From assembly GCA_025517465.1 (NCBI GenBank), contig JAOPKE010000001.1:682001-746000 (forward strand): a stretch of 64,000 nucleotides of DNA, given 5' to 3'. Positions 1-64,000 of this stretch are shown here, one piece after another. The notes under the pieces were generated by a model. The model saw only the letters and a list, made by a program, of their open reading frames with translations. It made no database searches and was not told where the DNA came from. Made by a program: the position numbers and the translations under genes. How positions within the stretch are numbered: position 1 is the first letter of the stretch; every line of letters starts with the position of its first letter. Source of the DNA: Halobacteria archaeon HArc-gm2 (GTDB lineage Archaea > Halobacteriota > Halobacteria > Halobacteriales > Haloarculaceae).

Positions 1-212
1 CACCTGACGGTCGAGTCGTCGGTCGGCTCCCGGGTCGTCCCGACCGTCTCACTCTCGGACCGTTCCGTCACTGTCGCTCCGTGTGGGGTTCTGCGGCCGC
101 CGATCGGACAGCCCGCCAGTGCCGCGGCGAGACCGGTCCCAGCGGTGCTCGCGAGGAACCGACGCCGCGAGACGGGACGCCTTCCGTCGCCGGGGCCGCA
201 CTCGTCAGTCAT
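1..212 (-). CDS. Tat-exported lipoprotein, N-terminal part only
   Basis: Reading left from the ATG at 210-212 gives about 70 residues running off the window edge. The N-terminus has a twin-arginine motif (SRRRFL), a short Ala/Gly-rich hydrophobic stretch and a lipobox LAGC, followed by a Thr/Ser/Glu-rich linker. This is the normal architecture of haloarchaeal Tat lipoproteins anchored outside the membrane. The functional domain lies outside the window, so no role can be given. The 154 bases between it and the next gene form a divergent promoter region. Confidence 0.8.
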   Translation of the reverse strand, partial: MTDECGPGDGRRPVSRRRFLASTAGTGLAAALAGCPIGGRRTPHGATVTERSESETVGTTREPTDDSTVR

Positions 213-366
213 CGACATCCGACATATCGCAGCACGGACGGTTAAAGCGTGAGGGATCGCACGAGCAGACCACCGGCATCGGGGCGGACTGAACCGCGAG
301 AGGCGGGCCCGACCACCACGATTCGCGCACCAACGTTGAAACGGCATCGGCACCTCTACAGCAGAT

Positions 367-1164
367 ATGCGCGGTCTCTCTCGGCTGCAGGACCCCGCCC
401 ACACTGGACCGAACCGGTGCCTGCCGTGTACGGCGGTCAACGGTGCCTTCCTCGTCGTCGTCACTGCGCTGGTCGCCGCAGCGTCCGGCCCCTGGCTCGC
501 CGTCGCCGTGCTCGTCACCGGGGCGGTCCTCGTCTGGCGACGCGGCTACCTGGTCCCGTACACGCCGCGCTTTGCCCCCCAGTTAGTCGAGGCGCTCCCG
601 GTCCCCGACGACTGGTTCCGGAACCCGCCACAGCAGGGGTCCCTCTCGGACGATGAATCGGTCGACGGTGGAGACGTCCTCGCGGCGCTGGGCTCGGCCG
701 GCGTCGTCCGACTGGAGGGTGAGGACGTGGTACTCGAGGATGCGTTCGAACGACGCTGGCACGAGGAGATGGCGACGCTCGCGGCTCGCTCTCCCACGGC
801 GCTCGCGGAAGCGGTTGCAGCGGTTCCCTCGGTCGAGTCCGTCGAACCCGTCCGGTCGGACGGGGACCACTGGTTCGTCGTCGACGGCCGCCACGACCTG
901 GTTCCACGTCCCATCCTGGTGGCCGAACTGGCCGCCGTCAGGACGCTGCCCGACGCAGTCGAGCCGGAAGCGGTACGTATGGCGGCGTCGCGGGTGCTCC
1001 GGCAGTTCCTCGACGCCTGTCCGGTGTGCGGGACCGAACTCGTCCCGTCGTCGACGACCGGCTGTTGCGGGTCACCTCGATACGCACAGGAGACGCGCGT
1101 CTGTCCCGAGTGTGAACAGCGAGTACTGACGATTCCCGAACCCGAGCCAGAGAGCGATGGGTGA
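367..1164 (+). CDS. Membrane protein with C-terminal zinc ribbon, function unknown
   Basis: 265 residues. Two closely spaced hydrophobic segments at about residues 20-60 end in a basic WRRGY stop-transfer sequence, followed by a soluble acidic domain. The C-terminus has CPVCG, a CC pair and CPEC, which look like a zinc ribbon. I do not recognise a characterised family. It probably sits in the membrane with the zinc domain in the cytoplasm. It converges on the sugar transporter operon, with only 13 bases between the two stop codons. Confidence 0.6.
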   Translation: MRGLSRLQDPAHTGPNRCLPCTAVNGAFLVVVTALVAAASGPWLAVAVLVTGAVLVWRRGYLVPYTPRFAPQLVEALPVPDDWFRNPPQQGSLSDDESVDGGDVLAALGSAGVVRLEGEDVVLEDAFERRWHEEMATLAARSPTALAEAVAAVPSVESVEPVRSDGDHWFVVDGRHDLVPRPILVAELAAVRTLPDAVEPEAVRMAASRVLRQFLDACPVCGTELVPSSTTGCCGSPRYAQETRVCPECEQRVLTIPEPEPESDG

Positions 1165-1177
1165 CCCGGTCGGGCCG

Positions 1178-1384
1178 CTAGTAGAGCTGTCGTTCCCGTT
1201 CCTCCCGCTCTGCCTCCTCCTCGCGCTCGGCTTTCAGCTTCCGGCGACCGCGCCTGTACTGGACGATCCCCGGGACGATCTTGTTCTTCAGGTCGAACAG
1301 GAACGAGACGATACCGTACACCCAGAAGAAAAAGAGGACGACCATCCCGCCCCAGTAGACGAGCGCGACTGTCTCACCCGCCAT
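1178..1384 (-). CDS. Small single-span membrane protein at the end of the sugar ABC operon
   Basis: 68 residues. One hydrophobic span at about residues 5-30 (rich in Phe, Val and Trp) is followed by a highly charged tail with an R/K/E helix. It starts 2 bases after the stop of the ABC ATPase gene on the same strand, so it is very likely the last gene of the operon. Its function is unknown. A role as an accessory subunit or stabiliser of the permease complex is my inference from position and topology only. Confidence 0.65.
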   Translation of the reverse strand: MAGETVALVYWGGMVVLFFFWVYGIVSFLFDLKNKIVPGIVQYRRGRRKLKAEREEEAEREERERQLY

Positions 1385-1386
1385 GG

Positions 1387-2571
1387 TCAGTCGTCGGTCT
1401 CCGCCGGGGACCCGGCCGCGCCGTCGGCGTCCGGCGGCGAGACGATGCCGTGCGTCAGCGCCTGGCCGCTCGCCGCGTCGAAGAGGTGAACGTTGCGCCG
1501 GTCGAGGACCACGTCCATCTCCTGGTCCTCCGTGATGTCGGTGTTGGGATCGATGCTCATGAGCAACTGGTCGCTCGTGGCCGCCTCCTGGGCCATCGAC
1601 GTCTCGCCCTCCCCCATCAGCAGGTAGGTGAATATCTCGTCGCCCATCGGTTCGAGGACGTCGGTGATCACCTCGATGGGTCTGGAACCGCTGGAGAGCG
1701 ACGCCGCCTCCGACGCCGGGTAGACGTCCTCCGGCCTGACGCCGATGGTCACGGCGTCGCCGACTCCCACTCCCTGGAACGCCGCGTGGTCGAACTCCAG
1801 GTCGAAGTACTCGGATTCGAGCCCGGACTCGGTGACGGTCCCCTCGACGAAGTTCATCGACGGCGAGCCGATGAAGCCGGCGACGAAGAGGTTGGCTGGC
1901 TCGTTGTAACAGACGAGCGGCGGGTCGATCTGCTGGAGTTTGCCCGCGTCGAGGACGGCGATGCGGTCAGCCATCGTCATCGCCTCGGCCTGGTCGTGGG
2001 TGACGTAGATTATGGTGGTGTCCAGTTCCTTGTGGAGGCGCTGGAGTTCCGTCCGCATGTGGACGCGGAGTTTGGCGTCCAGGTTCGCCAGCGGTTCGTC
2101 CATCAGGAAGACGTCCGGTTCGCGGACGATGGCGCGCGCGATGGCGACCCGCTGGCGCTGCCCGCCGGACATCTCGTCGGGCATCCGGTCGAGCATCCCC
2201 TCTAGCTGGACGATGTCGGCGGCGTGCTCGACGCGGCGGTCGATCTCCTCCCGCGGGTAGTCACGCAGCCGCAGCCCGAAGCTGATGTTGTCGTAGACGT
2301 CCATGTGGGGGAACAGCGCGATGTTCTGGAACACCATCGCGACCCCGCGGTCTTTCGGCGGCAGGTTCGTGACGTCGCGGTCGCCGATGGTGACGGTCCC
2401 TTCGGAGGGCGTCGTGAGCCCGGCGACCATCTCCATCGTCGTCGACTTGCCACACCCCGACGGACCGACGAGACAGACGAACTCGCCGTCCTCGATGTCG
2501 AGGTTCACGTCGTCGACGGCCGTGACGTCTTCGTAGCGTTTCGTGACGTGTTCGAGTTTGAGTCGTGCCAT
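1387..2571 (-). CDS. Sugar ABC transporter ATP-binding protein (MalK/UgpC type)
   Basis: 394 residues. Walker A GPSGCGKST is at residues 36-44, followed by a Q-loop (VFQN), the signature MSGGQRQR, Walker B VFLMDEP with a D-loop, and the H-loop VTHDQ. The C-terminal third is the TOBE/OB regulatory domain of the MalK/UgpC subfamily, which powers import of sugars or glycerol phosphate. It is 2 bases from the upstream permease gene. The protein is cytoplasmic and docks on the two permeases encoded upstream. The substrate cannot be read from this subunit. Confidence 0.93.
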   Translation of the reverse strand: MARLKLEHVTKRYEDVTAVDDVNLDIEDGEFVCLVGPSGCGKSTTMEMVAGLTTPSEGTVTIGDRDVTNLPPKDRGVAMVFQNIALFPHMDVYDNISFGLRLRDYPREEIDRRVEHAADIVQLEGMLDRMPDEMSGGQRQRVAIARAIVREPDVFLMDEPLANLDAKLRVHMRTELQRLHKELDTTIIYVTHDQAEAMTMADRIAVLDAGKLQQIDPPLVCYNEPANLFVAGFIGSPSMNFVEGTVTESGLESEYFDLEFDHAAFQGVGVGDAVTIGVRPEDVYPASEAASLSSGSRPIEVITDVLEPMGDEIFTYLLMGEGETSMAQEAATSDQLLMSIDPNTDITEDQEMDVVLDRRNVHLFDAASGQALTHGIVSPPDADGAAGSPAETDD

Positions 2572-2573
2572 GG

Positions 2574-3590
2574 TTACTCCTTGAGTGCGCCCGCGGTCAG
2601 CCCGCTGACGATGCGTTCCTGGGCGACGACGACGAGCAGGACGACGGGGAGGACCCCGACGATGCTCGCGGCCGCCATGAGGTTGAACTGGGTGGTGTAC
2701 TGGGTCTGGTAGCTGAGGATGCCGCCGACGAGGGGCGACCAGTTGCCCGCGGCGAACGACGTCGCCATGATCGTGCTGAAGAAGTACTCGTTGTAGACGG
2801 CGATGAACGTCAGGATGGCTGCGGTCGCCACGCCGGGCGCCGACAGCGGGATGATCACCCGGAACAGCGCACCGATCCGGGTCGTTCCCTCCACGCGCGC
2901 AGCGTCCTCCAGCCCGTCCGGGATCTGTGCGTAGAACGTCGTCAGGATGAAGATGGACAGCGGCAGGAAGAGCGCGCTGAAGGGGATCACCATCGACCCC
3001 GGCGTGTTGAGGAGTCGCGGCGGCGTGAACAGCGGAATCTCGGTGAACGGGACCGTTATCGGGACGTTGCCGGTGAACGCCTCGAACAGCGGGATCACGA
3101 ACGCGGCCGGTGGGAAGTAGCTGATCGCGAGGATACCGAGCATGAGCGCGCCCCGGCCCGGGAAGTCGAGCCGGCCGAACGCGTAGCCGGCGAGGCTGGC
3201 GATGACGAGGACGATGACCGTCGTCGTCACCGCGAGCGCGAAGCTGTTGAGCATGAACAGGTGGAACGGCACCTGCTCGAAGACCGAGACGAACGCCGCG
3301 GGATTGAACCCCTTCGCCACCGGCAGCGGGAACTCGGCGGCCGCCCCGAACAGGTCGATCTGCGGGAGGAAGCTCCCCTGCAACAGCCGACTCTGGGGCG
3401 TCAGCGCCAGCACGAGCAGCCAGTAGAACGGGAACAGCGTCGTCACCATGAAGAAGATCATGACCACGTAGAACAGCGCGCGGTACACCCGCTCGGGGTT
3501 CTGCATGGCGCGCTGGGTCCAGCGTTCGAGCGGACCGCCCTCCGGCTCGTCCGGTTCGACCCTGTCGTCGCGTCGGTCTGACGTCGCCAT
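2574..3590 (-). CDS. Sugar ABC transporter permease (MalG type)
   Basis: 338 residues with six likely membrane spans after an acidic N-terminal tail. The cytoplasmic EAA loop is visible near residue 235 (DGLEDAARVEGTT followed by a hydrophobic PLSAPG turn), which is the coupling helix that contacts the ATPase. Size and order match MalG-like permeases of carbohydrate uptake type 1 systems. It lies 1 base downstream of the partner permease and 2 bases upstream of the ATPase gene, so the genes are co-transcribed. Confidence 0.92.
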   Translation of the reverse strand: MATSDRRDDRVEPDEPEGGPLERWTQRAMQNPERVYRALFYVVMIFFMVTTLFPFYWLLVLALTPQSRLLQGSFLPQIDLFGAAAEFPLPVAKGFNPAAFVSVFEQVPFHLFMLNSFALAVTTTVIVLVIASLAGYAFGRLDFPGRGALMLGILAISYFPPAAFVIPLFEAFTGNVPITVPFTEIPLFTPPRLLNTPGSMVIPFSALFLPLSIFILTTFYAQIPDGLEDAARVEGTTRIGALFRVIIPLSAPGVATAAILTFIAVYNEYFFSTIMATSFAAGNWSPLVGGILSYQTQYTTQFNLMAAASIVGVLPVVLLVVVAQERIVSGLTAGALKE

Positions 3591-3591
3591 C

Positions 3592-4584
3592 TCAGATCCC
3601 CTCCTTGTACTGCTGGTAGATGATAGCAGTCACCGCGACGCCGATGATGGCTGCAGTGACGAACGCGATGGCCGCCGAGGTGCCCTGCCTGGTCAGGAAC
3701 GTCGTGACGACCATGCAGGACAGCGACGGCACGACCTCACAGCCGGCGACCGCGTCGATGAGGCCGTAGATGCGCATCGCCTGGACGGTGCGGAAGAGTA
3801 CGGCGATACCGATGGTCGGCAGGATGAGCGGGAAGGTGATCAGTTTGAACTGTTGCCACCGGGTCGCGCCCGCCACCTTCGCGACGTCGTAGAGGTTCCG
3901 GTCGATGCTCTGGAGCCCTGCGAGGATGAGCAGCGCCATGAACGCCGACGTCTTCCAGATGTCGGCGACGGTGACGATGAACAGCGCGCTCGCCGGGTCG
4001 TTGAGCGTGTTCCGCTCGGCGAGCAGCCCCAGGTCGGCCAGTGGCTGGACGAGGAACCCGATCTCGGGGTGGAACATCAGGAAGAAGATCATCCCCTGTA
4101 TGACGATGGGGACCGCCCACGGAATGATGATCGCCGCGCGCACCCAGCGGCGGCCGGGGAAGTCCTGGTCGAGGACGAGCGCCTGTCCCAGGCCGATGAT
4201 CGTCTCGAACGACACCGCCACGACTGCGAACAGTAGCGTCACGACCAGCGCACTGGATATCATCGCGTCGAAGGTCAGGCTGGTCGGCAGGAACGTCGAC
4301 GTCCCGGGGAGCCAGCGGTCCTTCTCGCCAGTGAACAGCTGGACGTAGTTGTCGAACCCGACGAACGTCTGGGACGCCTGGTTGATGCTGGTCTCGAAAA
4401 GCGACAGCTCGAACGTCCGCAACAGGGGATACAGCGCCACGATTCCGAGCAGGACGAACACCGGGGACAGTAACAGGTACGCGTACTGCGTGTCGCTCAG
4501 GTTCTCTACTCGCCGCATCAGGGTGACCAGCGGTCCCGTCCGTCGTGACTCGCGACTGGATCCGGTCGCCTGTTCGGAACTCAT
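3592..4584 (-). CDS. Sugar ABC transporter permease (MalF type)
   Basis: 330 residues and six or seven hydrophobic spans. The EAA loop is seen as LYDVAKVAGATRWQQF followed by an ITFPLILPT segment. It is the first permease of the pair after the binding-protein gene, as in most MalEFG-type operons. It lacks the large periplasmic loop of enteric MalF, which is normal for archaeal homologues. The gap to the binding-protein gene is 77 bases. Confidence 0.92.
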   Translation of the reverse strand: MSSEQATGSSRESRRTGPLVTLMRRVENLSDTQYAYLLLSPVFVLLGIVALYPLLRTFELSLFETSINQASQTFVGFDNYVQLFTGEKDRWLPGTSTFLPTSLTFDAMISSALVVTLLFAVVAVSFETIIGLGQALVLDQDFPGRRWVRAAIIIPWAVPIVIQGMIFFLMFHPEIGFLVQPLADLGLLAERNTLNDPASALFIVTVADIWKTSAFMALLILAGLQSIDRNLYDVAKVAGATRWQQFKLITFPLILPTIGIAVLFRTVQAMRIYGLIDAVAGCEVVPSLSCMVVTTFLTRQGTSAAIAFVTAAIIGVAVTAIIYQQYKEGI

Positions 4585-4661
4585 CTGCCGGTACCCCGTT
4601 CCGTGGCCAGGTCGTTCATGGATAGTGTGTGTCTATCGGCAGTGATGGGGGAGCGGTCGCG

Positions 4662-6167
4662 TTACCCCTCGATGTTCGAGAGGGTCGATTCGAGCTGGGC
4701 CATCGCGTCGGCCGAGGAGAGGTCCTGGTTGACGGCGGCGTTGGCCTGTTCGGCGATGGCGCTGGACTCGTCGCTCCAGACGGCCGTGACCGGTCGCGCC
4801 ATGGTGTTCTCACCCGCGACCTGGAGCGTGTTCATGTAGTTGCCCATCGGGTCGACGTTCGCGGCCGTCTCGGAGTTGAACAGCTCACTCCGGGGCGGCA
4901 GCCAGCCCTCCGTCTCCAGGAGGAACAGCTGGAAATCCTCCTGCATCGACGCGTCGATGACCTGCGCGACGGCGTCCAGGTTCTGGCTGTTGGGGTTCGC
5001 CGTGATGTGCCACCCGCCGAGGGCGGACGTCGTCCCGCCGGTGCCCTGGAACTGGGCTTCGCTCTCGGGGACGGCGTACGGAATCGGCATCGTTCCGAGG
5101 TCGTCGCCGAACTCGGAGGCCGCCGCGTTGATCGCGTAGGGCCAGTTCCGGTGGAAGATGGCGTTCCCGTTCGTGAACGGCGCCAGGGAGCCGTCCTCGA
5201 TCCAGCCGAGGATGTTGGACGTCGTGAAGCCGCCGCCGTACCCCTGGAGGTTCTCGAAGTCCTCGTCGTGGACGAACTTTCGCATCATGTTCAGCGACTG
5301 GATCACCGGTTCGGAGTTGACAGTGATCGGTCGCTCGCCGACGGGCCCGAAGAGGTTGTCCCGGCCGCCGAAGTACGCGCCGCCCCACGAACTCATCACC
5401 TCGTTGAACGTACAGCAGGCCGTCCCCTCGTAGATGTCCCACTGGGTGGTAAAGCCGTAGTCGACGTCCGCGTTGTCGTACGTGTCGGCCGCGACGTTTG
5501 ACCACTCCTCCCACGTCATCGGCTCGGTCGCCCAGTTGTTCTCCTCCGGGCTGTATCCCGCCGACTCGACGAGGTCCTTCCGGTAGAGCATCGTCGGGTA
5601 ATCGGGGTAGAGCGGGACGCCGAAGAGGTCCTCTGTCTCCGGGTTGATAGCCGTCTCGGTGAACCCGGAGAAGTACTCTTCTTCGATGGTGGTCAACTGC
5701 TCGTCGTTCAGCAGCTCCGAGAGGTTCTGGATCTGGCCGCGCTGGATGAAGATGTTCACCCAGCCGTTGTCCATCATGAACATGTCGGGCGTGGCTTCGC
5801 CGGCGTTCAGGAGCCGGTTGTAGTTCGCCCGTCGCTCGCCGGTGTCCGGCTGGCCCTGCTCGAACTGGACATCGACGTTGTCCGCGAGCCCGCCCTCGCT
5901 GTGGAGCGCGCTGCTGATCTCGTCGGCGTGGTCCTGGGCCACCGTCGCGTCGAACCCCCAGGTGACTGTCGTCGCCTCGCCCCCGCCCGCGTCGCCGGCC
6001 TGTGTCCCGTTCGCGCCTCCACCGCCACCGCCGCCGTTACCGCCGCCAAGTAGCTCCGAGCACCCGGCGAGACCGGTGGCGAGACCGGACGCACCGGCAC
6101 CGACGACGAACCGGCGTCGGGAGATGCTACTCCGCTCTCGGTCGTGGTCCGTGTTCGCTGCTGTCAT
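4662..6167 (-). CDS. Sugar ABC transporter substrate-binding lipoprotein
   Basis: 501 residues. A Tat signal (SRRRFV) and lipobox LAGC near residue 36 are followed by a Gly-rich linker (about residues 40-60) that lifts the domain off the lipid anchor. The rest fits the family 1 extracellular solute-binding fold (MalE-like), with many Trp and Tyr residues typical of sugar pockets. It heads the operon ending at 1178. Glucose or an oligosaccharide is possible, but the substrate is not visible. The promoter lies in the AT-rich stretch 6180-6250. Confidence 0.92.
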   Translation of the reverse strand: MTAANTDHDRERSSISRRRFVVGAGASGLATGLAGCSELLGGGNGGGGGGGANGTQAGDAGGGEATTVTWGFDATVAQDHADEISSALHSEGGLADNVDVQFEQGQPDTGERRANYNRLLNAGEATPDMFMMDNGWVNIFIQRGQIQNLSELLNDEQLTTIEEEYFSGFTETAINPETEDLFGVPLYPDYPTMLYRKDLVESAGYSPEENNWATEPMTWEEWSNVAADTYDNADVDYGFTTQWDIYEGTACCTFNEVMSSWGGAYFGGRDNLFGPVGERPITVNSEPVIQSLNMMRKFVHDEDFENLQGYGGGFTTSNILGWIEDGSLAPFTNGNAIFHRNWPYAINAAASEFGDDLGTMPIPYAVPESEAQFQGTGGTTSALGGWHITANPNSQNLDAVAQVIDASMQEDFQLFLLETEGWLPPRSELFNSETAANVDPMGNYMNTLQVAGENTMARPVTAVWSDESSAIAEQANAAVNQDLSSADAMAQLESTLSNIEG

Positions 6168-6303
6168 GGCTCTCTTTTGTTGTTGTTCTCACAGAAACAA
6201 ATAGGTTAGGGAACTGATTTGTTATATCACAAGAAAGTTTATTGGGTCACTGGAAACAACTCCGTACGTGGCGTTTCGTGACGCACCGAACGGCGACGAA
6301 CGA

Positions 6304-6347
6304 GGCGAGAATATCACTGACATATACTCACGACAACTATTCTCGCC
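6304..6347. promoter_or_regulatory. Perfect 10-bp inverted repeat between ABC operon and TrmB gene
   Basis: GGCGAGAATA (6304-6313) is matched by its exact reverse complement TATTCTCGCC (6338-6347), with 24 bases between. It lies in the only divergent promoter region of the sugar operon and its neighbouring regulator gene. A regulator binding site is likely. Assigning it to the adjacent TrmB-family protein is inference. Confidence 0.55.
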
Positions 6348-6429
6348 GGGCCACCCGGACGCCGCCGGCGGTGTGCGAAGCGCTCTGAACCCCTGACGAA
6401 CCCATCGAACGGACAGAGAACCACACACG

Positions 6430-7485
6430 ATGAACGAAGACGACATCGTCGACGGACTCACGCGATTCGGCCTCTCGGACAAGGAGGCGCTGGCGTACCT
6501 GACGATTCTCCGGAACGGAACAACCAGGATCAGCGTCGTCTCGGAGGAGGCCAACCTCTCGAAGAGCTACACGTACGACGTCGCGGACAGACTGGAAGCG
6601 AAGAGTCTGATAGCCATCGACGACCACGTGGTCCCGACGCAGATACGGGCGCTGCCGCCCTCGCAAGGGATCGAGAACCTGGTCTCGCAGCTGTACACGA
6701 TGGAGGCGGAACTAGAGAGCATCTTCGACTCGGAGAGCTACGAGGAGGAGACGTTCAGCGTCATCAAGTCCCGCCAGACGATCATCCGGAAGGTCACCGA
6801 ACTCGTCGATTCGGCGGAGACGGAGGTCGTCCTCTCGCTGCCCGCGGCCGCCGTCCCTGCGGTCACGGATGTACTCCAGGCGGCCCACGAGACGGGGACG
6901 TTCTGCCTGCTGCTGGTCACCGAGTACGACGGCGAGACAACCGTCGACGACGGACTCGCCCACGTCGTTCAGACCTGGGATGCCCCGGCGCCAGTCATCC
7001 TCACGACCGACCGGACCGACGGGCTGGTCGGGGCCGCCGACGCGATCCTGGACTCGAACTCCAGCGAGTACGCCATCTACCACGCCGACGCCCACATCGC
7101 CGCAGCCCTGTTCGACTCCTTCATCGCGAACTACTGGCCGATGGGGAGCGAAGCCCACGTCGCAACTGCGTCGGGGCTCCCCGAGGCCTACGACGGGTTC
7201 CGTCGCGCGATATTCGACGCGGCGTTGCACCTCGCCGCGGACCGGTCGCTCGAGGCAGAGGTGGCCGTCAGACCAGCCCGGACGACAGCTGCCGTCGAGA
7301 CGCTCACCGGACCCGTCGTCGACGTGAACCAGAGCCTCGTACGTCCGTACGCGAACGGATTTCCCACTCAGGAATCCCTCCTCGTCGCGCCGGGCGACGA
7401 GACGATATCCGTCGGCGGGCCGCGCGCCTTCGTCGAGGAGTACGAGGCGACGGACGTCACGCTCTCCGCGGGGGACGACTCGTGA
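6430..7485 (+). CDS. TrmB-family transcriptional regulator
   Basis: 351 residues. The N-terminal winged helix (about residues 8-70: FGLSDKEALAYLTIL, a recognition helix with SKSYTYDVADRLE) is the TrmB type. The long C-terminal part fits the TrmB effector domain that senses sugars. It is divergent from the sugar ABC operon, the usual place for a local transporter regulator, and is followed co-directionally by a dehydrogenase gene. It likely controls import in response to sugar availability. Its distance from Halobacterium TrmB was not measured. Confidence 0.85.
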   Translation: MNEDDIVDGLTRFGLSDKEALAYLTILRNGTTRISVVSEEANLSKSYTYDVADRLEAKSLIAIDDHVVPTQIRALPPSQGIENLVSQLYTMEAELESIFDSESYEEETFSVIKSRQTIIRKVTELVDSAETEVVLSLPAAAVPAVTDVLQAAHETGTFCLLLVTEYDGETTVDDGLAHVVQTWDAPAPVILTTDRTDGLVGAADAILDSNSSEYAIYHADAHIAAALFDSFIANYWPMGSEAHVATASGLPEAYDGFRRAIFDAALHLAADRSLEAEVAVRPARTTAAVETLTGPVVDVNQSLVRPYANGFPTQESLLVAPGDETISVGGPRAFVEEYEATDVTLSAGDDS

Positions 7486-7563
7486 CCGTCGACGCCGCAC
7501 AGACCCGGGCCCCCTGCCCACACAACCACTGGAAGACAGCGCCACACGATTCGAGACACGACA

Positions 7564-8655
7564 ATGAGTAACGACACGCATTCGGTACGGCTGGGTATCG
7601 TCGGCCTCGGCTTCATGGGCCAGACGCACGCGACGAACGCGACGGAACTCGGCCACGAGGTGGTCGCGGGGGCCGACGTCGTCCCGGAGACTCGCGCGGC
7701 GTTCGCGGACGAGTACGGCGCGACGACCTACGACGAGTTCGAAACGATGTACGACGCCGAATCCCTCGACGCTGTCGTCGTCGCGACGCCGAACACCTTC
7801 CACGAGGCGGCGGTCGTCCCCGCCCTCGAACGGGACTACGACGTCCTCTGCGAGAAGCCCCTGGCGGACGACCTGGCGAGCGCCGAACGCATCGCCGCGG
7901 CCGCCCAGGACTCCGCAGGGTTCTGCCTGGTCAACTTCCACAACCGCATCGCGACGGGCACGGAGGTGTTCAAGGGCTACCAGCGCGAGGGCCGCTTCGG
8001 CGAGGTGACCCACGTCCAGGCGAACTACGTCCGCTCGCGCGGGATTCCCGGCGTCGGCTCCTGGTTCACGGACGAGAAACTCTCCGGTGGCGGCGTCGTC
8101 ATCGACATCGGCGTCCACGCCATCGACCTCGCGCTCTACCTGATGGAGTTCCCGCCCGTCGAGGAGGTGTTCGCGGTGACGCGGTCGGCCTTCGGCGCGC
8201 GCGAGGACTACGTCGACCCGGACGACTGGTACGACAGCACCGAACAGGCGGTGTTCGACGTCGAGGACTCCGCGACAGCGATGATCCGCTGTGCGGACGA
8301 CCGGACCATCTCGCTCGAGGTGTCGTGGGCCGCCAACCAGACGGAGACCGAGGAGTTCGTCGTCCGCGGGACCGAGGCCGGCGCCCGCCTCGAACTCGGT
8401 GGCGAGGAACTGAGGATGTTCGACGCCGGTCGGCAGGGGACCGACCACCTCGTCGAGTCGACCATGACCGACGCGTCGCTGGAGTACACCGGCTGGAAGG
8501 GTGGTGACAAGCTCTTCCTCGACGCCGTCGTGCGCGGAGAGAAGCCAGCGCGCAACACCGTCGAACAGGCGCTCACGGTCCAGCGGGTCATCGACGCTCT
8601 CTACCGCTCGGCGGCGGACGGCGGCTGCGTCGAGGTCGGCGAGGACTCCGGGTGA
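7564..8655 (+). CDS. Gfo/Idh/MocA family oxidoreductase
   Basis: 363 residues. The N-terminal Rossmann fold has GIVGLGFMG near residues 12-20, and CEKPLA near residue 97 holds the family EKP motif whose Lys is catalytic. The C-terminal alpha/beta substrate domain includes a VIDIGVHAID segment with the conserved Asp and His. Such enzymes oxidise or reduce sugars or inositols with NAD(P). The gene is 78 bases behind the TrmB regulator on the same strand, suggesting it acts on the imported sugar. The exact substrate is unknown. Confidence 0.88.
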   Translation: MSNDTHSVRLGIVGLGFMGQTHATNATELGHEVVAGADVVPETRAAFADEYGATTYDEFETMYDAESLDAVVVATPNTFHEAAVVPALERDYDVLCEKPLADDLASAERIAAAAQDSAGFCLVNFHNRIATGTEVFKGYQREGRFGEVTHVQANYVRSRGIPGVGSWFTDEKLSGGGVVIDIGVHAIDLALYLMEFPPVEEVFAVTRSAFGAREDYVDPDDWYDSTEQAVFDVEDSATAMIRCADDRTISLEVSWAANQTETEEFVVRGTEAGARLELGGEELRMFDAGRQGTDHLVESTMTDASLEYTGWKGGDKLFLDAVVRGEKPARNTVEQALTVQRVIDALYRSAADGGCVEVGEDSG

Positions 8656-8712
8656 GCGGCCGGGTCGCCGTCTCGTCGGACGAGCACCGACGTGTGGACC
8701 GTCCGGACCCGG

Positions 8713-9792
8713 TCACTCGTACTCGACGTCGTCGATAGTGATGGACTCGGCCTCTATCTCCTCGAGGATGGCGCCCCAGCCCCCGACGTCGACGACGTCC
8801 GATCCCGTGTCCACGGTGAGCGACACGCGGCCCGCGAGGTGCGAGAGCGGCAGTTGCTGGTCGTACTCGGTGGGGTCGCCGGAGTAGGTCACGTCCGTGA
8901 CGACGCCGTGAATTTCGGTGGGATCGTTCGTCTCCATCTCGTAGCCCTGGACCGTCACCTCGACGGTCGCCCCCTCGTTCAGCAGTGTCTCCAGGTCGCG
9001 GACGGCGTACCGGATGTCGACGTACGTCGTGGGCGTGTCGGCCGTCCGCGCGGTGTAGATGGTCTCCCAGCTCTCCCAGAGCGCGGTGAGGAAGAACCAG
9101 TGAAAGACGAAGGTGTAGGTTCGGTCGCTCACGAGGACGCCGTACTCGTTGGTCGAGCGCTGGTTCGGCGCGAAACTCGTCGACGTCCGGTCGACGATGA
9201 CGACGAACGGCGAGGGCAGGTTCCGGTACCGGGCCTCGGTACAGACCCCTTCGAGTTCGGACTCGTCCGGCAGGTCCGCCTTCCCCTCGTCGCTCCAGAG
9301 GCTGATCTTGACGGTGACACCCCGCTCGTGGGCGGCGGCCAGTTCCTCGGCCATCGACCGGAACTGGTCAACGTGGCCCGCGAACTGTATCTGCGTCTCC
9401 GCGTCGCCGACGAGCGTCTTCGCGCGGTTCATCACCGTGTCGAAGCGCTTGACGATGCTCACCTCGTGTTCCGTGACGGCCGGTTCGTTCCACCGCTCTT
9501 CGATCTCCTCGGCCGCGTCGAGGTACTCACTGGACCGCGACCGGAGGTCCTCGAGGACGACGCTCGGGTCGTGGGCCCGGGCCGTCAGGCTGTCCTGCTG
9601 GTACGTCTCGACGTAGCCCTTCGCCTCCAGGTCCCGCAGGACGTCGTAGATCCGGGGGTCGGGGACGTCGCACGCGTCGGCGACGTCGGTCGCCGAGGCG
9701 TTCCCCAGTGCGAGGAGCGTCACGTACGCCTCGGACTGATAGGGCGAGAGCCCCGCGTCTTCGAGGATCTGAATCAGTTCGCTGTCCTTCAT
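8713..9792 (-). CDS. TrmB-family transcriptional regulator
   Basis: 359 residues from the ATG at 9792. An in-frame upstream start at 9876 would add a 28-residue basic leader with no family likeness, so I reject it. The winged helix is at about residues 3-70 (DAGLSPYQSEAYVTLLALG, then DPRIYDVLRDLEAKG), followed by a coiled-coil linker and a TrmB-type C-terminal effector domain. It converges on the Gfo/Idh/MocA gene and is divergent from gfcR across a 640-base gap. Its targets are unknown, and sugar sensing is inferred from family and position. Confidence 0.85.
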   Translation of the reverse strand: MKDSELIQILEDAGLSPYQSEAYVTLLALGNASATDVADACDVPDPRIYDVLRDLEAKGYVETYQQDSLTARAHDPSVVLEDLRSRSSEYLDAAEEIEERWNEPAVTEHEVSIVKRFDTVMNRAKTLVGDAETQIQFAGHVDQFRSMAEELAAAHERGVTVKISLWSDEGKADLPDESELEGVCTEARYRNLPSPFVVIVDRTSTSFAPNQRSTNEYGVLVSDRTYTFVFHWFFLTALWESWETIYTARTADTPTTYVDIRYAVRDLETLLNEGATVEVTVQGYEMETNDPTEIHGVVTDVTYSGDPTEYDQQLPLSHLAGRVSLTVDTGSDVVDVGGWGAILEEIEAESITIDDVEYE

Positions 9793-10432
9793 CGGTTCGT
9801 GCTCGCTGGTCCGCGCCCTCCCGGTGAGCTTCGACCCGGGTTCGGGGCGTTCGCCGGATGTTCTCCCGCTGCGCACTCACGTCTGCGGTGTGGCCGTTCG
9901 CGTCGCGACCGCTGCGCCGACGTCCACGAATCAGCGCCGGCCGTCCCGTGCACCGATTCCCCTGTCAGATCCAACCGTTCCCAGTCCATACAGCACCCAC
10001 TACACCTGCGAGTAAAAACGTTGACGGCAGCGAGCGTTCAGTCGCGCTGGCCTGCCCAGTCGGTGACCGGTAGACTCTGTCGGTAGATAATTGCAGCACG
10101 AACCCTCTCGGCCTGGGACAGGAGTGGCGCAGTCGTCGAGACACCGACGGGGAATGATAGGACCATGGCAGTGTAAACTGCGCTGTTCCCCGCCGGTTCA
10201 CGACTCGTGGCCGGGCGTGGCGTTTCACGCGGCAGTGGGTGGCAGTGGCGCTTGTTCGAATCGACGTCCGGTGACGACGTCGTCGGACACGACCCAGCCA
10301 CGTTAGTGTACCACCACACGAAGTAAATAGGTGCCGATATATTACAAATTTGTCATTGGGGAACGAAGGTTCGATTTCGCGATCGATTGCACTGGCTATT
10401 AATCCCTCCCCCGCCCAGATACCCCTAGGACC
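9793..10432. other. Intergenic region between TrmB-family gene and gfcR
   Basis: 640 bases without a convincing gene; short frames here lack recognisable domains and sensible starts. The right third (10310-10400) becomes AT-rich and holds a perfect 10-bp palindrome ACAAATTTGT at 10344-10353, about 80 bases before the gfcR ATG. A TATA-like CTATTAAT lies about 40 bases before that ATG. The palindrome may be an operator of gfcR; this is inference. Confidence 0.5.
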
Positions 10433-11065
10433 ATGAAAAACATCGACGACCTCATCGAGGGCGCGGCCGAGCTGGCCGAGCGCGGCCTCTCGAAGGGCGA
10501 GATCGCGGACGAACTGAACGTCTCGCGCGAGACGGCGAGCTGGCTCGTCGAGCGAAGCGACACGGGCGCGGAACCAGTCGTCGAACCCACGAGTGGCCCC
10601 CACGACATCCACGTCGACTGGAGCGCCATCGGTCGCGACAGCAAGCGTCTCTCCCACCTCGGTGCGGCGATGGCCGACCTCCTCTCCAAGGAGGGCGAGG
10701 ACGTCGACCTCACCATCGGTATCGAGAAGGCGGGCGCCCCGCTGGCGACGACCGTCGCCCGCGAGCTCGAAACCGACCTGGGGACCTACGCGCCCACCAA
10801 GCACCAGTGGGACGACGAGAAGGACCAGGGCCTCGACGGATCCTTCTCCCGGAACTTCGCCCAGATCCGCGACCGCGACTGCTACGTCGTCGACGACACC
10901 ATCACCAGCGGAACGACCATGACGGAGACAGTCGAAGCAATCCGCGAGCAGGGCGGTAACCCGGTCGCCTGCGTCGTCCTCGCGGACAAGCGCGGCGTCG
11001 GTGACATCGCCGACGTGCCTGTCTACTCTCTGCTGCAGGTTATTCGGGTCGGGAGTGAGGAGTAG
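10433..11065 (+). CDS. gfcR: Sugar-catabolism regulator GfcR (HTH plus phosphoribosyltransferase-like domain)
   Basis: 210 residues. A short helix-turn-helix (about residues 1-45, GLSKGEIADELNVSRETASW) precedes a type I phosphoribosyltransferase-like domain with the PRPP loop VVDDTITSGTT near residue 160. This architecture matches GfcR, described in Haloferax volcanii as an activator of glucose and fructose degradation genes and proposed to sense a sugar-phosphate intermediate through the PRT fold. The window also carries kdgK and pyk, plausible members of such a regulon. A hairpin starts right at the stop codon. An older annotation for this family is orotate PRT-like protein. Confidence 0.88.
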   Translation: MKNIDDLIEGAAELAERGLSKGEIADELNVSRETASWLVERSDTGAEPVVEPTSGPHDIHVDWSAIGRDSKRLSHLGAAMADLLSKEGEDVDLTIGIEKAGAPLATTVARELETDLGTYAPTKHQWDDEKDQGLDGSFSRNFAQIRDRDCYVVDDTITSGTTMTETVEAIREQGGNPVACVVLADKRGVGDIADVPVYSLLQVIRVGSEE

Positions 11066-11102
11066 GGAGACGCCAGGCGAGCGTAGCGAGCCTGGGGTCT
11101 CC
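11066..11102 (+). terminator. Strong hairpin at the end of gfcR
   Basis: GGAGAC/GTCTCC and CCAGGC/GCCTGG form a 12-bp stem with one G-G mismatch, closed by the 11-base loop GAGCGTAGCGA. It begins at the base after the gfcR stop codon. There is no T tract, so classical termination is uncertain. The loop belongs to the hairpin family seen elsewhere in the window. Confidence 0.6.
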
Positions 11103-11286
11103 GTAAATGCGAACGGCGAACGAAGTGACCCGTGAGCAGGAAGGTCTGCTCCTCACTTCGTTCGTCCCGGACCTTCTTGACATCGAACGGGGAACGAAGT
11201 GACCCGTGAGCAGCGGACTTCTTTGAGACCGAGCGGCGACCGCAGTGAGCCGAGCAGGAAGGTCCGGGACTGATTTTCGCGACTGA
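11103..11286. repeat. Cluster of short hairpins with conserved 11-nt loops
   Basis: Between the convergent gfcR and M24 genes. Clear copies are ACGGG-GAACGAAGTGA-CCCGT at 11187-11207 and CGGC-GACCGCAGTGA-GCCG at 11234-11252, with a weaker copy near 11114-11132 whose CGG/CCG stem has a C-C mismatch. The loops fit GANCGNAGYGA, while the stems differ yet remain self-complementary. No gene is visible in this stretch. Confidence 0.6.
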
Positions 11287-12369
11287 CTACAGTTCTAGCG
11301 GCAGGTGCCGCTCGATTTCGAGGTCGTACCCGACGGCGGACACCTCGGTGGTGGGCCAGTCGCCGGTGACCGACATGGGTTCGACGGCCTCCGCCGTGAC
11401 GAGATGGAGGTCCTCGCTCTTGGCGCCCTGAACGGTCGGGTTCCAGGCGTAGGCCATCGGAAGGTCGACCGGGGCGTCGTTTTCGGGAGTGGCGATCCAC
11501 TCCCGGCCGGCGAAGCCCGCCGCGCCGCCCTGGTGGTGGTTCTCCCACTCGCCCTCCCACCCGAGGGTCGCGTAGGCGTCCTGGATTGCTTCGAACACGT
11601 CGCCCGCGGTGCCGCCGTCACGGCCCACCTCGCGCGTCGCCGCCAGCGCCGTCGCCTCGACGCGCATCGCGTCGTGGGTTCGCTCTTCGAGCCAGTCCGG
11701 CGGGTCGAAGGTCACGGTCCGGCTACAGCTGGTGAACAGGCCGTCCCGCTCCGCCGTCACCGAGAGCAGGGCGTAGTCGCCGAGTTCGGCGTCGGTCGAG
11801 GTGTAGTGCCGGTAGGACTGGGCGCGTTCGCCGCTGCCCACGAGCGCGACGGGGACGGAGATCCCCTGCGCTTCGAGTTCCCGCCGGAGTTCGGCCGTGA
11901 CGCCGAGTTCGGTGTCGTCGGCGGACGTCTCTCTCGCGACGGCCTCGATGGCCGCCGCGACGTCGCGGGCGAGCTTCTGGTAGGTGGCGACCTGGCCTTC
12001 GGTGAGTGGCTGGCGGAGCGTCGATGCGTCGACGGATTCCATCCCGGGGACGTCGAAGTCCGCCGCTGCCGGCTCCGGGCTGAACGCTGTGAGGGCCTCC
12101 CCCAGCGACTGGTCGTACCACTGGAACGTCTCGATAGCCACGTCCCCGGCGAGTTCTTCGTCCCGGAGGCGGCCGGCCTCGATGTTGTCCGTGACGACCG
12201 TGACTCCGTCACCGTCGTAGCCCGCGGCGGCGACGCCCACGTCGCCGCTTCGATCGACGACGTTGTCGCCGCCATCGGTGAGCCACGCGAAGGAGTTCGG
12301 CCGGGCGAACCAGACCGCTTCGAGGTCGTTGGCGTCGAGATACGAGTCGAGGCGCTCCTGGAGTGTCAT
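11287..12369 (-). CDS. M24 (pita-bread) family protein with degenerate metal site
   Basis: 360 residues. An N-terminal creatinase-like domain (about 1-120) precedes a C-terminal M24 fold. Aligning the motifs by eye, the two Asp ligands of the di-metal site are replaced by Ser (about residues 203 and 214, inside SVTAERDGLF and TSCSRT). The first Glu is Asn310 (WNPT), while His278/279 (NHHQGG) and Glu319 (KSED) remain. It is therefore unlikely to be a normal metallo-aminopeptidase. A metal-independent hydrolase such as a creatinase-like enzyme, or a non-catalytic protein, is possible. It lies 63 bases downstream of a Gfo/Idh/MocA gene on the same strand. Confidence 0.75.
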   Translation of the reverse strand: MTLQERLDSYLDANDLEAVWFARPNSFAWLTDGGDNVVDRSGDVGVAAAGYDGDGVTVVTDNIEAGRLRDEELAGDVAIETFQWYDQSLGEALTAFSPEPAAADFDVPGMESVDASTLRQPLTEGQVATYQKLARDVAAAIEAVARETSADDTELGVTAELRRELEAQGISVPVALVGSGERAQSYRHYTSTDAELGDYALLSVTAERDGLFTSCSRTVTFDPPDWLEERTHDAMRVEATALAATREVGRDGGTAGDVFEAIQDAYATLGWEGEWENHHQGGAAGFAGREWIATPENDAPVDLPMAYAWNPTVQGAKSEDLHLVTAEAVEPMSVTGDWPTTEVSAVGYDLEIERHLPLEL

Positions 12370-12432
12370 ATCGACTGTGGCGCCGCCAGTCGCTTAAAAC
12401 CGCCCGAGGTTACGGTTGGACCGTCGCCTGAC

Positions 12433-13584
12433 TCACTCGACCGTGACCCACTCGCCGTGCTCGTCGCTCCGCTCGACGGCGTCGAGCACGCGCTGGGCCG
12501 CGAGGCCGTCCTGGAAACTCGGCTCGTAGTCGGTGCCGTCCCGGACGGCCGAGAGGAATTCGTAGTTCTCGTGGACGAAGGTGTGCTCCCAGCCGATGAC
12601 GTGACCCGGGGGCCACCAGTGCTCGAGGTAGGGGTCGTCGGGGTCGGTGACGAGGACGCGCTCGAAGCCGCGGCTCCCCTCGCGCACGACCTGGAGTTCG
12701 TTCAGCCGTTCGAGGTCGAACTTCAGGCTCCCCTTCGAGCCCTCTATCTCGATCGTGTGGGCGTTGTCGTGGCCGTTGGCGAACCGCGAGGCCTCCAGCG
12801 TTCCCATCGCGCCGCTCTCGAACTCGACCTGGGCGGTGTAGGCGTCGTCGACGGTCACCTCGCGCGTCTCGACGGCGTCGTCGCTGCCGGACCCCTCCAG
12901 AGTTCCGCCGTCCTCCCCCGGCACCGGTCGCTCGTCCACGAACGTCTTCAGGTGGCCGCTGAGTCGATCGATATCGCCCGCTACGTCGCCCAGCAGGAAG
13001 TGCGCCAGGTCGATGGTGTGAGCGCCAAGGTCGCCAAGCGCGCCGCTGCCGGCCATCTCCTCGTCGTTGCGCCAGCTCCAGGGCGCCGTCGGGTCGACGA
13101 GCCAGTCCTGGAGGTATCGCCCGCGGAAGTGGTGTATCTCGCCGAGTTCGCCGTCGTCGATCAGGTTCTTCGCGTACTGGATCGCCGGGACGAAGCGGTA
13201 GTTGAATGCAATTCCCGCCGTGACGTCTGCCGACTCGGCGGCGTCGGCCATCTCCTCGGCGCCCTCTAGCGTCGGCGCGAGCGGTTTCTCGCAGAACACC
13301 GGCGTGCCGGCTTCCAGCGCCGCGATGGAGGGTTCCCGGTGGACGTGGTTCGGCCCGAGGTTGTAGAAGACGTCCACTTCGTCGACGACGTCGCGCCAGT
13401 CGGTCGCGGTACGGTCGAAGCCGAGTTGCTCGGCGGCGTCCGCGAGGGCCTCCTCGTCGCGGCCGACGACGACGTCGCGATTCGTCTCCGGCGCGTCGGG
13501 GAAGAACATCGGCAGGCGGTCGAGCGCGTTCGAGTGTGCCTTGCCCATGAAGCGGTATCCGAGAATACCGACATCGAGTGTCAT
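12433..13584 (-). CDS. Gfo/Idh/MocA family oxidoreductase
   Basis: 383 residues. The Rossmann segment GILGYRFMGKAH is at residues 6-17, CEKPLA near residue 98 carries the catalytic Lys, and GALGDLGAHTIDLAHF contains the conserved Asp/His of the substrate domain. It is longer than the family member at 7564 and belongs to a different subgroup, close to enzymes acting on sugars or inositol. With the isomerase/epimerase at 14481 it could form a sugar-oxidation route; this is inferred from neighbourhood only. Confidence 0.87.
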   Translation of the reverse strand: MTLDVGILGYRFMGKAHSNALDRLPMFFPDAPETNRDVVVGRDEEALADAAEQLGFDRTATDWRDVVDEVDVFYNLGPNHVHREPSIAALEAGTPVFCEKPLAPTLEGAEEMADAAESADVTAGIAFNYRFVPAIQYAKNLIDDGELGEIHHFRGRYLQDWLVDPTAPWSWRNDEEMAGSGALGDLGAHTIDLAHFLLGDVAGDIDRLSGHLKTFVDERPVPGEDGGTLEGSGSDDAVETREVTVDDAYTAQVEFESGAMGTLEASRFANGHDNAHTIEIEGSKGSLKFDLERLNELQVVREGSRGFERVLVTDPDDPYLEHWWPPGHVIGWEHTFVHENYEFLSAVRDGTDYEPSFQDGLAAQRVLDAVERSDEHGEWVTVE

Positions 13585-13653
13585 GGGTTACCTCTCGTAC
13601 GGTCAGGGAATAACTCTCATGGTCGCGGAACCTCGTGAGCCGAGGGTCCGGGA

Positions 13654-14376
13654 TCAGAGGAAGTCGTCGACGCCGATGCCGGTGTCGCCGTCACCGCCCC
13701 CGCTGTCCCCGCCGGGGAGCACCTCGGCGACGGCGGAGGCGAACGCGTTGAGCCCGCGGGTCTGGTACCAGACGGTGCCGGGCCCGGTGAAGTCGAAGAC
13801 GAGCCCCTCACCGCTCAACAGCGTCGACTTCATCCCGCCGGGTCGGTGGGCGTCGAACTCTACCGAGCCGTCCCAGGCCACGACGTTCTCGTTGTCGACG
13901 TGGTAGGACTCGCCGGCCTCGAGTTCGACCGTCTCCAGGCCGCCGAAGGCCTCGATGAAGACGTCGCCGGTCCCCTCCAGCGTCAGCGGCGTGATGCTGG
14001 CGCCAGCGAGCATCGACTTCAGTCCGCCGAACTCCGTCTCGATGTCGATGGCGGGGTCAGAGGCGAGCCAGGCGCCGTCGACGGCGTACAGCTTCTCGCC
14101 GTCGAGGTGGTGGTGCATGACGTCGCCAGGCGTCGGCGGCGCGAGCGTCACCTTGCCCGAGCCACCCGTCGCGGTGAACTCGTTGGCGAAGAAGGACTCG
14201 CCGCCCAGCATCGACTTCGCCGAGCTCAGGAGTCCGTCGTTGCTGGTCGTCGTGTCCATCGAGACGTTCGGGGAGTGGCTGGTCATCGCGCCGGGTTCGG
14301 CCAGTACCGTCTCACCGTCTTCGAGTTCTACGATCACGTGCGTGTACGCCGGCTGGTGCGTCAGTTCGAAATCCAT
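13654..14376 (-). CDS. AIM24/TIGR00266 family protein
   Basis: 240 residues from the ATG at 14376. The upstream in-frame start at 14400 is possible but adds 8 unconserved residues. The sequence is Gly-rich beta repeats (for example GPGTVWYQTRG near the C-terminus and LAEPGAMTSHS near the N-terminus), typical of the double beta-barrel AIM24 family. The C-terminal tail is Gly/Asp-rich. The biochemical role of the family is unknown. It is probably cytoplasmic, as no signal peptide is visible. Confidence 0.8.
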   Translation of the reverse strand: MDFELTHQPAYTHVIVELEDGETVLAEPGAMTSHSPNVSMDTTTSNDGLLSSAKSMLGGESFFANEFTATGGSGKVTLAPPTPGDVMHHHLDGEKLYAVDGAWLASDPAIDIETEFGGLKSMLAGASITPLTLEGTGDVFIEAFGGLETVELEAGESYHVDNENVVAWDGSVEFDAHRPGGMKSTLLSGEGLVFDFTGPGTVWYQTRGLNAFASAVAEVLPGGDSGGGDGDTGIGVDDFL

Positions 14377-14480
14377 GGTATCACTGGGTGTCTCACCCAC
14401 CCGACGCTCCCTTGTCCGCCTTGTGTAATAAGATTGTGTAGCGAAACGAGATTCCGGTCCGCGTTCGTCCCTGCGCCTGC

Positions 14481-15446
14481 CTACGCCCAGTACGCGTCGC
14501 CGGGCTGGGTCGAGAAGACGACGCGTTTGAGCAGGTCGACGCCCTTCTCCAGGCCCTCACGGCCGGACGTGAGCGAGTCTTCGTGTTCGATAGACAGCGC
14601 GCCGTCGTACCCCACCATCCGCAGCGTGGAGACGACGTCCCGCCAGTGGTCCTCGCCGTGGCCGTAGCCGACGGAGCGGAACAGCCAGGACCGGTTCGGT
14701 TCGTCCGTGTACGGCGCCGTGTCGAGGACGCCCTTCTCGCGGGCCTGCTCCTCGTACACCTTGGTGTCCTTGGCGTGGAAGTGGTGGATGGCGTCTTCCT
14801 CGCCGAGCAGGCGGATGGCGTCGGTGATGGAGATGCCCTGCCAGTAGAGGTGCGAGGGGTCGAAGTTGGCCCCGATGTACTCGTTGGTCGCCTCGCGCAG
14901 GCGGAGCAACCCGTGAGGCTCGTAGACGAGCATGTTCGGATGCATCTCCAGGCCGACCTTCACGTCGTGGTCGGCGGCGTGGTCGGCGGCGTCGCTCCAG
15001 TAGTCGGTGGCGACGTCCCACTGGTACTCGAGCGCGTCGCCGTGTTCGGGTGGCCACGGCGCGGTGATCCAGTTTGGAACGTCACCGGCCTCGCTACCCG
15101 CTGGCAGGCCGGAGAACGTCGTGACTGCGTCGACGCCGAGCTGACCGGCCAGTTCGATGGCCTCGCGGAGTTCCGTGTCGGCCCGGGCCGCTCGCTCTTC
15201 GTCGGGATGGAGCGGGTTGTTGTGCGTCGCGAGTGCGCTGACGTACATGTCGTGTTCGTCGAGCAGCGCCTGCAACTCGGCCTGTTTCTCCTCGTTATCG
15301 AGGTACTCCTCGCGTTTCAGGTGGTCGTCGCCGGTGAACCCACCGCAGGCGAGTTCGACCGCCTCGACGCCGATGCCGTCGAGATATTCGAGTGCGTCTT
15401 CGAGGGACTGGTCACCCAGCGGAACCGTGAGTACGCCTACCTCCAT
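14481..15446 (-). CDS. Sugar phosphate isomerase/epimerase (xylose isomerase-like TIM barrel)
   Basis: 321 residues from ATG at 15446; a GTG at 15452 would add two residues. It fits the AP-endonuclease-2/xylose-isomerase-like barrel. Likely metal ligands are Glu in VGLEMHP, Asp and His in NFDPSHL, His in FHAKD and the late Glu in LSIEHED. It shares strand with the Gfo/Idh/MocA gene at 12433, a frequent partnership in sugar or inositol catabolism. The substrate is unknown. Confidence 0.88.
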   Translation of the reverse strand: MEVGVLTVPLGDQSLEDALEYLDGIGVEAVELACGGFTGDDHLKREEYLDNEEKQAELQALLDEHDMYVSALATHNNPLHPDEERAARADTELREAIELAGQLGVDAVTTFSGLPAGSEAGDVPNWITAPWPPEHGDALEYQWDVATDYWSDAADHAADHDVKVGLEMHPNMLVYEPHGLLRLREATNEYIGANFDPSHLYWQGISITDAIRLLGEEDAIHHFHAKDTKVYEEQAREKGVLDTAPYTDEPNRSWLFRSVGYGHGEDHWRDVVSTLRMVGYDGALSIEHEDSLTSGREGLEKGVDLLKRVVFSTQPGDAYWA

Positions 15447-15496
15447 ACTCACAGTTGCGACAGGTGGCGATATAAAAATAGGGGCGCCGACGGGCG

Positions 15497-16972
15497 CTAC
15501 TCCTCCGTCTCGTACTGCTCGAACAGCGCCGACAGCTGTTTCGACCGCATCGTCAGCATCTTCACGTTGACGTACATCTCGCCGAGCGCGAGGTTCTGTT
15601 CCTCGGCGATGGCAGCGACGTGTTCGGCCGCTTCGACGTTGTCCTGGGACGTCTTCGCCACGTCGTCTGCGATCGAGGCCACCTCTTCGGAGGACGCGGC
15701 CTGGTCGTCGGTCGCGTTGCTGATCTCCTTGACGCCGCTGGAGGTCTCCTGGACGTGTTCCATGATGGACTCCAGCGCCTCGACGCTCTCGGAGACGGTC
15801 TCGCGGCCGTGTTCGACGGAGCCCTGCATGTCCTGTATCTCCGCCACTGCGTCGTCGGTCTGGTCCTGTATCTCCGCGATGAGACTCTCGATCTGGTTGG
15901 TCGCGCCCTTCGTCTCCTCGGCGAGGGACTTCACCTCGTCCGCGACGACGCCGAACCCGTTGTTGTTCGCGCCATTGGAGGCGTGTGCCGCCTCGATCGA
16001 CGCGTTGAGCGCGAGGATGTTCGTCTGTTCGGCGATGTTGTCGATGAGGTCGACGATGTGACCGACCTCGTCCATCTGCTCGTTCAGTTCCTCGACCGTC
16101 TCGACGACCGTCTCGGTCTGCTCCGAGGAGTCGACCATCGCCTCGTGGGCCTCGCGGCCCGCCTCGATCCCCTCGACGGTCCGACGTTCCGTCTTGTCGG
16201 CCATCTCCGAGACCTCGTTGCTGGAGGCGGCGATCTCCTCGATCGTCGCGGACATCTCGGACATCTCGTTGCTGATCTGGGAGATCTGATCGTGTTGTTC
16301 GTGGAAGACGTCTGCGATCTCCTGGATGTTGCCGGCCACGCGCTCGCTGGCGTCTTTGACCGCCTCCGTCGCGGTCGTGACCTGTTCGCTGGACCCGGCG
16401 ACCTCCTCTGAGAACCCCTCCGCAGTCTCGATGGTCTGTTCGAAGGCGTCGGCCATCTCGTTGAACCCCTCGGAGAGTTGCGCGAGCGCCTCCGAAGGGA
16501 TCTCGACCGACATGCGACGGGTCAGGTCCCCTTCGCCAGCGGCGTCGACCACCTGGGCCGCCTCGGACAGGTAGTCGTCTATCTCCGCCATCGACGTGCC
16601 GTCTGCCGCCGCGAGGCCACCGTCGGTCGAAACGGCAGTCGGTGACGGTGAGGCAGGGGTGGCCTCGCGCGCGGCGCGAAGGTCAGACTCCACCGTTTCG
16701 AGTTCGGATCGGAGGTCTGCCGCCTCGGTTCGTGCGTCGTCTCGCTCTTCACGCACGCGTGCGAGTTCGGACTCCATAGAAGACGTCCGTCGAGTGAGAC
16801 TCCGGAGCGAATACGCGCCACCAGCGACCGCGGCGAGGAGCCCCGCACCCACCAGTGCGACCCGGGTCCCTGGCGGCGCTACGGCCACGACGACGAGCTG
16901 GTACAGCCCGTGGACGAACTGGCCACCGACCGCGACGGCGATCAGACGTTGGAGAGGATTTCTGAGTGTCAT
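15497..16972 (-). CDS. Halobacterial transducer (methyl-accepting chemotaxis protein), Htr
   Basis: 491 residues. Two membrane spans near the N-terminus (about residues 9-50) have almost no external loop, so ligand sensing must be membrane-embedded, cytoplasmic or through a partner. A HAMP-like segment (GDLTRRMSVE near 150) leads to a long coiled coil. The full signalling tip is present (NILALNASIEAAHAS, then GFGVVADEVKSLAEET) with flanking Glu/Gln-rich methylation helices. It should couple to CheA/CheW. It sits next to the sugar genes, so a sugar or energy taxis role is plausible but not shown. Confidence 0.9.
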   Translation of the reverse strand: MTLRNPLQRLIAVAVGGQFVHGLYQLVVVAVAPPGTRVALVGAGLLAAVAGGAYSLRSLTRRTSSMESELARVREERDDARTEAADLRSELETVESDLRAAREATPASPSPTAVSTDGGLAAADGTSMAEIDDYLSEAAQVVDAAGEGDLTRRMSVEIPSEALAQLSEGFNEMADAFEQTIETAEGFSEEVAGSSEQVTTATEAVKDASERVAGNIQEIADVFHEQHDQISQISNEMSEMSATIEEIAASSNEVSEMADKTERRTVEGIEAGREAHEAMVDSSEQTETVVETVEELNEQMDEVGHIVDLIDNIAEQTNILALNASIEAAHASNGANNNGFGVVADEVKSLAEETKGATNQIESLIAEIQDQTDDAVAEIQDMQGSVEHGRETVSESVEALESIMEHVQETSSGVKEISNATDDQAASSEEVASIADDVAKTSQDNVEAAEHVAAIAEEQNLALGEMYVNVKMLTMRSKQLSALFEQYETEE

Positions 16973-16997
16973 CGGTGAAATTTGGTAAATAAACGCA

Positions 16998-17057
16998 CCC
17001 AGTATCGCTTAAATCTACCGCCGATCGGGGGCCGAAATTATTAAAATCGATACTGGG
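16998..17057. promoter_or_regulatory. Inverted repeat pair around the Htr gene promoter
   Basis: CCCAGTATCG at 16998-17007 and its exact reverse complement CGATACTGGG at 17048-17057 are 40 bases apart. The AT-rich CTTAAATCT between them could be the TATA element of the leftward Htr gene (start 16972). A transcription factor binding the two arms would enclose the promoter. Confidence 0.5.
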
Positions 17058-17565
17058 CTATCGGAATCTACCAGCATCAGGAAGTTCTCGCCGTCGAGAG
17101 AGTCGGGCTGTCCCGTTCGATTAACCAGTACGTAACTGGCATTCGTTCAGGTTGAACGAATCACCTCTGGACTGCAGTCGGCCAGTCTGCCCTGTACGGA
17201 CACAGTTTCAGCCTCGGTCTCGGTCTCAGCCTCCGTCTGGGTCTCGGTCCTGGTCCCGTCCCTTTTGCCGGCCCCGGTCCTGGTGCGGACAGTACACGGG
17301 CAACGGACTTCGTCCAGCCTTTCGTCCACGTCGAACCCGAGAGTCGTCGGTGGCCGCCATTCGTCCGCTTTCTCGGTGGTGTTCTTTCCAACCGGCTGGG
17401 AGGAAAGCAGTCGCAATCCGGTGAACAGACGGTGAACAAACGTTCGCTATAACTGAATTCCAACTGTCGACGCTCGAATCCCTCCGTGAAACGAATTGAG
17501 GCGGCTCGTCCGCCTACGTCTGGGCTTCCGCTAATGTTTTAGGACTCGCCTCTGCACTCTCGGGT
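17058..17565. other. Intergenic region before ppc with two inverted repeats and a low-complexity tract
   Basis: CCAGT-ACGTA-ACTGG (17125-17139) is followed at once by ATTCGTTCA-GGT-TGAACGAAT (17141-17161), a perfect 9-bp inverted repeat. Both look like protein-binding sites. From about 17205 to 17285 there is a GGTCTCGGTCTC-like low-complexity tract. Frames crossing it encode only Glu/Thr or Arg/Pro repeats, and I do not accept them as genes. Confidence 0.5.
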
Positions 17566-20265
17566 ATGACTTTGCACGCCAGAGAGATCAACCAGGACGT
17601 CCGAGAACTCGGCGAACTACTGGGTGACGTGCTCGAATCCCAGTCGTCGACGAGCGCGTTCGAGACTGTTGAACAGCTACGGACCGATTCCATCGCGTAC
17701 CGACGGGGGGACGCCGAGACGCGCGACGCCGTTCGGGAGACGATAGCGGAACTCGACCCGGAGAGACGAGACGTCGTCGCGCGCGCGTTCACGACGTACT
17801 TCGAACTCATCAACCTCGCGGAGGAGCGCCAGCGCGTGCGCCAGATCCGTCAGGGGAGTCAGGACGGCACGCTCGACGACAGCGTCGAACAGGCCGTCGA
17901 GAACCTGGCGAACCGCGGGGCCGACCCGGAGACGGTCGAGGCCGTCCTCGACGACGTCCTCATCCAGCCCACCTTCACGGCTCACCCGACGGAGGCCCGG
18001 CGCAAGACGGTGAAGGCGAAGCTCAGAGCCGTCGCGAGCGACCTGGAGACGCTGGACGAGGTCCGGCTCACCGACGACGAGCAGCGCCACGTCGAGCGCG
18101 ACCTGGCCGCGGAGGTGACGAGTCTCTGGCAAACGCCGCAGGTACGCGATCGCCGCCCCGAGGTGACCGACGAGGCGCTCAACGTCCAGTGGTACATCGA
18201 GAACGTCCTCTTCGACGTCATCGACGACGTCTACGAGTCGCTGGAATCGGCGCTCGCCGACGAGTACGACCCCGACGCGGTCGACGTGTCCAAACTCTAC
18301 GAGTTCCGGTCGTGGGCCGGGTCGGACCGCGACGGCAACCCATACGTAACTCCTGAAGTCACCGAAGAGACCCTGGAGCGCCAGCGCGAGGTCGTCCTGC
18401 CGCTGTACCGCGACCGGCTCAAGGCGCTCTCCGGCGTGTTGAGCCAGGACGCGAGCAACATCGAGACGAGCGGGGCGTTCGACGAGCGTCTCGAAGACCA
18501 CAAGCAACGACTTGCCGGCGTCGCCGTCGAGGCCGAGGAACGGTATCCGGACGAGCCGTATCGCCAGAAACTCAAGCTGATGCGCGAGTCGGTCCTCCGC
18601 GTCGCTGACGTCCGTTCCGGTGGGTACGAGAACGCCGACGCGCTACTCGCGGACCTGCGGATCCTCGCAGACGACCTCCGGCGGAACGACGCCGACGTGA
18701 TCGCCGAGGCCCACGTCGATCCGCTGATCCGCAAAGTCGACACGTTCGGGTTCACGCTCGCGAGCCTCGACCTGCGCGACCACCGCCAGAAGCACACCGA
18801 CGCCATCGACGAGGCGCTGGAATCCGAAGGCATCGACTACAAGGCGAAAGACGAGGCGGGCCGGGTCGAACTCCTCACCGACGCCATCCTGCAGGACGAA
18901 CCCATCGTCGACGTGGACGACACCGACGAACTCTCGGACGACGCCGCTCGCGTCGTTCGCCTCTTCCGGAAGGCTGCCGAGTGGCAGAAAGAGTTCGGCG
19001 TCAACGCCATCGACACCTACTGCATCAGCTGGTGCGAGGAACCGTCCCACGTCCTCGAAGTGCTGTTCCTAGCCGACCAGGCCGGCATCGTCGACCTGCC
19101 CGGCTACTGCGGTTTCGACGTCGTTCCGTTGCTGGAGTCGAAGTACGCCCTGGACGGCGCCCGGCGCATCATGGGGACGCTGTTCGAGAACGAGGCCTAC
19201 GAGCAGGCCCTGGAAGCGCGCGGCGGCGTCCAGGAGATCATGCTCGGCTACTCCGACTCGAACAAGGAGAACGGCTTCCTGGCGGCCAACTGGAGCCTCT
19301 ACCGCAACCAGAAGCGCCTGGCAGCGATCACCGACGACTTCGACGTCGACATGCGGCTGTTCCACGGCCGTGGTGGCTCTATCTCCCGGGGCGGCGGGCC
19401 AATGAACGACGCCATGCTGGCGCTGCCCAACGAGTCGGTGTCGGGCCAGATCAAGTTCACCGAGCAGGGCGAGTCCATCGCCGAGAAGTACGCCAACCCG
19501 AACATCGCCGAGCGCAACCTCGAACAGATGCTCGACGCCCAGATGCGGGCGCGGTTCAACGCGATGGAAGAGCCGGTCGAGGAGGTCCCCGAGGAGTGGG
19601 AGACGGCGATGGAGACGGCTGCCGAGGCCGCCCGCCTCGAGTACCGGTCACTCCTGGAGACCGACGGCTTCGTCGATTTCTTCGAACAGGCGACGCCCAT
19701 CACCGTCATCGAGAACCTCAACATGGGGTCCCGACCGGCTTCGCGCAGTGGAGACCGGAGCGTCGAGGACCTCCGTGCCATTCCGTGGGTGTTCTCGTGG
19801 ACGCAGGCCCGCTGTATCATCCCCGGCTGGTACGGCGTCGCGACCGGCGTCCAGGCGTACCTGGACGACGGGGGTGAGATGGAGACGCTCCGGGAGATGT
19901 ACCGGGAGTGGCCCTTCTTCCGGACGAAACTCGACAACGCGACGCTCGCGCTCGCCCGGACCGATTTCGACATCGCCGAGCGGTACGCGGACCTGGCCGA
20001 CGACGAGTTGCGCGAACGGATCTTCTCGCGCATCGAAGCCGAGTACGACCACACCGTCGACCTCGTGACGACCATCACGGAACGCGAGGAACTGCTCGAC
20101 CGGGAGTGGCTCCGGGAGAATCTCGAACGACGGAACCCGTACGTCGACCCGCTCAACCTCCTCCAGGTCCGTCTGCTACAGCAGTCCCACCTCACCGAGT
20201 CCGAGCAGCGGACGCTTCGGTTGACGGTCCAGGGCATCGCAGCCGGGATGAAGAACACCGGCTGA
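17566..20265 (+). CDS. ppc: Phosphoenolpyruvate carboxylase
   Basis: 899 residues, the usual length of the bacterial-type enzyme rather than the short archaeal PpcA. TAHPTEA (residues 138-144) has the catalytic His, GSDRDGNP binds PEP and FHGRGGSISRGGGP (near 600) is the bicarbonate/PEP loop. QGESIAEKY and FSWTQARCIIPGW are also conserved, and the C-terminus ends in NTG as in this family. It makes oxaloacetate from PEP and bicarbonate to refill the citric acid cycle, and shares PEP with the pyruvate kinase encoded at 33335. Confidence 0.97.
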   Translation: MTLHAREINQDVRELGELLGDVLESQSSTSAFETVEQLRTDSIAYRRGDAETRDAVRETIAELDPERRDVVARAFTTYFELINLAEERQRVRQIRQGSQDGTLDDSVEQAVENLANRGADPETVEAVLDDVLIQPTFTAHPTEARRKTVKAKLRAVASDLETLDEVRLTDDEQRHVERDLAAEVTSLWQTPQVRDRRPEVTDEALNVQWYIENVLFDVIDDVYESLESALADEYDPDAVDVSKLYEFRSWAGSDRDGNPYVTPEVTEETLERQREVVLPLYRDRLKALSGVLSQDASNIETSGAFDERLEDHKQRLAGVAVEAEERYPDEPYRQKLKLMRESVLRVADVRSGGYENADALLADLRILADDLRRNDADVIAEAHVDPLIRKVDTFGFTLASLDLRDHRQKHTDAIDEALESEGIDYKAKDEAGRVELLTDAILQDEPIVDVDDTDELSDDAARVVRLFRKAAEWQKEFGVNAIDTYCISWCEEPSHVLEVLFLADQAGIVDLPGYCGFDVVPLLESKYALDGARRIMGTLFENEAYEQALEARGGVQEIMLGYSDSNKENGFLAANWSLYRNQKRLAAITDDFDVDMRLFHGRGGSISRGGGPMNDAMLALPNESVSGQIKFTEQGESIAEKYANPNIAERNLEQMLDAQMRARFNAMEEPVEEVPEEWETAMETAAEAARLEYRSLLETDGFVDFFEQATPITVIENLNMGSRPASRSGDRSVEDLRAIPWVFSWTQARCIIPGWYGVATGVQAYLDDGGEMETLREMYREWPFFRTKLDNATLALARTDFDIAERYADLADDELRERIFSRIEAEYDHTVDLVTTITEREELLDREWLRENLERRNPYVDPLNLLQVRLLQQSHLTESEQRTLRLTVQGIAAGMKNTG

Positions 20266-20424
20266 TCACGCGGTACTTGGACGGGTATCGTCGGGACCCA
20301 ACACCCCTTCCAGCCGGAGTTCAGTCCCGAACCGGGCCGATCCCACCTCCACGCCGGGGAGCCCTCGTTACGTGTGCCAAATCTCCACATAACTATTTCA
20401 CGTCCCCGTCCATGTGGTACCAGT

Positions 20425-21384
20425 ATGCCTGAGGAAACAGGCGACCATGAGGTGGTGGTGGAACCGGAACTCGAGGACGCCATCCTCGACGTGTTCGACG
20501 AGAGCACCGAGGCGGCCCTGAGCACCCGGACGGTGACCGACGCCGTCGACGGTGAGGAGGCGGTCGTGAGCGCGCATCTCGACAGTCTCGCAGAGCGCGG
20601 AGAGCTGGAGAAAGTGGAACTCGGAGACAAGTACGTCGGCTGGGAACGCCCCACCGAGACGTTCGTCGGCCACGACCAGGAGGGGTCCTACCGGATAACA
20701 GACGAAAAGACCGGCCTCGTCACCAGGGCGGGCGACAGGACGGCGGCGCTCCGGAATCTCGCCGACAGGATCGAGTTACTGGAAGACGGGTCCCACATCG
20801 GCGCCCAGATACTGGGAATCAGCGAGGCGTCGCTCGGACCAGGATACTTCGAATCCGTCGAGGACATCCTCGAATCGTACGTCCGGCCCGACGACCGTCA
20901 CATCTACGTCTACGTCGAGGACGACGGCGTCGACGAGATCGAGACGGCCGCGCAGCTGACCAGGGAGCAGACGATCCTGGGGTTCACGGTCACGGCCGTC
21001 TTCGACCAGGCGTCGTTCTCCGACGTGATGGTCGTCTCGGCCGAGCGGGCGATGGCCGACTCCGACCTCGAACCCGAGCACTTCCCCGTCGGCGTCTTCA
21101 AAGCGACGGCCGTCCACCCCGAACATCAGCAGGAGGGGATCGGGACGGCGCTCGCGAGCCACGGCCTGGCGTACCTGGCGGAGACGCCGCCGGTGTTGAC
21201 GGTCCTGTGGCTCCGTGACGACGGGGCGACGAAGAGCCTCGCTGCGAAGTTCGGGGGAGAAGAACTCGCCACGTTCGACGACGTGGACCTGTCGGGCCGA
21301 CAGTGCCCCCAGTGTGGGTTCGGCGCCGACTGTTCGTGCACCTTCGCCCTGTACTCCTGGGGACTGGACGAGGCCGAGGACTAG
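20425..21384 (+). CDS. GNAT acetyltransferase with N-terminal winged helix
   Basis: 319 residues from the ATG at 20425; an upstream frame start at 20374 is rejected because it adds a Pro/Arg-rich stretch. Residues about 10-70 look like a winged helix (LSTRTVTDAVDGEEAVVSAHLDSL, read in parts). The C-terminal half has the GNAT core VGVFKATAVHPEHQQEGIG, where the last part is the acetyl-CoA pyrophosphate loop, and ends with a CPQCGF...CSC zinc-like cluster. The target is unknown. Its TAG stop overlaps the histidine kinase stop on the other strand in a CTAG. Confidence 0.72.
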   Translation: MPEETGDHEVVVEPELEDAILDVFDESTEAALSTRTVTDAVDGEEAVVSAHLDSLAERGELEKVELGDKYVGWERPTETFVGHDQEGSYRITDEKTGLVTRAGDRTAALRNLADRIELLEDGSHIGAQILGISEASLGPGYFESVEDILESYVRPDDRHIYVYVEDDGVDEIETAAQLTREQTILGFTVTAVFDQASFSDVMVVSAERAMADSDLEPEHFPVGVFKATAVHPEHQQEGIGTALASHGLAYLAETPPVLTVLWLRDDGATKSLAAKFGGEELATFDDVDLSGRQCPQCGFGADCSCTFALYSWGLDEAED

Positions 21385-23087
21385 TCCTGTGGACCCGGCG
21401 GGGTCGCGTCCGCACGGTGGGCCCGTTCGAGACGGAGTTCGAACTTCGTTCCCCGGTCCGTGTGTTCGAAGTGAGCCTCTCCGCCCGAGTTCCGGACGAC
21501 CCAGTTGACGGTCCAGAGGCCGAGTCCGTTACTGTGGGACAGCGGGTCGACCTCGCGGTCCTCGAAGACGTGACGCTCGTTAGGCCTGATTCCGGGCCCG
21601 TCGTCCTCGACGGTGAGTACGAACTCGTCAGGCCGTTCAGTGACGGCTATCCGGACCCACGGCTCGGCTGAGTCGTTGTGGACGACGGCGTTCTCCAGCA
21701 GACAGCGGACCGCGAGTTCGAGTTCCCCGTCGGCGAGTACGAACCCGTCCCGTGGAAGGTCGGTCTCGACGGTGACGTCGTCGAAGTTCTCCCGCAACCA
21801 TTCGACGGCCTCCGAGACGACGTGGACGAGGTCGGTCTCGTACCGGTCCCGGCCGGCGTCGACGAGTTTCTCGATGGCGCGGGCCTTCCGACTCGTCTCG
21901 ATGACGTCGTCACACGTGCGGACTATCGTCTCCGCGTGACTGGCCCGCGGGCCGTCGATGTTGGCCGAGAGTAACTCACCGTGGGCCCGGATCACGTTCA
22001 GATCGTTACTGAGGTCGTGCCTGAAGACGCGTGCGAACACCTGTTTCAGCAGTTCGAGGTCGCGCTGGTGGCGTTTGAGTTCGGAGACGTCCTCGCAGAC
22101 CACCACCGACCCCTCCGACCCGTCGCTCCGGCCGAGGAAGGTCTTCTGCACGGAGAGGTACTGGCGACGACCCTCACGCTCCAGGACGATCTCGTCGTCG
22201 ACCTCGCCGTCTTCGAGGCGTTCGAGTATCTCCGGATACGCCGCCAGCAACGACGGGAGGTGTTTGCCGGTCGCCGTCGGGTCCAGATCGAACATCTCGA
22301 CTGCGGCCTCGTTCAGATACGCGACGACGTCGTCGTCGTTGACGGCGACGACCGCCTCGTCCATCTCGTCGAGGGCGTGACGACGAGCGACGGGGGCGAT
22401 CTCCAGTAACCGGAACCGGTACTGTCCCCACCCCCACAGTGCGGCGCCGGCGAGAAACCCGATCGGTGTCGGATTCAGGTAGCTCTGGGGAAAGACGCCG
22501 AAGTTGTAGGCGATACTCGTCAGCACTGGAATGGACCAGCCGGCGATCAGAATCGCCGATTGTTTCCGGTAGATGCCCTCGAGTTCCGTGTGGTTGTTCA
22601 CGAGGAGGACGCCGCTGACCAGCAACAGGAGGTAGTTGAACGTCGCGTGGGCGTAGAACCACGGACCCTGGTCGAGGATGATGCCGGTGGCGGCGTCGAG
22701 GGACAGCTCCGGTCCCCAGAGCATCGAGTGGGACGCGTCCGTCATCACGAGTAGCAGCGTCACTGCCGGGACGACGAACAGCGGGAGAACGTGTCTGAGC
22801 GCGTATCGTTTCTGTCGCGTGAACTCCAGCGACAGCATGAACCAGCCGATGACAGAGAGGTTCACGAACAGGAGGAGGGTGTCGACGCTGACCAGCGACC
22901 AGGTGTGGTCGTCGACGAGCACGAGGAGGGCCCAGCTCACCGACCAGCCGGCCATCCCGACGAGGAGGAGGGCGAGCCATCGGCCACCGGGCTTTTCGCG
23001 TTTGTCCCACGCGAGCTGTAGCAACCAGCCTGCCGGGACGACCGTCAGAAGCAGGAGAAGTCCGTAGAGATCGGCACCCGAAACCAT
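21381..23087 (-). CDS. Membrane histidine kinase with 7TM sensor and PAS domain
   Basis: 568 residues. About seven hydrophobic spans fill residues 5-240, matching the N-terminal 7TM region of archaeal histidine kinases, then a PAS domain (about 240-340). The H-box is RVFRHDLSNDLN, the haloarchaeal HisKA variant. The ATPase domain has N-box LLENAVVHND and G-boxes VEDDGPGI and SNGLGLWTV. It autophosphorylates on His for transfer to a response regulator, but no partner regulator gene is adjacent, so it is an orphan. The stimulus is unknown. Confidence 0.92.
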   Translation of the reverse strand: MVSGADLYGLLLLLTVVPAGWLLQLAWDKREKPGGRWLALLLVGMAGWSVSWALLVLVDDHTWSLVSVDTLLLFVNLSVIGWFMLSLEFTRQKRYALRHVLPLFVVPAVTLLLVMTDASHSMLWGPELSLDAATGIILDQGPWFYAHATFNYLLLLVSGVLLVNNHTELEGIYRKQSAILIAGWSIPVLTSIAYNFGVFPQSYLNPTPIGFLAGAALWGWGQYRFRLLEIAPVARRHALDEMDEAVVAVNDDDVVAYLNEAAVEMFDLDPTATGKHLPSLLAAYPEILERLEDGEVDDEIVLEREGRRQYLSVQKTFLGRSDGSEGSVVVCEDVSELKRHQRDLELLKQVFARVFRHDLSNDLNVIRAHGELLSANIDGPRASHAETIVRTCDDVIETSRKARAIEKLVDAGRDRYETDLVHVVSEAVEWLRENFDDVTVETDLPRDGFVLADGELELAVRCLLENAVVHNDSAEPWVRIAVTERPDEFVLTVEDDGPGIRPNERHVFEDREVDPLSHSNGLGLWTVNWVVRNSGGEAHFEHTDRGTKFELRLERAHRADATPPGPQD

Positions 23088-23234
23088 TTGATCGAGTTAT
23101 TCGAGCTATCCATTAGAACCTTTGTTACGGATCGCTGACCTGATCCGCGAACGAGGCCCGGACGTGACGGTTCGGTGAGGGGTATGGGCTGTGACGGCCG
23201 GGATTTTTACGTTGTTCGGGCCGTATTTACCTGT

Positions 23235-23684
23235 ATGGCACTCGAAACGATACTTCTGGCACTCGGACCGAACGATAGAGACCGCGTCGAGCAACTGGCG
23301 AACATCGTCGTCGACATCGCCGGACCGACGGGCGCGGACGTCGTCCTCGCGCACGTCTTCACCGACGAGGAGTTCCGCGAGGCCGCCTCGCGCCTGGACT
23401 TCGACGAACCGGAAGACGCGACTGCCATCGACGTCGCGAACAGGCACGCGACCGTCCGCGACATCGCCGGTCGACTCGATGACGAGAAGGTCGACTACGC
23501 GATCGCTTCCGAAGTCGGTGACCACGGCGACGCCATCGTCGACCTCGCGACGTCCGAGGACGCAGACCTCGTCGTCGTCGGCGGTCGGAAGCGCTCGCCG
23601 ACCGGCAAGGCCGTCTTCGGTTCCACGGCACAGCAGGTGATGCTCGAAGCGCCCGCCCCCGTGACGTTCGTCCGGGGCGACTGA
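23235..23684 (+). CDS. Universal stress protein UspA family
   Basis: 149 residues from the ATG at 23235; the longer frame from 23175 adds a non-family leader. The single Usp domain ends with the ATP-binding signature VVGGRKRSPTGKAVFGST (G-2x-G-9x-G-S/T). Such proteins bind nucleotides and are induced by stress; haloarchaea carry many. It lies between the divergent histidine kinase and the convergent glpC gene. Confidence 0.9.
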   Translation: MALETILLALGPNDRDRVEQLANIVVDIAGPTGADVVLAHVFTDEEFREAASRLDFDEPEDATAIDVANRHATVRDIAGRLDDEKVDYAIASEVGDHGDAIVDLATSEDADLVVVGGRKRSPTGKAVFGSTAQQVMLEAPAPVTFVRGD

Positions 23685-23724
23685 GCGGCCGCTTCCTCTT
23701 CGGATCGGACCCCGCGGACACCTC

Positions 23725-25152
23725 TCAGGCGTCGACCAGCGCAGCTTCGAGCACCTGCAGCGGGTGGCGTATCTCGTAACCCGTTCCGTGTTCCATCTGC
23801 ATCGCGCAGGTCGGGCACTCGGTGAGTCCCGTCGTTCCCTCGGCCGCTTCCATGTGTTCGAACATCTCCTCGCCGATGGCCATCGAGACGTCGTACCGGT
23901 CCGCTTTCCAGCCGTAGGTTCCCGAAATCCCGGAACAGGAGTCGCCGACGTCGGTGACGGTGACGCCCTCCAGGTCGCGGAACAGTTCGACCGCTTGCCG
24001 GTGGAGTCCCTGGTTCCGCGCGTGACAGGGTGCGTGATAGGACAGGTCCGGATACTCCACCTCGACGCCGGATAGCGCTCCCGACAGATCCTCGTTGATG
24101 CGGAGGTACTCGACCGCCTCGTACGTGTTCGAGGCGACGTCGTCGACGCCGTCGTAGTCGAACAGTTCGGGGTACTCCTGGCGGAGCGCCATCGAACAGG
24201 ACGTACACGAACAGACCGCGTCGTATCCTTCCTCGACCAGCGCGGACAGCGAGGGGACGTTCGTCTCGGCGTGGCGCCGGGCGTCGTCGAGCATCCCGTT
24301 TGCGAACATCGGCGTCCCCGAGCAACCCTGCTCGGGAACCACTACTTCGTAGCCGAACTGCTCGAACACGCGAACCAGGGCCTTACCGACTTCGGGCGTG
24401 TTGTAGTTCGCGTAGCAGCCGTGGAAGTAGGCGATCTTCCGGTCGGTCCCGTCGTCTCCGTCGGCTGCTCCGTCTCTGCTGTCTCCGCCGTCTCCGCCAT
24501 CCGCGGCGGCCACCAGCCCCCGTTCGATGCGGGCCCGCCGGGCCCGTTCACGCGACGCCTCAGCGCCGCCGCGAGACGCCCACCACTCGCGGAACGTCTC
24601 CGTCGCGAACGACGGGAACTCCCGTTCGCTCGTGACGCCCATCGCCTTCTCCATGACCCAGCGCGCCGGCCCGAAGTTCATCGCGGCGTTCGCCAGGCGG
24701 GGAACGTAGCTCGCCAGCCACGCCGACGTCCGGTAGTTGGCGAGTAACCGATTCCGCCAGTACTCGACGGACGTCTTCGACTGCTGTTCGCGGACGTACT
24801 CGCCCCGTGCGGTGTTGTGCATCTGGCTGAGCGGGACGTCGGAGGGACAACTGCTGTCACAGCGCATGCAGTTCGAGCACTTCATAACCGAGTCGTCGAC
24901 GTCGTAGTCCTCGTCGGTCTGCTTCAATCGCCACTGTTCGGGGCCCTGGAACTTCGGGCCGGGGAACTCGTCGTCCACCTCGGCGACCGGGCAGTTGGTG
25001 TCACAGGTCGAGCACTTGTAACAGGAGTCCGCGCCGGGCCGGAGGTCCATCTCCTCGGCCTCGGGGAACACCTGGACCGGTTCGAACGCCTCGTCCGGTC
25101 CCGATTCTCCCGCGTCGAACGTCGTCTCGTCAGTTCTGTCTGCGTCACTCAT
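23725..25152 (-). CDS. glpC: Anaerobic glycerol-3-phosphate dehydrogenase subunit C
   Basis: 475 residues. Two ferredoxin-type 4Fe-4S motifs (CYKCSTCDTNCP near residue 45 and CSNCMRCDSSCP near 90) are followed by two CCG domains (CYANYN...GCSGTPM, CSCTSC, then CHARNQG, SCSGISG and CPTCAMQ). The acidic loop near residue 225 is Asp/Gly-rich. The subunit passes electrons from GlpAB to the membrane quinone pool. It is the third gene of glpABC, 3 bases after glpB. In haloarchaea this enzyme is used aerobically for glycerol catabolism. Confidence 0.95.
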   Translation of the reverse strand: MSDADRTDETTFDAGESGPDEAFEPVQVFPEAEEMDLRPGADSCYKCSTCDTNCPVAEVDDEFPGPKFQGPEQWRLKQTDEDYDVDDSVMKCSNCMRCDSSCPSDVPLSQMHNTARGEYVREQQSKTSVEYWRNRLLANYRTSAWLASYVPRLANAAMNFGPARWVMEKAMGVTSEREFPSFATETFREWWASRGGAEASRERARRARIERGLVAAADGGDGGDSRDGAADGDDGTDRKIAYFHGCYANYNTPEVGKALVRVFEQFGYEVVVPEQGCSGTPMFANGMLDDARRHAETNVPSLSALVEEGYDAVCSCTSCSMALRQEYPELFDYDGVDDVASNTYEAVEYLRINEDLSGALSGVEVEYPDLSYHAPCHARNQGLHRQAVELFRDLEGVTVTDVGDSCSGISGTYGWKADRYDVSMAIGEEMFEHMEAAEGTTGLTECPTCAMQMEHGTGYEIRHPLQVLEAALVDA

Positions 25153-25155
25153 TGG

Positions 25156-26430
25156 TCACACCTCCTCGGCCGCTCGCCTGCCCGCCTCGTATCCCGTCGC
25201 TATCGAGACGCCCGCGCCCGACTTCTCCGCGGCCAGGTCGTAGCCGCCGACGACGCTCCCGGCCGCCCGCAGGTTGTCGAACGCCACGGTGCCCTCGCCG
25301 TCTCTCGGCCGCAGGTCCTCGCCGACGTCGACGCCGAACCGTGCGAACTCGTGGTCGTCGAAGACGCCGTCCTCGAACCAGTCGTAGCGGTCAGCCGGGT
25401 GGGGGACGTGGCAGTCGAAAATCGGCTCGCGGACACCGGCCCGATCCGACGCTATCCCTTTCCCGACGAGGCCGCCCGTCGCGAGGACGAACTGGTCGGC
25501 GTGGTAGGGGACCCGGTTGCCGTTGCGGTCCAGAATCACGCTGTCGACGCGGCCGTCACCGTCGGCCTCGTAGTCGACGACCGGGTTGCCGCTGTCGATC
25601 GACGCCCCCGAATCGTCGAGGGCCGCGAACAGCCGGTCCTCGAGGCGCATCCCCGGGAGCGACGGCGGTCCCATCGGGACTTCGAAGACGGGCACGTCGA
25701 GATACCGGACCAGGTCGGCGCGGACGTCGTCGTGGTTCTCCTCGCCGAGCAGCGCGGGAAAGCCGACGCGCTCGTGGCCGTCCAGTTTCGCCTTCACTCG
25801 CTCGGCCAGATCCTTTCGGGTACCAAGCTGCCGTCCGCCGCCGGTCACTTCCTCGTCCTCGTCGAGTGACTGGGCGTACCGGGTCACCTTGGCGTCGTCG
25901 CGTAGGTCGCCCGGGAACGGGATAGTCACGCCGTCGACGTCGAAGGGCACGCCGGCCGCTTCGAGGTGGCGGGCCGCCAGCGGTGCGTCGAAGTCCGTGA
26001 CCGTCTGGAAGCCGACCAGGAGCAGGTCGCCGCCGGCCGACGCGACGCCGGGCGCGACGCTCGCGGGGTAGCGCGCCGTCGGCTTGACCGTCCCGCCGTG
26101 GGTCGGGACGAGCGCGTTCGCGTCCGTATGGCCGCCGCGGTAGCCCGGAACCGAATCGTCGAACAGCGAGAGCCCGTCCCGGAGCGTCGCTTCGCCGAGG
26201 ATGCTGTAGGGGTGGCCCTCGTGTAGCCGGTCCATTGCCTCGAACGGGTCGGCGACGGGTCCCTCACCGTCGACGTAGCCCAGGACGTCGACGAGCCCCG
26301 TCGCCATCCGGAGGGTGCTCTGCTTGTACGAAGTGAGTCGAACGTTCGCCCCCTCGCGCGCGGCCGAGAGGGCCGCCATCGTCCCCGCGAGGCCGCCGCC
26401 GATGACCAGCACGTCCGACTCAATCGCCAT
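25156..26430 (-). CDS. glpB: Anaerobic glycerol-3-phosphate dehydrogenase subunit B
   Basis: 424 residues. An N-terminal FAD/NAD-binding motif [17 protein letters not shown] is at residues 7-23. The remainder fits the GlpB flavoprotein family, ending with [15 protein letters not shown] and [13 protein letters not shown]. It forms the soluble dimer with GlpA that oxidises glycerol-3-phosphate to dihydroxyacetone phosphate. Its start overlaps the glpA stop by 11 bases, indicating translational coupling. Confidence 0.94.
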
Positions 26431-28141
26431 CGCTGGCCTCCGTGGGACCGCCGTCGGCCATCGCGCCAGCCTCCGGCCCGCCGTCGAACGCGTCGAACGC
26501 GATCGAACCGTCGCGGTTCGCGGGATCGCTGTCCCTGTTCTGCGTCGTCGCCTGGAGCGCGTAGTTGAGCATCGCCTGGGAGAGCTGTTCGCCCCAGAGC
26601 GCGTGGCGCTGGCCCTTCCAGCGCTCCTGGAGCAGGTCGTCCCACGAGTCGCGGACGACCGGTTCCCCGTACTGGGGGTGGAGTTCGTTCGCCATCCGGT
26701 GACAGCAGAAGCCGCCCTGGCAGTTGCCCATGGAGGCCCGCGTCCGGATCCGGCTCGCGTTCAGGTCGCTGCCCGCCTGGTCGATGGCGTCTCGCATCTC
26801 CGCCCGCGTGACGCCCTCGCAGTCACAGACGACCGGGTTCGGCGCGTCCGTGCCCAGGACCTCTTCGGCCCGCGACCCGAGTCGCTCGACGCTGCGGCGA
26901 CCGATCGGTGACCGGAGACCGAACTCGTCCATGTAGTCTCTGAGCACCTGGAAGTCCTCGCTACCGGGGAGGGGAACCTCGGCCGTCCGGCAGTCCGCGT
27001 CGATACCGAATATCGCGCAGACGTGGTCGGCAATCTCCTCGCCCATCATGCGGTAGGTGGTGAACTTGCCGCCGACGATGCTCGTCATCCCGGGCACGCC
27101 GTCGCGGTCCTCGTGGTCGAGCAGGAAGTAGTCTCGCGTGATGTCGGTCGGATCAGCGGTGCCAGTCTCCGGCGGTTCGTACAGCGGGCGGACGCCCCAG
27201 AACGACCGTATCGAGCGGGCCTCCGAGAGGATGGGGACGAGTTCCGAGAGCGTGTCGATCATCTGGTCTACTTCCCACTGCTCCTCGGGGTAGTTTTCGG
27301 GGTCTTCGACCTCCTCGTCGGTCGTCCCGAGGATCGCGGTGGTCTCGTGAGGCACGACGATGTCGGCGTCGCCCTTGGGGCGGCAGCGGTTGATCACGGT
27401 GTCGACCTGGCGGACGTTCATGATCGTCATCACGCCCTTCGACGGGCGGACCTCGACGTCGAGGCCCGCCATGTCGCCGATCCGACCGGCCCAGGCGCCG
27501 GTGGCGTTGACGACGTGATCTGCCCTGATCTCCTCGCGCCCGGACTGGACGCCGTGGACCCGCTCGCCGGGTTTCGCCCCGTGTTCGACGTCGACGCCGA
27601 CCACCTCCCCGTCCTCGACGATCAGGTCTCTGACTTTCGCGTGCGTCTCGATGCGGGCGCCGTGTTCCATCGCGCTGCCGGCGTTCGCGACGACGAGGCG
27701 GAACGGGTCCACGGCCCCGTCGGGGACGGCGATGGCCTTCTCGACGTCGGTCGCGAGGTGCGGTTCCCGTTCGCGGGCCTCGCGGCCGGAGAGGACTTCC
27801 GCGGGGATGCCGCACTCTTCACAGCCGCGGAGTTTCTGCTCGAAGTACTCCTCGGTGTCCTCGGGGCGTTTGACGAACAATCCGCCGGTCATCTCGACGC
27901 AGTGGGCGGCGATATCCCGCAGGACGCGGTTCTCCTCGATGCACTCGCGGGCGCTCTTCTGGTCGGAGACGGCGTACCGGCCGCCGCTGTGGAGCAACCC
28001 GTGCATCCGGCCCGTCGTCCCGTGTGTGAGGTTCCCCTGTTCGACGAGGACCACGTCGAGGCCACGCATCGCGAGGTCGCGGGTGACGCCGACGCCCGTC
28101 GACCCACCGCCCACGACGACGACCCTGGGTGTCGATGCCAT
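26420..28141 (-). CDS. glpA: Anaerobic glycerol-3-phosphate dehydrogenase subunit A
   Basis: 573 residues from ATG at 28141; the frame extends to 28177 but those 12 residues lie upstream of the dinucleotide fold. It shows [18 protein letters not shown] and the GlpA/GlpD signature [17 protein letters not shown]. The C-terminal BFD-like [2Fe-2S] domain has VCDCEGVT and GNCQGGFC. It is the catalytic FAD subunit. It heads glpABC, divergent from glpK over 262 bases that probably hold both promoters. Confidence 0.95.
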
Positions 28142-28403
28142 GCAACTACGTGAACGGTCTCGGGCCGGCCACTTCAATCTTTACCGACACTCATACCCAG
28201 ACAGTAATCATCACGTTCGTACCAGATTGTTACTTGCCACCGTGCATCACTCGTTGCGGCCAAATTCGCCATTCTGGTACATTTCAGGGAATTCTGTGAG
28301 GACGTGTCGGCACGACGCGAAGTTTTATACTGATTCCACATGAACTTTACCGACAAGGCGGTGACGAGCGTAACTACCCGCCAGCTCCAGAGAGATCACC
28401 GAC
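28142..28403. promoter_or_regulatory. Divergent glpA/glpK control region
   Basis: An 8-bp inverted repeat GTACCAGA (28219-28226) and TCTGGTAC (28273-28280) sits near the centre. An 11-bp direct repeat CTTTACCGACA occurs at 28179-28189 and 28345-28355, 38 bases from glpA and 49 bases from glpK. A TATA element TTTTATACT lies at about 28323-28331 for glpK. Co-regulation of both operons by one factor is plausible. Confidence 0.5.
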
Positions 28404-29936
28404 ATGACCGACACATACGTAGGCGCGATCGACCAGGGGACGACCGGCACCCGCTTCATGGTGTTCGACCACGGCGGCCAGGTCGTCGCAAACGCGTACG
28501 AGAAACACGAACAGATCTACCCCGAACCCGGCTGGGTCGAGCACGACCCCGTCGAGATATGGGAGAACACCAAGAGCCTCGTCGTCCGCGCCCTCGACGA
28601 GGCGGACATCGAGGCCGAACAGCTGGCCGCCATCGGTATCACGAACCAGCGCGAGACGACGCTCGTCTGGGACGTCGAGACCGGCGACCCGGTCCACAAC
28701 GCGCTCGTCTGGCAGGACCGGCGGACGACGGACCGCGTCGAGGAACTGGAGGCCGAGGACAAGGTCGAGTGGATCCGTGAAAAGACGGGGCTCGAAGCCG
28801 ATGCCTACTTCTCGGCGACGAAAGTGGAGTGGATCCTCGACAACGCAGACCCGCTCAAACTGGAGGCCAGTCGCCCGGAGAACCTCCGGGACCGCGCCGA
28901 AGCCGGGGAACTCCGGATGGGGACCATCGACACGTGGCTCATCTCGAAACTCACCGGCAACGTCGTCACCGACGTGACGAACGCCTCGCGGACCATGCTG
29001 TTCGACATCCACGAGATGGAGTGGGACGACGAACTTCTGGAGGAGTTCGGCGTCCCGCGGTCGATGCTCGCGGAAGTCAGACCCTCCTCGGACGAGGACC
29101 TGTACGGCCACACCGACCCCGGCGGGTTCCTCGGCGCGGAGATTCCCGTAGCCGGCGCGCTTGGTGACCAGCAGGCCGCGCTGTTCGGGCAGACCTGTTT
29201 CGACGAGGGCGACGCGAAGAACACCTACGGCACCGGCTCCTTCTTCCTGATGAACACCGGGAACGAGGCCGTCGACTCAGAACACGGTCTGTTGACCACC
29301 GTCGGCTTCCAGCGATCCGGCGAACCCGTCCGGTACGCCCTGGAGGGGTCCATCTTCATCACCGGCGCGGCCATCGAGTGGCTCGAAGACGTCGACCTGA
29401 TCACCAACGCCGCCCAGACCGCCGAACTCGCCAGTTCCGTCGACTCGACCGACGGGGTCTACGTGGTCCCGGCGTTCACGGGCCTCGGCGCGCCCCACTG
29501 GGACGGGCGCGCACGCGGGACGATCGTCGGAATGACGCGCGGCACGAGGAAGGAACACATCGTCCGTGCGACGCTGGAGGCCATCGCCTACCAGACCCGC
29601 GACGTGGCCGAGGCGATGGAGGCCGACTCCGGCATCGAGATGGGACAGCTCCGGGTCGACGGCGGCGCGGTCAAGAACAACTTCCTCTGCCAGCTCCAGG
29701 CCGACATCATCCGGACCGGTATCGTCCGCCCGGAGGTCGACGAGACGACGGCGCTCGGGTCGGCCTACGCCGCCGGCCTCGCCGTCGGCTACTGGGAGTC
29801 GGTGGACGAACTCAGGGACAACTGGCACGTCGACCGGGAGTTCACGCCGGAGATGGACGCCGCGCGCGCCGACAGGATGTACGACCGGTGGGGCGACGCC
29901 GTCGAGCGCTCCCTCGACTGGGCGCGGGAGGAGTGA
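28404..29936 (+). CDS. glpK: Glycerol kinase
   Basis: 510 residues, standard FGGY length. AIDQGTTGTR (residues 7-16) is the phosphate-1 motif, and PGWVEHDP, the central GALGDQQAALFGQ and the C-terminal MGQLRVDGGAVKNNF adenosine motif are all intact. It phosphorylates glycerol to sn-glycerol-3-phosphate, the GlpABC substrate; glycerol is a major carbon source in hypersaline water from algal osmolytes. It is followed by a membrane protein gene one base after the stop. Confidence 0.97.
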   Translation: MTDTYVGAIDQGTTGTRFMVFDHGGQVVANAYEKHEQIYPEPGWVEHDPVEIWENTKSLVVRALDEADIEAEQLAAIGITNQRETTLVWDVETGDPVHNALVWQDRRTTDRVEELEAEDKVEWIREKTGLEADAYFSATKVEWILDNADPLKLEASRPENLRDRAEAGELRMGTIDTWLISKLTGNVVTDVTNASRTMLFDIHEMEWDDELLEEFGVPRSMLAEVRPSSDEDLYGHTDPGGFLGAEIPVAGALGDQQAALFGQTCFDEGDAKNTYGTGSFFLMNTGNEAVDSEHGLLTTVGFQRSGEPVRYALEGSIFITGAAIEWLEDVDLITNAAQTAELASSVDSTDGVYVVPAFTGLGAPHWDGRARGTIVGMTRGTRKEHIVRATLEAIAYQTRDVAEAMEADSGIEMGQLRVDGGAVKNNFLCQLQADIIRTGIVRPEVDETTALGSAYAAGLAVGYWESVDELRDNWHVDREFTPEMDAARADRMYDRWGDAVERSLDWAREE

Positions 29937-29937
29937 G

Positions 29938-30996
29938 ATGATCGACGGTGTCGTCCTGCAGGTTCCCCTCCTGGACGTGCCGTGGGAGCACTTCGCTGCC
30001 CTCGTCATCGCCGCGGCAGCAGGCGGCGCGTTCGGGGCGGCCGTCGGCGCCCTCCCGGCGTTCGTCTTCACCGGCTTCGTCGTGCTGCTGGGCGAGGGCC
30101 TCGCGGCCCTCGCCGGACCGGGCACGCGATACAACGAACTGGCGAGCGCGGAACTGGCCTCCGGTGTCACCGGCGTCATCGGGTTCGGCCCCGTGACCGG
30201 GCCGCACATCGGCTTCGCCGCCGGCGTCGCTGCCACCGCGTACGCGGCAAAGCGGTACCCCGAGATGGAGCCCGACTGGGACTATCACTTCGGGAAGGAC
30301 ATCCTGTTCGCGTTCGGGACGAAGCCCGACATCCTCGCCGTCGGCGCTGCCTTCGGCATCCTCGGGATGCTCATCGCCCGCGTCTTCGGCGGCCTCGGCG
30401 TGCCGATCGACGGCATCGCCTTCTCCGTCGTGGCGACCGCGTTTCTGGCCCGGCTGGTGTTCGGCTATCCCCTCCTCGGCTCCCCCGCCGGGAACGGCTA
30501 CTTCGACATGACGCCGTTCGAGCGAGACGAACTCCGGGACGACGGGAGCGACCGGCCCGCCGTCGAGCCGTGGCTGCCACAGCAGTACAGGTGGTCCGGC
30601 GTCGCGGCAATCGGCCTGGTCGGCGGCGTTCTCGGCGGCTGGACGTGGATGATCACCGGCACCGTCTTCATGGCCTACGGCATCTCCGCGGCGAGCCTGC
30701 TCTTTCTCAACCTCGGCGTCGCGAACTTCCCCGTGACCCACCACATCACCCTCGGTGGCTCCACGTTCGCGGTCATCGCCGGCGCCTACGCCGTGAGCGA
30801 ACCGACGCTCATGGTCGTCGCCGCGCTCGGCGGGCTCGTTGGCGCGCTCCTGGGCGAAATCACTCAGCGGGTCGCGTACGCCCACTCGGGGACGCACGTG
30901 GACCCGCCGGCGATGTCCATCGCGATATACACGCTGGTGATCGGCGTCCTCTTCCTGCTGGGCGCGCTGCCGAACGCGGGGTACCTGGCACTATAG
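29938..30996 (+). CDS. GlpX-like polytopic membrane protein, putative glycerol facilitator
   Basis: 352 residues from the ATG one base after the glpK stop; a longer in-frame opening inside glpK is ignored. About eight to ten hydrophobic segments carry Gly-rich turns (GFGPVTGPHIGFAAGV, PVTHHITLGGSTFAV). The haloarchaeal glpK operon commonly carries a membrane gene here that has been called GlpX and proposed to move glycerol; it is not the bacterial fructose bisphosphatase GlpX. It has no NPA aquaporin boxes, so it would be a different kind of glycerol protein. Function inferred from context. Confidence 0.65.
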   Translation: MIDGVVLQVPLLDVPWEHFAALVIAAAAGGAFGAAVGALPAFVFTGFVVLLGEGLAALAGPGTRYNELASAELASGVTGVIGFGPVTGPHIGFAAGVAATAYAAKRYPEMEPDWDYHFGKDILFAFGTKPDILAVGAAFGILGMLIARVFGGLGVPIDGIAFSVVATAFLARLVFGYPLLGSPAGNGYFDMTPFERDELRDDGSDRPAVEPWLPQQYRWSGVAAIGLVGGVLGGWTWMITGTVFMAYGISAASLLFLNLGVANFPVTHHITLGGSTFAVIAGAYAVSEPTLMVVAALGGLVGALLGEITQRVAYAHSGTHVDPPAMSIAIYTLVIGVLFLLGALPNAGYLAL

Positions 30997-31083
30997 TCGT
31001 GATATCCCACCACCGCACTTCCGGCGAAACGGCCGTCGTATCGAAGTACACAACTGGTCGACGGTCACCTAGCGAACGAGAGC

Positions 31084-32250
31084 ATGGACATCGAATCGCG
31101 AATTAGTCGGCGTCGCCGCGGCGACGCGGCCGAGCTGATCCTCGATTACGGGGACCTCTCGCCGGTGACCCACGTCGCCGAACCAGCCGACCGGGGGCCG
31201 TTCCTCGAACGCCTCCTCGACCACCTGGACCCGGTCTTCGAGGGAGACCTGCCGGAGAACGCCTACGTGTGGGGCCCCCAGGGTGCGGGCAAGTCGGCCG
31301 TGCTGTCGGCGCTGTTCGCCCACCTCCGGAATCTGCCGGACCACGCGGACGCCGTCATCCACACGGCTACGCGATCACGACCCGTCTCGACGCCGTCGTT
31401 CGTCTCCCTGGACCTCCGGGAGGCCGCCAGCGAGTTCGGGCTTTACCACGGCCTGCTGGACGGGCTCGTCGAGGACCCAGTCCCGGAACACGGCGTCGGG
31501 ACCGAAGAGGTTTGCAGCCGCCTCTCCGACCGGGTCGCCGACCGACCAGTCGTCGCCGTCCTCGACCACGTCGACGAACCGGCGACGCTGGACCGGGCGA
31601 CGATACTCGACGCGCTGGAGCCCTTCGACGGGCTCCGCTGGATCTGCGTCGGTCGCGACCCGCCCGACCGCCGCGGGTGGGACGAGTGCGACGCGACGGC
31701 ACTCGAGGTGCCCGCCTACCGACGACAGGTGCTCGTCGACGTCGTCATGGATCGGGCCTCGGCGGGGCTGGCCACCCGGGTGCTCGCCCACGACCAGGCC
31801 CGGGAGATCGCAGAGTGGGCCGACGGGAACGCCCACGACGCCCTCGCCGCTCTGTTCGCCGCCGCTGACGCCGCTGCGGCGGCCGGCCGGGACCGCATCG
31901 AACCAGCGGACGTCTCGACCGGCATCGCCGACGTCCCACGTCCGTCCGTCTCGCTCGGCCGGGTGCTGGCGTTACCGTCGAACCGGCAGTCCGTGTTGCG
32001 AGAACTCGTGGGCCTCGACGCCGCGGACCGGGCCACGGTGATGGCCACCACCGACGCCATCGCGGCCTCGGACCGCATCGACCTCTCACCGGGGACGGTC
32101 AAGCGGTTCCTCTACGAACTGGCGGAGGCGGGGATACTTGCCCGCGAGGAGAACACCGACGCCGACCGCCAGGGGCGACCGCCCAGCCGGGTCGAGCCCC
32201 GATTTCCGCCGACGGTGTTCGCGCGCCTGTACGACCTCCAGAACAGCTAG
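31084..32250 (+). CDS. Orc1/Cdc6-related AAA ATPase
   Basis: 388 residues. Walker A is GPQGAGKS at residues 64-71 and Walker B is VVAVLDHVDEP near 155, followed by the lid region and a C-terminal winged helix (VKRFLYELAEAGIL). This is the Orc1/Cdc6 family layout, but the Walker B carries DHVDE rather than the usual D-D-E-type box. Haloarchaea carry many such paralogues, and most do not mark an origin. I saw no cluster of origin-recognition repeats beside it. Role unknown. Confidence 0.75.
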   Translation: MDIESRISRRRRGDAAELILDYGDLSPVTHVAEPADRGPFLERLLDHLDPVFEGDLPENAYVWGPQGAGKSAVLSALFAHLRNLPDHADAVIHTATRSRPVSTPSFVSLDLREAASEFGLYHGLLDGLVEDPVPEHGVGTEEVCSRLSDRVADRPVVAVLDHVDEPATLDRATILDALEPFDGLRWICVGRDPPDRRGWDECDATALEVPAYRRQVLVDVVMDRASAGLATRVLAHDQAREIAEWADGNAHDALAALFAAADAAAAAGRDRIEPADVSTGIADVPRPSVSLGRVLALPSNRQSVLRELVGLDAADRATVMATTDAIAASDRIDLSPGTVKRFLYELAEAGILAREENTDADRQGRPPSRVEPRFPPTVFARLYDLQNS

Positions 32251-32258
32251 ACCTGGTT

Positions 32259-33221
32259 CTACCGTTTTCCGGTTCCGCCCGTGAGCGCGCTCGCGAGCGC
32301 GCCCATGACGACGACGTCGTCGCCGAGGTTCGTCAACTGGACGTCCGGGATGTTGCCGAGGATCATGTCCGGAATGCGCTCCCGGATCGGGTCGAGAATC
32401 TGGTCGGGGTTGTGTATCGCCACGGCGCCACCGACGTAGACGACCAGTGGCGCGTACGCGTGGACGAGGTTCGCGACGCCCATCGCGTTCCAGTGGTTGA
32501 CCTGTTCGAGGACGAAGTCGGCGAACTCGTCGCCCTCCTCCGCGTGGGCGAACACGTCCGCGGCGCCGAAGTCGTCGTCCTCGACCGGGAGCGAGGTCTC
32601 CACCGGGTCGTCGCGGTGGAGCTGCGTGGCGTATCGGGGGATGCTGTTACCGGAACTGTACGCCTCCCAGTGGCCTTCCCAGCCACAGCCACAGGGCATG
32701 AACCCCGTCGGGTCGAGTTGCATGTGGCCGACCTCGCCGGCGTTGCCGTCCCAGCCGGTGAGGACGTTGCCGTCGACGCAGACGCCGGCGCCGATGCCCG
32801 AGGAGATGGTGAGATACACCATGTCGTCGGGGTTTCGGTCGGAGAAGAAGCGCTCGCCGATGACGCCGGCGGTCGTGTCGTTGTGGAGGTAGACGTCCTC
32901 TGAGTCGATCAGCTTTGAGACGGGGCCGGTCAGTGGGATGCGGTCGATGGTGTCAGGCAGGTTCGCCGGGTTGTCGATGATCCCCTCGGCCAGGTCCAGC
33001 GGCCCGATAGAGCCGATGCCGGCCGCCCGAATGGCCGTCGGTTCGACGTCGGCTTCGTCGGCGGCCCGTCGGACCGTGTCGAGAATGGCCTCGGTGACGG
33101 CGATTCCGGTCGGCCCGCGCGGCGTCTCGGCCGCGTGCGAACCGAGTTCGCGGCCGGTCTCGTCGCCGATAACCGCCCGGACGTTCGTGGCGCCCAGGTC
33201 GACCCCTGCGTAAGCGGGCAT
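32259..33221 (-). CDS. glk: ROK-family glucokinase
   Basis: 320 residues. The N-terminal ATP-binding GVDLGATNVRAVIGD (residues 5-19) and the ROK zinc region GHMQLDPTG...CGCGWEGHWEA near 170-190 are present, with His where many ROK kinases have the third Cys (GHWEA). The DNTTAGVIGE segment near 115 holds the catalytic Asp-like box. It phosphorylates glucose or a related hexose with ATP. It faces the Cdc6-like gene tail to tail, 8 bases apart. Specificity for glucose is inferred. Confidence 0.85.
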   Translation of the reverse strand: MPAYAGVDLGATNVRAVIGDETGRELGSHAAETPRGPTGIAVTEAILDTVRRAADEADVEPTAIRAAGIGSIGPLDLAEGIIDNPANLPDTIDRIPLTGPVSKLIDSEDVYLHNDTTAGVIGERFFSDRNPDDMVYLTISSGIGAGVCVDGNVLTGWDGNAGEVGHMQLDPTGFMPCGCGWEGHWEAYSSGNSIPRYATQLHRDDPVETSLPVEDDDFGAADVFAHAEEGDEFADFVLEQVNHWNAMGVANLVHAYAPLVVYVGGAVAIHNPDQILDPIRERIPDMILGNIPDVQLTNLGDDVVVMGALASALTGGTGKR

Positions 33222-33334
33222 TCTATCTGAGGGGTGTACCTTTCGCTACTTAACTACACAGATCTTCGAGCACGGAACTGAATTAAAAATTCGACGTCGG
33301 CGGGGACGGACAACTCCTCGTCCCGCTTTCGACC

Positions 33335-35092
33335 CTATTCGCGGCCGCCGTGCTCGCCGATGGCGTCCTCGTAGATGACGCCGCGTTCGGCGTCGAGGGT
33401 TATCACGTCGCCGTCGGCGACGTGTCCGGGGATCTGCGCGTCCGAGACCATCGGGATGTCGAGTTCGCGGGCGACGATGGCGGCGTAACTCGTCATCCCC
33501 TCGTGCGCGTCGACGATCCCGCCGATCGTCCCGATATCGCCCTCGAACTCCCCCTCGAAGTCGGCCGAGACGGAGACGATAGCGCCGTCCGGTATCGACG
33601 TGAGGTCACCGTCCGGGACCCGGTGGAGGGGCGCCGAGACGAGACCGTCGACGACGGACCGGCCGCTGGCGACGGTCTCCGCGGCGACGTGGACCTTGAG
33701 CGTGTTCGCCGTGTTGAGCCCCTCGAGTTCGGTCATCATGCCCGCGAGGACGACGACGGTGTCGCCGCCCGTGGCCGCGTCCGTGTCCAGCGCGGACTGG
33801 ACCGCTTGCTGGATGATCGCGTCCGCGCCCTCGTTCGTGTAGTGCGTCGTGACGGGGATGATCCCCCAGGACAGCGCGAGCTGGCGGCGGACCTTGTCGC
33901 TCGGCGTCGACGCGACGATGGGAATGGAGGGGCGGAACTTGGCGGCTTTCAGCGCTGTGTAGCCGGACTCGGAGGCCGCGACGACTGCCGACGCGCCGAT
34001 GTCGCGGGCGAGAAACCGGGCCGAGCGGGCCAGCGCGTCGGTCCTGGTGTCGTCGGCGTTCGGCACGCGCTGTTCCCGCGACTCGGCGTACTCCTCGCTG
34101 GACTCGACGTCGCGGACGATGCGGTCCATCGTCTCGACGACGCGGACCGGGTGGTCGCCGATGGCCGTCTCCCCCGAGAGCATGACGGCGTCCGTCCCGT
34201 CGAGGACGGCGTTGGCGACGTCGGAGGCTTCGGCGCGCGTGGGTCGGCGCTCGTGGATCATCGAATCGAGCATCTCCGTCGCGGTGATGACCGGGACGCC
34301 GGCGACGTGGCACCGCCTGATTATCCGCTTCTGGATGATCGGGACGTCTTCGAGCGGGCACTCGACGCCGAGGTCGCCCCGGGCGACCATCACCGCGTCG
34401 GCCGCGTCGATGATGGAATCGAGGTTCTCGACGGCCCCGGCCCGCTCAATCTTCGCGATGATGGGGATGTCCACGCCCCGATCCTCCAGTGCCTCCTCTA
34501 TCTCGTAGATGCTCTCACCGTCGCGGACGAACGAGGCGGCCACGAAGTCGGGCTCCATCTCCGCCGCGACGTCGAGTTCCCGCTCGTCGTTCTCCGTGAT
34601 CACCGGGAGGCCGAGTTCGACGCCCGGCACGTTGACTCCCTTCCGGGCGCCGAGTTCCCCGCCGCTCTCGACGGTCGCGTGGACGACGTCGTCTTCGACC
34701 CGCTCGACCGTCGTCTCGATTCGACCGTCGTCCAGGAGGACGACGTCTCCCGGTCCGACGGCGGCGATGGACGTCGAGAGGCCGACCTCCTCCGGCGTCG
34801 CCGTGTCTCCCTCCACGAACCTGACGGTGGTGCCCTCCACGAGTTCGATGGAATCTCGGATGGGAGCGGTCCGGACCTCCGGGCCCGGCATGTCAAGCAT
34901 GGACGCGACCGGCGCCTCGATACGGGAATCTACCTCGCGGATACGCTCGATCATCTCGCGGCGGTGCTCCGGCGAGCCGTGACTCGCGTTGAGGCGAGCC
35001 ACCGACATCCCCGCCTTCGCGAGGGCAGTTATCTGCTCGACGGACTCCGAGGCCGGGCCGAGCGTGCAGACGATCTTCGCGCTACGTATCAT
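33335..35092 (-). CDS. pyk: Pyruvate kinase with C-terminal PEP-utilising domain
   Basis: 585 residues. IVCTLGPAS at the N-terminus, the IIAKIERAGAVENLD Lys/Glu metal site, ARGDLGVE and ATEMLDSMI are the standard catalytic boxes. Residues about 490-585 form an extra PEP-utilising mobile domain, as in Bacillus and haloarchaeal enzymes, but its phospho-His site reads TSYAAIVARE with Tyr instead of His. The last step of glycolysis makes ATP and pyruvate. Two palindromes lie in the promoter region. Confidence 0.96.
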   Translation of the reverse strand: MIRSAKIVCTLGPASESVEQITALAKAGMSVARLNASHGSPEHRREMIERIREVDSRIEAPVASMLDMPGPEVRTAPIRDSIELVEGTTVRFVEGDTATPEEVGLSTSIAAVGPGDVVLLDDGRIETTVERVEDDVVHATVESGGELGARKGVNVPGVELGLPVITENDERELDVAAEMEPDFVAASFVRDGESIYEIEEALEDRGVDIPIIAKIERAGAVENLDSIIDAADAVMVARGDLGVECPLEDVPIIQKRIIRRCHVAGVPVITATEMLDSMIHERRPTRAEASDVANAVLDGTDAVMLSGETAIGDHPVRVVETMDRIVRDVESSEEYAESREQRVPNADDTRTDALARSARFLARDIGASAVVAASESGYTALKAAKFRPSIPIVASTPSDKVRRQLALSWGIIPVTTHYTNEGADAIIQQAVQSALDTDAATGGDTVVVLAGMMTELEGLNTANTLKVHVAAETVASGRSVVDGLVSAPLHRVPDGDLTSIPDGAIVSVSADFEGEFEGDIGTIGGIVDAHEGMTSYAAIVARELDIPMVSDAQIPGHVADGDVITLDAERGVIYEDAIGEHGGRE

Positions 35093-35106
35093 CCCACCGA
35101 CCTCCG

Positions 35107-35123
35107 GTTCTCGACTCGAGAAC
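35107..35123. promoter_or_regulatory. 17-bp perfect palindrome upstream of pyk
   Basis: GTTCTCGA-C-TCGAGAAC is an exact inverted repeat with 8-bp arms around one base. It lies 15 to 31 bases before the pyk ATG, around where the transcript should start, so it could be an operator. GfcR or a TrmB-family protein are candidates; no motif match is claimed. Confidence 0.6.
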
Positions 35124-35157
35124 GACAGTAATCATACCGGGAAATACCGACGGAGGG

Positions 35158-35172
35158 GATAAGAACCTTATC
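35158..35172. promoter_or_regulatory. 15-bp palindrome upstream of pyk
   Basis: GATAAG-AAC-CTTATC, perfect 6-bp arms, 66 to 80 bases before the pyk ATG and about 40 bases beyond the end of kdgK. It could be an upstream activator site of pyk or part of the end of the upstream transcript. Confidence 0.45.
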
Positions 35173-35209
35173 TACCGCGAACGGGAGCAGGCGAGACAGA
35201 GAGACGCCG

Positions 35210-36163
35210 TTACCGGGAGATAGCGGCCGTCGAACCTTCGATGACCGACTCGACCTCGTCGGGCGTGACGACCGCGATATCACCGGGGATAGACCGCTTG
35301 ACGGCCGCCGTCGCCGCGCCGTATTCGAGCGACGTCGGGACGTCGGCCCCGTCGACGTATCGGGACAGGAAGCCACCGACGAACGAGTCGCCGGTGCCGA
35401 CGGGGTGGTCGTCCGTCGCCTCGAACGTGGGCTGTTCGTACACCTCGTCGTCGATGGCCGCGAGCGCTCCCTCGCTCCCGCGAGTGACGACGGTGACGTC
35501 GAAGTCGAACTCCGCCTGGAGTCCACGGGCGATGGCTTCGGCGTCACCGTCGCGCCCGAGCACGTGTTCGGCGTCACGCTGGGCCGTAAAGAGGACGTCT
35601 ACGTCGGGGAACAGCGTCTCGACCGCGGGTCTGGCCTCCGCCGGGCCCCAGACTTTCGACCGGTAGTTCAGGTCGAACGTCGTGGTCGTCCCCGCCTCGC
35701 GGGCGAGCGAGAGCAGGTCTCCCGTCGTTTCGAACAGCGTCTCCGAGAGCCCGGGCGTGATACCGGTGGTGTGGAACGCGGTCGCCTCGCGCACCCGTTC
35801 TGTCGGAAGTTCGTCGGGCGTCGCCGTCGTCACGGCGGCGTTCGCCCGGTCGTAGATGACGTTGTTTCCGCGCGGAACGTCACCCGATTCGAGGTAGTAC
35901 GTCCCGAGCCGTCCGTCGGTGGACGCCGCGGCGTCGACCGTGACGCCGTGCTGGCGGAGTTCGCTCGTCACCCGGCGGCCGACCGGGCTGTCGGGCACTT
36001 TCGAGAGCCAGGCGGCGTCGAGACCGAGGCGCTGGGCGGCCACGGCGACGTTGCTCTCCGCACCTGCGACGTGGACGTCGTACTCGTCTGCCGTCTCGAC
36101 CCGTTCGTCTCCTGGCGGGGAGAGCCTGAGCATCGTCTCACCGAAGGTTACGAGGTCCGTCAT
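35210..36163 (-). CDS. kdgK: 2-keto-3-deoxygluconate kinase (PfkB family)
   Basis: 317 residues. It carries the PfkB signatures GAESNVAVAAQRLG near residue 35 and HPVGTGDSFVGGF near 255, the latter holding the catalytic Asp. Haloarchaea degrade glucose by the semi-phosphorylative Entner-Doudoroff route, in which KDG kinase makes KDPG. The gene is co-directional with pyk (117 bases apart). A TATA element TTTATA about 27 bases from the ATG suggests a nearly leaderless transcript. Another PfkB sugar kinase activity cannot be excluded. Confidence 0.85.
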   Translation of the reverse strand: MTDLVTFGETMLRLSPPGDERVETADEYDVHVAGAESNVAVAAQRLGLDAAWLSKVPDSPVGRRVTSELRQHGVTVDAAASTDGRLGTYYLESGDVPRGNNVIYDRANAAVTTATPDELPTERVREATAFHTTGITPGLSETLFETTGDLLSLAREAGTTTTFDLNYRSKVWGPAEARPAVETLFPDVDVLFTAQRDAEHVLGRDGDAEAIARGLQAEFDFDVTVVTRGSEGALAAIDDEVYEQPTFEATDDHPVGTGDSFVGGFLSRYVDGADVPTSLEYGAATAAVKRSIPGDIAVVTPDEVESVIEGSTAAISR

Positions 36164-36239
36164 ACAGTGGGATGGACCGGCAGCGAGTATAAATCCCGAC
36201 CAACCAGAGTGGGGTCGCGGGAGTGCCGACGGACCACGT

Positions 36240-36256
36240 GCTACCCTAGTGGTAGC
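36240..36256. promoter_or_regulatory. Inverted repeat between kdgK and the Htr-like gene
   Basis: GCTACC-CTAGT-GGTAGC has perfect 6-bp arms. It is 77 to 93 bases upstream of the kdgK start and about 50 bases upstream of its TATA box, a position fitting an activator site. It could equally serve the rightward gene at 36414. Confidence 0.5.
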
Positions 36257-36413
36257 CCGAAACGTCCCAAACCCTTATGTGATCAAATGCTACAAGGAGA
36301 GCTATGTACTGCAGGACAGTACGACAAACCGAGCCGTGTTCACGTCGGTCCGACTGTGACACGTCTCGCGATGGAGTCGTACCGACGCAGGGTGGCAGCG
36401 GAGGGTATCGAAA

Positions 36414-38297
36414 ATGAGCGGAGACGACTCCGCGGCCGGCGGTTCCGGGGGGATCGCCCAGACGTTGACGCCGAACTTCATCAGACGGAGCTTCGCGCTC
36501 AAATTCGGCCTGGTGCTCCTGGTCATGGGGATGTCCGTGGGCGTCATCGGACTCGTCGCGACCGAGCAGGTCAAGAGCGAGACGCAGACGAACGTCGAAA
36601 ACGAGTACCGGAACGGTGCGCTCCAGGAAGCGGACATCATCGAGCAGTGGGTGTCGCGGAACCGCCTCTCGACCAAGTTGTTGTCCAGCGACGAGGGCTG
36701 GGACAGCAACGAGGACCTCAGTCTGAAACTGGAAAACGAGAAGTCCGAACTCTCCGGCGAAGTGGTGGGGATGCACATCGTGGACCTCTCGGGTGACCAG
36801 GCCGAGGTCGTCGCCAGCAACACCCTTCGAGAGGGACCGACGCTCTCGGGGCGACCACAGAGCTGGTTCCTCGACGAGTCGTTCTCCAGCGCCAGCGACG
36901 TCGCGATGTCGGAGACGTACCTCACGAACCGGCAACACGTCGTCGGCTTCGTCAGTCCCGTCCCGTCCGGGGACGGTCGGTACGTCCTGATCGAGTACAG
37001 CCTCGAGAACATCGCCGGATCGCTACAGGGGGCCGACCGGGCGACGGGCGGGTTCACGCGAGTCGTCAACGAAGAGGGCAAGGTCATGATCGACGAGCCT
37101 CGACAGGGCGAATCCGGCGTCGGTAACGTGACGCTGTACTCTTACAGTGGCGGACAAGCCGACAAACCACTCCAGAAGGCCATCGAACTTCGCTCGTCTA
37201 GCCAGGACGCCGGTGTCATCCAGGAGATGCCCGCCAACGAGAACGTCATCGACGAGCGGTACACGGTGGGCTTCTCACCGGTTTCCGGTACCGACTGGGT
37301 CGTGCTCGTCCACGCACCGTACTCCTCCGTGTTCGGATTCGTGCAGGACGTCCAGCAGTGGGGACTGATCGCCACCGGTGGCGGTGTCGTCCTCATCGGT
37401 GGCGTCGGTGCTATCCTCGGCTACAGTACGTCGAGTACGATCGACCGACTCACCCGGAAGACCGAGGAGATGCGCGAGGGCAACCTCGACGTCGAGATCA
37501 ACTCTTCCCGCATCGACAACATCGGCCGCCTGTACGACGGGTTCGCCGACATGCGCGACTCCCTGAAGAACCAGATCGACGAGGCCGAACGGGCACGGAA
37601 GGAAGCTGAGGTGTCCCGCGCCGAGGCGATGGAGGTCAACAACTACCTCCAGCAGAAGGCCGACGAGTTCAGCCAGGCCATGGAGGCCACGGCCGCCGGG
37701 GACATGACCCAGCGCATGCAGACTGAAGGCGAGAACGAGTCGATGGACCGTATCGCGAACGAGTTCAACTCGATGATCGAGGAACTCGAGAAAACCACGG
37801 GTCAGCTCAAGAGCTTCGCCGACGAGGTCGCCGAGTCCGGGGACGTCGTGCTGGCCAGTTCCGAGTCCGTCCGTGACGCCTCCGAGCAGGTCGCCGAGTC
37901 TATCCAGAAGATCTCCGACGACGCCTACGAGCAGAAGGACCGGCTCCAGGGCGTCTCCGAGAACCTGGACGAACTCGTCGACACGCTCGAACGGTTCCAG
38001 GCGGAGAACCCCTCGGTCGACATGGGCGACTCCATCGACCAGTTCCGCCAGGTCGCGACGACGATGCAGCAGGCAGCCGAGACCAGCGAACGCATGATGG
38101 CCGAGTCCGAGAACGTCGCCGGCGCGGCCGAGGAACAGGCCGCCGAACTGAACGAGGTCTCCTCGCGAGCGGAGAAACTCAAGCGCTACGCGCGCCCGCT
38201 CGGCGACATCCTCAACCGGTTCGAGACCGAAGCCGAACACGAGTTCGTCTTCTCCGGCGGTCCGTCCCAGGCGACCCGGGACGACGGCGACGACTGA
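36414..38297 (+). CDS. Htr-like membrane sensor lacking the chemotaxis signalling tip
   Basis: 627 residues. A first membrane span (about 25-45), a large external sensor domain of Cache type (about 50-310), a second span (about 322-345), HAMP (NLDVEINSS region) and a second HAMP-like GDMTQRMQ segment lead into a coiled coil. The coiled coil continues directly into the usual Htr C-terminal helix (AEEQAAELNEVSSRAEKLKR). The conserved tip, with its LALNA-IEAARA and VADEVRKLAE motifs, is absent. It probably cannot recruit CheA/CheW alone. Halobacterium Htl-type proteins look alike. Target of the sensor unknown. Confidence 0.85.
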   Translation: MSGDDSAAGGSGGIAQTLTPNFIRRSFALKFGLVLLVMGMSVGVIGLVATEQVKSETQTNVENEYRNGALQEADIIEQWVSRNRLSTKLLSSDEGWDSNEDLSLKLENEKSELSGEVVGMHIVDLSGDQAEVVASNTLREGPTLSGRPQSWFLDESFSSASDVAMSETYLTNRQHVVGFVSPVPSGDGRYVLIEYSLENIAGSLQGADRATGGFTRVVNEEGKVMIDEPRQGESGVGNVTLYSYSGGQADKPLQKAIELRSSSQDAGVIQEMPANENVIDERYTVGFSPVSGTDWVVLVHAPYSSVFGFVQDVQQWGLIATGGGVVLIGGVGAILGYSTSSTIDRLTRKTEEMREGNLDVEINSSRIDNIGRLYDGFADMRDSLKNQIDEAERARKEAEVSRAEAMEVNNYLQQKADEFSQAMEATAAGDMTQRMQTEGENESMDRIANEFNSMIEELEKTTGQLKSFADEVAESGDVVLASSESVRDASEQVAESIQKISDDAYEQKDRLQGVSENLDELVDTLERFQAENPSVDMGDSIDQFRQVATTMQQAAETSERMMAESENVAGAAEEQAAELNEVSSRAEKLKRYARPLGDILNRFETEAEHEFVFSGGPSQATRDDGDD

Positions 38298-38632
38298 TCG
38301 ACCGGCGCTGCTTTTTCTCGCGACGTCTCAGTACGACCTTCGAGCAGTGCGAGCATCGGTCCGCACACCCGCTTCTTCCAGTCTCACGGCGACGGTAGAC
38401 GCCGACCTATCGAGTACGCTGGGTCGACCGGGTGCCATGGGATCTCTGCTGGTCGTAACCGACGTCGGTCCGTTCGATTCCGCACTCCTCAAACCTGGCG
38501 GTCGGTTCGAAGTTTCCACCGTCTGCACGAACCACGAGGCGCCGTAATCAGTCGGGAACTCCAGTCGGGATCGGATAAGACAACGGCGAAGAAACGAGGA
38601 GCGACGCTGCATCAGCGAAGACCGTTTCATGG
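38298..38632. other. Intergenic region after the Htr-like gene
   Basis: About 330 bases. Short frames on both strands lack any recognisable domain or start context. I see no convincing gene or strong repeat here. Confidence 0.5.
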
Positions 38633-38820
38633 TGGTGGTTGTACCTTTGTACCGGCGTTCGCCGGTACCGGCCACGTCGAACACCGGGAGACTCGCTTCA
38701 CTCCTCTCCCGAGCCCGGCCTCACGCGGTTCGGCCGGACGCCGACGGACTCGCTCTACTCGTCCGTCCAGCCCTGTCTCACTGCGCTCGACAGGACGCCG
38801 GCACGGGCTTACAACCATCA
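38633..38820. repeat. 188-bp hairpin-rich element with terminal inverted repeats (MITE-like)
   Basis: The ends, 38633-38659 and 38794-38820, are imperfect inverted repeats (19 of 27 positions). Inside are a palindrome GTACCGGCG-TT-CGCCGGTAC wait-free of mismatches (38649-38668) and two 57-bp tandem units, 38681-38737 and 38738-38794. Each unit holds two hairpins. Copy 1 stems are CGGGAGA/TCTCCCG and CCGGCC/GGCCGG; copy 2 stems are ACGGAC/GTCCGT and CCTGTC/GACAGG. The stems changed on both sides while the 11-base loops stayed similar (for example TCACTGCGCTC). Confidence 0.65.
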
Positions 38821-40473
38821 CTAACAGTGGCTTACTGTTCGAGTGCAGAATGCGACGGAAGTAAGTCTATTACCTGAAGAATCGAGGGGGAGGATACGAC
38901 TCACCGGACCGAGCAGGGACGAGTACCGTAGCTCTGCCAGATGACTCTCCGACGAAACGGGACTGCCCGTCGGCACCTGTCCCTCGTCGTCGACGGAGAT
39001 CAGTACTCGCAGCAGATGCTTTTCGACCCTCCTCACTGGTTCTCGTTTACCAACTGCCGCCCAGGTCAATCACATCGATGTATCTCGCTCAGACAAACCC
39101 ACGGACCGACGCGTGTGCAGTCCGCTGGATGTTTTCTGCCGGTCTACTGACCAAATTTTCGTGTAAGGGCCAATTATGTCGCTTCCAAAAGTACACAATC
39201 GACAAACGGATCGGTGAGGCCGAATCGGGTAGTAATAATTATAGTTTGTCTCATATAAGACGTACTGCTTGCGTATAGCGCTATACAGTTTACGAGTTCG
39301 ACATCCACCGTCTCAATTAGCAATCAACAACGAGTTTATTCGTTTAGAAACCTCTGAGATCGCCACTTCACATCCAGTCATATCTCGTTCGATCCTCGCT
39401 ACGCCGTCTTCGAGACATCCAAGTTCAGACTCACCACTGATCAGGAATTGGTTGTCGTGCCACGACCTATGGCGGTAGATCACTACGAGGCTTTGACGTC
39501 AGTAGGCCGGACCTGGAAGGGATCAGGCCATCGCGATCGCCATCGTATCGGAACTACTCTCGCAACCGAGTTCTGCTGAATCAGATGGTGAGCTGGGCGA
39601 CGTATCGGCTGCGCCGACGTGATGCCCCAGATACCCGTCTGGCCACGCGGATAATTCTCCCGCGTCTGAATCCATACTCGTGGACCTGGTACCTCGTCGA
39701 TACATCGTAGCCGTAAGTACCGTTGTGATGGCTCTCGATGGCAATGCGCCTGAGCAATGGTCTCTGAAGCTACCTTCCAGGTAACCTGCGCCCACCTACA
39801 CAGAAACGTCTCGTGACTCCCCAGCGGCCTCAGAACTGCCGCAATTCCTCTGAAGGCATCGGTACGTAGTGATCAAGTCGTTCGGATGCCACTGCAAGTC
39901 TGGCATGCCAGTGATCGGATACCGGATTTCGACGAAGCTCGACCATCCGAATTGCGTGGTCTGAACCACCACGATGCCGTCACCTGTCCAGTGTGAGGGT
40001 CTAGTGGGGCGGACAATAATCGGCATCCATGGCAAATGAGATTCTCTACGGAAGTTCTGTACCATTGGGCCAATCAGTCCAAAATCGATTTGGAGTTCGT
40101 GACGACGGTGGTTCGATGACAGGAGATTGGTGCGTCGTCATATTCGTCTCGTGACGTCTGTTTCCTGAGCCTCGAAGAAGTTCGAGACCTTGCATGACGG
40201 ATCTGTTCCTGGCTCTGCAATCTCTAGCATAGTAATGCGCTCTGACTTCCGTAACCGCGAGCAATTCGCGAATGCAAATCGGTGAGAGCTCCGAGGTGGC
40301 AAGCGCGACCGAAGACTATTATCTGTGTCCCTAAGTTTCATCGGTGAATTTGGGAGTTAGACACACAGATATAATCGACACAGACTGCCGAATTGGAATG
40401 CACTTCCACAAATAAGGGTCTTTATCTGGGTGATTGAGTTAGATTGATGTAACTGGGGGCCAAGCCATCGTAC
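38821..40473. other. Gene-poor, AT-richer stretch upstream of the recombinase operon
   Basis: About 1.65 kb with no frame I can support; base composition is clearly more AT-rich than the flanks, especially 39120-40470. A perfect 14-bp palindrome GTATAGCGCTATAC lies at 39273-39286. It could be decayed mobile DNA or a long non-coding control region of the recombinase operon. I could not identify a transposase, an att duplication or a tRNA. Confidence 0.45.
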
Positions 40474-40890
40474 ATGGCAAGCGACGGGTCCGTCGACACG
40501 GGCCGGGCACACGTTCAGACGTACGTGCCGGAATACCAGAAAGACGAGTGGGCCAGAGACGCCGAGGCGATGAACATGAGTCTGAGCGAGTTCGTCCGAT
40601 CGATGGTACAGGCCGGGAGGAGCGACATTTCGGTGGATACCGACGTTGCGTCAATCGAGCCTGCTGATGAAGCCGCTGCAGCCCCATCTTCGACGCCCGA
40701 ACCCCAGGGGTCGGGCCTGGAAGACCGGGTCGTCGATATCCTCGAATCGGACGAGTTCTACGACTGGGACGAACTGGTCGCTGCGTTGACCGACGACGTC
40801 GAGGAGCGTCTCGAAGACGCGCTCCAGGATCTGCAAGCCGATGGCCAGGTCCAGTACAGCGGCCGGAACGGGGGATACACGCTCGTATGA
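40474..40890 (+). CDS. DUF5805-like DNA-binding protein paired with recombinase
   Basis: 138 residues. Residues 10-48 (VQTYVPEYQKDEWARDAE, then MSLSEFVRSMVQAG) have the strand-helix-helix pattern of ribbon-helix-helix repressors. An acidic linker leads to a winged-helix-like domain (YDWDELVAALTDDVEERLEDAL) ending YTLV. I associate it with the haloarchaeal DUF5805 family. The stop codon overlaps the recombinase start in ATGA, so the two are translated together; a role as repressor or directionality factor is my inference. Confidence 0.75.
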   Translation: MASDGSVDTGRAHVQTYVPEYQKDEWARDAEAMNMSLSEFVRSMVQAGRSDISVDTDVASIEPADEAAAAPSSTPEPQGSGLEDRVVDILESDEFYDWDELVAALTDDVEERLEDALQDLQADGQVQYSGRNGGYTLV

Positions 40891-41924
40891 GCGCTCGAAA
40901 CGACACTGTCGGGGTGGACGACGATCCAGTCGAGTACTTCCTCGACGACGTCACCTACCACGGAAAGACCGAACGCACTCGTTCGTATTACGAACGCGTC
41001 CTCCGGGACTTCGAGGCGTTCCTCGGCGACGGGGCCCGCCCCGTCCCGCTGGCAGAAGCGAGCCATCGCGACTGCATGGCGTTCGTCCACGACCTCCGGG
41101 GCGACAAGAGCGAGTCCACCGTCGCCACGTACGCCTCCTATCTCCACCGGTTCTACGCCTACATGACGGAGGTCGGCGCATTCGACGCCAATCCGATGAC
41201 GCTCGTCATGGAGGAGATGGACGAGTCTATCAACACCGACCCTGCCCGTCGGGAGATCAGCGTCCCCGAAATGCGAGCGTTCGTGGCGGACGTCCGCCAC
41301 CCGCTGGAGCGGGCAATCGTCGTCACGTTCCTCAAGACCGGGATGCGTGTCGGGGAGCTGTGTAACCTGGACCTCAGAGACCTCCACCTCGAGTCGGGTC
41401 CGGCGGTCGGCGCCGACGTCCGCGTACAGATCGAATCACGTCCGGACTCGCTGTTCGTCTCTTCGGAACCTTCGCGGAACGTCGTCGTGAACGGCGAAGA
41501 ACGAACGGCTTCGAACAAGCGAAAACGGGACACCACGATTCCCGTCGACGACGAGCTCCGGCGGGCGTTACTCCGCTGGCTGACGATACGCCCCGACGCC
41601 CGCTCGTCGGCGGAACCGCTGTTTACGAGCACGCGAAGCGGCTGGGGAAAGCGGCTCACTCCGGACATGGTCCACCACATGGTGGAGACGCACGCCCGCG
41701 AGCGTGGCTGGTACCGAGACGGTGGCGGGGCAGCGGAGAACGTCACGCCACACTACTTCCGGCACTTCTTCACGACACACCTCCGGGATCGCACCGGCGA
41801 TAGAGGGATCGTGAAGTACCTCCGTGGCGACGTCGCCCAGGACGTCATCGATACGTACACCCACGAATGGGGCGATCGCGTCCGGTCAGAGTACCTCGCG
41901 AACGTCTACGAACTGGGGGTGTGA
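40887..41924 (+). CDS. Tyrosine recombinase/integrase (XerC/D-like)
   Basis: 345 residues. An N-terminal SAM-like core-binding domain (about 10-100, TERTRSYYERVLRDFEAFL) precedes the catalytic domain. It has Arg in KTGMRVGELCNLDL, HYFRHFFTTHL (HxxR) near 295 and the nucleophile Tyr in IDTYTHEWGD near 325. All active residues seem present, so the enzyme should be functional. No flanking att repeat or tRNA is visible; it may be a chromosomal resolvase-type protein rather than a mobile-element integrase. Confidence 0.9.
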   Translation: MSARNDTVGVDDDPVEYFLDDVTYHGKTERTRSYYERVLRDFEAFLGDGARPVPLAEASHRDCMAFVHDLRGDKSESTVATYASYLHRFYAYMTEVGAFDANPMTLVMEEMDESINTDPARREISVPEMRAFVADVRHPLERAIVVTFLKTGMRVGELCNLDLRDLHLESGPAVGADVRVQIESRPDSLFVSSEPSRNVVVNGEERTASNKRKRDTTIPVDDELRRALLRWLTIRPDARSSAEPLFTSTRSGWGKRLTPDMVHHMVETHARERGWYRDGGGAAENVTPHYFRHFFTTHLRDRTGDRGIVKYLRGDVAQDVIDTYTHEWGDRVRSEYLANVYELGV

Positions 41925-42056
41925 CGGTTCGAGCCGATCATATAAACCGTATGGAGCTATACAGAACCGGGTGTTGACCGTATTGCGAGGCGATGTCCCA
42001 AATGCGACGATAGACGGGTCTCAGCGGCAGAATTCGGGTTGAAGGATTCGACTTCG

Positions 42057-43064
42057 TTACCGTTCGCTCAGACGATCCAGGGCGTTCCAGGCCGGATCGG
42101 ACTCCGGGGGGTGCCGCTGGTCGCCGTCGACGAAGACGCCGGAGCCGCTGGAGACTTGACCGACGACGGCTGCGCGCGTTCCGCGTCGCTGGAGTGCATT
42201 TACGACGGATTCTGCGTCTTCGGCCTGGACGATTATGACGAGCGTGCCCGTGCTCGTCACCTCCCACGGGTCGACGTCGATAGCGTCAGTTACCGGAACG
42301 ACGCCCGGCGCGGCCGGAACGGCTTCCCCGTCGACGTCGAAACGAACGCCGGCGCCGTGGGCCATCTCGGTGAGCGCACCGAGCAGCCCGCCTTCGGTCG
42401 CGTCGTGCATCGCGGTGACCGTCCCGGCGTCGACGGCCGCCATCGTGTCACGAACGACGCCGAACTCTTCGAGACGGCCCCTGGCAGTTTCGAGCGTCGA
42501 CTCGGCGAGGCCGAGCCGGTCGGGAAAGACGACGGCGAAGAGGGCCGCAACTTCAGCGCCAGGACCAGTCGTCACGACGATGGAATCTCCGACAGTCGCT
42601 CCGTCCGGGCGGACGACGTCTCCGGAATCGCCGACGCCCAGCACGGTCGCACCGCCGACCCAGGAGTAGTCGACGCCGGCGTAGCGTGCGGTGTGACCGG
42701 AGACGATACTCACGCCGAGTTCCCGGGCGTGGTCGGAGATGCCGACCCACATCTCGGCGAGCTCCTCGTCGGTCATCTCCGGTGGGAGCGTCAGGCTTAT
42801 CGAGAGGTGCGAGGGCGGGACGCCGGATACCGCGACGTCGGCGAGGACGACGTCGAGGGCGAACCGGCCGGCCCGCTCGAATCCGAGTTGCGGGAGGATC
42901 GAAATGGGATCGGTGGCGGTCACGACAGCCGTGCCGTCCACGTCGAGGACGCCGAAGTCGACGCCGTGTCGCGGACCGACGACGACGTCGTCCCGTTCCG
43001 CGCCGAGATGGGGATAGATGACCGAGTCGAAGAACTCCCTGTCTATCTTGCCGAGGTCGGGCAT
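42057..43064 (-). CDS. AIR synthase/HypE-like ATP-binding protein
   Basis: 335 residues from ATG at 43064; the frame opens at 43088. It fits the PurM/HypE/ThiL superfamily: an early acidic ATP region (VVVGPRHGVDFGVLD, VVTATDPISIL), DVVLADVAVSGVPP, the GHTARY segment and late MHDATEGGLLGAL. The last is the HypE-like signature. The reaction is unknown. It is 40 bases after a thiamine-type ABC transporter operon on the same strand. This suggests a thiamine or vitamin-precursor kinase or synthase rather than hydrogenase maturation. Confidence 0.8.
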   Translation of the reverse strand: MPDLGKIDREFFDSVIYPHLGAERDDVVVGPRHGVDFGVLDVDGTAVVTATDPISILPQLGFERAGRFALDVVLADVAVSGVPPSHLSISLTLPPEMTDEELAEMWVGISDHARELGVSIVSGHTARYAGVDYSWVGGATVLGVGDSGDVVRPDGATVGDSIVVTTGPGAEVAALFAVVFPDRLGLAESTLETARGRLEEFGVVRDTMAAVDAGTVTAMHDATEGGLLGALTEMAHGAGVRFDVDGEAVPAAPGVVPVTDAIDVDPWEVTSTGTLVIIVQAEDAESVVNALQRRGTRAAVVGQVSSGSGVFVDGDQRHPPESDPAWNALDRLSER

Positions 43065-43104
43065 ACCGATCGATTGCCCGCGACCCACAAGTAGCCCGGA
43101 GAAT

Positions 43105-44169
43105 TCACTCGGTGACGGACCGGCCGACGACGTGCACGTCGGGCGCGTCGAACCAGATCGTTGTGGTCTCTCGCGGTATCTCGTCGTGCGTCGTCTTCAC
43201 GAGAATCGGCATTTCGCCCCACTCACAGTGGACGCGGTACGCGTCACCGAGGAACTCCACCTGTTCGACGGTGGCCGTGATCGCGACGTCTCGCTCGTCG
43301 AAGGAGATATCCTCGGGCCGAATCGACAGCGTCACTCGTTCCCCCGGAGTGACCTTGGACGCTGCCGCGAGCGGGACGGTCTGGTCGTCGATAGAGACGC
43401 GAGGCGGGTCCGAGCCGTCGACGGCGGCCTCGAAGACGTTGTTGTCGCCGACGAATTCGGCGACGAATCGGGACGCGGGGGATCGGTATATCTGTTCAGG
43501 GGAGCCGACCTGTTCGATCTCCCCGTCGGCGACGACGGCGACCCGGTCGCTGATCGCCAGCGCCTCCTCCTGGTCGTGGGTGACGTACACCGTCGTGATG
43601 TCGAGGGACTGCTGAATCTCTCGGAGCGTTACGCGGAGGCGTTCTCGGAGGCGGACGTCGAGCGCAGAGAGCGGTTCGTCGAGGAGCAGGACCTCCGGAC
43701 CCGGAGCGAGCGCACGCGCCAGGGCGATGCGCTGTTGCTGACCGCCGGATAGCTCGGTCGGATCGCGTTCCCCGAGTCCGGCCATGTCTACCAGTTCGAG
43801 CAGTTCGTCCACACGTTCACGCCGAGAGACCCCGCCAGGCGGGTCCCGGAACCGGAGTCCGTAGGCGACGTTTTCCCGGACGTTCATGTGGGGAAAGAGT
43901 GCGTAGTTCTGGAAGACGACGCCGACGTTACGGTCCTCCGGCGGCCGGCCAGTCACGTCTTCGCCGTCGATGGCGACGGTTCCCTCCGTGGGCGATTCGA
44001 ACCCGGCTATCGCGCGCAGCGTCGTCGTCTTGCCACACCCCGAGGGGCCGACGAGCGTGAAGAACTCCCCGTGTTCGACGGTGATGGAGACGTCGTTCAG
44101 TGCGCTGACGTCACCGAAGTCGACACTCACCCCGTCGAGTTCGACGCCGGCGTCGGTCACGGTTGCCAC
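43105..44169 (-). CDS. thiQ: ABC transporter ATP-binding protein, thiamine type (ThiQ-like)
   Basis: 354 residues, GTG start at 44169 overlapping the permease gene by 13 bases. Walker A GPSGCGKTT near residue 44, signature LSGGQQQR, Walker B EVLLLDEP and H-loop VTHDQ are intact. A C-terminal TOBE domain makes it longer than enteric ThiQ and close to Fe/spermidine/thiamine importers. It energises the fused permease encoded just upstream. Gene symbol rests on the binding protein, since the ATPase alone is not specific. Confidence 0.82.
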   Translation of the reverse strand: MATVTDAGVELDGVSVDFGDVSALNDVSITVEHGEFFTLVGPSGCGKTTTLRAIAGFESPTEGTVAIDGEDVTGRPPEDRNVGVVFQNYALFPHMNVRENVAYGLRFRDPPGGVSRRERVDELLELVDMAGLGERDPTELSGGQQQRIALARALAPGPEVLLLDEPLSALDVRLRERLRVTLREIQQSLDITTVYVTHDQEEALAISDRVAVVADGEIEQVGSPEQIYRSPASRFVAEFVGDNNVFEAAVDGSDPPRVSIDDQTVPLAAASKVTPGERVTLSIRPEDISFDERDVAITATVEQVEFLGDAYRVHCEWGEMPILVKTTHDEIPRETTTIWFDAPDVHVVGRSVTE

Positions 44170-45968
44170 CGTCCGCCGACGCGGTCGATCACGACGAAAC
44201 TGCCGGCGGTCACGCCGAGCAGTACCGTTCCCATCGCTGTCGCGGCGCCGAGGCTCGGTCCGAGCGATCGGTTACCAATGTAGCGCTCGAGCGCAACGGG
44301 CATCGTGTAGCTGTCGACCCCCTCCGCCAGTAAGACCGTCGAATCGAACTCGCCGACGCTGATGGCGAACGCGAACGCGGCGCCGGCGACCACCCCCGAC
44401 GCCACCAGGGGGAGTTCGACGTCGAGGAGGGACCTGAATCGGGAGGCACCCAGCGACCGCGCTGCGTCGACCAGTCGCGGATCGAGGCCGCCGAGCGCCG
44501 GCGCGACGTTGCGGGTGACGAACGGATACGCGGCGACGGCGTGCGCGAAGACGATGGCGCTCGGTCCGAGCACAGTGATCCGGTAGTCGAACAGGACCGT
44601 CCCGAACACGAGCGTCTGGAGGAGACCGAGACCGACGACGATGCCGCTGACGGCGAGCGGGGCCGAGAGGACGGCCTCGGCGCCGCGACTCCCGGTAACG
44701 TCGCGATTGGCCACGACCGCGACGACGATCCCCATCGGCAGCGCGAGCACCAGCGTGCCGACGCCGAAGAGGAGCGAGTTGACGATGGCCGGGAGGGGCC
44801 TCGTCGTCCCGATGGCAGACGAGGTCTGCTGGGCGAGGAGGAACCGGTAGTATTCGAAGGTGAACTCTCCACCCGGGCCGGTCACGCTCTCGACGACCAT
44901 GCTCAGGAGCGGGCCGACGAAGACGACGAGGACCACGACGCCGTAGGCGGCGATCGCGAGTCGACGGGGATCCCGGAGCGACCGGACGCCGTCGACCAAC
45001 TGTCGGCGCGCCAGCGAGGGGCCGGCGCGTCCCGTCGCGACCTGGCGCGCCTCGTAGCGGAGATAGAGGTACGTCAGCCCGAGCGAGATGACGGTCTCGA
45101 TAGTCCCGAGCGCGGCGGCCTCCGTCAGTTCGAGGTTCTGGACCCGGGCGTAGAGCCACACCTCGACGGTCGCAAGCTGGAGCCCGCCCAGCGCCAGGAC
45201 GATGGGGAACGTCATGAACGTGAAGACGAACGTAAGCAGGGAGGCCGTTAGCAGCGACGGGAGCAACTGGGGGACGACCACGTCCCGGAAGGCCCGAAAC
45301 GGGGTAGCCCCCATCGACCGTGCCGTCTCGACCTGCCGGCGGTCTACCGACTCCCAGGCGGTCGTGACGAGCCTGGTAACGAGCGGCGCGTTGTAGAAGG
45401 CGTGGGCGACGACGACGATCTCCAGCGTGAACAGGGCCTCGACCGGACCAAGACCGACGACGGCTAGGACGTCGTTGAAGAGGCCGTTTCGGCCGAACAT
45501 CGCCAGGAAGCCGACGGCGACCATGATCCCCGGGAGGACGAACGGGAGGATGGTCAGGGACCTGATGGTGTGGCGACCGGGGAACTCGTATCGGGAGAGC
45601 AGGTACGCGCCGGGCAGCCCGAGCGCCACGCTCGCGACGGTGGAGAGAGCGGCCTGGTAGGCGGTGAACCCGAACAGGCCGATGGACGTCGGCGGGAGGT
45701 CGAGGCCGGATGGGGAGAGTTCGACCGCGAGGAACCACTGGATAATTCCCGCCGGGACGCCGAGCGGGTCGGTGAAGATGTGGTGGGCGATGCCTGTGTA
45801 GAACGGGTCTGTGAGGACGTCGAGGATGGGGGCGAGCGTCGGCCGGCCGTCGCTGGAGACGGCGTCGGCGAAGACGTTCCCGACCGGGTAGTAGAAGACG
45901 ACGATCAAGACGGAGACGGTCGTCACGAGACCGAGAGGTACCGCGAACCGCTCGGCCCGTTCGCGCAT
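44157..45968 (-). CDS. thiP: Fused double-domain ABC permease (ThiP-like)
   Basis: 603 residues from ATG at 45968; the in-frame extension to 46010 would overlap the binding-protein gene. About twelve spans form two repeated permease halves, each with an EAA loop (VETARSMGATPFRAFRDVVVP near 220 and VDAARSLGASRFRSLLDVELP near 520, read in parts). This fused layout is typical of thiamine and iron(III) importers. It starts 2 bases after the binding-protein stop, and is part of one operon. Confidence 0.85.
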   Translation of the reverse strand: MRERAERFAVPLGLVTTVSVLIVVFYYPVGNVFADAVSSDGRPTLAPILDVLTDPFYTGIAHHIFTDPLGVPAGIIQWFLAVELSPSGLDLPPTSIGLFGFTAYQAALSTVASVALGLPGAYLLSRYEFPGRHTIRSLTILPFVLPGIMVAVGFLAMFGRNGLFNDVLAVVGLGPVEALFTLEIVVVAHAFYNAPLVTRLVTTAWESVDRRQVETARSMGATPFRAFRDVVVPQLLPSLLTASLLTFVFTFMTFPIVLALGGLQLATVEVWLYARVQNLELTEAAALGTIETVISLGLTYLYLRYEARQVATGRAGPSLARRQLVDGVRSLRDPRRLAIAAYGVVVLVVFVGPLLSMVVESVTGPGGEFTFEYYRFLLAQQTSSAIGTTRPLPAIVNSLLFGVGTLVLALPMGIVVAVVANRDVTGSRGAEAVLSAPLAVSGIVVGLGLLQTLVFGTVLFDYRITVLGPSAIVFAHAVAAYPFVTRNVAPALGGLDPRLVDAARSLGASRFRSLLDVELPLVASGVVAGAAFAFAISVGEFDSTVLLAEGVDSYTMPVALERYIGNRSLGPSLGAATAMGTVLLGVTAGSFVVIDRVGGRWQP

Positions 45969-45970
45969 CG

Positions 45971-47092
45971 TTACTTGCTCGCGACCTGGCGCGCCCAGTC
46001 CTCGATCCACGTGCTCACGTTGCCTGCGAGTTCTTCGTAGGTAAAGGTGACCGGTTCCGGCGGTTCGTAGGCGTACCGGGTGAACTCCTCGTCCATCTCG
46101 ACGCCCTCGACCGCGGGGAACTGAACGTTCAGGTCCGCGATCTGGGCCTGTGCCTCCTCCGAGAGGACGAACTCGACGAACCGACGGCCCAGGTCGCCGT
46201 TCGACGCGCTGGAGAACATCGCCATCGCCTCGGGGTTGGCGTACCCCTGGTCGTTCAGAAAGCCGACCTGGTGTTTCGCCATGTCGACGCCCTCGCCGTG
46301 GTAGTACACCTGGTCGGTGGAGTACGAGACGATCATCGGCGCCTCGTCGTTCATGTACGCTTCATACGAAGGGTTCCAGTCGGACATGATCCGCACGCCG
46401 TTGTCCTGTAATCCCTGCCAGTAGTCGAGGTAGCCGTCGACGCCCTTCGCCAGGATGGTCCACAGGAGGAAGGCTCGTCCGGGGTCTGACTGCTGAGCGT
46501 TCTGAACGATGAGGTCGCCCTCGTAGGCCGGTTCCAGAAGTGCGTCGAAGGTCTCGGGCTGTTCGACCTCGTTCTCGTCGTACACCAGACTGATGTAGCC
46601 GGTGTCGTAGGGTATCGCGCGCCCCTCCGGATCGACCTGGAGGCCGTCCTTGATTCCGTCGACGCCGGCGACGTCCTCGCTGAGCGACTGGAACAGCGGG
46701 TCGTCGAGCTGTTCGTCGGCCCGGACGAGTTCCCCCGTGTTGAGCCCGACGTACAGGTCGGCCTCTATCGGTGCGCCCTCGTTGGCCCGCTGGATGTACT
46801 GGTTCAGGCCGTTCTCCGGCGTCGTGAACTCGACGGTCGCGTCGGGATACTCCGATTCGAAGGCGGACTTGAGCCAGTTCCCGGCGGTCCCCTCGCCAGT
46901 GAACGACGAGTACGTCGCCACGCGGAGCGTCCCACCGAGCGACGTGGTCGTCGCCGCCCCCGTCGTCGTGCCAGTTCCCGACTCCGTCCTGCTGGGACGC
47001 TCGTCGTCTCCGCCGGGGCTGCTACAGCCGGCGAACGCCGAGACGCCGACGATACCTGCTCCCGCGTTCCGAAGAAATCGTCGTCGTTCCAT
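45971..47092 (-). CDS. thiB: Thiamine-type ABC substrate-binding lipoprotein (TbpA/ThiB-like)
   Basis: 373 residues. A Tat-like RRRFLRN and lipobox FAGC near residue 23 are followed by a Ser/Thr-rich linker. The mature domain has LRVATYSSFTGEGTAGNWLK and AIPYDTGYISLVYDENEV, close to the thiamine-binding TbpA/ThiB pattern. FMWT-like TILAKGVDGYLDYWQGL also fits. It delivers thiamine or a related compound to ThiP. An 18-bp inverted repeat lies just before the start. Iron(III) binding is the main alternative. Confidence 0.8.
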   Translation of the reverse strand: MERRRFLRNAGAGIVGVSAFAGCSSPGGDDERPSRTESGTGTTTGAATTTSLGGTLRVATYSSFTGEGTAGNWLKSAFESEYPDATVEFTTPENGLNQYIQRANEGAPIEADLYVGLNTGELVRADEQLDDPLFQSLSEDVAGVDGIKDGLQVDPEGRAIPYDTGYISLVYDENEVEQPETFDALLEPAYEGDLIVQNAQQSDPGRAFLLWTILAKGVDGYLDYWQGLQDNGVRIMSDWNPSYEAYMNDEAPMIVSYSTDQVYYHGEGVDMAKHQVGFLNDQGYANPEAMAMFSSASNGDLGRRFVEFVLSEEAQAQIADLNVQFPAVEGVEMDEEFTRYAYEPPEPVTFTYEELAGNVSTWIEDWARQVASK

Positions 47093-47104
47093 TACTGGGT
47101 GTTC

Positions 47105-47122
47105 TTACCGAGTGGTGGGTAA
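47105..47122. promoter_or_regulatory. Inverted repeat upstream of thiB
   Basis: TTACC (47105-47109) and GGTAA (47118-47122) with 8 bases between, 13 to 30 bases before the thiB ATG. It overlaps the expected transcript start and could be a vitamin-responsive repressor site. I saw no TPP riboswitch in the 98-base gap. Confidence 0.35.
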
Positions 47123-47190
47123 ATGCGTTCCTATTCTCGGGCCCGTGACAGTCGTTCCGGCAATCGACCGACGCAGAAGCGAGATCGACG

Positions 47191-48087
47191 TCACCTGGCG
47201 GGAATCGCACTGCGATTCTCCGCCTGGAACAGGTCGCGAACGCGCTCGACGTCGTCGTCGAGTTCCGACTGGTTCTCCAGCAAGACGGTCTCGCTGGGGA
47301 ACAGCTGCGCACCGACGTCCAGGCCGTGGTCGCGGGCCGTGGACCCGGTGACGGTGACGTAGACGCCGAGTCCCGCGTCGGCGATAGCGGCCTCCTCCTC
47401 GCGCTCGTCGTCGGGGTACGTGAACTCGACGCCGTCGATGGCGTCCGTGCCGAGAATCGCCTCGACGAGACGCTCGTACCGCGGTGAAATACACAGCGGG
47501 CCCTCGTATTCGGTGACGAACTCGCGCGTGAGCGACGGCGAGAGCGAATCGACGACGGTCGGCGTCGCGAGCAGCGTGTGGTACACCGTATCCCCCATCC
47601 CGGTCACGACGCGAACGTCCGTGTCGACGGGGTCGATCCGGTCGTTGATGTCGGCGATGTCCGTCAGCGGGTCCTCCCGGAGCTCGACGACCTCTTCGAG
47701 GACGAGGTCGGCGCTGTCGAACCCGAGCGCGAACTCGTGTTTACGCAGCGCCCGGAACGGCTCCTCGCGACCGACGAGCTGGACGTCGAGATCGCCGAAC
47801 GGGACGGTCAGACTGTCGAAGACCACGCGGCGCGGCATCCCGTCGCGGTCGTCACGGAACAGGGTGTACTCGGGTTCGGTCGGGTCGGAGAGGTCGCTGT
47901 AGTCGGCCAGGCGGTCGTAGACGGTGTCCTCGGCGGCTGCGTCACCTTTCGTGATCGCTTTCTCGTAGCGCAACGTCGAGATGATCCGGTCGGCCACGTC
48001 GGTGGCGTCGGCCTCGGAAGCAACCGTCTCGAGAACGGCTTCGAGAGGTCGCCCCTTGCGGGGGACGGCCACTCTGATCGTCGTCAT
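47191..48087 (-). CDS. HisG (ATP phosphoribosyltransferase)-like protein
   Basis: 298 residues from the ATG at 48087, close to long-form HisG length. RVAVPRKGRPLEAVLE at the N-terminus and EFALGFDSADLVLEEV near 118-133 resemble HisG (A-PNKGRL and AADLGITG-D). The PRPP loop is recognisable as TVTGST at 245-250, followed by ETVLLEN, but the position of the catalytic Asp seems to be Tyr243. It is therefore probably a paralogue with another activity, not the histidine enzyme. It lies 98 bases upstream of thiB, same strand. Confidence 0.65.
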   Translation of the reverse strand: MTTIRVAVPRKGRPLEAVLETVASEADATDVADRIISTLRYEKAITKGDAAAEDTVYDRLADYSDLSDPTEPEYTLFRDDRDGMPRRVVFDSLTVPFGDLDVQLVGREEPFRALRKHEFALGFDSADLVLEEVVELREDPLTDIADINDRIDPVDTDVRVVTGMGDTVYHTLLATPTVVDSLSPSLTREFVTEYEGPLCISPRYERLVEAILGTDAIDGVEFTYPDDEREEEAAIADAGLGVYVTVTGSTARDHGLDVGAQLFPSETVLLENQSELDDDVERVRDLFQAENRSAIPAR

Positions 48088-48129
48088 TGAGAACAAACTA
48101 GACGGGCGCCGATAAAACGAGTCCGGTTC

Positions 48130-49314
48130 CTAGTTGCCGCCGCCGATGACCGAGGAGAGCTGTTCGCGCCACTCCTTGAGCTCTTCGATCTCGTCGTGAA
48201 TCTCCGCTATCTTCTCGTCGACGTCGCCCGAGCCCATCTCGTCGCGAACGTCGTCGAGTTCCTCGGTGAGTTCGTCCATCCGGGCCTCGAGGTCGTCGAC
48301 GGTCCCCTCGACATCATCGACCGTCCCTTCGACGTCGTCGACAGTTCCCTCGACCGCGTCGACGTCCGAGGAGATCGTAGAGATCTGTTCCTCGTTGGCT
48401 TGAGCCGTGTTCTGGACCTCGTCGAGTTCGCTGTCGAAGGACTCGACCTGTTCGCGGAATTCCGAGACCTCTTCGCGGAACTCGTCGACCATCTCGTCGG
48501 CCGTGCCGTTCTCGTCCAGGAACTCCTCCAGGGCGTCCGTGTAGGCGATGACGTTCGTGACGTCCTGCTGGAGCTTCTGGACTCGCGCCTTGACGCTCCC
48601 GTCGTTGTCGCTGGCCAGGTCGAAGGCCTTGCGGAGGAGCTGGACGTCGTCCTTCGTCACGTTCTGGTTCCGCAACTCGTTGGCCAGTGCCGCCACGAGA
48701 CTGTCGCCGGAGAGTTCGACTGCCGTGCCGTCGCCAGAGGCGCCGTCCGAATCTCCGTCGCCGTCGTCGCTGTCGCCCCCCGATCCGCTCGACTGTGCCC
48801 CGCCCTCGTTGTTGGGATCCTTCAGGTCGAGCGTCTCGATGTCGTCGTCGTCGACGTCGTCGAGGCCGGGGACGCTGTCGGCGTCGCCGGAGATGACGTC
48901 CTTGACGGCGTCGCTCCCGTCGCCGACGATGGCGCCTTCGTCGTCCTCGAGCGGCGGGTCCACCTCGTCGAACTGCGGTTCGGTGAGGAACTGCTCGACG
49001 TTGTCCGTGCCGGTGGCGCGGATACCGTACACAGTCGTGTACTCGGCGTCGGGCTCGATCTCTCGCTCGAAGGAGATCTCGTCGTCGTCGATCGTCCAGT
49101 ACTCGCTGCCGTACTCGGGGTGGAATCCCAGGTCCTCGACCGCCACGTCGTCGGGGACAACGTCTGAGAGTCGAACCGTCACCGGCTCGCTCCGCCTCGA
49201 TTCGAAGTTGAACGCGATCGCGGGGACGGGGAACTCGTCCGCCTCGAAACGCTTCGTGACGGTCACCCCATCCGAGGCGATTTGAACTGCCTCGTACGCC
49301 TGGGAATCGCTCAT
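48130..49314 (-). CDS. Acidic coiled-coil protein, haloarchaeal, function unknown
   Basis: 394 residues. Residues 1-130 are a beta-rich domain (VTVRLSDVVPDDVAVEDLGF and similar), 130-205 are a disordered Asp/Ser/Gly-rich linker and 205-394 are a long coiled coil. Near residue 325 a heptad VEGTVDD occurs three times in tandem, encoded by a 21-bp repeat at 48291-48353. No signal peptide or membrane span is seen. I do not recognise a characterised homologue. Confidence 0.7.
   Translation of the reverse strand: MSDSQAYEAVQIASDGVTVTKRFEADEFPVPAIAFNFESRRSEPVTVRLSDVVPDDVAVEDLGFHPEYGSEYWTIDDDEISFEREIEPDAEYTTVYGIRATGTDNVEQFLTEPQFDEVDPPLEDDEGAIVGDGSDAVKDVISGDADSVPGLDDVDDDDIETLDLKDPNNEGGAQSSGSGGDSDDGDGDSDGASGDGTAVELSGDSLVAALANELRNQNVTKDDVQLLRKAFDLASDNDGSVKARVQKLQQDVTNVIAYTDALEEFLDENGTADEMVDEFREEVSEFREQVESFDSELDEVQNTAQANEEQISTISSDVDAVEGTVDDVEGTVDDVEGTVDDLEARMDELTEELDDVRDEMGSGDVDEKIAEIHDEIEELKEWREQLSSVIGGGN
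48291..48353. repeat. Three tandem 21-bp repeats coding a heptad
   Basis: Each unit encodes the heptad VEGTVDD in the coiled coil of the gene at 48130. The three units differ at third-codon positions, so protein-level selection has kept the repeat. Confidence 0.6.
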
Positions 49315-49392
49315 GTTGCTATTACCTTTTTGCCGTGGTCTTAAAGATACTTACTATCATTATTCTTTCCCGTTCGGTTAGGAAATATACAT

Positions 49393-50223
49393 TCAACAGT
49401 CCACTCGGTCGCCAATCTCGACGATTTCGAGGGACTCAGGGTATGAGAAGCTATTCATGTGGTTGTGAAGAACTGTAGGCTCTGTTGTCATTCCCTTCCA
49501 CATGTCCCAGTGGCTTGGGAGAAGCGTGTCGAGCTGGAGCTCGTTGGCCGCCTCGACGATCATGTTCTCGTCACTGTACCACTGGGTCCGGACCGGTTTG
49601 CCCGTCTCCTTGTCGTCAATGTTGCCGATAGCGCCGAAGGCGAGCACGCCCAGGTCGATGTCGTAGTTCTCCCCGATTTCCTCGAACTCGCCCGGACGGG
49701 CGTCGCCGCCGTGGAAGAACGTCGTCTCGCCGTGTTCGAAGACGTACGAGATCGGGTGTTCCGCGTCTGGGTCGTTGGCAGGCTCGACGTGGATGGTGAG
49801 GTCGCCGATCTCCAGCGTGTCGCCCTCGACGATCTCGGTGAACTGGTCGTCCGTGACGTCCCACTCGTCGGTCCAGCCCTCCTCGTCGACGACGGCCATT
49901 CCCGAGTCCGTCGCGTAGTAGTCCGCGCCCGTCTGTTCGAGGATCGGTCCCTGCGACGGCCCGTGGACGTGGTCGATGTGTTCGTGCGTCGCCAGCACCG
50001 CGTCGGCCTCCGAGACGTCCTCGGGGTTGAACGGCACCGGAATCATCCGGAGCGTCCGCGGCGGGTCCCCGATACCGAGATAGGGATCGATGTACACCGT
50101 CGTCCCGCCGCTGGACTTGACGATGAACCCGTTACACCCGAGATACCAGATTGCCAGTCCGTCCGGGTCGGCGTCTTCAACGGCGCGCGGCAACCAGTCG
50201 CCCCAGTCGCTATCGACTGTCAT
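49393..50223 (-). CDS. Metallo-beta-lactamase fold hydrolase (UlaG-like)
   Basis: 276 residues. THEHIDHVHG near residue 85 is the HxHxDH metal motif, with further ligands in FHGGDARPGEF and LPSHWDMW. It resembles UlaG L-ascorbate-6-phosphate lactonase and related sugar-lactone hydrolases, including the WYLGCNGFIVKSSG start. It probably hydrolyses a phosphorylated sugar lactone or a phosphodiester in the cytoplasm. There is no ula operon here, so the substrate is unknown. The upstream region contains a hairpin cluster. Confidence 0.85.
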   Translation of the reverse strand: MTVDSDWGDWLPRAVEDADPDGLAIWYLGCNGFIVKSSGGTTVYIDPYLGIGDPPRTLRMIPVPFNPEDVSEADAVLATHEHIDHVHGPSQGPILEQTGADYYATDSGMAVVDEEGWTDEWDVTDDQFTEIVEGDTLEIGDLTIHVEPANDPDAEHPISYVFEHGETTFFHGGDARPGEFEEIGENYDIDLGVLAFGAIGNIDDKETGKPVRTQWYSDENMIVEAANELQLDTLLPSHWDMWKGMTTEPTVLHNHMNSFSYPESLEIVEIGDRVDC

Positions 50224-50269
50224 GGACGAGGAGTCGGATGGCTGGGGCTAATGCGTTTCGAAGCCACCT

Positions 50270-50511
50270 CTTTTCTTCGGCCACAGACGGCGATCCTCGC
50301 TTCGCTCAGAACTCACTCACGGGTCGCTCCGCTCCCCGTTCGTAGTATAACTGGTCTTCGCTTCGCTCAGGCCAGCCTGGTCCTCACGGTTCACTTCGTT
50401 CACCGTTCGGATTCGAGACGGCCCCTCCCTCCGGTCGGCGCCGTTTTAGTCCTCATGTGTCGCTTCGCTCCCCCTCGGACTGTCGGAGGCCCGCCCTTCG
50501 GGCGCGCCTCC
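50270..50511. repeat. Cluster of hairpins with conserved 11-nt loops, ending in a terminator-like hairpin
   Basis: Copies are ACGGG-TCGCTCCGCTC-CCCGT (50319-50339) and CTGGTCT-TCGCTTCGCTC-AGGCCAG (50351-50375, one G-T pair). Next come ACGGT-TCACTTCGTTC-ACCGT (50386-50406) and GGCCCC-TCCCTCCGGTC-GGCGCC (50420-50442, one mismatch). A last, different hairpin (GGAGGC...GCCTCC, 50485-50511) abuts the stop codon of the leftward gene at 50512, so it may end that transcript. Confidence 0.65.
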
Positions 50512-50910
50512 CTAGTCCTCACAGCACCCGCCAGCCTTCTCGCCAAAGTCGACGACGAGTTCGTCGGAGACGACTTCGTTGAGTTCCTGAAGGCGGAGTT
50601 CGAGTTCGCTCTGGGCGGCCAGGTACTCGCTCATGACGTCGAGTTCGTGCAGTTCCTCCTGGGCGGCCTGGAGTTCGCGAAGGCCCTCCTCGTCGGCCTG
50701 GCCCGTCTGGCGGGCGAGCATGAAGTCCTCGCGGATGGCCTCGAACTTCTGGATACGCTCCTGGGCTGCCTCGTCGTTCTCGACGGCCCGCTTGGCCTCT
50801 GCGAATCGCTGGTAGATGGGCATCTCGGTGATGGCCTCGCCGAACTCGCTGGCGAGCTGGTCGGCGGGGTTCTCACCGGCATCGTCGCGGGTCTCGGTCT
50901 CGACGCTCAT
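50512..50910 (-). CDS. YlbF/YmcA-like helical protein
   Basis: 132 residues, almost wholly alpha-helical with charged heptads (ITEMPIYQRFAEAKRAVEND and QERIQKFEAIREDFMLARQT, read in part). It ends in a Cys pair (GGCCED). It fits the YlbF/YheA family of helical adaptors, which in Bacillus act with RNA-processing machinery. The archaeal role is unknown. A hairpin directly follows the stop codon. Confidence 0.75.
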   Translation of the reverse strand: MSVETETRDDAGENPADQLASEFGEAITEMPIYQRFAEAKRAVENDEAAQERIQKFEAIREDFMLARQTGQADEEGLRELQAAQEELHELDVMSEYLAAQSELELRLQELNEVVSDELVVDFGEKAGGCCED

Positions 50911-51015
50911 TGATCGACGTTGGGGACTCGTCGCCTATAGACCTGCCGGAGACGCCCGAGAACGGGGTCCGGGACCCCCGGGAAGGCTTATAGGCAGCGA
51001 GCGTGAACTCCGGGT

Positions 51016-51150
51016 ATGGAGACCTCCATGCTGTTCGGCGGCGGACTGGCCGTACTCGTGTTTGGCTTCCTCGCCTTCCAGGACCGGGTCGTCTCGGTCA
51101 TGATGGGGCGGCGCGACTCCCGGGTGGACGAGTTACTCGACGAGTCCTGA
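51016..51150 (+). CDS. 44-residue membrane protein
   Basis: ATG at 51016, stop at 51148-51150. The product has one hydrophobic span (GGGLAVLVFGFLAFQDRVV) and a charged tail SRVDELLDES. The start METSMLF and tail look like a small haloarchaeal membrane protein family, though I cannot name it. An AT-rich promoter-like sequence (GGCTTATAGG) is about 26 bases upstream of the ATG. Function unknown. Confidence 0.6.
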   Translation: METSMLFGGGLAVLVFGFLAFQDRVVSVMMGRRDSRVDELLDES

Positions 51151-51439
51151 CCGCACCAGACGTTTCTCGGCTTGCGGTCGCCGTGGACTGACCAAAGTGC
51201 CGACGGCGAGCAATCGGCGCGGTGTAGAAGCCAGTCGGCTCCGCCGCTCCGTAATCGCTCGTTCCAGGCTACAGTTTGCGCTTAATCTCGCATTTCCGCT
51301 GTGTACGGCTGAGTCGTGACCGAATGCCGGCGTCGGCCCAATTACGTGGCGGTTTTCTGGAATTTCGTTTACGACGCAGATAATGAACTAAACCGGGCCA
51401 GTAGTGTCCCACGGAGCATGTCAACAGGGGAAGCAGTCC
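51151..51439. other. Intergenic region before the CAP-domain gene
   Basis: 289 bases; the right part (51340-51420) is moderately AT-rich and probably carries the promoter of the gene at 51440. I see no further gene or strong repeat. Confidence 0.4.
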
Positions 51440-52558
51440 ATGACGAATGAGGCGAATCGAACCGCGAATCGACGGGGCTGGCAGCGGATCGGGGTGGCCA
51501 TCGCCGCGGCGCTGTTCGTCGCGGCAGTACTCGCCGCTGGGGTCGGCACCGTTAGCGCTTCCGAGAAAATCGGTGACGCGTCGGAAGAAAACACGACGGC
51601 CGCGAACGCGACGGCTTTCGAATACGTCGAGGACGGGAACTGTTCGGTGTTCATCCCGGACGACGGGTACGGGTTCGGCGACAATTCGCCCGACACACCG
51701 GAGGAGGACGACGAATCCAGCGGGACTGGTCAGTCCAGTGAGGAAAGCGACGATACCCGGGAGAGAAGCGAGGATGACGCGCAGGGTGACGACGACGAAC
51801 CGATAGCAGACGATGGTGACGATGGGGACGACGGCGGGGCCCAAACTGAAGCGACGGAGACCGAATCGAGCACGCCATCGGAGACGGACACTGCTACCGA
51901 GACGGAAACGGCGACTGAAACCGAAACGGCGACTGAAACCGAAACGGCGACTGAAACCGAAACGGCGACCGAGTCACCGACGGCAACGACCACCGACTCA
52001 CCCACGGAGACGGAGACCGCTACCGAGACGGTGACGGAAACCGCTACCGAGACAGAGACTGCTACCGAGACCGAATCGGGGACGTCTACCGAGACCGAAT
52101 CGGGGACGTCTACCGAGACAGAATCGTCGACAGACGAAGCGTTCGACGAGCGTGCGGTCGAGCGTGATATCCACGCGCAGATCAACGAAATCCGTCGTCA
52201 GAACGGGCTGGATACGCTCGAACACGACTCCGAGTTGAGCGCAGTCGCCCGGAACCACAGCCGGGACATGGCGGAGAACGACTACTTCAGCCACACCGCG
52301 CCCGACGGCGACAGCTTCGTCGACCGGTACGATCAGGCCGGCTACGACTGCGCTGTCGGGGGTGGCGAGAACATCGCGATGCGGGGTACTATCGGGGAGC
52401 CCTCGGAGTCGGCGATCGCGAGCGCCTTCGTGGACATGTGGATGAACTCCAGCGGACACCGGGAGAACATCCTCCGGGAACGGTGGAACGCCGAGGGAAT
52501 CGGCGTCTACTACGACGGCGAAGACGGGGAGGTGTACGCGACGCAGAACTTCTGCTGA
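51440..52558 (+). CDS. Secreted CAP (SCP/PR-1) domain protein with Thr/Glu-rich stalk
   Basis: 372 residues from ATG at 51440; the GTG-opened frame from 51404 is less likely. A hydrophobic signal segment (about 17-40) ends VSASE. Residues about 65-235 are an acidic low-complexity stalk of TETETA units. The CAP domain (about 240-372) has NHSRDMAENDYFSHTAPDG and SSGHRENILRERWNAEG with the paired His/Glu positions of the family. It is probably surface-exposed or secreted. The role of CAP proteins in archaea is unknown. Confidence 0.9.
   Translation: MTNEANRTANRRGWQRIGVAIAAALFVAAVLAAGVGTVSASEKIGDASEENTTAANATAFEYVEDGNCSVFIPDDGYGFGDNSPDTPEEDDESSGTGQSSEESDDTRERSEDDAQGDDDEPIADDGDDGDDGGAQTEATETESSTPSETDTATETETATETETATETETATETETATESPTATTTDSPTETETATETVTETATETETATETESGTSTETESGTSTETESSTDEAFDERAVERDIHAQINEIRRQNGLDTLEHDSELSAVARNHSRDMAENDYFSHTAPDGDSFVDRYDQAGYDCAVGGGENIAMRGTIGEPSESAIASAFVDMWMNSSGHRENILRERWNAEGIGVYYDGEDGEVYATQNFC
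51913..51966 (+). repeat. Three perfect 18-bp tandem repeats in the stalk region
   Basis: Unit GACTGAAACCGAAACGGC repeated three times without change, with diverged units on both sides. Each unit encodes six residues (TETETA), so copy-number changes keep the reading frame. Confidence 0.85.
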
Positions 52559-52662
52559 ATCACGCCGACGGGACCCCACCGGGTTCCTCACGGCGCGTTG
52601 CGGGCACTCACGGAGTCACCGAAACGCGGCTGTTATACGCGCTCGGACGTTACGCCGGGGTA

Positions 52663-53709
52663 ATGAGCCAGGAGCGTACCGACGGAGACCTGCGGAACAC
52701 AGGTCTCTCGCTGAAGCACGACAGGGAGTGGGACTACGAACTCGACCGCATCGTCGACGCCGTCGACGAACGCGACGCCGAGACCGTGGGCCTCCAGTTC
52801 CCGGAAGGACTCAAGCGACGCGGCCCGGCGGTCGCCGACGACCTGCGGGAACTGCTGCCCGAGGACGTCCAGGTGATGATCTCCGGTCAGCCCTGTTACG
52901 GCGCCTGCGACCTCGACACCTACATGATGCGCCGGACGGACGTCTTCGTCCACTTCGGCCACTCGCCGATGAAGGAGTCCGAGAAGATCATCTACGTCCC
53001 GCTCTTCTCGAACGTCGACGTCTTCCCCATCATGGAGCAGGCCCGCGAAGAGGAATTGGCCTCGCCCGAGGAGGACCCCGACGTCGGCCTCGTCACGACG
53101 GCCCAGCACATGAACAAGTTCGACGAGATGAAGGCGTGGCTGGAGGAGCGCGGCTACACCGTCCACACGCGCAAGGGCGACGACCGGCTCACCCACGAGG
53201 GCCAGGTCCTCGGCTGCAACTACGCCAGCGCCGACGTCGACGCCGACCAGATGCTGTACGTCGGCGGCGGCAAGTTCCACCCGCTCGGCCTCGCGATGGA
53301 ACACCCCGACAAGAACGTGGTCATCGCCGATCCCGTCAACAACGTCGTCACGGTCGCCGACACGGAGAAGTTCATGAAGCAGCGCTACGCCTCCGTCCAC
53401 AAGGCGATGGACGCCGAGCGCTGGGGCGTCATCTTCTGTACGAAGATTGGCCAGGGCCGCTGGGACGAGGCCCAGGAGATCGTCGAGAACAACGACAACG
53501 CCTACCTCATCACGATGGACGAGGTGACGCCCGACCGGCTCACCAACTTCGGGATGGACGCCTACGTCAACACTGGCTGTCCGCGTATCACCACCGACGA
53601 CGGCCCGCAGTTCAAACAGCCGATGCTCACTCCCCAGGAGTACCGCATCGCCATCGGCGAGGAGGACCTGGACCAGCTGGAGTTCGACACCTTCCACGAC
53701 ACCTGGTAA
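52663..53709 (+). CDS. dph2: Diphthamide biosynthesis enzyme Dph2
   Basis: 348 residues from ATG at 52663. It has the Dph1/Dph2 layout with the three widely spaced Cys that bind the [4Fe-4S] cluster: PCYGACDLDTY near 82, GCNYAS near 187 and NTGCPRITTDD near 305. The homodimeric archaeal enzyme cleaves S-adenosylmethionine by an unusual radical route. It transfers the 3-amino-3-carboxypropyl group to a His of elongation factor 2. It stands alone here. Confidence 0.93.
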   Translation: MSQERTDGDLRNTGLSLKHDREWDYELDRIVDAVDERDAETVGLQFPEGLKRRGPAVADDLRELLPEDVQVMISGQPCYGACDLDTYMMRRTDVFVHFGHSPMKESEKIIYVPLFSNVDVFPIMEQAREEELASPEEDPDVGLVTTAQHMNKFDEMKAWLEERGYTVHTRKGDDRLTHEGQVLGCNYASADVDADQMLYVGGGKFHPLGLAMEHPDKNVVIADPVNNVVTVADTEKFMKQRYASVHKAMDAERWGVIFCTKIGQGRWDEAQEIVENNDNAYLITMDEVTPDRLTNFGMDAYVNTGCPRITTDDGPQFKQPMLTPQEYRIAIGEEDLDQLEFDTFHDTW

Positions 53710-53788
53710 GTCGAACTCCCCGACCAGCGGCTCGATTACTTCTGCGCATCTACAAAACTTTTTGAATGCGCATAATGTATTGTGAGTG

Positions 53789-54424
53789 ATGGCGACAAAA
53801 CGGGCTCTGGCCCAGCAACTCGGCGTCGTGGCGGGATTCGAGGACCCGCGAGCCCCCCTCGAACAGTACCGAACGCCGCCGGAACTGGCGGCTCACCTCG
53901 TTCACCTCGCCGACCTGCGGGGGGACGTCGAAGGAAAGACGGTCCTCGACCTGGGCTGTGGGACGGGCATGCTCGCGCTGGGTGCCGCGCTGCGCGGCCC
54001 GGAGCGCGTCGTCGGCGTCGATATCGACCCGGCACCACTGGGGACTGCCCGGGACAACGAGCGCAAGGTCGCCTCGACCACCTCCGTCTCCTGGGTCCGC
54101 GCCGACGCGACTGACCTGCCGCTCCGACCGGACCCCGCGGAGACGACGATCGTCATGAACCCGCCGTTCGGCGCCCAGTCGGGGAACGAACACGCCGACC
54201 GGGCGTTCCTGGCGACCGCCGCCGACGTCGCGGGCGTCTCCTACTCCATCCACAACGACGGGAGCCAGGAGTTCGTCGAGTCGTTTGCGGCCGACGAGGG
54301 CGGCGACGTAACCGACTCCTACCGAACGGAGTTCGAGTTGCCTCGACAGTTCGACTTCCACGACGAGGAGAAACGGACGATCGACGCCGAAGTGTACCGC
54401 ATCGAGTGGTCGGCTGACGGATAA
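53789..54424 (+). CDS. METTL5-like N6-adenine methyltransferase
   Basis: 211 residues from ATG at 53789; a GTG at 53786 is one codon earlier. VLDLGCGTGMLALGAAL near 50 binds SAM, and VMNPPFGAQSG near 122 is the NPPF motif of N6-adenine methylases. The N-terminus EQYRTPPELAAHLVH resembles METTL5, which methylates 18S rRNA in eukaryotes. An archaeal rRNA or related target is likely. A promoter-like AT-rich sequence (ACAAAACTTTTTGAA) lies about 30 bases upstream. Confidence 0.85.
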   Translation: MATKRALAQQLGVVAGFEDPRAPLEQYRTPPELAAHLVHLADLRGDVEGKTVLDLGCGTGMLALGAALRGPERVVGVDIDPAPLGTARDNERKVASTTSVSWVRADATDLPLRPDPAETTIVMNPPFGAQSGNEHADRAFLATAADVAGVSYSIHNDGSQEFVESFAADEGGDVTDSYRTEFELPRQFDFHDEEKRTIDAEVYRIEWSADG

Positions 54425-54459
54425 CTCCTTTCAGGCGTAGTTCTCTCGATCCCGTTCGC

Positions 54460-56097
54460 TCAATCACCGTTCCGTCGGGCGATCTGGACGCGCGTCTCGT
54501 TCTCGATGGCGAAGACGCGACTCTCGTCGCGTCGGAACGTAAGCCCGCCGGTCGTGACCGACGTCCCGTTCGCCGGAACGGCCGCGCTGCCCACCGTCTC
54601 ACCTCGCCGTGTGACGACGAACTCGAACTGCTCGTCGGTGGAACGCATCGTGACGTTACGCCCGGCTATCGTTGGGTCGGCCGCTGCGGGCTCAGACGAG
54701 AAGCCGAGCGTCCGGTCCTCGCCCTCGGGGCGGAGGTACACCTTGTACACCTCCTCGTTGCCAGCCAGTATCCACCCGGTCCGGTTGACGACGACGCGTT
54801 CACGCCAGCCGAGTCCGCCGACGAGGATGGAGACGCGACCGCGGTTTTCGAGCCGTGCCGGTCCGACGGCCGTCCGCCAGATGTATCGATCTGGACTCGT
54901 GACGATGACGCCGCTCGTGTTGATCTGGGGCGAGTAGTCGATGATCGGGATCGAGACGGCGTCGATGTACCCCTCCGGGATGTCTTCGGCGTAGCCGACC
55001 GAGTAATCGCGAACCTCGACTGTCCGGTCGGGACCGGGCTGCTGGTCGATGGGGGCGACGTTGTAGAACACCGCCGACCCGGAGAGCGAGGCCAGCAAGA
55101 CGACGACGAACGCGAGGGCGAACGTCTTGTGCACGCTCCCGAATGACGGAACGGTGACGTCCTCGCGCCTCGTCGCCGCGATCACCACGATCGTCGCGAG
55201 GAGGAACACGACCGAGACGCCGGCCCACCTGAAGAGGACGTACCGACCCCCGTCCGCAGGGAGGTACATCGCCCACAGGCCCTGGAACGTGGCGAAGGCG
55301 ACGAGCGCGAACCAGACTCGCCGGGGTTCGGGCCAGTCGTCACGCGATCGGGCCAGGGCGATAGCGAGCAAGATACCGGCGAGGATCCCGATGGCGTGAC
55401 CCTGGATGGCGATGTCGGCCCACCAGGGCGTGACGACGCGTGGCGTCGGTGACGCGACAGTCTGGGGGTTCGTCACCGCGGAGAAGGCGAGGCTCAGGAC
55501 CTGTGAACCGAGGATCGCCAGCGTCGCGAGGACTGGTCGCTGGACGACGGCGAAACCGGCGTAGGCGAAGACGACGCCGGAGAATCCGACGACGGGACCG
55601 AGGGCGAACAGGGCGGTGAACAGGCCGACGACGATAGAGACGACCGGAACGGCGAGGATGCGGGCGTACGGGTTCGTTCGCCAGCCCGTGAACGTCTGAG
55701 CGCCGCGTTTTTTCGGGTAGTGGCCCCACGCGTACTCCGCGATGGAAGCGTAGGCCACGGTTCCCACGAGGTTTCCGACGACGTGGGACCAGCTCCCGTG
55801 GCTGAACGCGGCGGTGACCATTCCGAGCGGGTAAAAGTACGACCACGAGCGGAACGGGATGACGAGCGGTTGTCTCGGATGCGCGAGCCCGCCCTGGACG
55901 AAGAGGTACACCGACGCGACGAACCCGACGGTGAGGGCCGTTCCCCAGGGGACGCCGTGCAAGAGTCGGGAGCGAACGCCGTCGGTTCGCCTGCCGTCCC
56001 CGGATATCAGCGCGAGAACCAGGAACGAGACGAGCACCGAAGCGACCACCACGAGCCAGCGATAGGGCTCCAGCGCCACCGGCACACCTGCCGACAT
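54460..56097 (-). CDS. Rhomboid-family intramembrane serine protease with C-terminal extracytoplasmic domain
   Basis: 545 residues. The catalytic pair is Ser173 in GFSG and His234 in GHAIG, with the upstream HGSWSHVVGN segment (about 100-109) typical of rhomboids. About eight spans fill residues 10-350. The remaining 200 residues form a beta-rich domain with several N-x-S/T sites, probably outside the cell. It cleaves membrane proteins within the bilayer; substrates are unknown. The extra domain may select them. Confidence 0.88.
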   Translation of the reverse strand: MSAGVPVALEPYRWLVVVASVLVSFLVLALISGDGRRTDGVRSRLLHGVPWGTALTVGFVASVYLFVQGGLAHPRQPLVIPFRSWSYFYPLGMVTAAFSHGSWSHVVGNLVGTVAYASIAEYAWGHYPKKRGAQTFTGWRTNPYARILAVPVVSIVVGLFTALFALGPVVGFSGVVFAYAGFAVVQRPVLATLAILGSQVLSLAFSAVTNPQTVASPTPRVVTPWWADIAIQGHAIGILAGILLAIALARSRDDWPEPRRVWFALVAFATFQGLWAMYLPADGGRYVLFRWAGVSVVFLLATIVVIAATRREDVTVPSFGSVHKTFALAFVVVLLASLSGSAVFYNVAPIDQQPGPDRTVEVRDYSVGYAEDIPEGYIDAVSIPIIDYSPQINTSGVIVTSPDRYIWRTAVGPARLENRGRVSILVGGLGWRERVVVNRTGWILAGNEEVYKVYLRPEGEDRTLGFSSEPAAADPTIAGRNVTMRSTDEQFEFVVTRRGETVGSAAVPANGTSVTTGGLTFRRDESRVFAIENETRVQIARRNGD

Positions 56098-56200
56098 ATA
56101 CTGCGGAACGGACCGCGGTGGCTTATCAGTGGCGCCCGGTACCCAGCCATTCGAGCCAGGAGCGCAGGTTTTTCGACCCCCAGGGCCGTCTTATTCACTA

Positions 56201-56530
56201 ATGGGAGTCCGCCCGCCGGCGAACGACGACGACGACGGACCCGAGGTCATCGAGTTCGGGATCGCGGCCCTGGACGCCAGACTGAGCGACGCGGCAGTGA
56301 CGTACCCGACCGATGCACAGTCGCTGCGGGACGAACTGGGCCACGTCGAAGTACCCTACGACGCGTCCGGACACGCGATGACCCTCGCAGAAGCGCTCGA
56401 GGAGATCGACCGACGCGAGTTCGAGCACGAGCAGGACCTGCTGAACGCGCTGCACCCCGTGTTCGAATCCAGACGTGAGGCCACCGGCAACAACTTGCTC
56501 GCTCAGTTGCGCTCGTTGATCCCGTTCTAG
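56201..56530 (+). CDS. DUF5789-like small haloarchaeal protein
   Basis: 109 residues from ATG at 56201; the in-frame upstream opening from 56129 is Pro-rich and unlikely. It is an acidic soluble protein with DAQSLRDELGHVEVPYDASG and ALEEIDRREFEHEQDLLNAL segments that match my recollection of the DUF5789 family. Function unknown. The stop TAG overlaps the stop of the convergent glycosyltransferase gene within CTAG. Confidence 0.72.
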   Translation: MGVRPPANDDDDGPEVIEFGIAALDARLSDAAVTYPTDAQSLRDELGHVEVPYDASGHAMTLAEALEEIDRREFEHEQDLLNALHPVFESRREATGNNLLAQLRSLIPF

Positions 56531-57561
56531 GACTCCGCCGGGTCGACGCCGCTCTCGTCGACCGTCGACTCTTCGACGTCCGCCGACTGACCGGCCGCGT
56601 CCTCGCCCACTGGACCCGCATCTTCCCCTTTCTCGTCGCCGATCTTGCGGGCGATCTGCTGGATCTGGTGGGTCTGTTCGCGATTGACGGCGACGATCAT
56701 GTCCGAGAGGACGGCGAACATCAACAACTGGACGCCGAGCAGTACCGCCGACCCCGCGAGGAACGCGATGACCTCGTGGGAGATGCTCCTGACGAACCAC
56801 TCGTAGGCGACGTAGGCCGCCAGACCGATGCCCGTGAGCGTACTCAGCGTTCCCACGCTGCCGAAGTAGAACAGCGGGTTGTTCGTCTTGGCCATCTGGT
56901 AGAGCGTGAGAATGATGTTCGCGCCGTCGCGAAACGGGCGCAGATTCGTCTCCGAGTCCTCCGGCCGGGGCTCGTAGGTGATGGGGACCACCGCCGTCCT
57001 GACGTTGTGTTTGACGCACTCGACGGACATCTCCGTCTCGATGCCGAACCCGTCGGATCGGAGGTGGAGCCGGTTCGCCGATTCGAGCGTGAACGCCCGG
57101 TAGCCCGAGAGGATGTCGACGAGGTTCCGACCGTGGATGAGCGAGAACGAACGGTTGATGATTCGATTGCCGACCTGGTTGAGTCGGGTCATCGCTCCGG
57201 ACTGCATGTTTGCAAACCGGTTGCCGATGACGTGTTCGGCCTCCCCCGAGAGCAGCGGGTCGAGGAGCCGCTCCGCCTCTTCCGGCCGGTACGTCGAGTC
57301 GCCGTCGAGCATCAGGACGTACGGCCGGTCGACGTGGCGCTGAAGCGCCTCGCGGACCGCCTGGCCCTTCCCCGTCCCGGACTGTTCGACGACGCGTGCA
57401 CCTGCCTCGCGCGCGACTGCCTGCGTGTCGTCCGCGGACCCGCCGTCGACGACGAGGACGTGTTCGTACCCCTGGTCGACGAACCCTGTCACGACCGCAC
57501 CGATCGTCTCGGCCTCGTTGTACGTGGGAACGAGGACGCAGACGTCGTCGCTATCCGCCAT
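56527..57561 (-). CDS. aglJ: Dolichol-phosphate hexosyltransferase AglJ-like (GT2)
   Basis: 344 residues. GT2 motifs VLVPTYNEAETIG (residues 9-21), VVDGGSADDT and YVLMLDGDSTY (DxD) are followed by a C-terminal two-span membrane domain (about 240-300) and a charged tail rich in Glu and Asp. The pattern matches AglJ of Haloferax, which adds the first hexose of the N-linked glycan to dolichol phosphate for S-layer glycosylation. It is a membrane enzyme on the cytoplasmic side. The glycan genes at 58.8-64 kb may share its pathway. Other GT2 Dol-P enzymes are the alternative. Confidence 0.85.
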   Translation of the reverse strand: MADSDDVCVLVPTYNEAETIGAVVTGFVDQGYEHVLVVDGGSADDTQAVAREAGARVVEQSGTGKGQAVREALQRHVDRPYVLMLDGDSTYRPEEAERLLDPLLSGEAEHVIGNRFANMQSGAMTRLNQVGNRIINRSFSLIHGRNLVDILSGYRAFTLESANRLHLRSDGFGIETEMSVECVKHNVRTAVVPITYEPRPEDSETNLRPFRDGANIILTLYQMAKTNNPLFYFGSVGTLSTLTGIGLAAYVAYEWFVRSISHEVIAFLAGSAVLLGVQLLMFAVLSDMIVAVNREQTHQIQQIARKIGDEKGEDAGPVGEDAAGQSADVEESTVDESGVDPAES

Positions 57562-57668
57562 TGGCGGTACTCGTCACGCCGCCAGCAAAAAGCTGCGGAT
57601 CGGAAGTGAGGCGCCGACTCTCCGTCGATCACATGGCGATCGGTCGTCCAATTCGAGTGAGATCTCTG

Positions 57669-57845
57669 CTACTCGTCCGCGCGGTTCTCGCTCAGGTGCT
57701 CCCACACTTCGGTACAGCCACAGCCGTCCTCGACGCCGGCGAGGTGGTCGTCTTCGGCCCGTGAATCGGCCCGTGACGCGTCGTCCGCCGCTGATTCCAC
57801 CTCCTCCGCCACCGCCTCCGACTCCGCGATCTGCTGTTCGTCCAT
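57669..57845 (-). CDS. 58-residue acidic protein with CGC motif
   Basis: Starts at the ATG 57843-57845 and ends at the TAG 57669-57671. It is very acidic, with a conserved-looking end: GVEDGCGCTEVWEHLSENRADE. The Cys pair may bind a metal. It is divergent from the TrmB-family gene at 57931, with 85 bases between. I do not know a function; the family resemblance is to small haloarchaeal hypothetical proteins with this GCTE-WEHLSE ending. Confidence 0.7.
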   Translation of the reverse strand: MDEQQIAESEAVAEEVESAADDASRADSRAEDDHLAGVEDGCGCTEVWEHLSENRADE

Positions 57846-57930
57846 AGTTACTAATCTTGCGAGTAACTACTGGCGTCGGGTCCATATACGTTTCGGCCCC
57901 CTTTTGTACGGGCCGATAAAAGTACGACGT

Positions 57931-58779
57931 ATGACCGGCCGGGCCGACGACGTCTTCGACCTGCTGGGGCTGACGGAGTACGAGGAGACCGCGCTCGAAG
58001 AGCTGATATCTCTCGGGCAGACGTCGGCGCCCAACCTCGCCGAGGCGACCGGCATCCCCAAAGCCCGCATTTACGGCGTGCTGGACGCCCTCTCCGACCG
58101 CGGATTCATCAAGGTCATTCCCGGGCGACCGAAGCAGTACCAGTCGAAGTCACCCGAGGAAATCCTCGACAGGGCCGTCGAGAACCAGCGACAGGAGTAC
58201 GAACAGTTCGAGGCCGAACTGGATACGCGCCGCGAGGTGTTCCTCTCCGAGTACGATCCGCTGTTCGAGCGCGCCACCGAGTCGGTCACCCCGACGTCGG
58301 AACTGTTTCACGTCGTCGACGTCGGCGAACCCAGCGAGCGGGAGACCCGTCGGATCTACGACGACGCCGACGAAAAATTGCTCGTTATGTCGAAGAGCTT
58401 CGAGTACTTCGACTCGGTCCGCCCCGCCTTCGAGGCGGCCCTCGACAGGGGAATCGACGTCTCCGTGCTCCTGGTCGCTCCCGATCGGCTGAGCGATGAG
58501 AACAGAGACGTTCAGGCGGGTATCGTCGAGGAAATTTCTGATTCGTATCCGGAAGTCGGGATCCGGTTCAGCGAGGAACGACTCCCCTGGCGGGGCACTG
58601 TGGCCGACCCGAGTATGGAGTACGACTCCGGGACGGCGATTCTGCTCGTCCAGGAAGACGAGGTCCCCAACCACATGCGCCAGGCCGCGATTACGGACAA
58701 CGGCGCCTTCGTCGCCGGACTGAAGCGGTACTTCGATTTGGTGTGGGAGTACGAAAGTAGCCGTTATCTCGAACGATAA
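57931..58779 (+). CDS. TrmB-family transcriptional regulator
   Basis: 282 residues from ATG at 57931. The winged helix is at about residues 8-75 (LGLTEYEETALEELISLG and PKARIYGVLDALSDRGF), then a coiled coil and a PLD-like C-terminal domain (LLVMSKSFEYFDS) of TrmB-type proteins, shorter than the two regulators near the sugar operon. It does not lie beside a transporter; its target may be its own divergent small gene or the downstream glycan cluster. Function inferred. Confidence 0.85.
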   Translation: MTGRADDVFDLLGLTEYEETALEELISLGQTSAPNLAEATGIPKARIYGVLDALSDRGFIKVIPGRPKQYQSKSPEEILDRAVENQRQEYEQFEAELDTRREVFLSEYDPLFERATESVTPTSELFHVVDVGEPSERETRRIYDDADEKLLVMSKSFEYFDSVRPAFEAALDRGIDVSVLLVAPDRLSDENRDVQAGIVEEISDSYPEVGIRFSEERLPWRGTVADPSMEYDSGTAILLVQEDEVPNHMRQAAITDNGAFVAGLKRYFDLVWEYESSRYLER

Positions 58780-58814
58780 CGGATTGTTTCTGTCCGTAGA
58801 TCTGTCGCTGGTTG

Positions 58815-59951
58815 TCACTTATTCTCTGCCAGGATCTCCCCGTAAATTCGTTCGAGATCTACGACAGTATGGATCGCTTGGAACTTAGATGCGGACCGAA
58901 GGGCTGCGGTCGTCAGTTCCTCTAGCTCGGCGAGCCCAGTCTCTAACGCAGCCTGAAGTGAATCGACGTTGCGGGGCCAGAAGGATACAACAGCGTCGTC
59001 TGGTGCGTATTCATTGATGCCCTTCTTGTCAGTCACTACAACCGGAGTCCCACAAGCGAGTGCTTCCAGCTGCGTGTTTGGGCCTGCCGTCTCGTCGATA
59101 GATGGTACAACGTGGAGATCTGCCTCCCGATACAACTCGGGTAGACGGCTTCGAGGAACGAACCCTTCGACGGTAACCGCGTCTTCGAGATCAAGAGCCT
59201 CTATGAAGTCCTCGTTTGGGTCACCGGCCCCAACGAGTCGAGCGGTGACCGGTTCTTCAGTTGCCGCGAGGGCTTCTAGAAAGAGCGAGTATCCCTTGTG
59301 CTTGTTAAAGTCACCGACCCACAGTATCTCGGGAGGGTCGGCCACCGATATTTCGTTGTCAGGTGTGAAGCAGTCGGCCACACCGCCACGTAAGATGCTC
59401 GTCCGTTCAGCCGAAATCGAGAACGTTGACATAATATCACGGTGGTGTTCGCTAAATGCGACCGCTCGGTCATACGGAACCGTCTTCCCCATTAGATTTT
59501 TCAGTCCGAACTTGATTCTGTTCTTCACCCGTTCTGCGGTCGTCTCTCGTGTGAACATCCCCTCACGAATAGGCGACCAGCCGGCGATATCTGGCCCGAC
59601 GACGAGGGGGACATCCGGCGGCAGCGAGAGGATAGTTGGGAGGACGATAGTATCCATTACCAAAACGTGAATCAGATCGTAATCACCCGCTTGGAGCGCA
59701 CCCCGAATTCGGGGAGCGTTTAGTACAAACTCGGGCTTGTTCCACTTGGATCCCCAGAGTTCCGCTCCGTCACCTAGATAGCTGTGCGGTGGAGAGGCAA
59801 TCGTTTCGTCTCCGTTGCAAGCGGTGAAGGCGTAAACATCGAACTCGAATGGAGACTCACCGTCCCGGGCCGCATGTATCCAGTCGTGGAAGCGGCCGAA
59901 TCGACCATCGCAACCACCGTTGTAGTATGGCGTTACGTATGCGACCTTCAT
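58815..59951 (-). CDS. GT4-type glycosyltransferase
   Basis: 378 residues. The N-terminal MKVAYVTPYYNGGCDG and C-terminal DLHVVPSIDETAGPNTQLEALACGTPVVVTD are those of GT-B enzymes of family 4, with the E-x7-E-like stretch DETAGPNTQLEAL. It is cytoplasmic or peripheral and transfers a sugar from a nucleotide donor. The gene has more A/T in third-codon positions than the flanks. It begins a co-directional run with the deacetylase and phosphatase-fold genes, so it likely builds a surface glycan. Confidence 0.88.
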   Translation of the reverse strand: MKVAYVTPYYNGGCDGRFGRFHDWIHAARDGESPFEFDVYAFTACNGDETIASPPHSYLGDGAELWGSKWNKPEFVLNAPRIRGALQAGDYDLIHVLVMDTIVLPTILSLPPDVPLVVGPDIAGWSPIREGMFTRETTAERVKNRIKFGLKNLMGKTVPYDRAVAFSEHHRDIMSTFSISAERTSILRGGVADCFTPDNEISVADPPEILWVGDFNKHKGYSLFLEALAATEEPVTARLVGAGDPNEDFIEALDLEDAVTVEGFVPRSRLPELYREADLHVVPSIDETAGPNTQLEALACGTPVVVTDKKGINEYAPDDAVVSFWPRNVDSLQAALETGLAELEELTTAALRSASKFQAIHTVVDLERIYGEILAENK

Positions 59952-59990
59952 TCGTAGAGCGATAACCGGGTCTCGATAAAAACAGTTGTT

Positions 59991-60674
59991 TTACGGATCC
60001 ATTCCGATCTGGTTCCACGATCTAGCTATCTCCCCGGGCGTCCGCAAGTTATCCTCATACCCTGCAACAGCATTAGCGGCCTTCATCGGATCGTCGTCAA
60101 GATGAGGATGGCGGACAAGCGTCACCACGCCAATTCCAAGTATGTATGGGGTTATCGCAGGAACGTGGGTCGGGACGAGTGTAATCCCGGACCGTGTCCG
60201 TGGAATGGGCCACCTCCCTTCGTTGAGGCAATTAAACTCATTGGCCCGGAGAGCAGACAGTGTACCCGCGTCATATTCGTGCCACGGCGGAACGAATGTC
60301 GTCGGTTCGAATCCGTGCGATTCGAGAATGTCTCGCCCTGCACCCACTCTCCGTTCCTGTTCCTCAGGCGAGACCCCGCAGAATTCACTCCGGTCGTGAT
60401 ACAATCGCCCCCCACGGCCCTGGCCGATATCTTCGTGAGTGTAGCCGTGTTGGGCAATCTCCCAACCGTTCTCACGGAGCTCGTGGAGAAATGGGACGAC
60501 GTCGGCGCTCAGCCGCTCACCGTGATACTTCGGTGGGACGGCGATAAGTCCGCGAAGGCCACGCTCGTCGTGCCGGGTGAGTGTTTCAACCCAGGTCTCG
60601 TGATCGATCGATTGATGGTAGTCGTCGAACCGAAGACAGACAGACGATAACGGTGTAATTCCGGGCCAGTTCAT
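59991..60674 (-). CDS. Polysaccharide deacetylase-like (DUF2334-like) enzyme
   Basis: 227 residues. Asp and Asp at CLRFDDYHQS and His at IAQHGYTHED are the metal-binding residues of the NodB/polysaccharide deacetylase fold, and PPWHEYD near 123 completes the pattern. It probably removes an acyl group from a sugar in the glycan assembled here. It starts 1 base before the next gene's stop, co-directional with the glycosyltransferase. The family has been called DUF2334 in other archaea. Confidence 0.75.
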   Translation of the reverse strand: MNWPGITPLSSVCLRFDDYHQSIDHETWVETLTRHDERGLRGLIAVPPKYHGERLSADVVPFLHELRENGWEIAQHGYTHEDIGQGRGGRLYHDRSEFCGVSPEEQERRVGAGRDILESHGFEPTTFVPPWHEYDAGTLSALRANEFNCLNEGRWPIPRTRSGITLVPTHVPAITPYILGIGVVTLVRHPHLDDDPMKAANAVAGYEDNLRTPGEIARSWNQIGMDP

Positions 60675-60675
60675 G

Positions 60676-62151
60676 TTACAAGTAACCCAGATCTTTGAGC
60701 TGTTTCTCCAGTGACGGATCGTCTGGAGTCTCGAACTCTCCAGGGTTATCTAGGGGCTTTAATTGGGTTTCCATCACAGTACGGAGTCTGTCTGCAATGT
60801 CGGGCAGTTCCTCTTGCAAATTATCAGATTCCAGTGGATCTTCGCGCCAGTTGTATAGTTCCTCCTTGCCGGTCGATTCGTGAATGAGTTTATGTTCCTC
60901 ATCACGGACAGACTGGATGGTCTTCGCGAACTGCGTTAGATCGAGATCTGGATACTTTCGCTGAATCCGCTTGATTGGGCCTTCGAACCCTGCGTACTCA
61001 CAGAATGTGTGTTCGTGATACTGTCGCTCTTCGAAATCAAGAAGACTCTCCGTTAAGCTGTACTCCGGATTCGGATCGACCCCACCAGCTGCCTCAACGA
61101 AGGTCTTGTGAAGGTCGACTAGTGTAATCTGGTTATCGATAGACCTCCCGGCGGGGCCACCAGCAGGCGGTTTGATTACCAGTGGAACGTGCGTGATCGT
61201 ATCGTATACACAGAAGATATGACTCGTTAATCCATGGTCACCGAAGTGATCACCGTGGTCCGATGTCACCACGAGTAACGTATCGTCGTATACGTCTCTC
61301 GACTTCAAAAATTCAAGGAGGTTGCCGATCAGGTCGTCAAGATATCGAATGGCGCCGTCGTACCATGACTCGATCACTGACCACTCGTCGTCGGACATCT
61401 CGATGTCCCCCGCGATAAACTCGTCACCGCCGCTATGCGCAATTTGGCGAACCTTTTCGGTATCGTATCCTTCGACAGTTTGAGTTTCCATACCGAGCGC
61501 ACCCTGGAGACGCTCGATGAATTCGTAGCTTGGTCGGTCGAGCTCGTCCGAGAACAGCTGCTTGTACGGTCGCGGCGGATTGAACGGCTGATGGGGGGTC
61601 TTCGCGTTGATGAATCCGAAAAACGGGTCACCCGCGTCCACGGCGTCATCGACGAACCGCTGGAGACGGTCATACTTGTACCGGCTCTTGTCGTCGGGCC
61701 CACGAGTGAGAGAGAAGCCCACCTGCTTCGCATACGAGCTGTCGGTCAGTAATTTCTTCACGAACCCAATATCTGGCGAGATGCGGCGGGTCGAGACGTA
61801 CTCGTCCACGCCCCGGTCGTATCCCCTGCTAGCCCTAATGTGGGCGCCGGCGCTCGCCGCGAAGGTCCGATATCCCTCACGTTGCAATGTCTCTGGGAGC
61901 GTCTCCAGATGGCCCGGAATGCCGAGCGAATTCCCGTATATTCCGGTGTGGGAGGGGTACTTGCCGGTGAATATTGCTCCGTGGACCGTAGGCGTCCATA
62001 TCGAGGGCGCGAAGGCGTGGTCGTACTTGACTCCCTCAACGGCGAGGCGGTCGATCGTCGGCGTCGTCTCACGACCGTAGCCGTAGCAGGACACGTGGTC
62101 CTGCCGCACTGCGTCGAGAACGAGAAAGAGGATGTTGGGCTTTGCAGACAT
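60676..62151 (-). CDS. Sulfatase/alkaline-phosphatase superfamily enzyme with Thr at nucleophile position
   Basis: 491 residues. PNILFLVLDAVRQDH (residues 5-19) has the first metal Asp, and VVTSDHGDHFGDHG near 295 the second site, a sulfatase-like layout. However, the C/S-x-P-S-R box is TPTVH (from Thr53), so no formylglycine Cys or Ser is present. It could be a phosphatase or phosphotransferase on glycans rather than a sulfatase. It starts 2 bases after the upstream gene's stop, same strand. Confidence 0.82.
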   Translation of the reverse strand: MSAKPNILFLVLDAVRQDHVSCYGYGRETTPTIDRLAVEGVKYDHAFAPSIWTPTVHGAIFTGKYPSHTGIYGNSLGIPGHLETLPETLQREGYRTFAASAGAHIRASRGYDRGVDEYVSTRRISPDIGFVKKLLTDSSYAKQVGFSLTRGPDDKSRYKYDRLQRFVDDAVDAGDPFFGFINAKTPHQPFNPPRPYKQLFSDELDRPSYEFIERLQGALGMETQTVEGYDTEKVRQIAHSGGDEFIAGDIEMSDDEWSVIESWYDGAIRYLDDLIGNLLEFLKSRDVYDDTLLVVTSDHGDHFGDHGLTSHIFCVYDTITHVPLVIKPPAGGPAGRSIDNQITLVDLHKTFVEAAGGVDPNPEYSLTESLLDFEERQYHEHTFCEYAGFEGPIKRIQRKYPDLDLTQFAKTIQSVRDEEHKLIHESTGKEELYNWREDPLESDNLQEELPDIADRLRTVMETQLKPLDNPGEFETPDDPSLEKQLKDLGYL

Positions 62152-62153
62152 GA

Positions 62154-63122
62154 TTACATGTAACCGAGGTCTTCGAGTTGTTGTTGCACCCGCTGACCGC
62201 CGCTACCCAGGTCACGGGATTCGATCGACGGGGCGTGCGCTGTGCGGGAGAGCTCCGCATCGATCGCATCCCGTACGTCGAGGACGCTGTCGATGCGATT
62301 CACGAGGGTTGGATCGGTCGCGGCCGCCATGGCTTCGTGGGTGTGGACGCCGTCCTGCAGACCGTGGTCACTAACGAGTAGCAGTTCGTCGTCCTCACGG
62401 AGATCTTCCCGGAGCTCGCCGACGAACTCATCAATTTCGTCGTACGCCCGGCGCTGCAGTTCCGGCAGGTCGTACGTGACGTGCCCAATCAAGTCGAGAC
62501 CGCTCGTGTAGGCGAAGACGAGTTCGTGACGGCCACCGCGGAGCGCCCGCCGGGCACGTGCGATTCGGACCATCGCCATTTCCAGGCAGTGCTCGTAGAA
62601 CTCGTACGGGTCAGAGGAGCGATGGCCGCCGGTGGCCTCAGGGTCGCGCTCGAAGAGGTCGCCGAGGCGCCGGCGGAGGCTGTGTTCCCGGTCCTCTAGA
62701 TCCGGATCGACGACGTAGTTCGGGACGCCGATGGCCCGGGCCTCGCGGTCGTCGAATACCGTCGCAATATCGTTTTCCTCGTAGTACGTGTCCGGCACGC
62801 GGAACGCGTCCTCGTCGGTGTTCGTCAGCAACCAGGCGCCGATTCGGCTCTGGAGGCCATCCGGCAAGAGGTAATCGGCGAGGTCGCTCCCCCAGCGGAG
62901 GGCCGAATTTTCCCAGGCGACACCGTCGTCGAGTTCCAGGCCGTGTTCGGTCGGAACGAGACCGGTGATGATGGTCGGCCACAGCTCATGGGTGCTGGGT
63001 TCGCCCACCGAACTGTCGATAGTGTCAATGGAGGAGTGGGCGTCGAGCGTCAGATTGGGATGGTCGTCGGAATCGACCAGATCGGGGTCGAGTGCATCGA
63101 TTCCCAGCACGACTAGAACCAT
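62154..63122 (-). CDS. Alkaline-phosphatase-superfamily (type I phosphodiesterase-like) enzyme
   Basis: 322 residues from the ATG at 63122; the frame is open to 63884 but the extra part overlaps the divergent gene and lacks family likeness. LGIDALDP (Asp9) and LLVSDHGLQDG give metal ligands, and Thr44 in STHELWPTIITGLVPTEHG is the nucleophile spacing of nucleotide pyrophosphatases and phosphodiesterases. FAYTSGLDLIGHVTY resembles the Asp-x-x-x-His site. The substrate may be a phosphodiester-linked glycan. It is short for the family. Confidence 0.78.
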   Translation of the reverse strand: MVLVVLGIDALDPDLVDSDDHPNLTLDAHSSIDTIDSSVGEPSTHELWPTIITGLVPTEHGLELDDGVAWENSALRWGSDLADYLLPDGLQSRIGAWLLTNTDEDAFRVPDTYYEENDIATVFDDREARAIGVPNYVVDPDLEDREHSLRRRLGDLFERDPEATGGHRSSDPYEFYEHCLEMAMVRIARARRALRGGRHELVFAYTSGLDLIGHVTYDLPELQRRAYDEIDEFVGELREDLREDDELLLVSDHGLQDGVHTHEAMAAATDPTLVNRIDSVLDVRDAIDAELSRTAHAPSIESRDLGSGGQRVQQQLEDLGYM

Positions 63123-63218
63123 TCGTACTTGTGGGAACATGACGGGTCCGTTAATCTCTTTCGGAGACGAACCGGAATACAGAAGTTGGTACGGCAGTTC
63201 TCCGCAATTAAGTCGGTT

Positions 63219-64000
63219 ATGGACTCGACCAATATTCTCTGGATAACGCTGGACAGCGTTCGTGCCGACCACACCAATCTCGACGAGTACGAACGCGATA
63301 CGACGCCCGAGATTGCTGCGCTTGGCAGGGACGGGCATGCCTTCAGGAACTGCATCTCGCACGGGAAGGCGACCCTGACATCCAGCGGCGCCATTTTGAC
63401 CGGACTGGCGCCGACCCGGAATACCCTCGGGGTCAGCGGACGGATGCTTCCGGACGGGGACGGGGTCAGGACAGTTGCCGATCGGTTCTCCGACGCCGGC
63501 TATCACACAGCCTGCCTCTCCCGAAATTCGTTCGTCAGTTCCGCCACTGGCCTTGACCGCGGCTTCGACCAGATGCAGTGGCTCGCCTCCGAGACCATCC
63601 TCGAGGCCGGACCGCTGACACTCGCGAAGTACCTTATGAACATCCGGTCGCACTCGGCCGGACTGACGACGGACACGGCCAAGCACGCGACCCCGTACCT
63701 GATGAACGAAACAGCGAAGAAGTGGCTCGGTTCCTTCGAGGCGGCAGATGAGCCGTTTTTCTTCTACTTGCACTACAACGAGCCCCATCGGCCGTACTAT
63801 CCCCCGCTCGACTACATCGACGAGTACACCGACGGTCTCGGTATAACGGGCCGAGAAGCCGCCGAACGCGCCCTGGAAATCCACCAGAACCTGAAGGAAC
63901 TCATCGCCACGGGCTGTGACCTCAGCGATCGGGACTGGGACCTCCTCGCGGCGATGTACGACGCGGAGATAGCGTACACGGACGACATGGTCGGCGGGCT
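63219..64000 (+). CDS. Sulfatase/alkaline-phosphatase superfamily enzyme, cut by window edge
   Basis: ATG at 63219; 260 residues before the window ends. NILWITLDSVRADHTN (residues 5-20) and HYNEPHRPYYPP near 185 match sulfatase-family proteins. The nucleophile box is TLTSSGAILTG, with Thr52 where true sulfatases have Cys or Ser. It is divergent from the phosphodiesterase-like gene across 96 bases. C-terminal part not visible. Confidence 0.85.
   Translation, partial: MDSTNILWITLDSVRADHTNLDEYERDTTPEIAALGRDGHAFRNCISHGKATLTSSGAILTGLAPTRNTLGVSGRMLPDGDGVRTVADRFSDAGYHTACLSRNSFVSSATGLDRGFDQMQWLASETILEAGPLTLAKYLMNIRSHSAGLTTDTAKHATPYLMNETAKKWLGSFEAADEPFFFYLHYNEPHRPYYPPLDYIDEYTDGLGITGREAAERALEIHQNLKELIATGCDLSDRDWDLLAAMYDAEIAYTDDMVGG

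Follow-up and report, generated by a model that had tools for sequence, protein, structure and literature searches.

A decayed MITE copy with two double-hairpin units

The feature under study lies in a 64,000-nucleotide stretch of the genome of Halobacteria archaeon HArc-gm2 (here called the window) and is a degraded copy of a very small haloarchaeal MITE that carries 57-base double-hairpin modules. The copy occupies positions 38630 to 38823 on the minus strand, and its length of 194 bp corresponds to 80 + 2 × 57; its ends and size class are common to about 75 copies. A preliminary description of the window had recognized the element and placed it at 38633 to 38820, limits that the other copies move to those given here. 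Read 5′ to 3′ on the minus strand, the copy consists of the terminal repeat TAGTGATGGTTGTAAGCCCGTGCCGGC, two 57-bp units, the core GTTCGACGTGGCCGG..., and the second terminal repeat. The unit-proximal terminal inverted repeat (38797 to 38823, minus strand) holds the CGGC insertion target at its 3′ end, and pairwise comparison of both ends matched it to the distal repeat TGGTGGTGGTTGTACCTTTGTACCGGC (38630 to 38656, plus strand) at 19 of 27 bases, exactly as had been described. The core (GTTCGACGTGG..., 38657 to 38682, minus strand) runs from the array to the distal terminal repeat, and an identical core is found 3′ of the array in most long copies.

The two tandem units, each with two hairpins as first reported, both lie on the minus strand. 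Unit 1 (38740 to 38796; covariance model R1, 68.9 bits, E = 8.4e-13) comprises hairpin A at 38770 to 38796, where GTCCTGTC and GACAGGGC enclose the loop GA-GC-GCA-GT-GA, and hairpin B at 38742 to 38768, where GGACGGAC and GTCCGTCG enclose GA-GT-AGA-GC-GA. Unit 2 (38683 to 38739; R1, 69.8 bits, E = 5.5e-13) comprises hairpin A at 38713 to 38739 (GTCCGGCC, GA-AC-CGC-GT-GA, GGCCGGGC) and hairpin B at 38685 to 38711 (CGGGAGAG, GA-GT-GAA-GC-GA, GTCTCCCG). The minus strand of the copy folds at −104.7 kcal/mol (z = −4.8), a value equaled or bettered by 0 of 200 shuffles, and the plus strand gives a folding z of −3.6.

The target duplication at this site has decayed: the trinucleotide TCA (TGA on the minus strand) remains at 38627 to 38629, its partner at 38824 to 38826 has mutated to ACA, and no stop codon is recognizable. 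The orthologous region of a sister genome is intergenic and strongly diverged, and the copy, being itself decayed, is informative only through its relatives. An Rfam scan of the window locus returned no family. Elsewhere in the window, a lone hairpin of the GA-loop type at 11071 to 11117 scored weakly against the unit model (23.5 bits, E = 0.0034). A tyrosine recombinase gene (Phage_integrase) adjoining a DUF5805 gene lies 2 kb from the element at 40887 to 41924, with no evident link to it.

MITE copies concentrate at TGA stop codons

The proposal that the feature is a small, MITE-like mobile element, which depended on further copies being found, was borne out: local BLAST returned 102 matches to the element in its own genome (4.25 Mb). 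The observation is real and belongs to a larger system. What was first described as a single element proves to be two, one nested in the other: a MITE confined essentially to two Halomicrobium genomes and a 57-bp double-hairpin unit that occurs across the Halobacteria.

The MITE could be delimited in about 75 copies over the HArc-gm2 genome and its sister (G006, 93 to 96% identical). Its basic form is 80 bp with terminal repeats TAGTGGTGGTTGTAA; this is also the commonest length (40 of the ~75 copies), within a range of 58 to 365 bp. The terminal repeat TAGTGGTSGTTGTAA occurred 57 times forward and 60 times reverse in the HArc-gm2 genome, compared to 3 and 2 times for the reversed control pattern. 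Short, multicopy, and without coding capacity, and with its terminal repeats and target duplication, the 80-bp element has the properties of a MITE, an autonomous partner apart. Among 146 genomes of the family, the exact terminal repeat was frequent only in these two, and the exact MITE pattern had no match in 84,980 genomes with the own clade masked. A degenerate relative is present on a plasmid of Haloarcula marina; phage sequences gave no match. Some copies combine the usual ends with an odd core (L117 and L128, 58 bp; L125 and L134, 66 bp; L121, L122, and L126, 106 to 107 bp), and all of these are flanked by TGA/TCA.

Identical 3-bp flanks were present in 63 of the 75 copies and were always TGA (TCA in the other orientation), with TGA read towards the gene. 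By a mechanical ORF test based on length and codon-position GC, approximately 56 of the 75 copies coincide exactly with a TGA that ends a coding-like ORF in frame. For comparison, in-frame stops accounted for 20 of 365 non-coding TGA (~6%) and 6 of 91 CTGA in the window, a background drawn from that one 64-kb stretch. The preferred target is C-TGA-G, where C precedes TGA in 83% versus 47% and G follows in 60% versus 29%. The sister genome offers two empty sites, GCCGACTGA|CGCTCG (GACTGA|CGCTCG) and GAGGACTGA|GCACC (GACTGA|GCACC), which confirm both MITE ends and the duplication. As the target TGA is copied to both sides, an insertion at a stop codon leaves the gene with a stop, which makes this an unusually harmless target choice for a transposon. 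The cue may be DNA sequence, the end of transcription, or the end of translation.

No transposase with the ends of the MITE was found among the PF01609 transposases of both genomes. The PF01609 hits were rejected as its source, one being an ISH1-like IS5 insertion sequence at 869 to 2359 of locus L217 in the sister genome, which is bounded by GGCTCTGTTGAAATCC and flanked by the 8-bp duplication AATTGAGC.

The double-hairpin fold is maintained

Each unit consists, in order, of hairpin A, a T, hairpin B, and GC; both stems are 8 bp long, and that of A has a conserved U-G. Each 11-base loop is made up of GA, 2 bases, 3 bases, 2 bases, and GA. The 11-base loops of the preliminary description are better read as GA, a 2-bp pair closing a 3-nt loop, and GA, because the inner pair covaries.

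Covariation was assessed on 32 distinct units picked by their position in MITE copies, with pairing not required. Stem position A3 was paired in 30 of the 32 (shuffled mean 12.5, maximum 24) and the inner loop pair of hairpin B in all 32 (shuffled maximum 28), while the tandem GA/GA bases were nearly invariant. Across 47 units, 94.9% of cells were paired compared to 80.2% after shuffling, so the stems do stay complementary in other copies, as the preliminary description had needed them to; 0 of 500 shuffles matched the whole structure. The covariation score of these units, with G-U pairs allowed, was 0.442 versus 0.148 when shuffled, with slid controls at ≤0.06. These data show that the hairpin fold is maintained and that the tandem GA/GA opposition belongs to it. 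In DNA, both mini-hairpins of the d(GCGAAGC) type and tandem GA pairs in the sheared form have very high stability. A kink-turn reading was rejected for want of an asymmetric bulge, and a reading as a CGTC-tagged REP was rejected as the GTC is base-paired.

The unit occurs on its own across the haloarchaea

The covariance-model search of haloarchaeal genomes that had been suggested located units in 124 of 146 family genomes and in 215 of 292 class genomes (≥90% complete), representing 63 of 76 genera, with copies per genome counted as at least the number found. A strict DNA pattern of the unit matched 53 stretches among 84,980 species genomes, all of them haloarchaeal bar one in a Salinivenus MAG; this single unit in a bacterial assembly (L180, 2862 to 2917) reflects transfer or mis-binning.

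Solitary units are orientated one way at CGGC^G. At 78 array loci, many of them gathered with patterns in which part of the unit is fixed and the flanks are free, the base pattern was C-G-G-C^G: positions −3 and +1 were each G in 76 loci, and position −4 was C in 61. Since units themselves end in CGGC or CGGT, a 4-bp repeat is possible. Exact empty sites were seen for the tnpB of ISNma12 (CCAATCGGC^GTCCGCT, compared to 48-bp inserts in three relatives) and for an IS5 transposase gene (TATGGC^GGTCG in the HArc-gm2 genome, compared to a 56-bp insert in Hmc. urmianum).

Units also lie in frame within protein genes. One in alanyl-tRNA synthetase (AlaRS) appears as a gap against 3wqy, and others are in TrpE, CobW, a histidine kinase ATPase domain (HATPase), and TnpB. 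In an AMP-binding enzyme (AMP-binding_C), the unit contributes 19 extra residues, giving 95 residues on a 76-position model. The usual phase 0 may follow from GGC GTC being a Gly-Val codon pair. Antisense insertions within the coding frame were seen at L101 and in TnpB.

Arrays differ by whole hairpin modules

Lengths of the long MITE copies are quantized: 137, 194, 251, 308, and 365 bp equal 80 + 57n, where n is the number of units lodged head to tail at CGGC^G in the MITE core. The CCGGC^GTTCG of the 80-bp MITE is accordingly the empty site relative to 137-bp copies. The hairpins in these arrays fall into a restricted number of stem-loop types, which reappear at numerous loci and are combined as A and B in many ways.

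Orthologous arrays of the two sister genomes were compared. At L021/L084 the number of units is equal and several hairpins are swapped, at L015/L079 there are one and two units, at L023/L082 the site is common to both and the interior is inverted, and at L016/L221 the counts are four and three, and a given A type lies at one end of the array in one genome and at the other end in its sister. Since sister arrays differ by whole modules and by 57-bp steps, paired stem changes are best interpreted as module differences. The stem changes on both sides between the two window units had been taken as compensation that points to selected folding. Covariation supports this for the family as a whole; between the two units themselves, in-place compensation is not the likely route: hairpin modules are shuffled among loci, and exchange of whole hairpin modules most likely accounts for the differences rather than stepwise compensation. 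When tandem hairpins differ on both sides of a stem, module exchange may therefore be the cause, and such differences should not be taken as independent compensatory mutations.

A probable nested pair of mobile elements and alternatives to it

We consider it probable that the locus represents a nested, non-coding mobile pair, in which an 80-bp MITE moved in trans hosts a 57-bp double hairpin that inserts at CGGC^G. A putative DDE-type transposase acting in trans would move the MITE, with a 3-bp staggered cut at C-TGA-G. A separate, orientation-specific process would add double hairpins 3′ of CGGC, a site that the MITE core holds. As the unit ends in CGGC or CGGT, further units could be added, lost, or exchanged alongside to give head-to-tail arrays, which recombination between units would then shuffle and trim. 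Hairpins would be kept because they need to fold in single-stranded DNA, with the GA/GA mismatch and the inner pair as candidate recognition features.

For the unit, the most likely enzyme would be of the HUH type (IS200/IS605-like), supplied in trans. In having two subterminal hairpins, one constant orientation, and an insertion site just 3′ of a tetranucleotide, the unit resembles IS200/IS605-type single-strand transposition. Ten loci for Y1 transposases (IS200/IS605 tnpA) in three Halomicrobium genomes contained no unit and no GA-loop hairpin, and their end palindromes differ, so the HUH assignment is one by anatomy only. A broader claim, which we advance tentatively and think rather doubtful, is that the unit is a class-wide single-stranded-DNA element with a dedicated enzyme at CGGC^G, which builds self-targeted brick arrays, adds in-frame 19-residue peptides to essential proteins, and was captured in Halomicrobium by a stop-codon-coupled transposon.

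The concentration at stop codons could be a survivor effect, in which the transposase takes any CTNAG and selection removes insertions outside stops. Haloarchaeal genes often end in the near-palindrome C-TGA-G (GAC TGA), and insertions in coding sequence would be lethal or costly; with non-coding TGA outnumbering stop TGA by ~18:1 (~15:1 for CTGA), however, stops would need a survival advantage of tens-fold over other intergenic DNA. This explanation is possible, although we do not lean towards it. The arrays, for their part, might be ordinary tandem repeats shaped by unequal crossing-over and gene conversion only, the double hairpin having no insertion machinery of its own and riding on MITEs or other transposons. 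Steps of exactly 57 bp, modules swapped between orthologous arrays (L021/L084, L016/L221), and junction microhomology (GGCGTC) all fit this, and the differences between sister arrays, which unequal recombination can explain as well, count against growth by insertion. Against it, single units occupy CGGC^G, all orientated alike, at 78 distinct places, among them genes with exact empty sites and species without the MITE, which makes it unlikely as the full account.

Whether the hairpins act as DNA or RNA was weighed in the same way. As RNA, they could be 3′-UTR stabilizers, terminators, or processing sites behind stop codons, given the strong fold, covariation in which G-U is allowed, and a location directly after stop codons. 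Against such a role, the orientation of arrays to the targeted gene is random (8 same versus 7 opposite), which argues for DNA rather than sense RNA; the GA/GA mismatch is found on one strand only, copies within coding sequence use either strand, and the majority of MITE copies lack any unit. We regard the RNA reading as improbable. Still less probable is that templated quasi-palindrome correction during replication, rather than selection, keeps the stems complementary. Such correction is known to change both sides in one event, yet it would give GA/TC, and what is nearly invariant is GA/GA, the top class of 11-base loops outside arrays as well (16 of 71).

Relation to described elements

The nearest kinds of elements are MITEs such as BrickBuilt, REP and Rickettsia palindromic elements (RPEs), and haloarchaeal PATEs, and none of them matches in full. 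A literature search, with most subscription journals outside its scope, found no description of this element. The closest composite is BrickBuilt, a MITE of Porphyromonas gingivalis with 23-nt bricks that is always intergenic, 49 to 591 nt from genes (PMC4596501). It likewise has an interior of tandem short units, many copies, and a limited host range; it differs in being bacterial, in having no stop-codon target, and in that no brick is reported independently across a whole class (PMC4596501).

MITEs, SMRs, and PATEs of Haloquadratum are also short, non-coding haloarchaeal mobile repeats, and the 80-bp MITE recalls the size of SMRs, which measure 80 to 110 bp, make no target duplication, and target PATEs (PMC3119063). 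Identity with SMRs was rejected as the MITE makes a 3-bp TGA duplication (PMC3119063). The 57-bp unit recalls PATEs in its near-terminal palindromes, the two hairpins filling the unit, and in its lack of terminal inverted repeats (PMC3119063). PATEs, however, are related to the end palindromes of IS605 (PMC3119063) and have IS605-type ends, whereas the unit showed no IS605 link at the ten Y1 loci of the three genomes.

REP elements are GTAG- and CGTC-tagged, are associated with RAYT transposases, and resemble the unit as short palindromes in dimers and clusters at intergenic and intragenic sites (PMC3733652). The unit differs in lacking GTAG, in its 11-base GA/GA loops compared to 4 to 5 bases in REPs, and in its head-to-tail arrangement with a fixed 57-bp period (PMC3733652). 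GTCC at the unit boundary is paired in 46 to 47 of 47 units, unlike the unpaired REP tag, and no RAYT-like tyrosine transposase flanked by units was found in three genomes. RPEs are palindromic DNA in frame within unrelated genes (PMC10969869, PMC3733652). In-frame insertion in protein genes is common to both; RPEs differ in length and domain of life, and the double hairpin at CGGC^G is a feature of the unit. The strict unit pattern had no match in Rickettsia among the 84,980 genomes. The resemblances to PATEs, REPs, and RPEs are functional, and none of the three is matched in every defining feature. With the unit, Archaea have a counterpart of the Rickettsia elements, tied to a hairpin anatomy whose insertion sites can be measured.

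Sequence contexts of units in other genomes

At 18 related loci, Rfam identified tRNAs only. Two units sit immediately 5′ of a tRNA gene, at the site GCCGGT, and leave the tRNA intact (L166, 2901 to 2975; L193, 1100 to 1174). Others lie in a long conserved intergenic block common to several genera (L202, L203, L206, and L207 in Natrinema, Haloterrigena, and Natribaculum; also L158 and L198), which has no Rfam match and is possibly an undescribed structured RNA.

The context AAAAACGTG-unit-GGCGAAAAA recurs in several genera (L159, L162, L174, L175, L179, L189, L190, and L196), which suggests that the unit is part of a larger repeat. A further dispersed repeat region at ~3850 to 4150 of L016 has many matches in Hmc. 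urmianum (G005) and the sister genome, and GA-loop hairpins such as GGTGGCCCGAACGAAGTGAGGGCCACC lie in or near it. In Halosimplex salinum, a long dispersed repeat surrounds the units at L161, L165, L168, L173, L187, L191, L192, L201, and L208, with GGTTGGGGAGG upstream and GGACTGAAAGGGCGAGGCGCG downstream of the unit.
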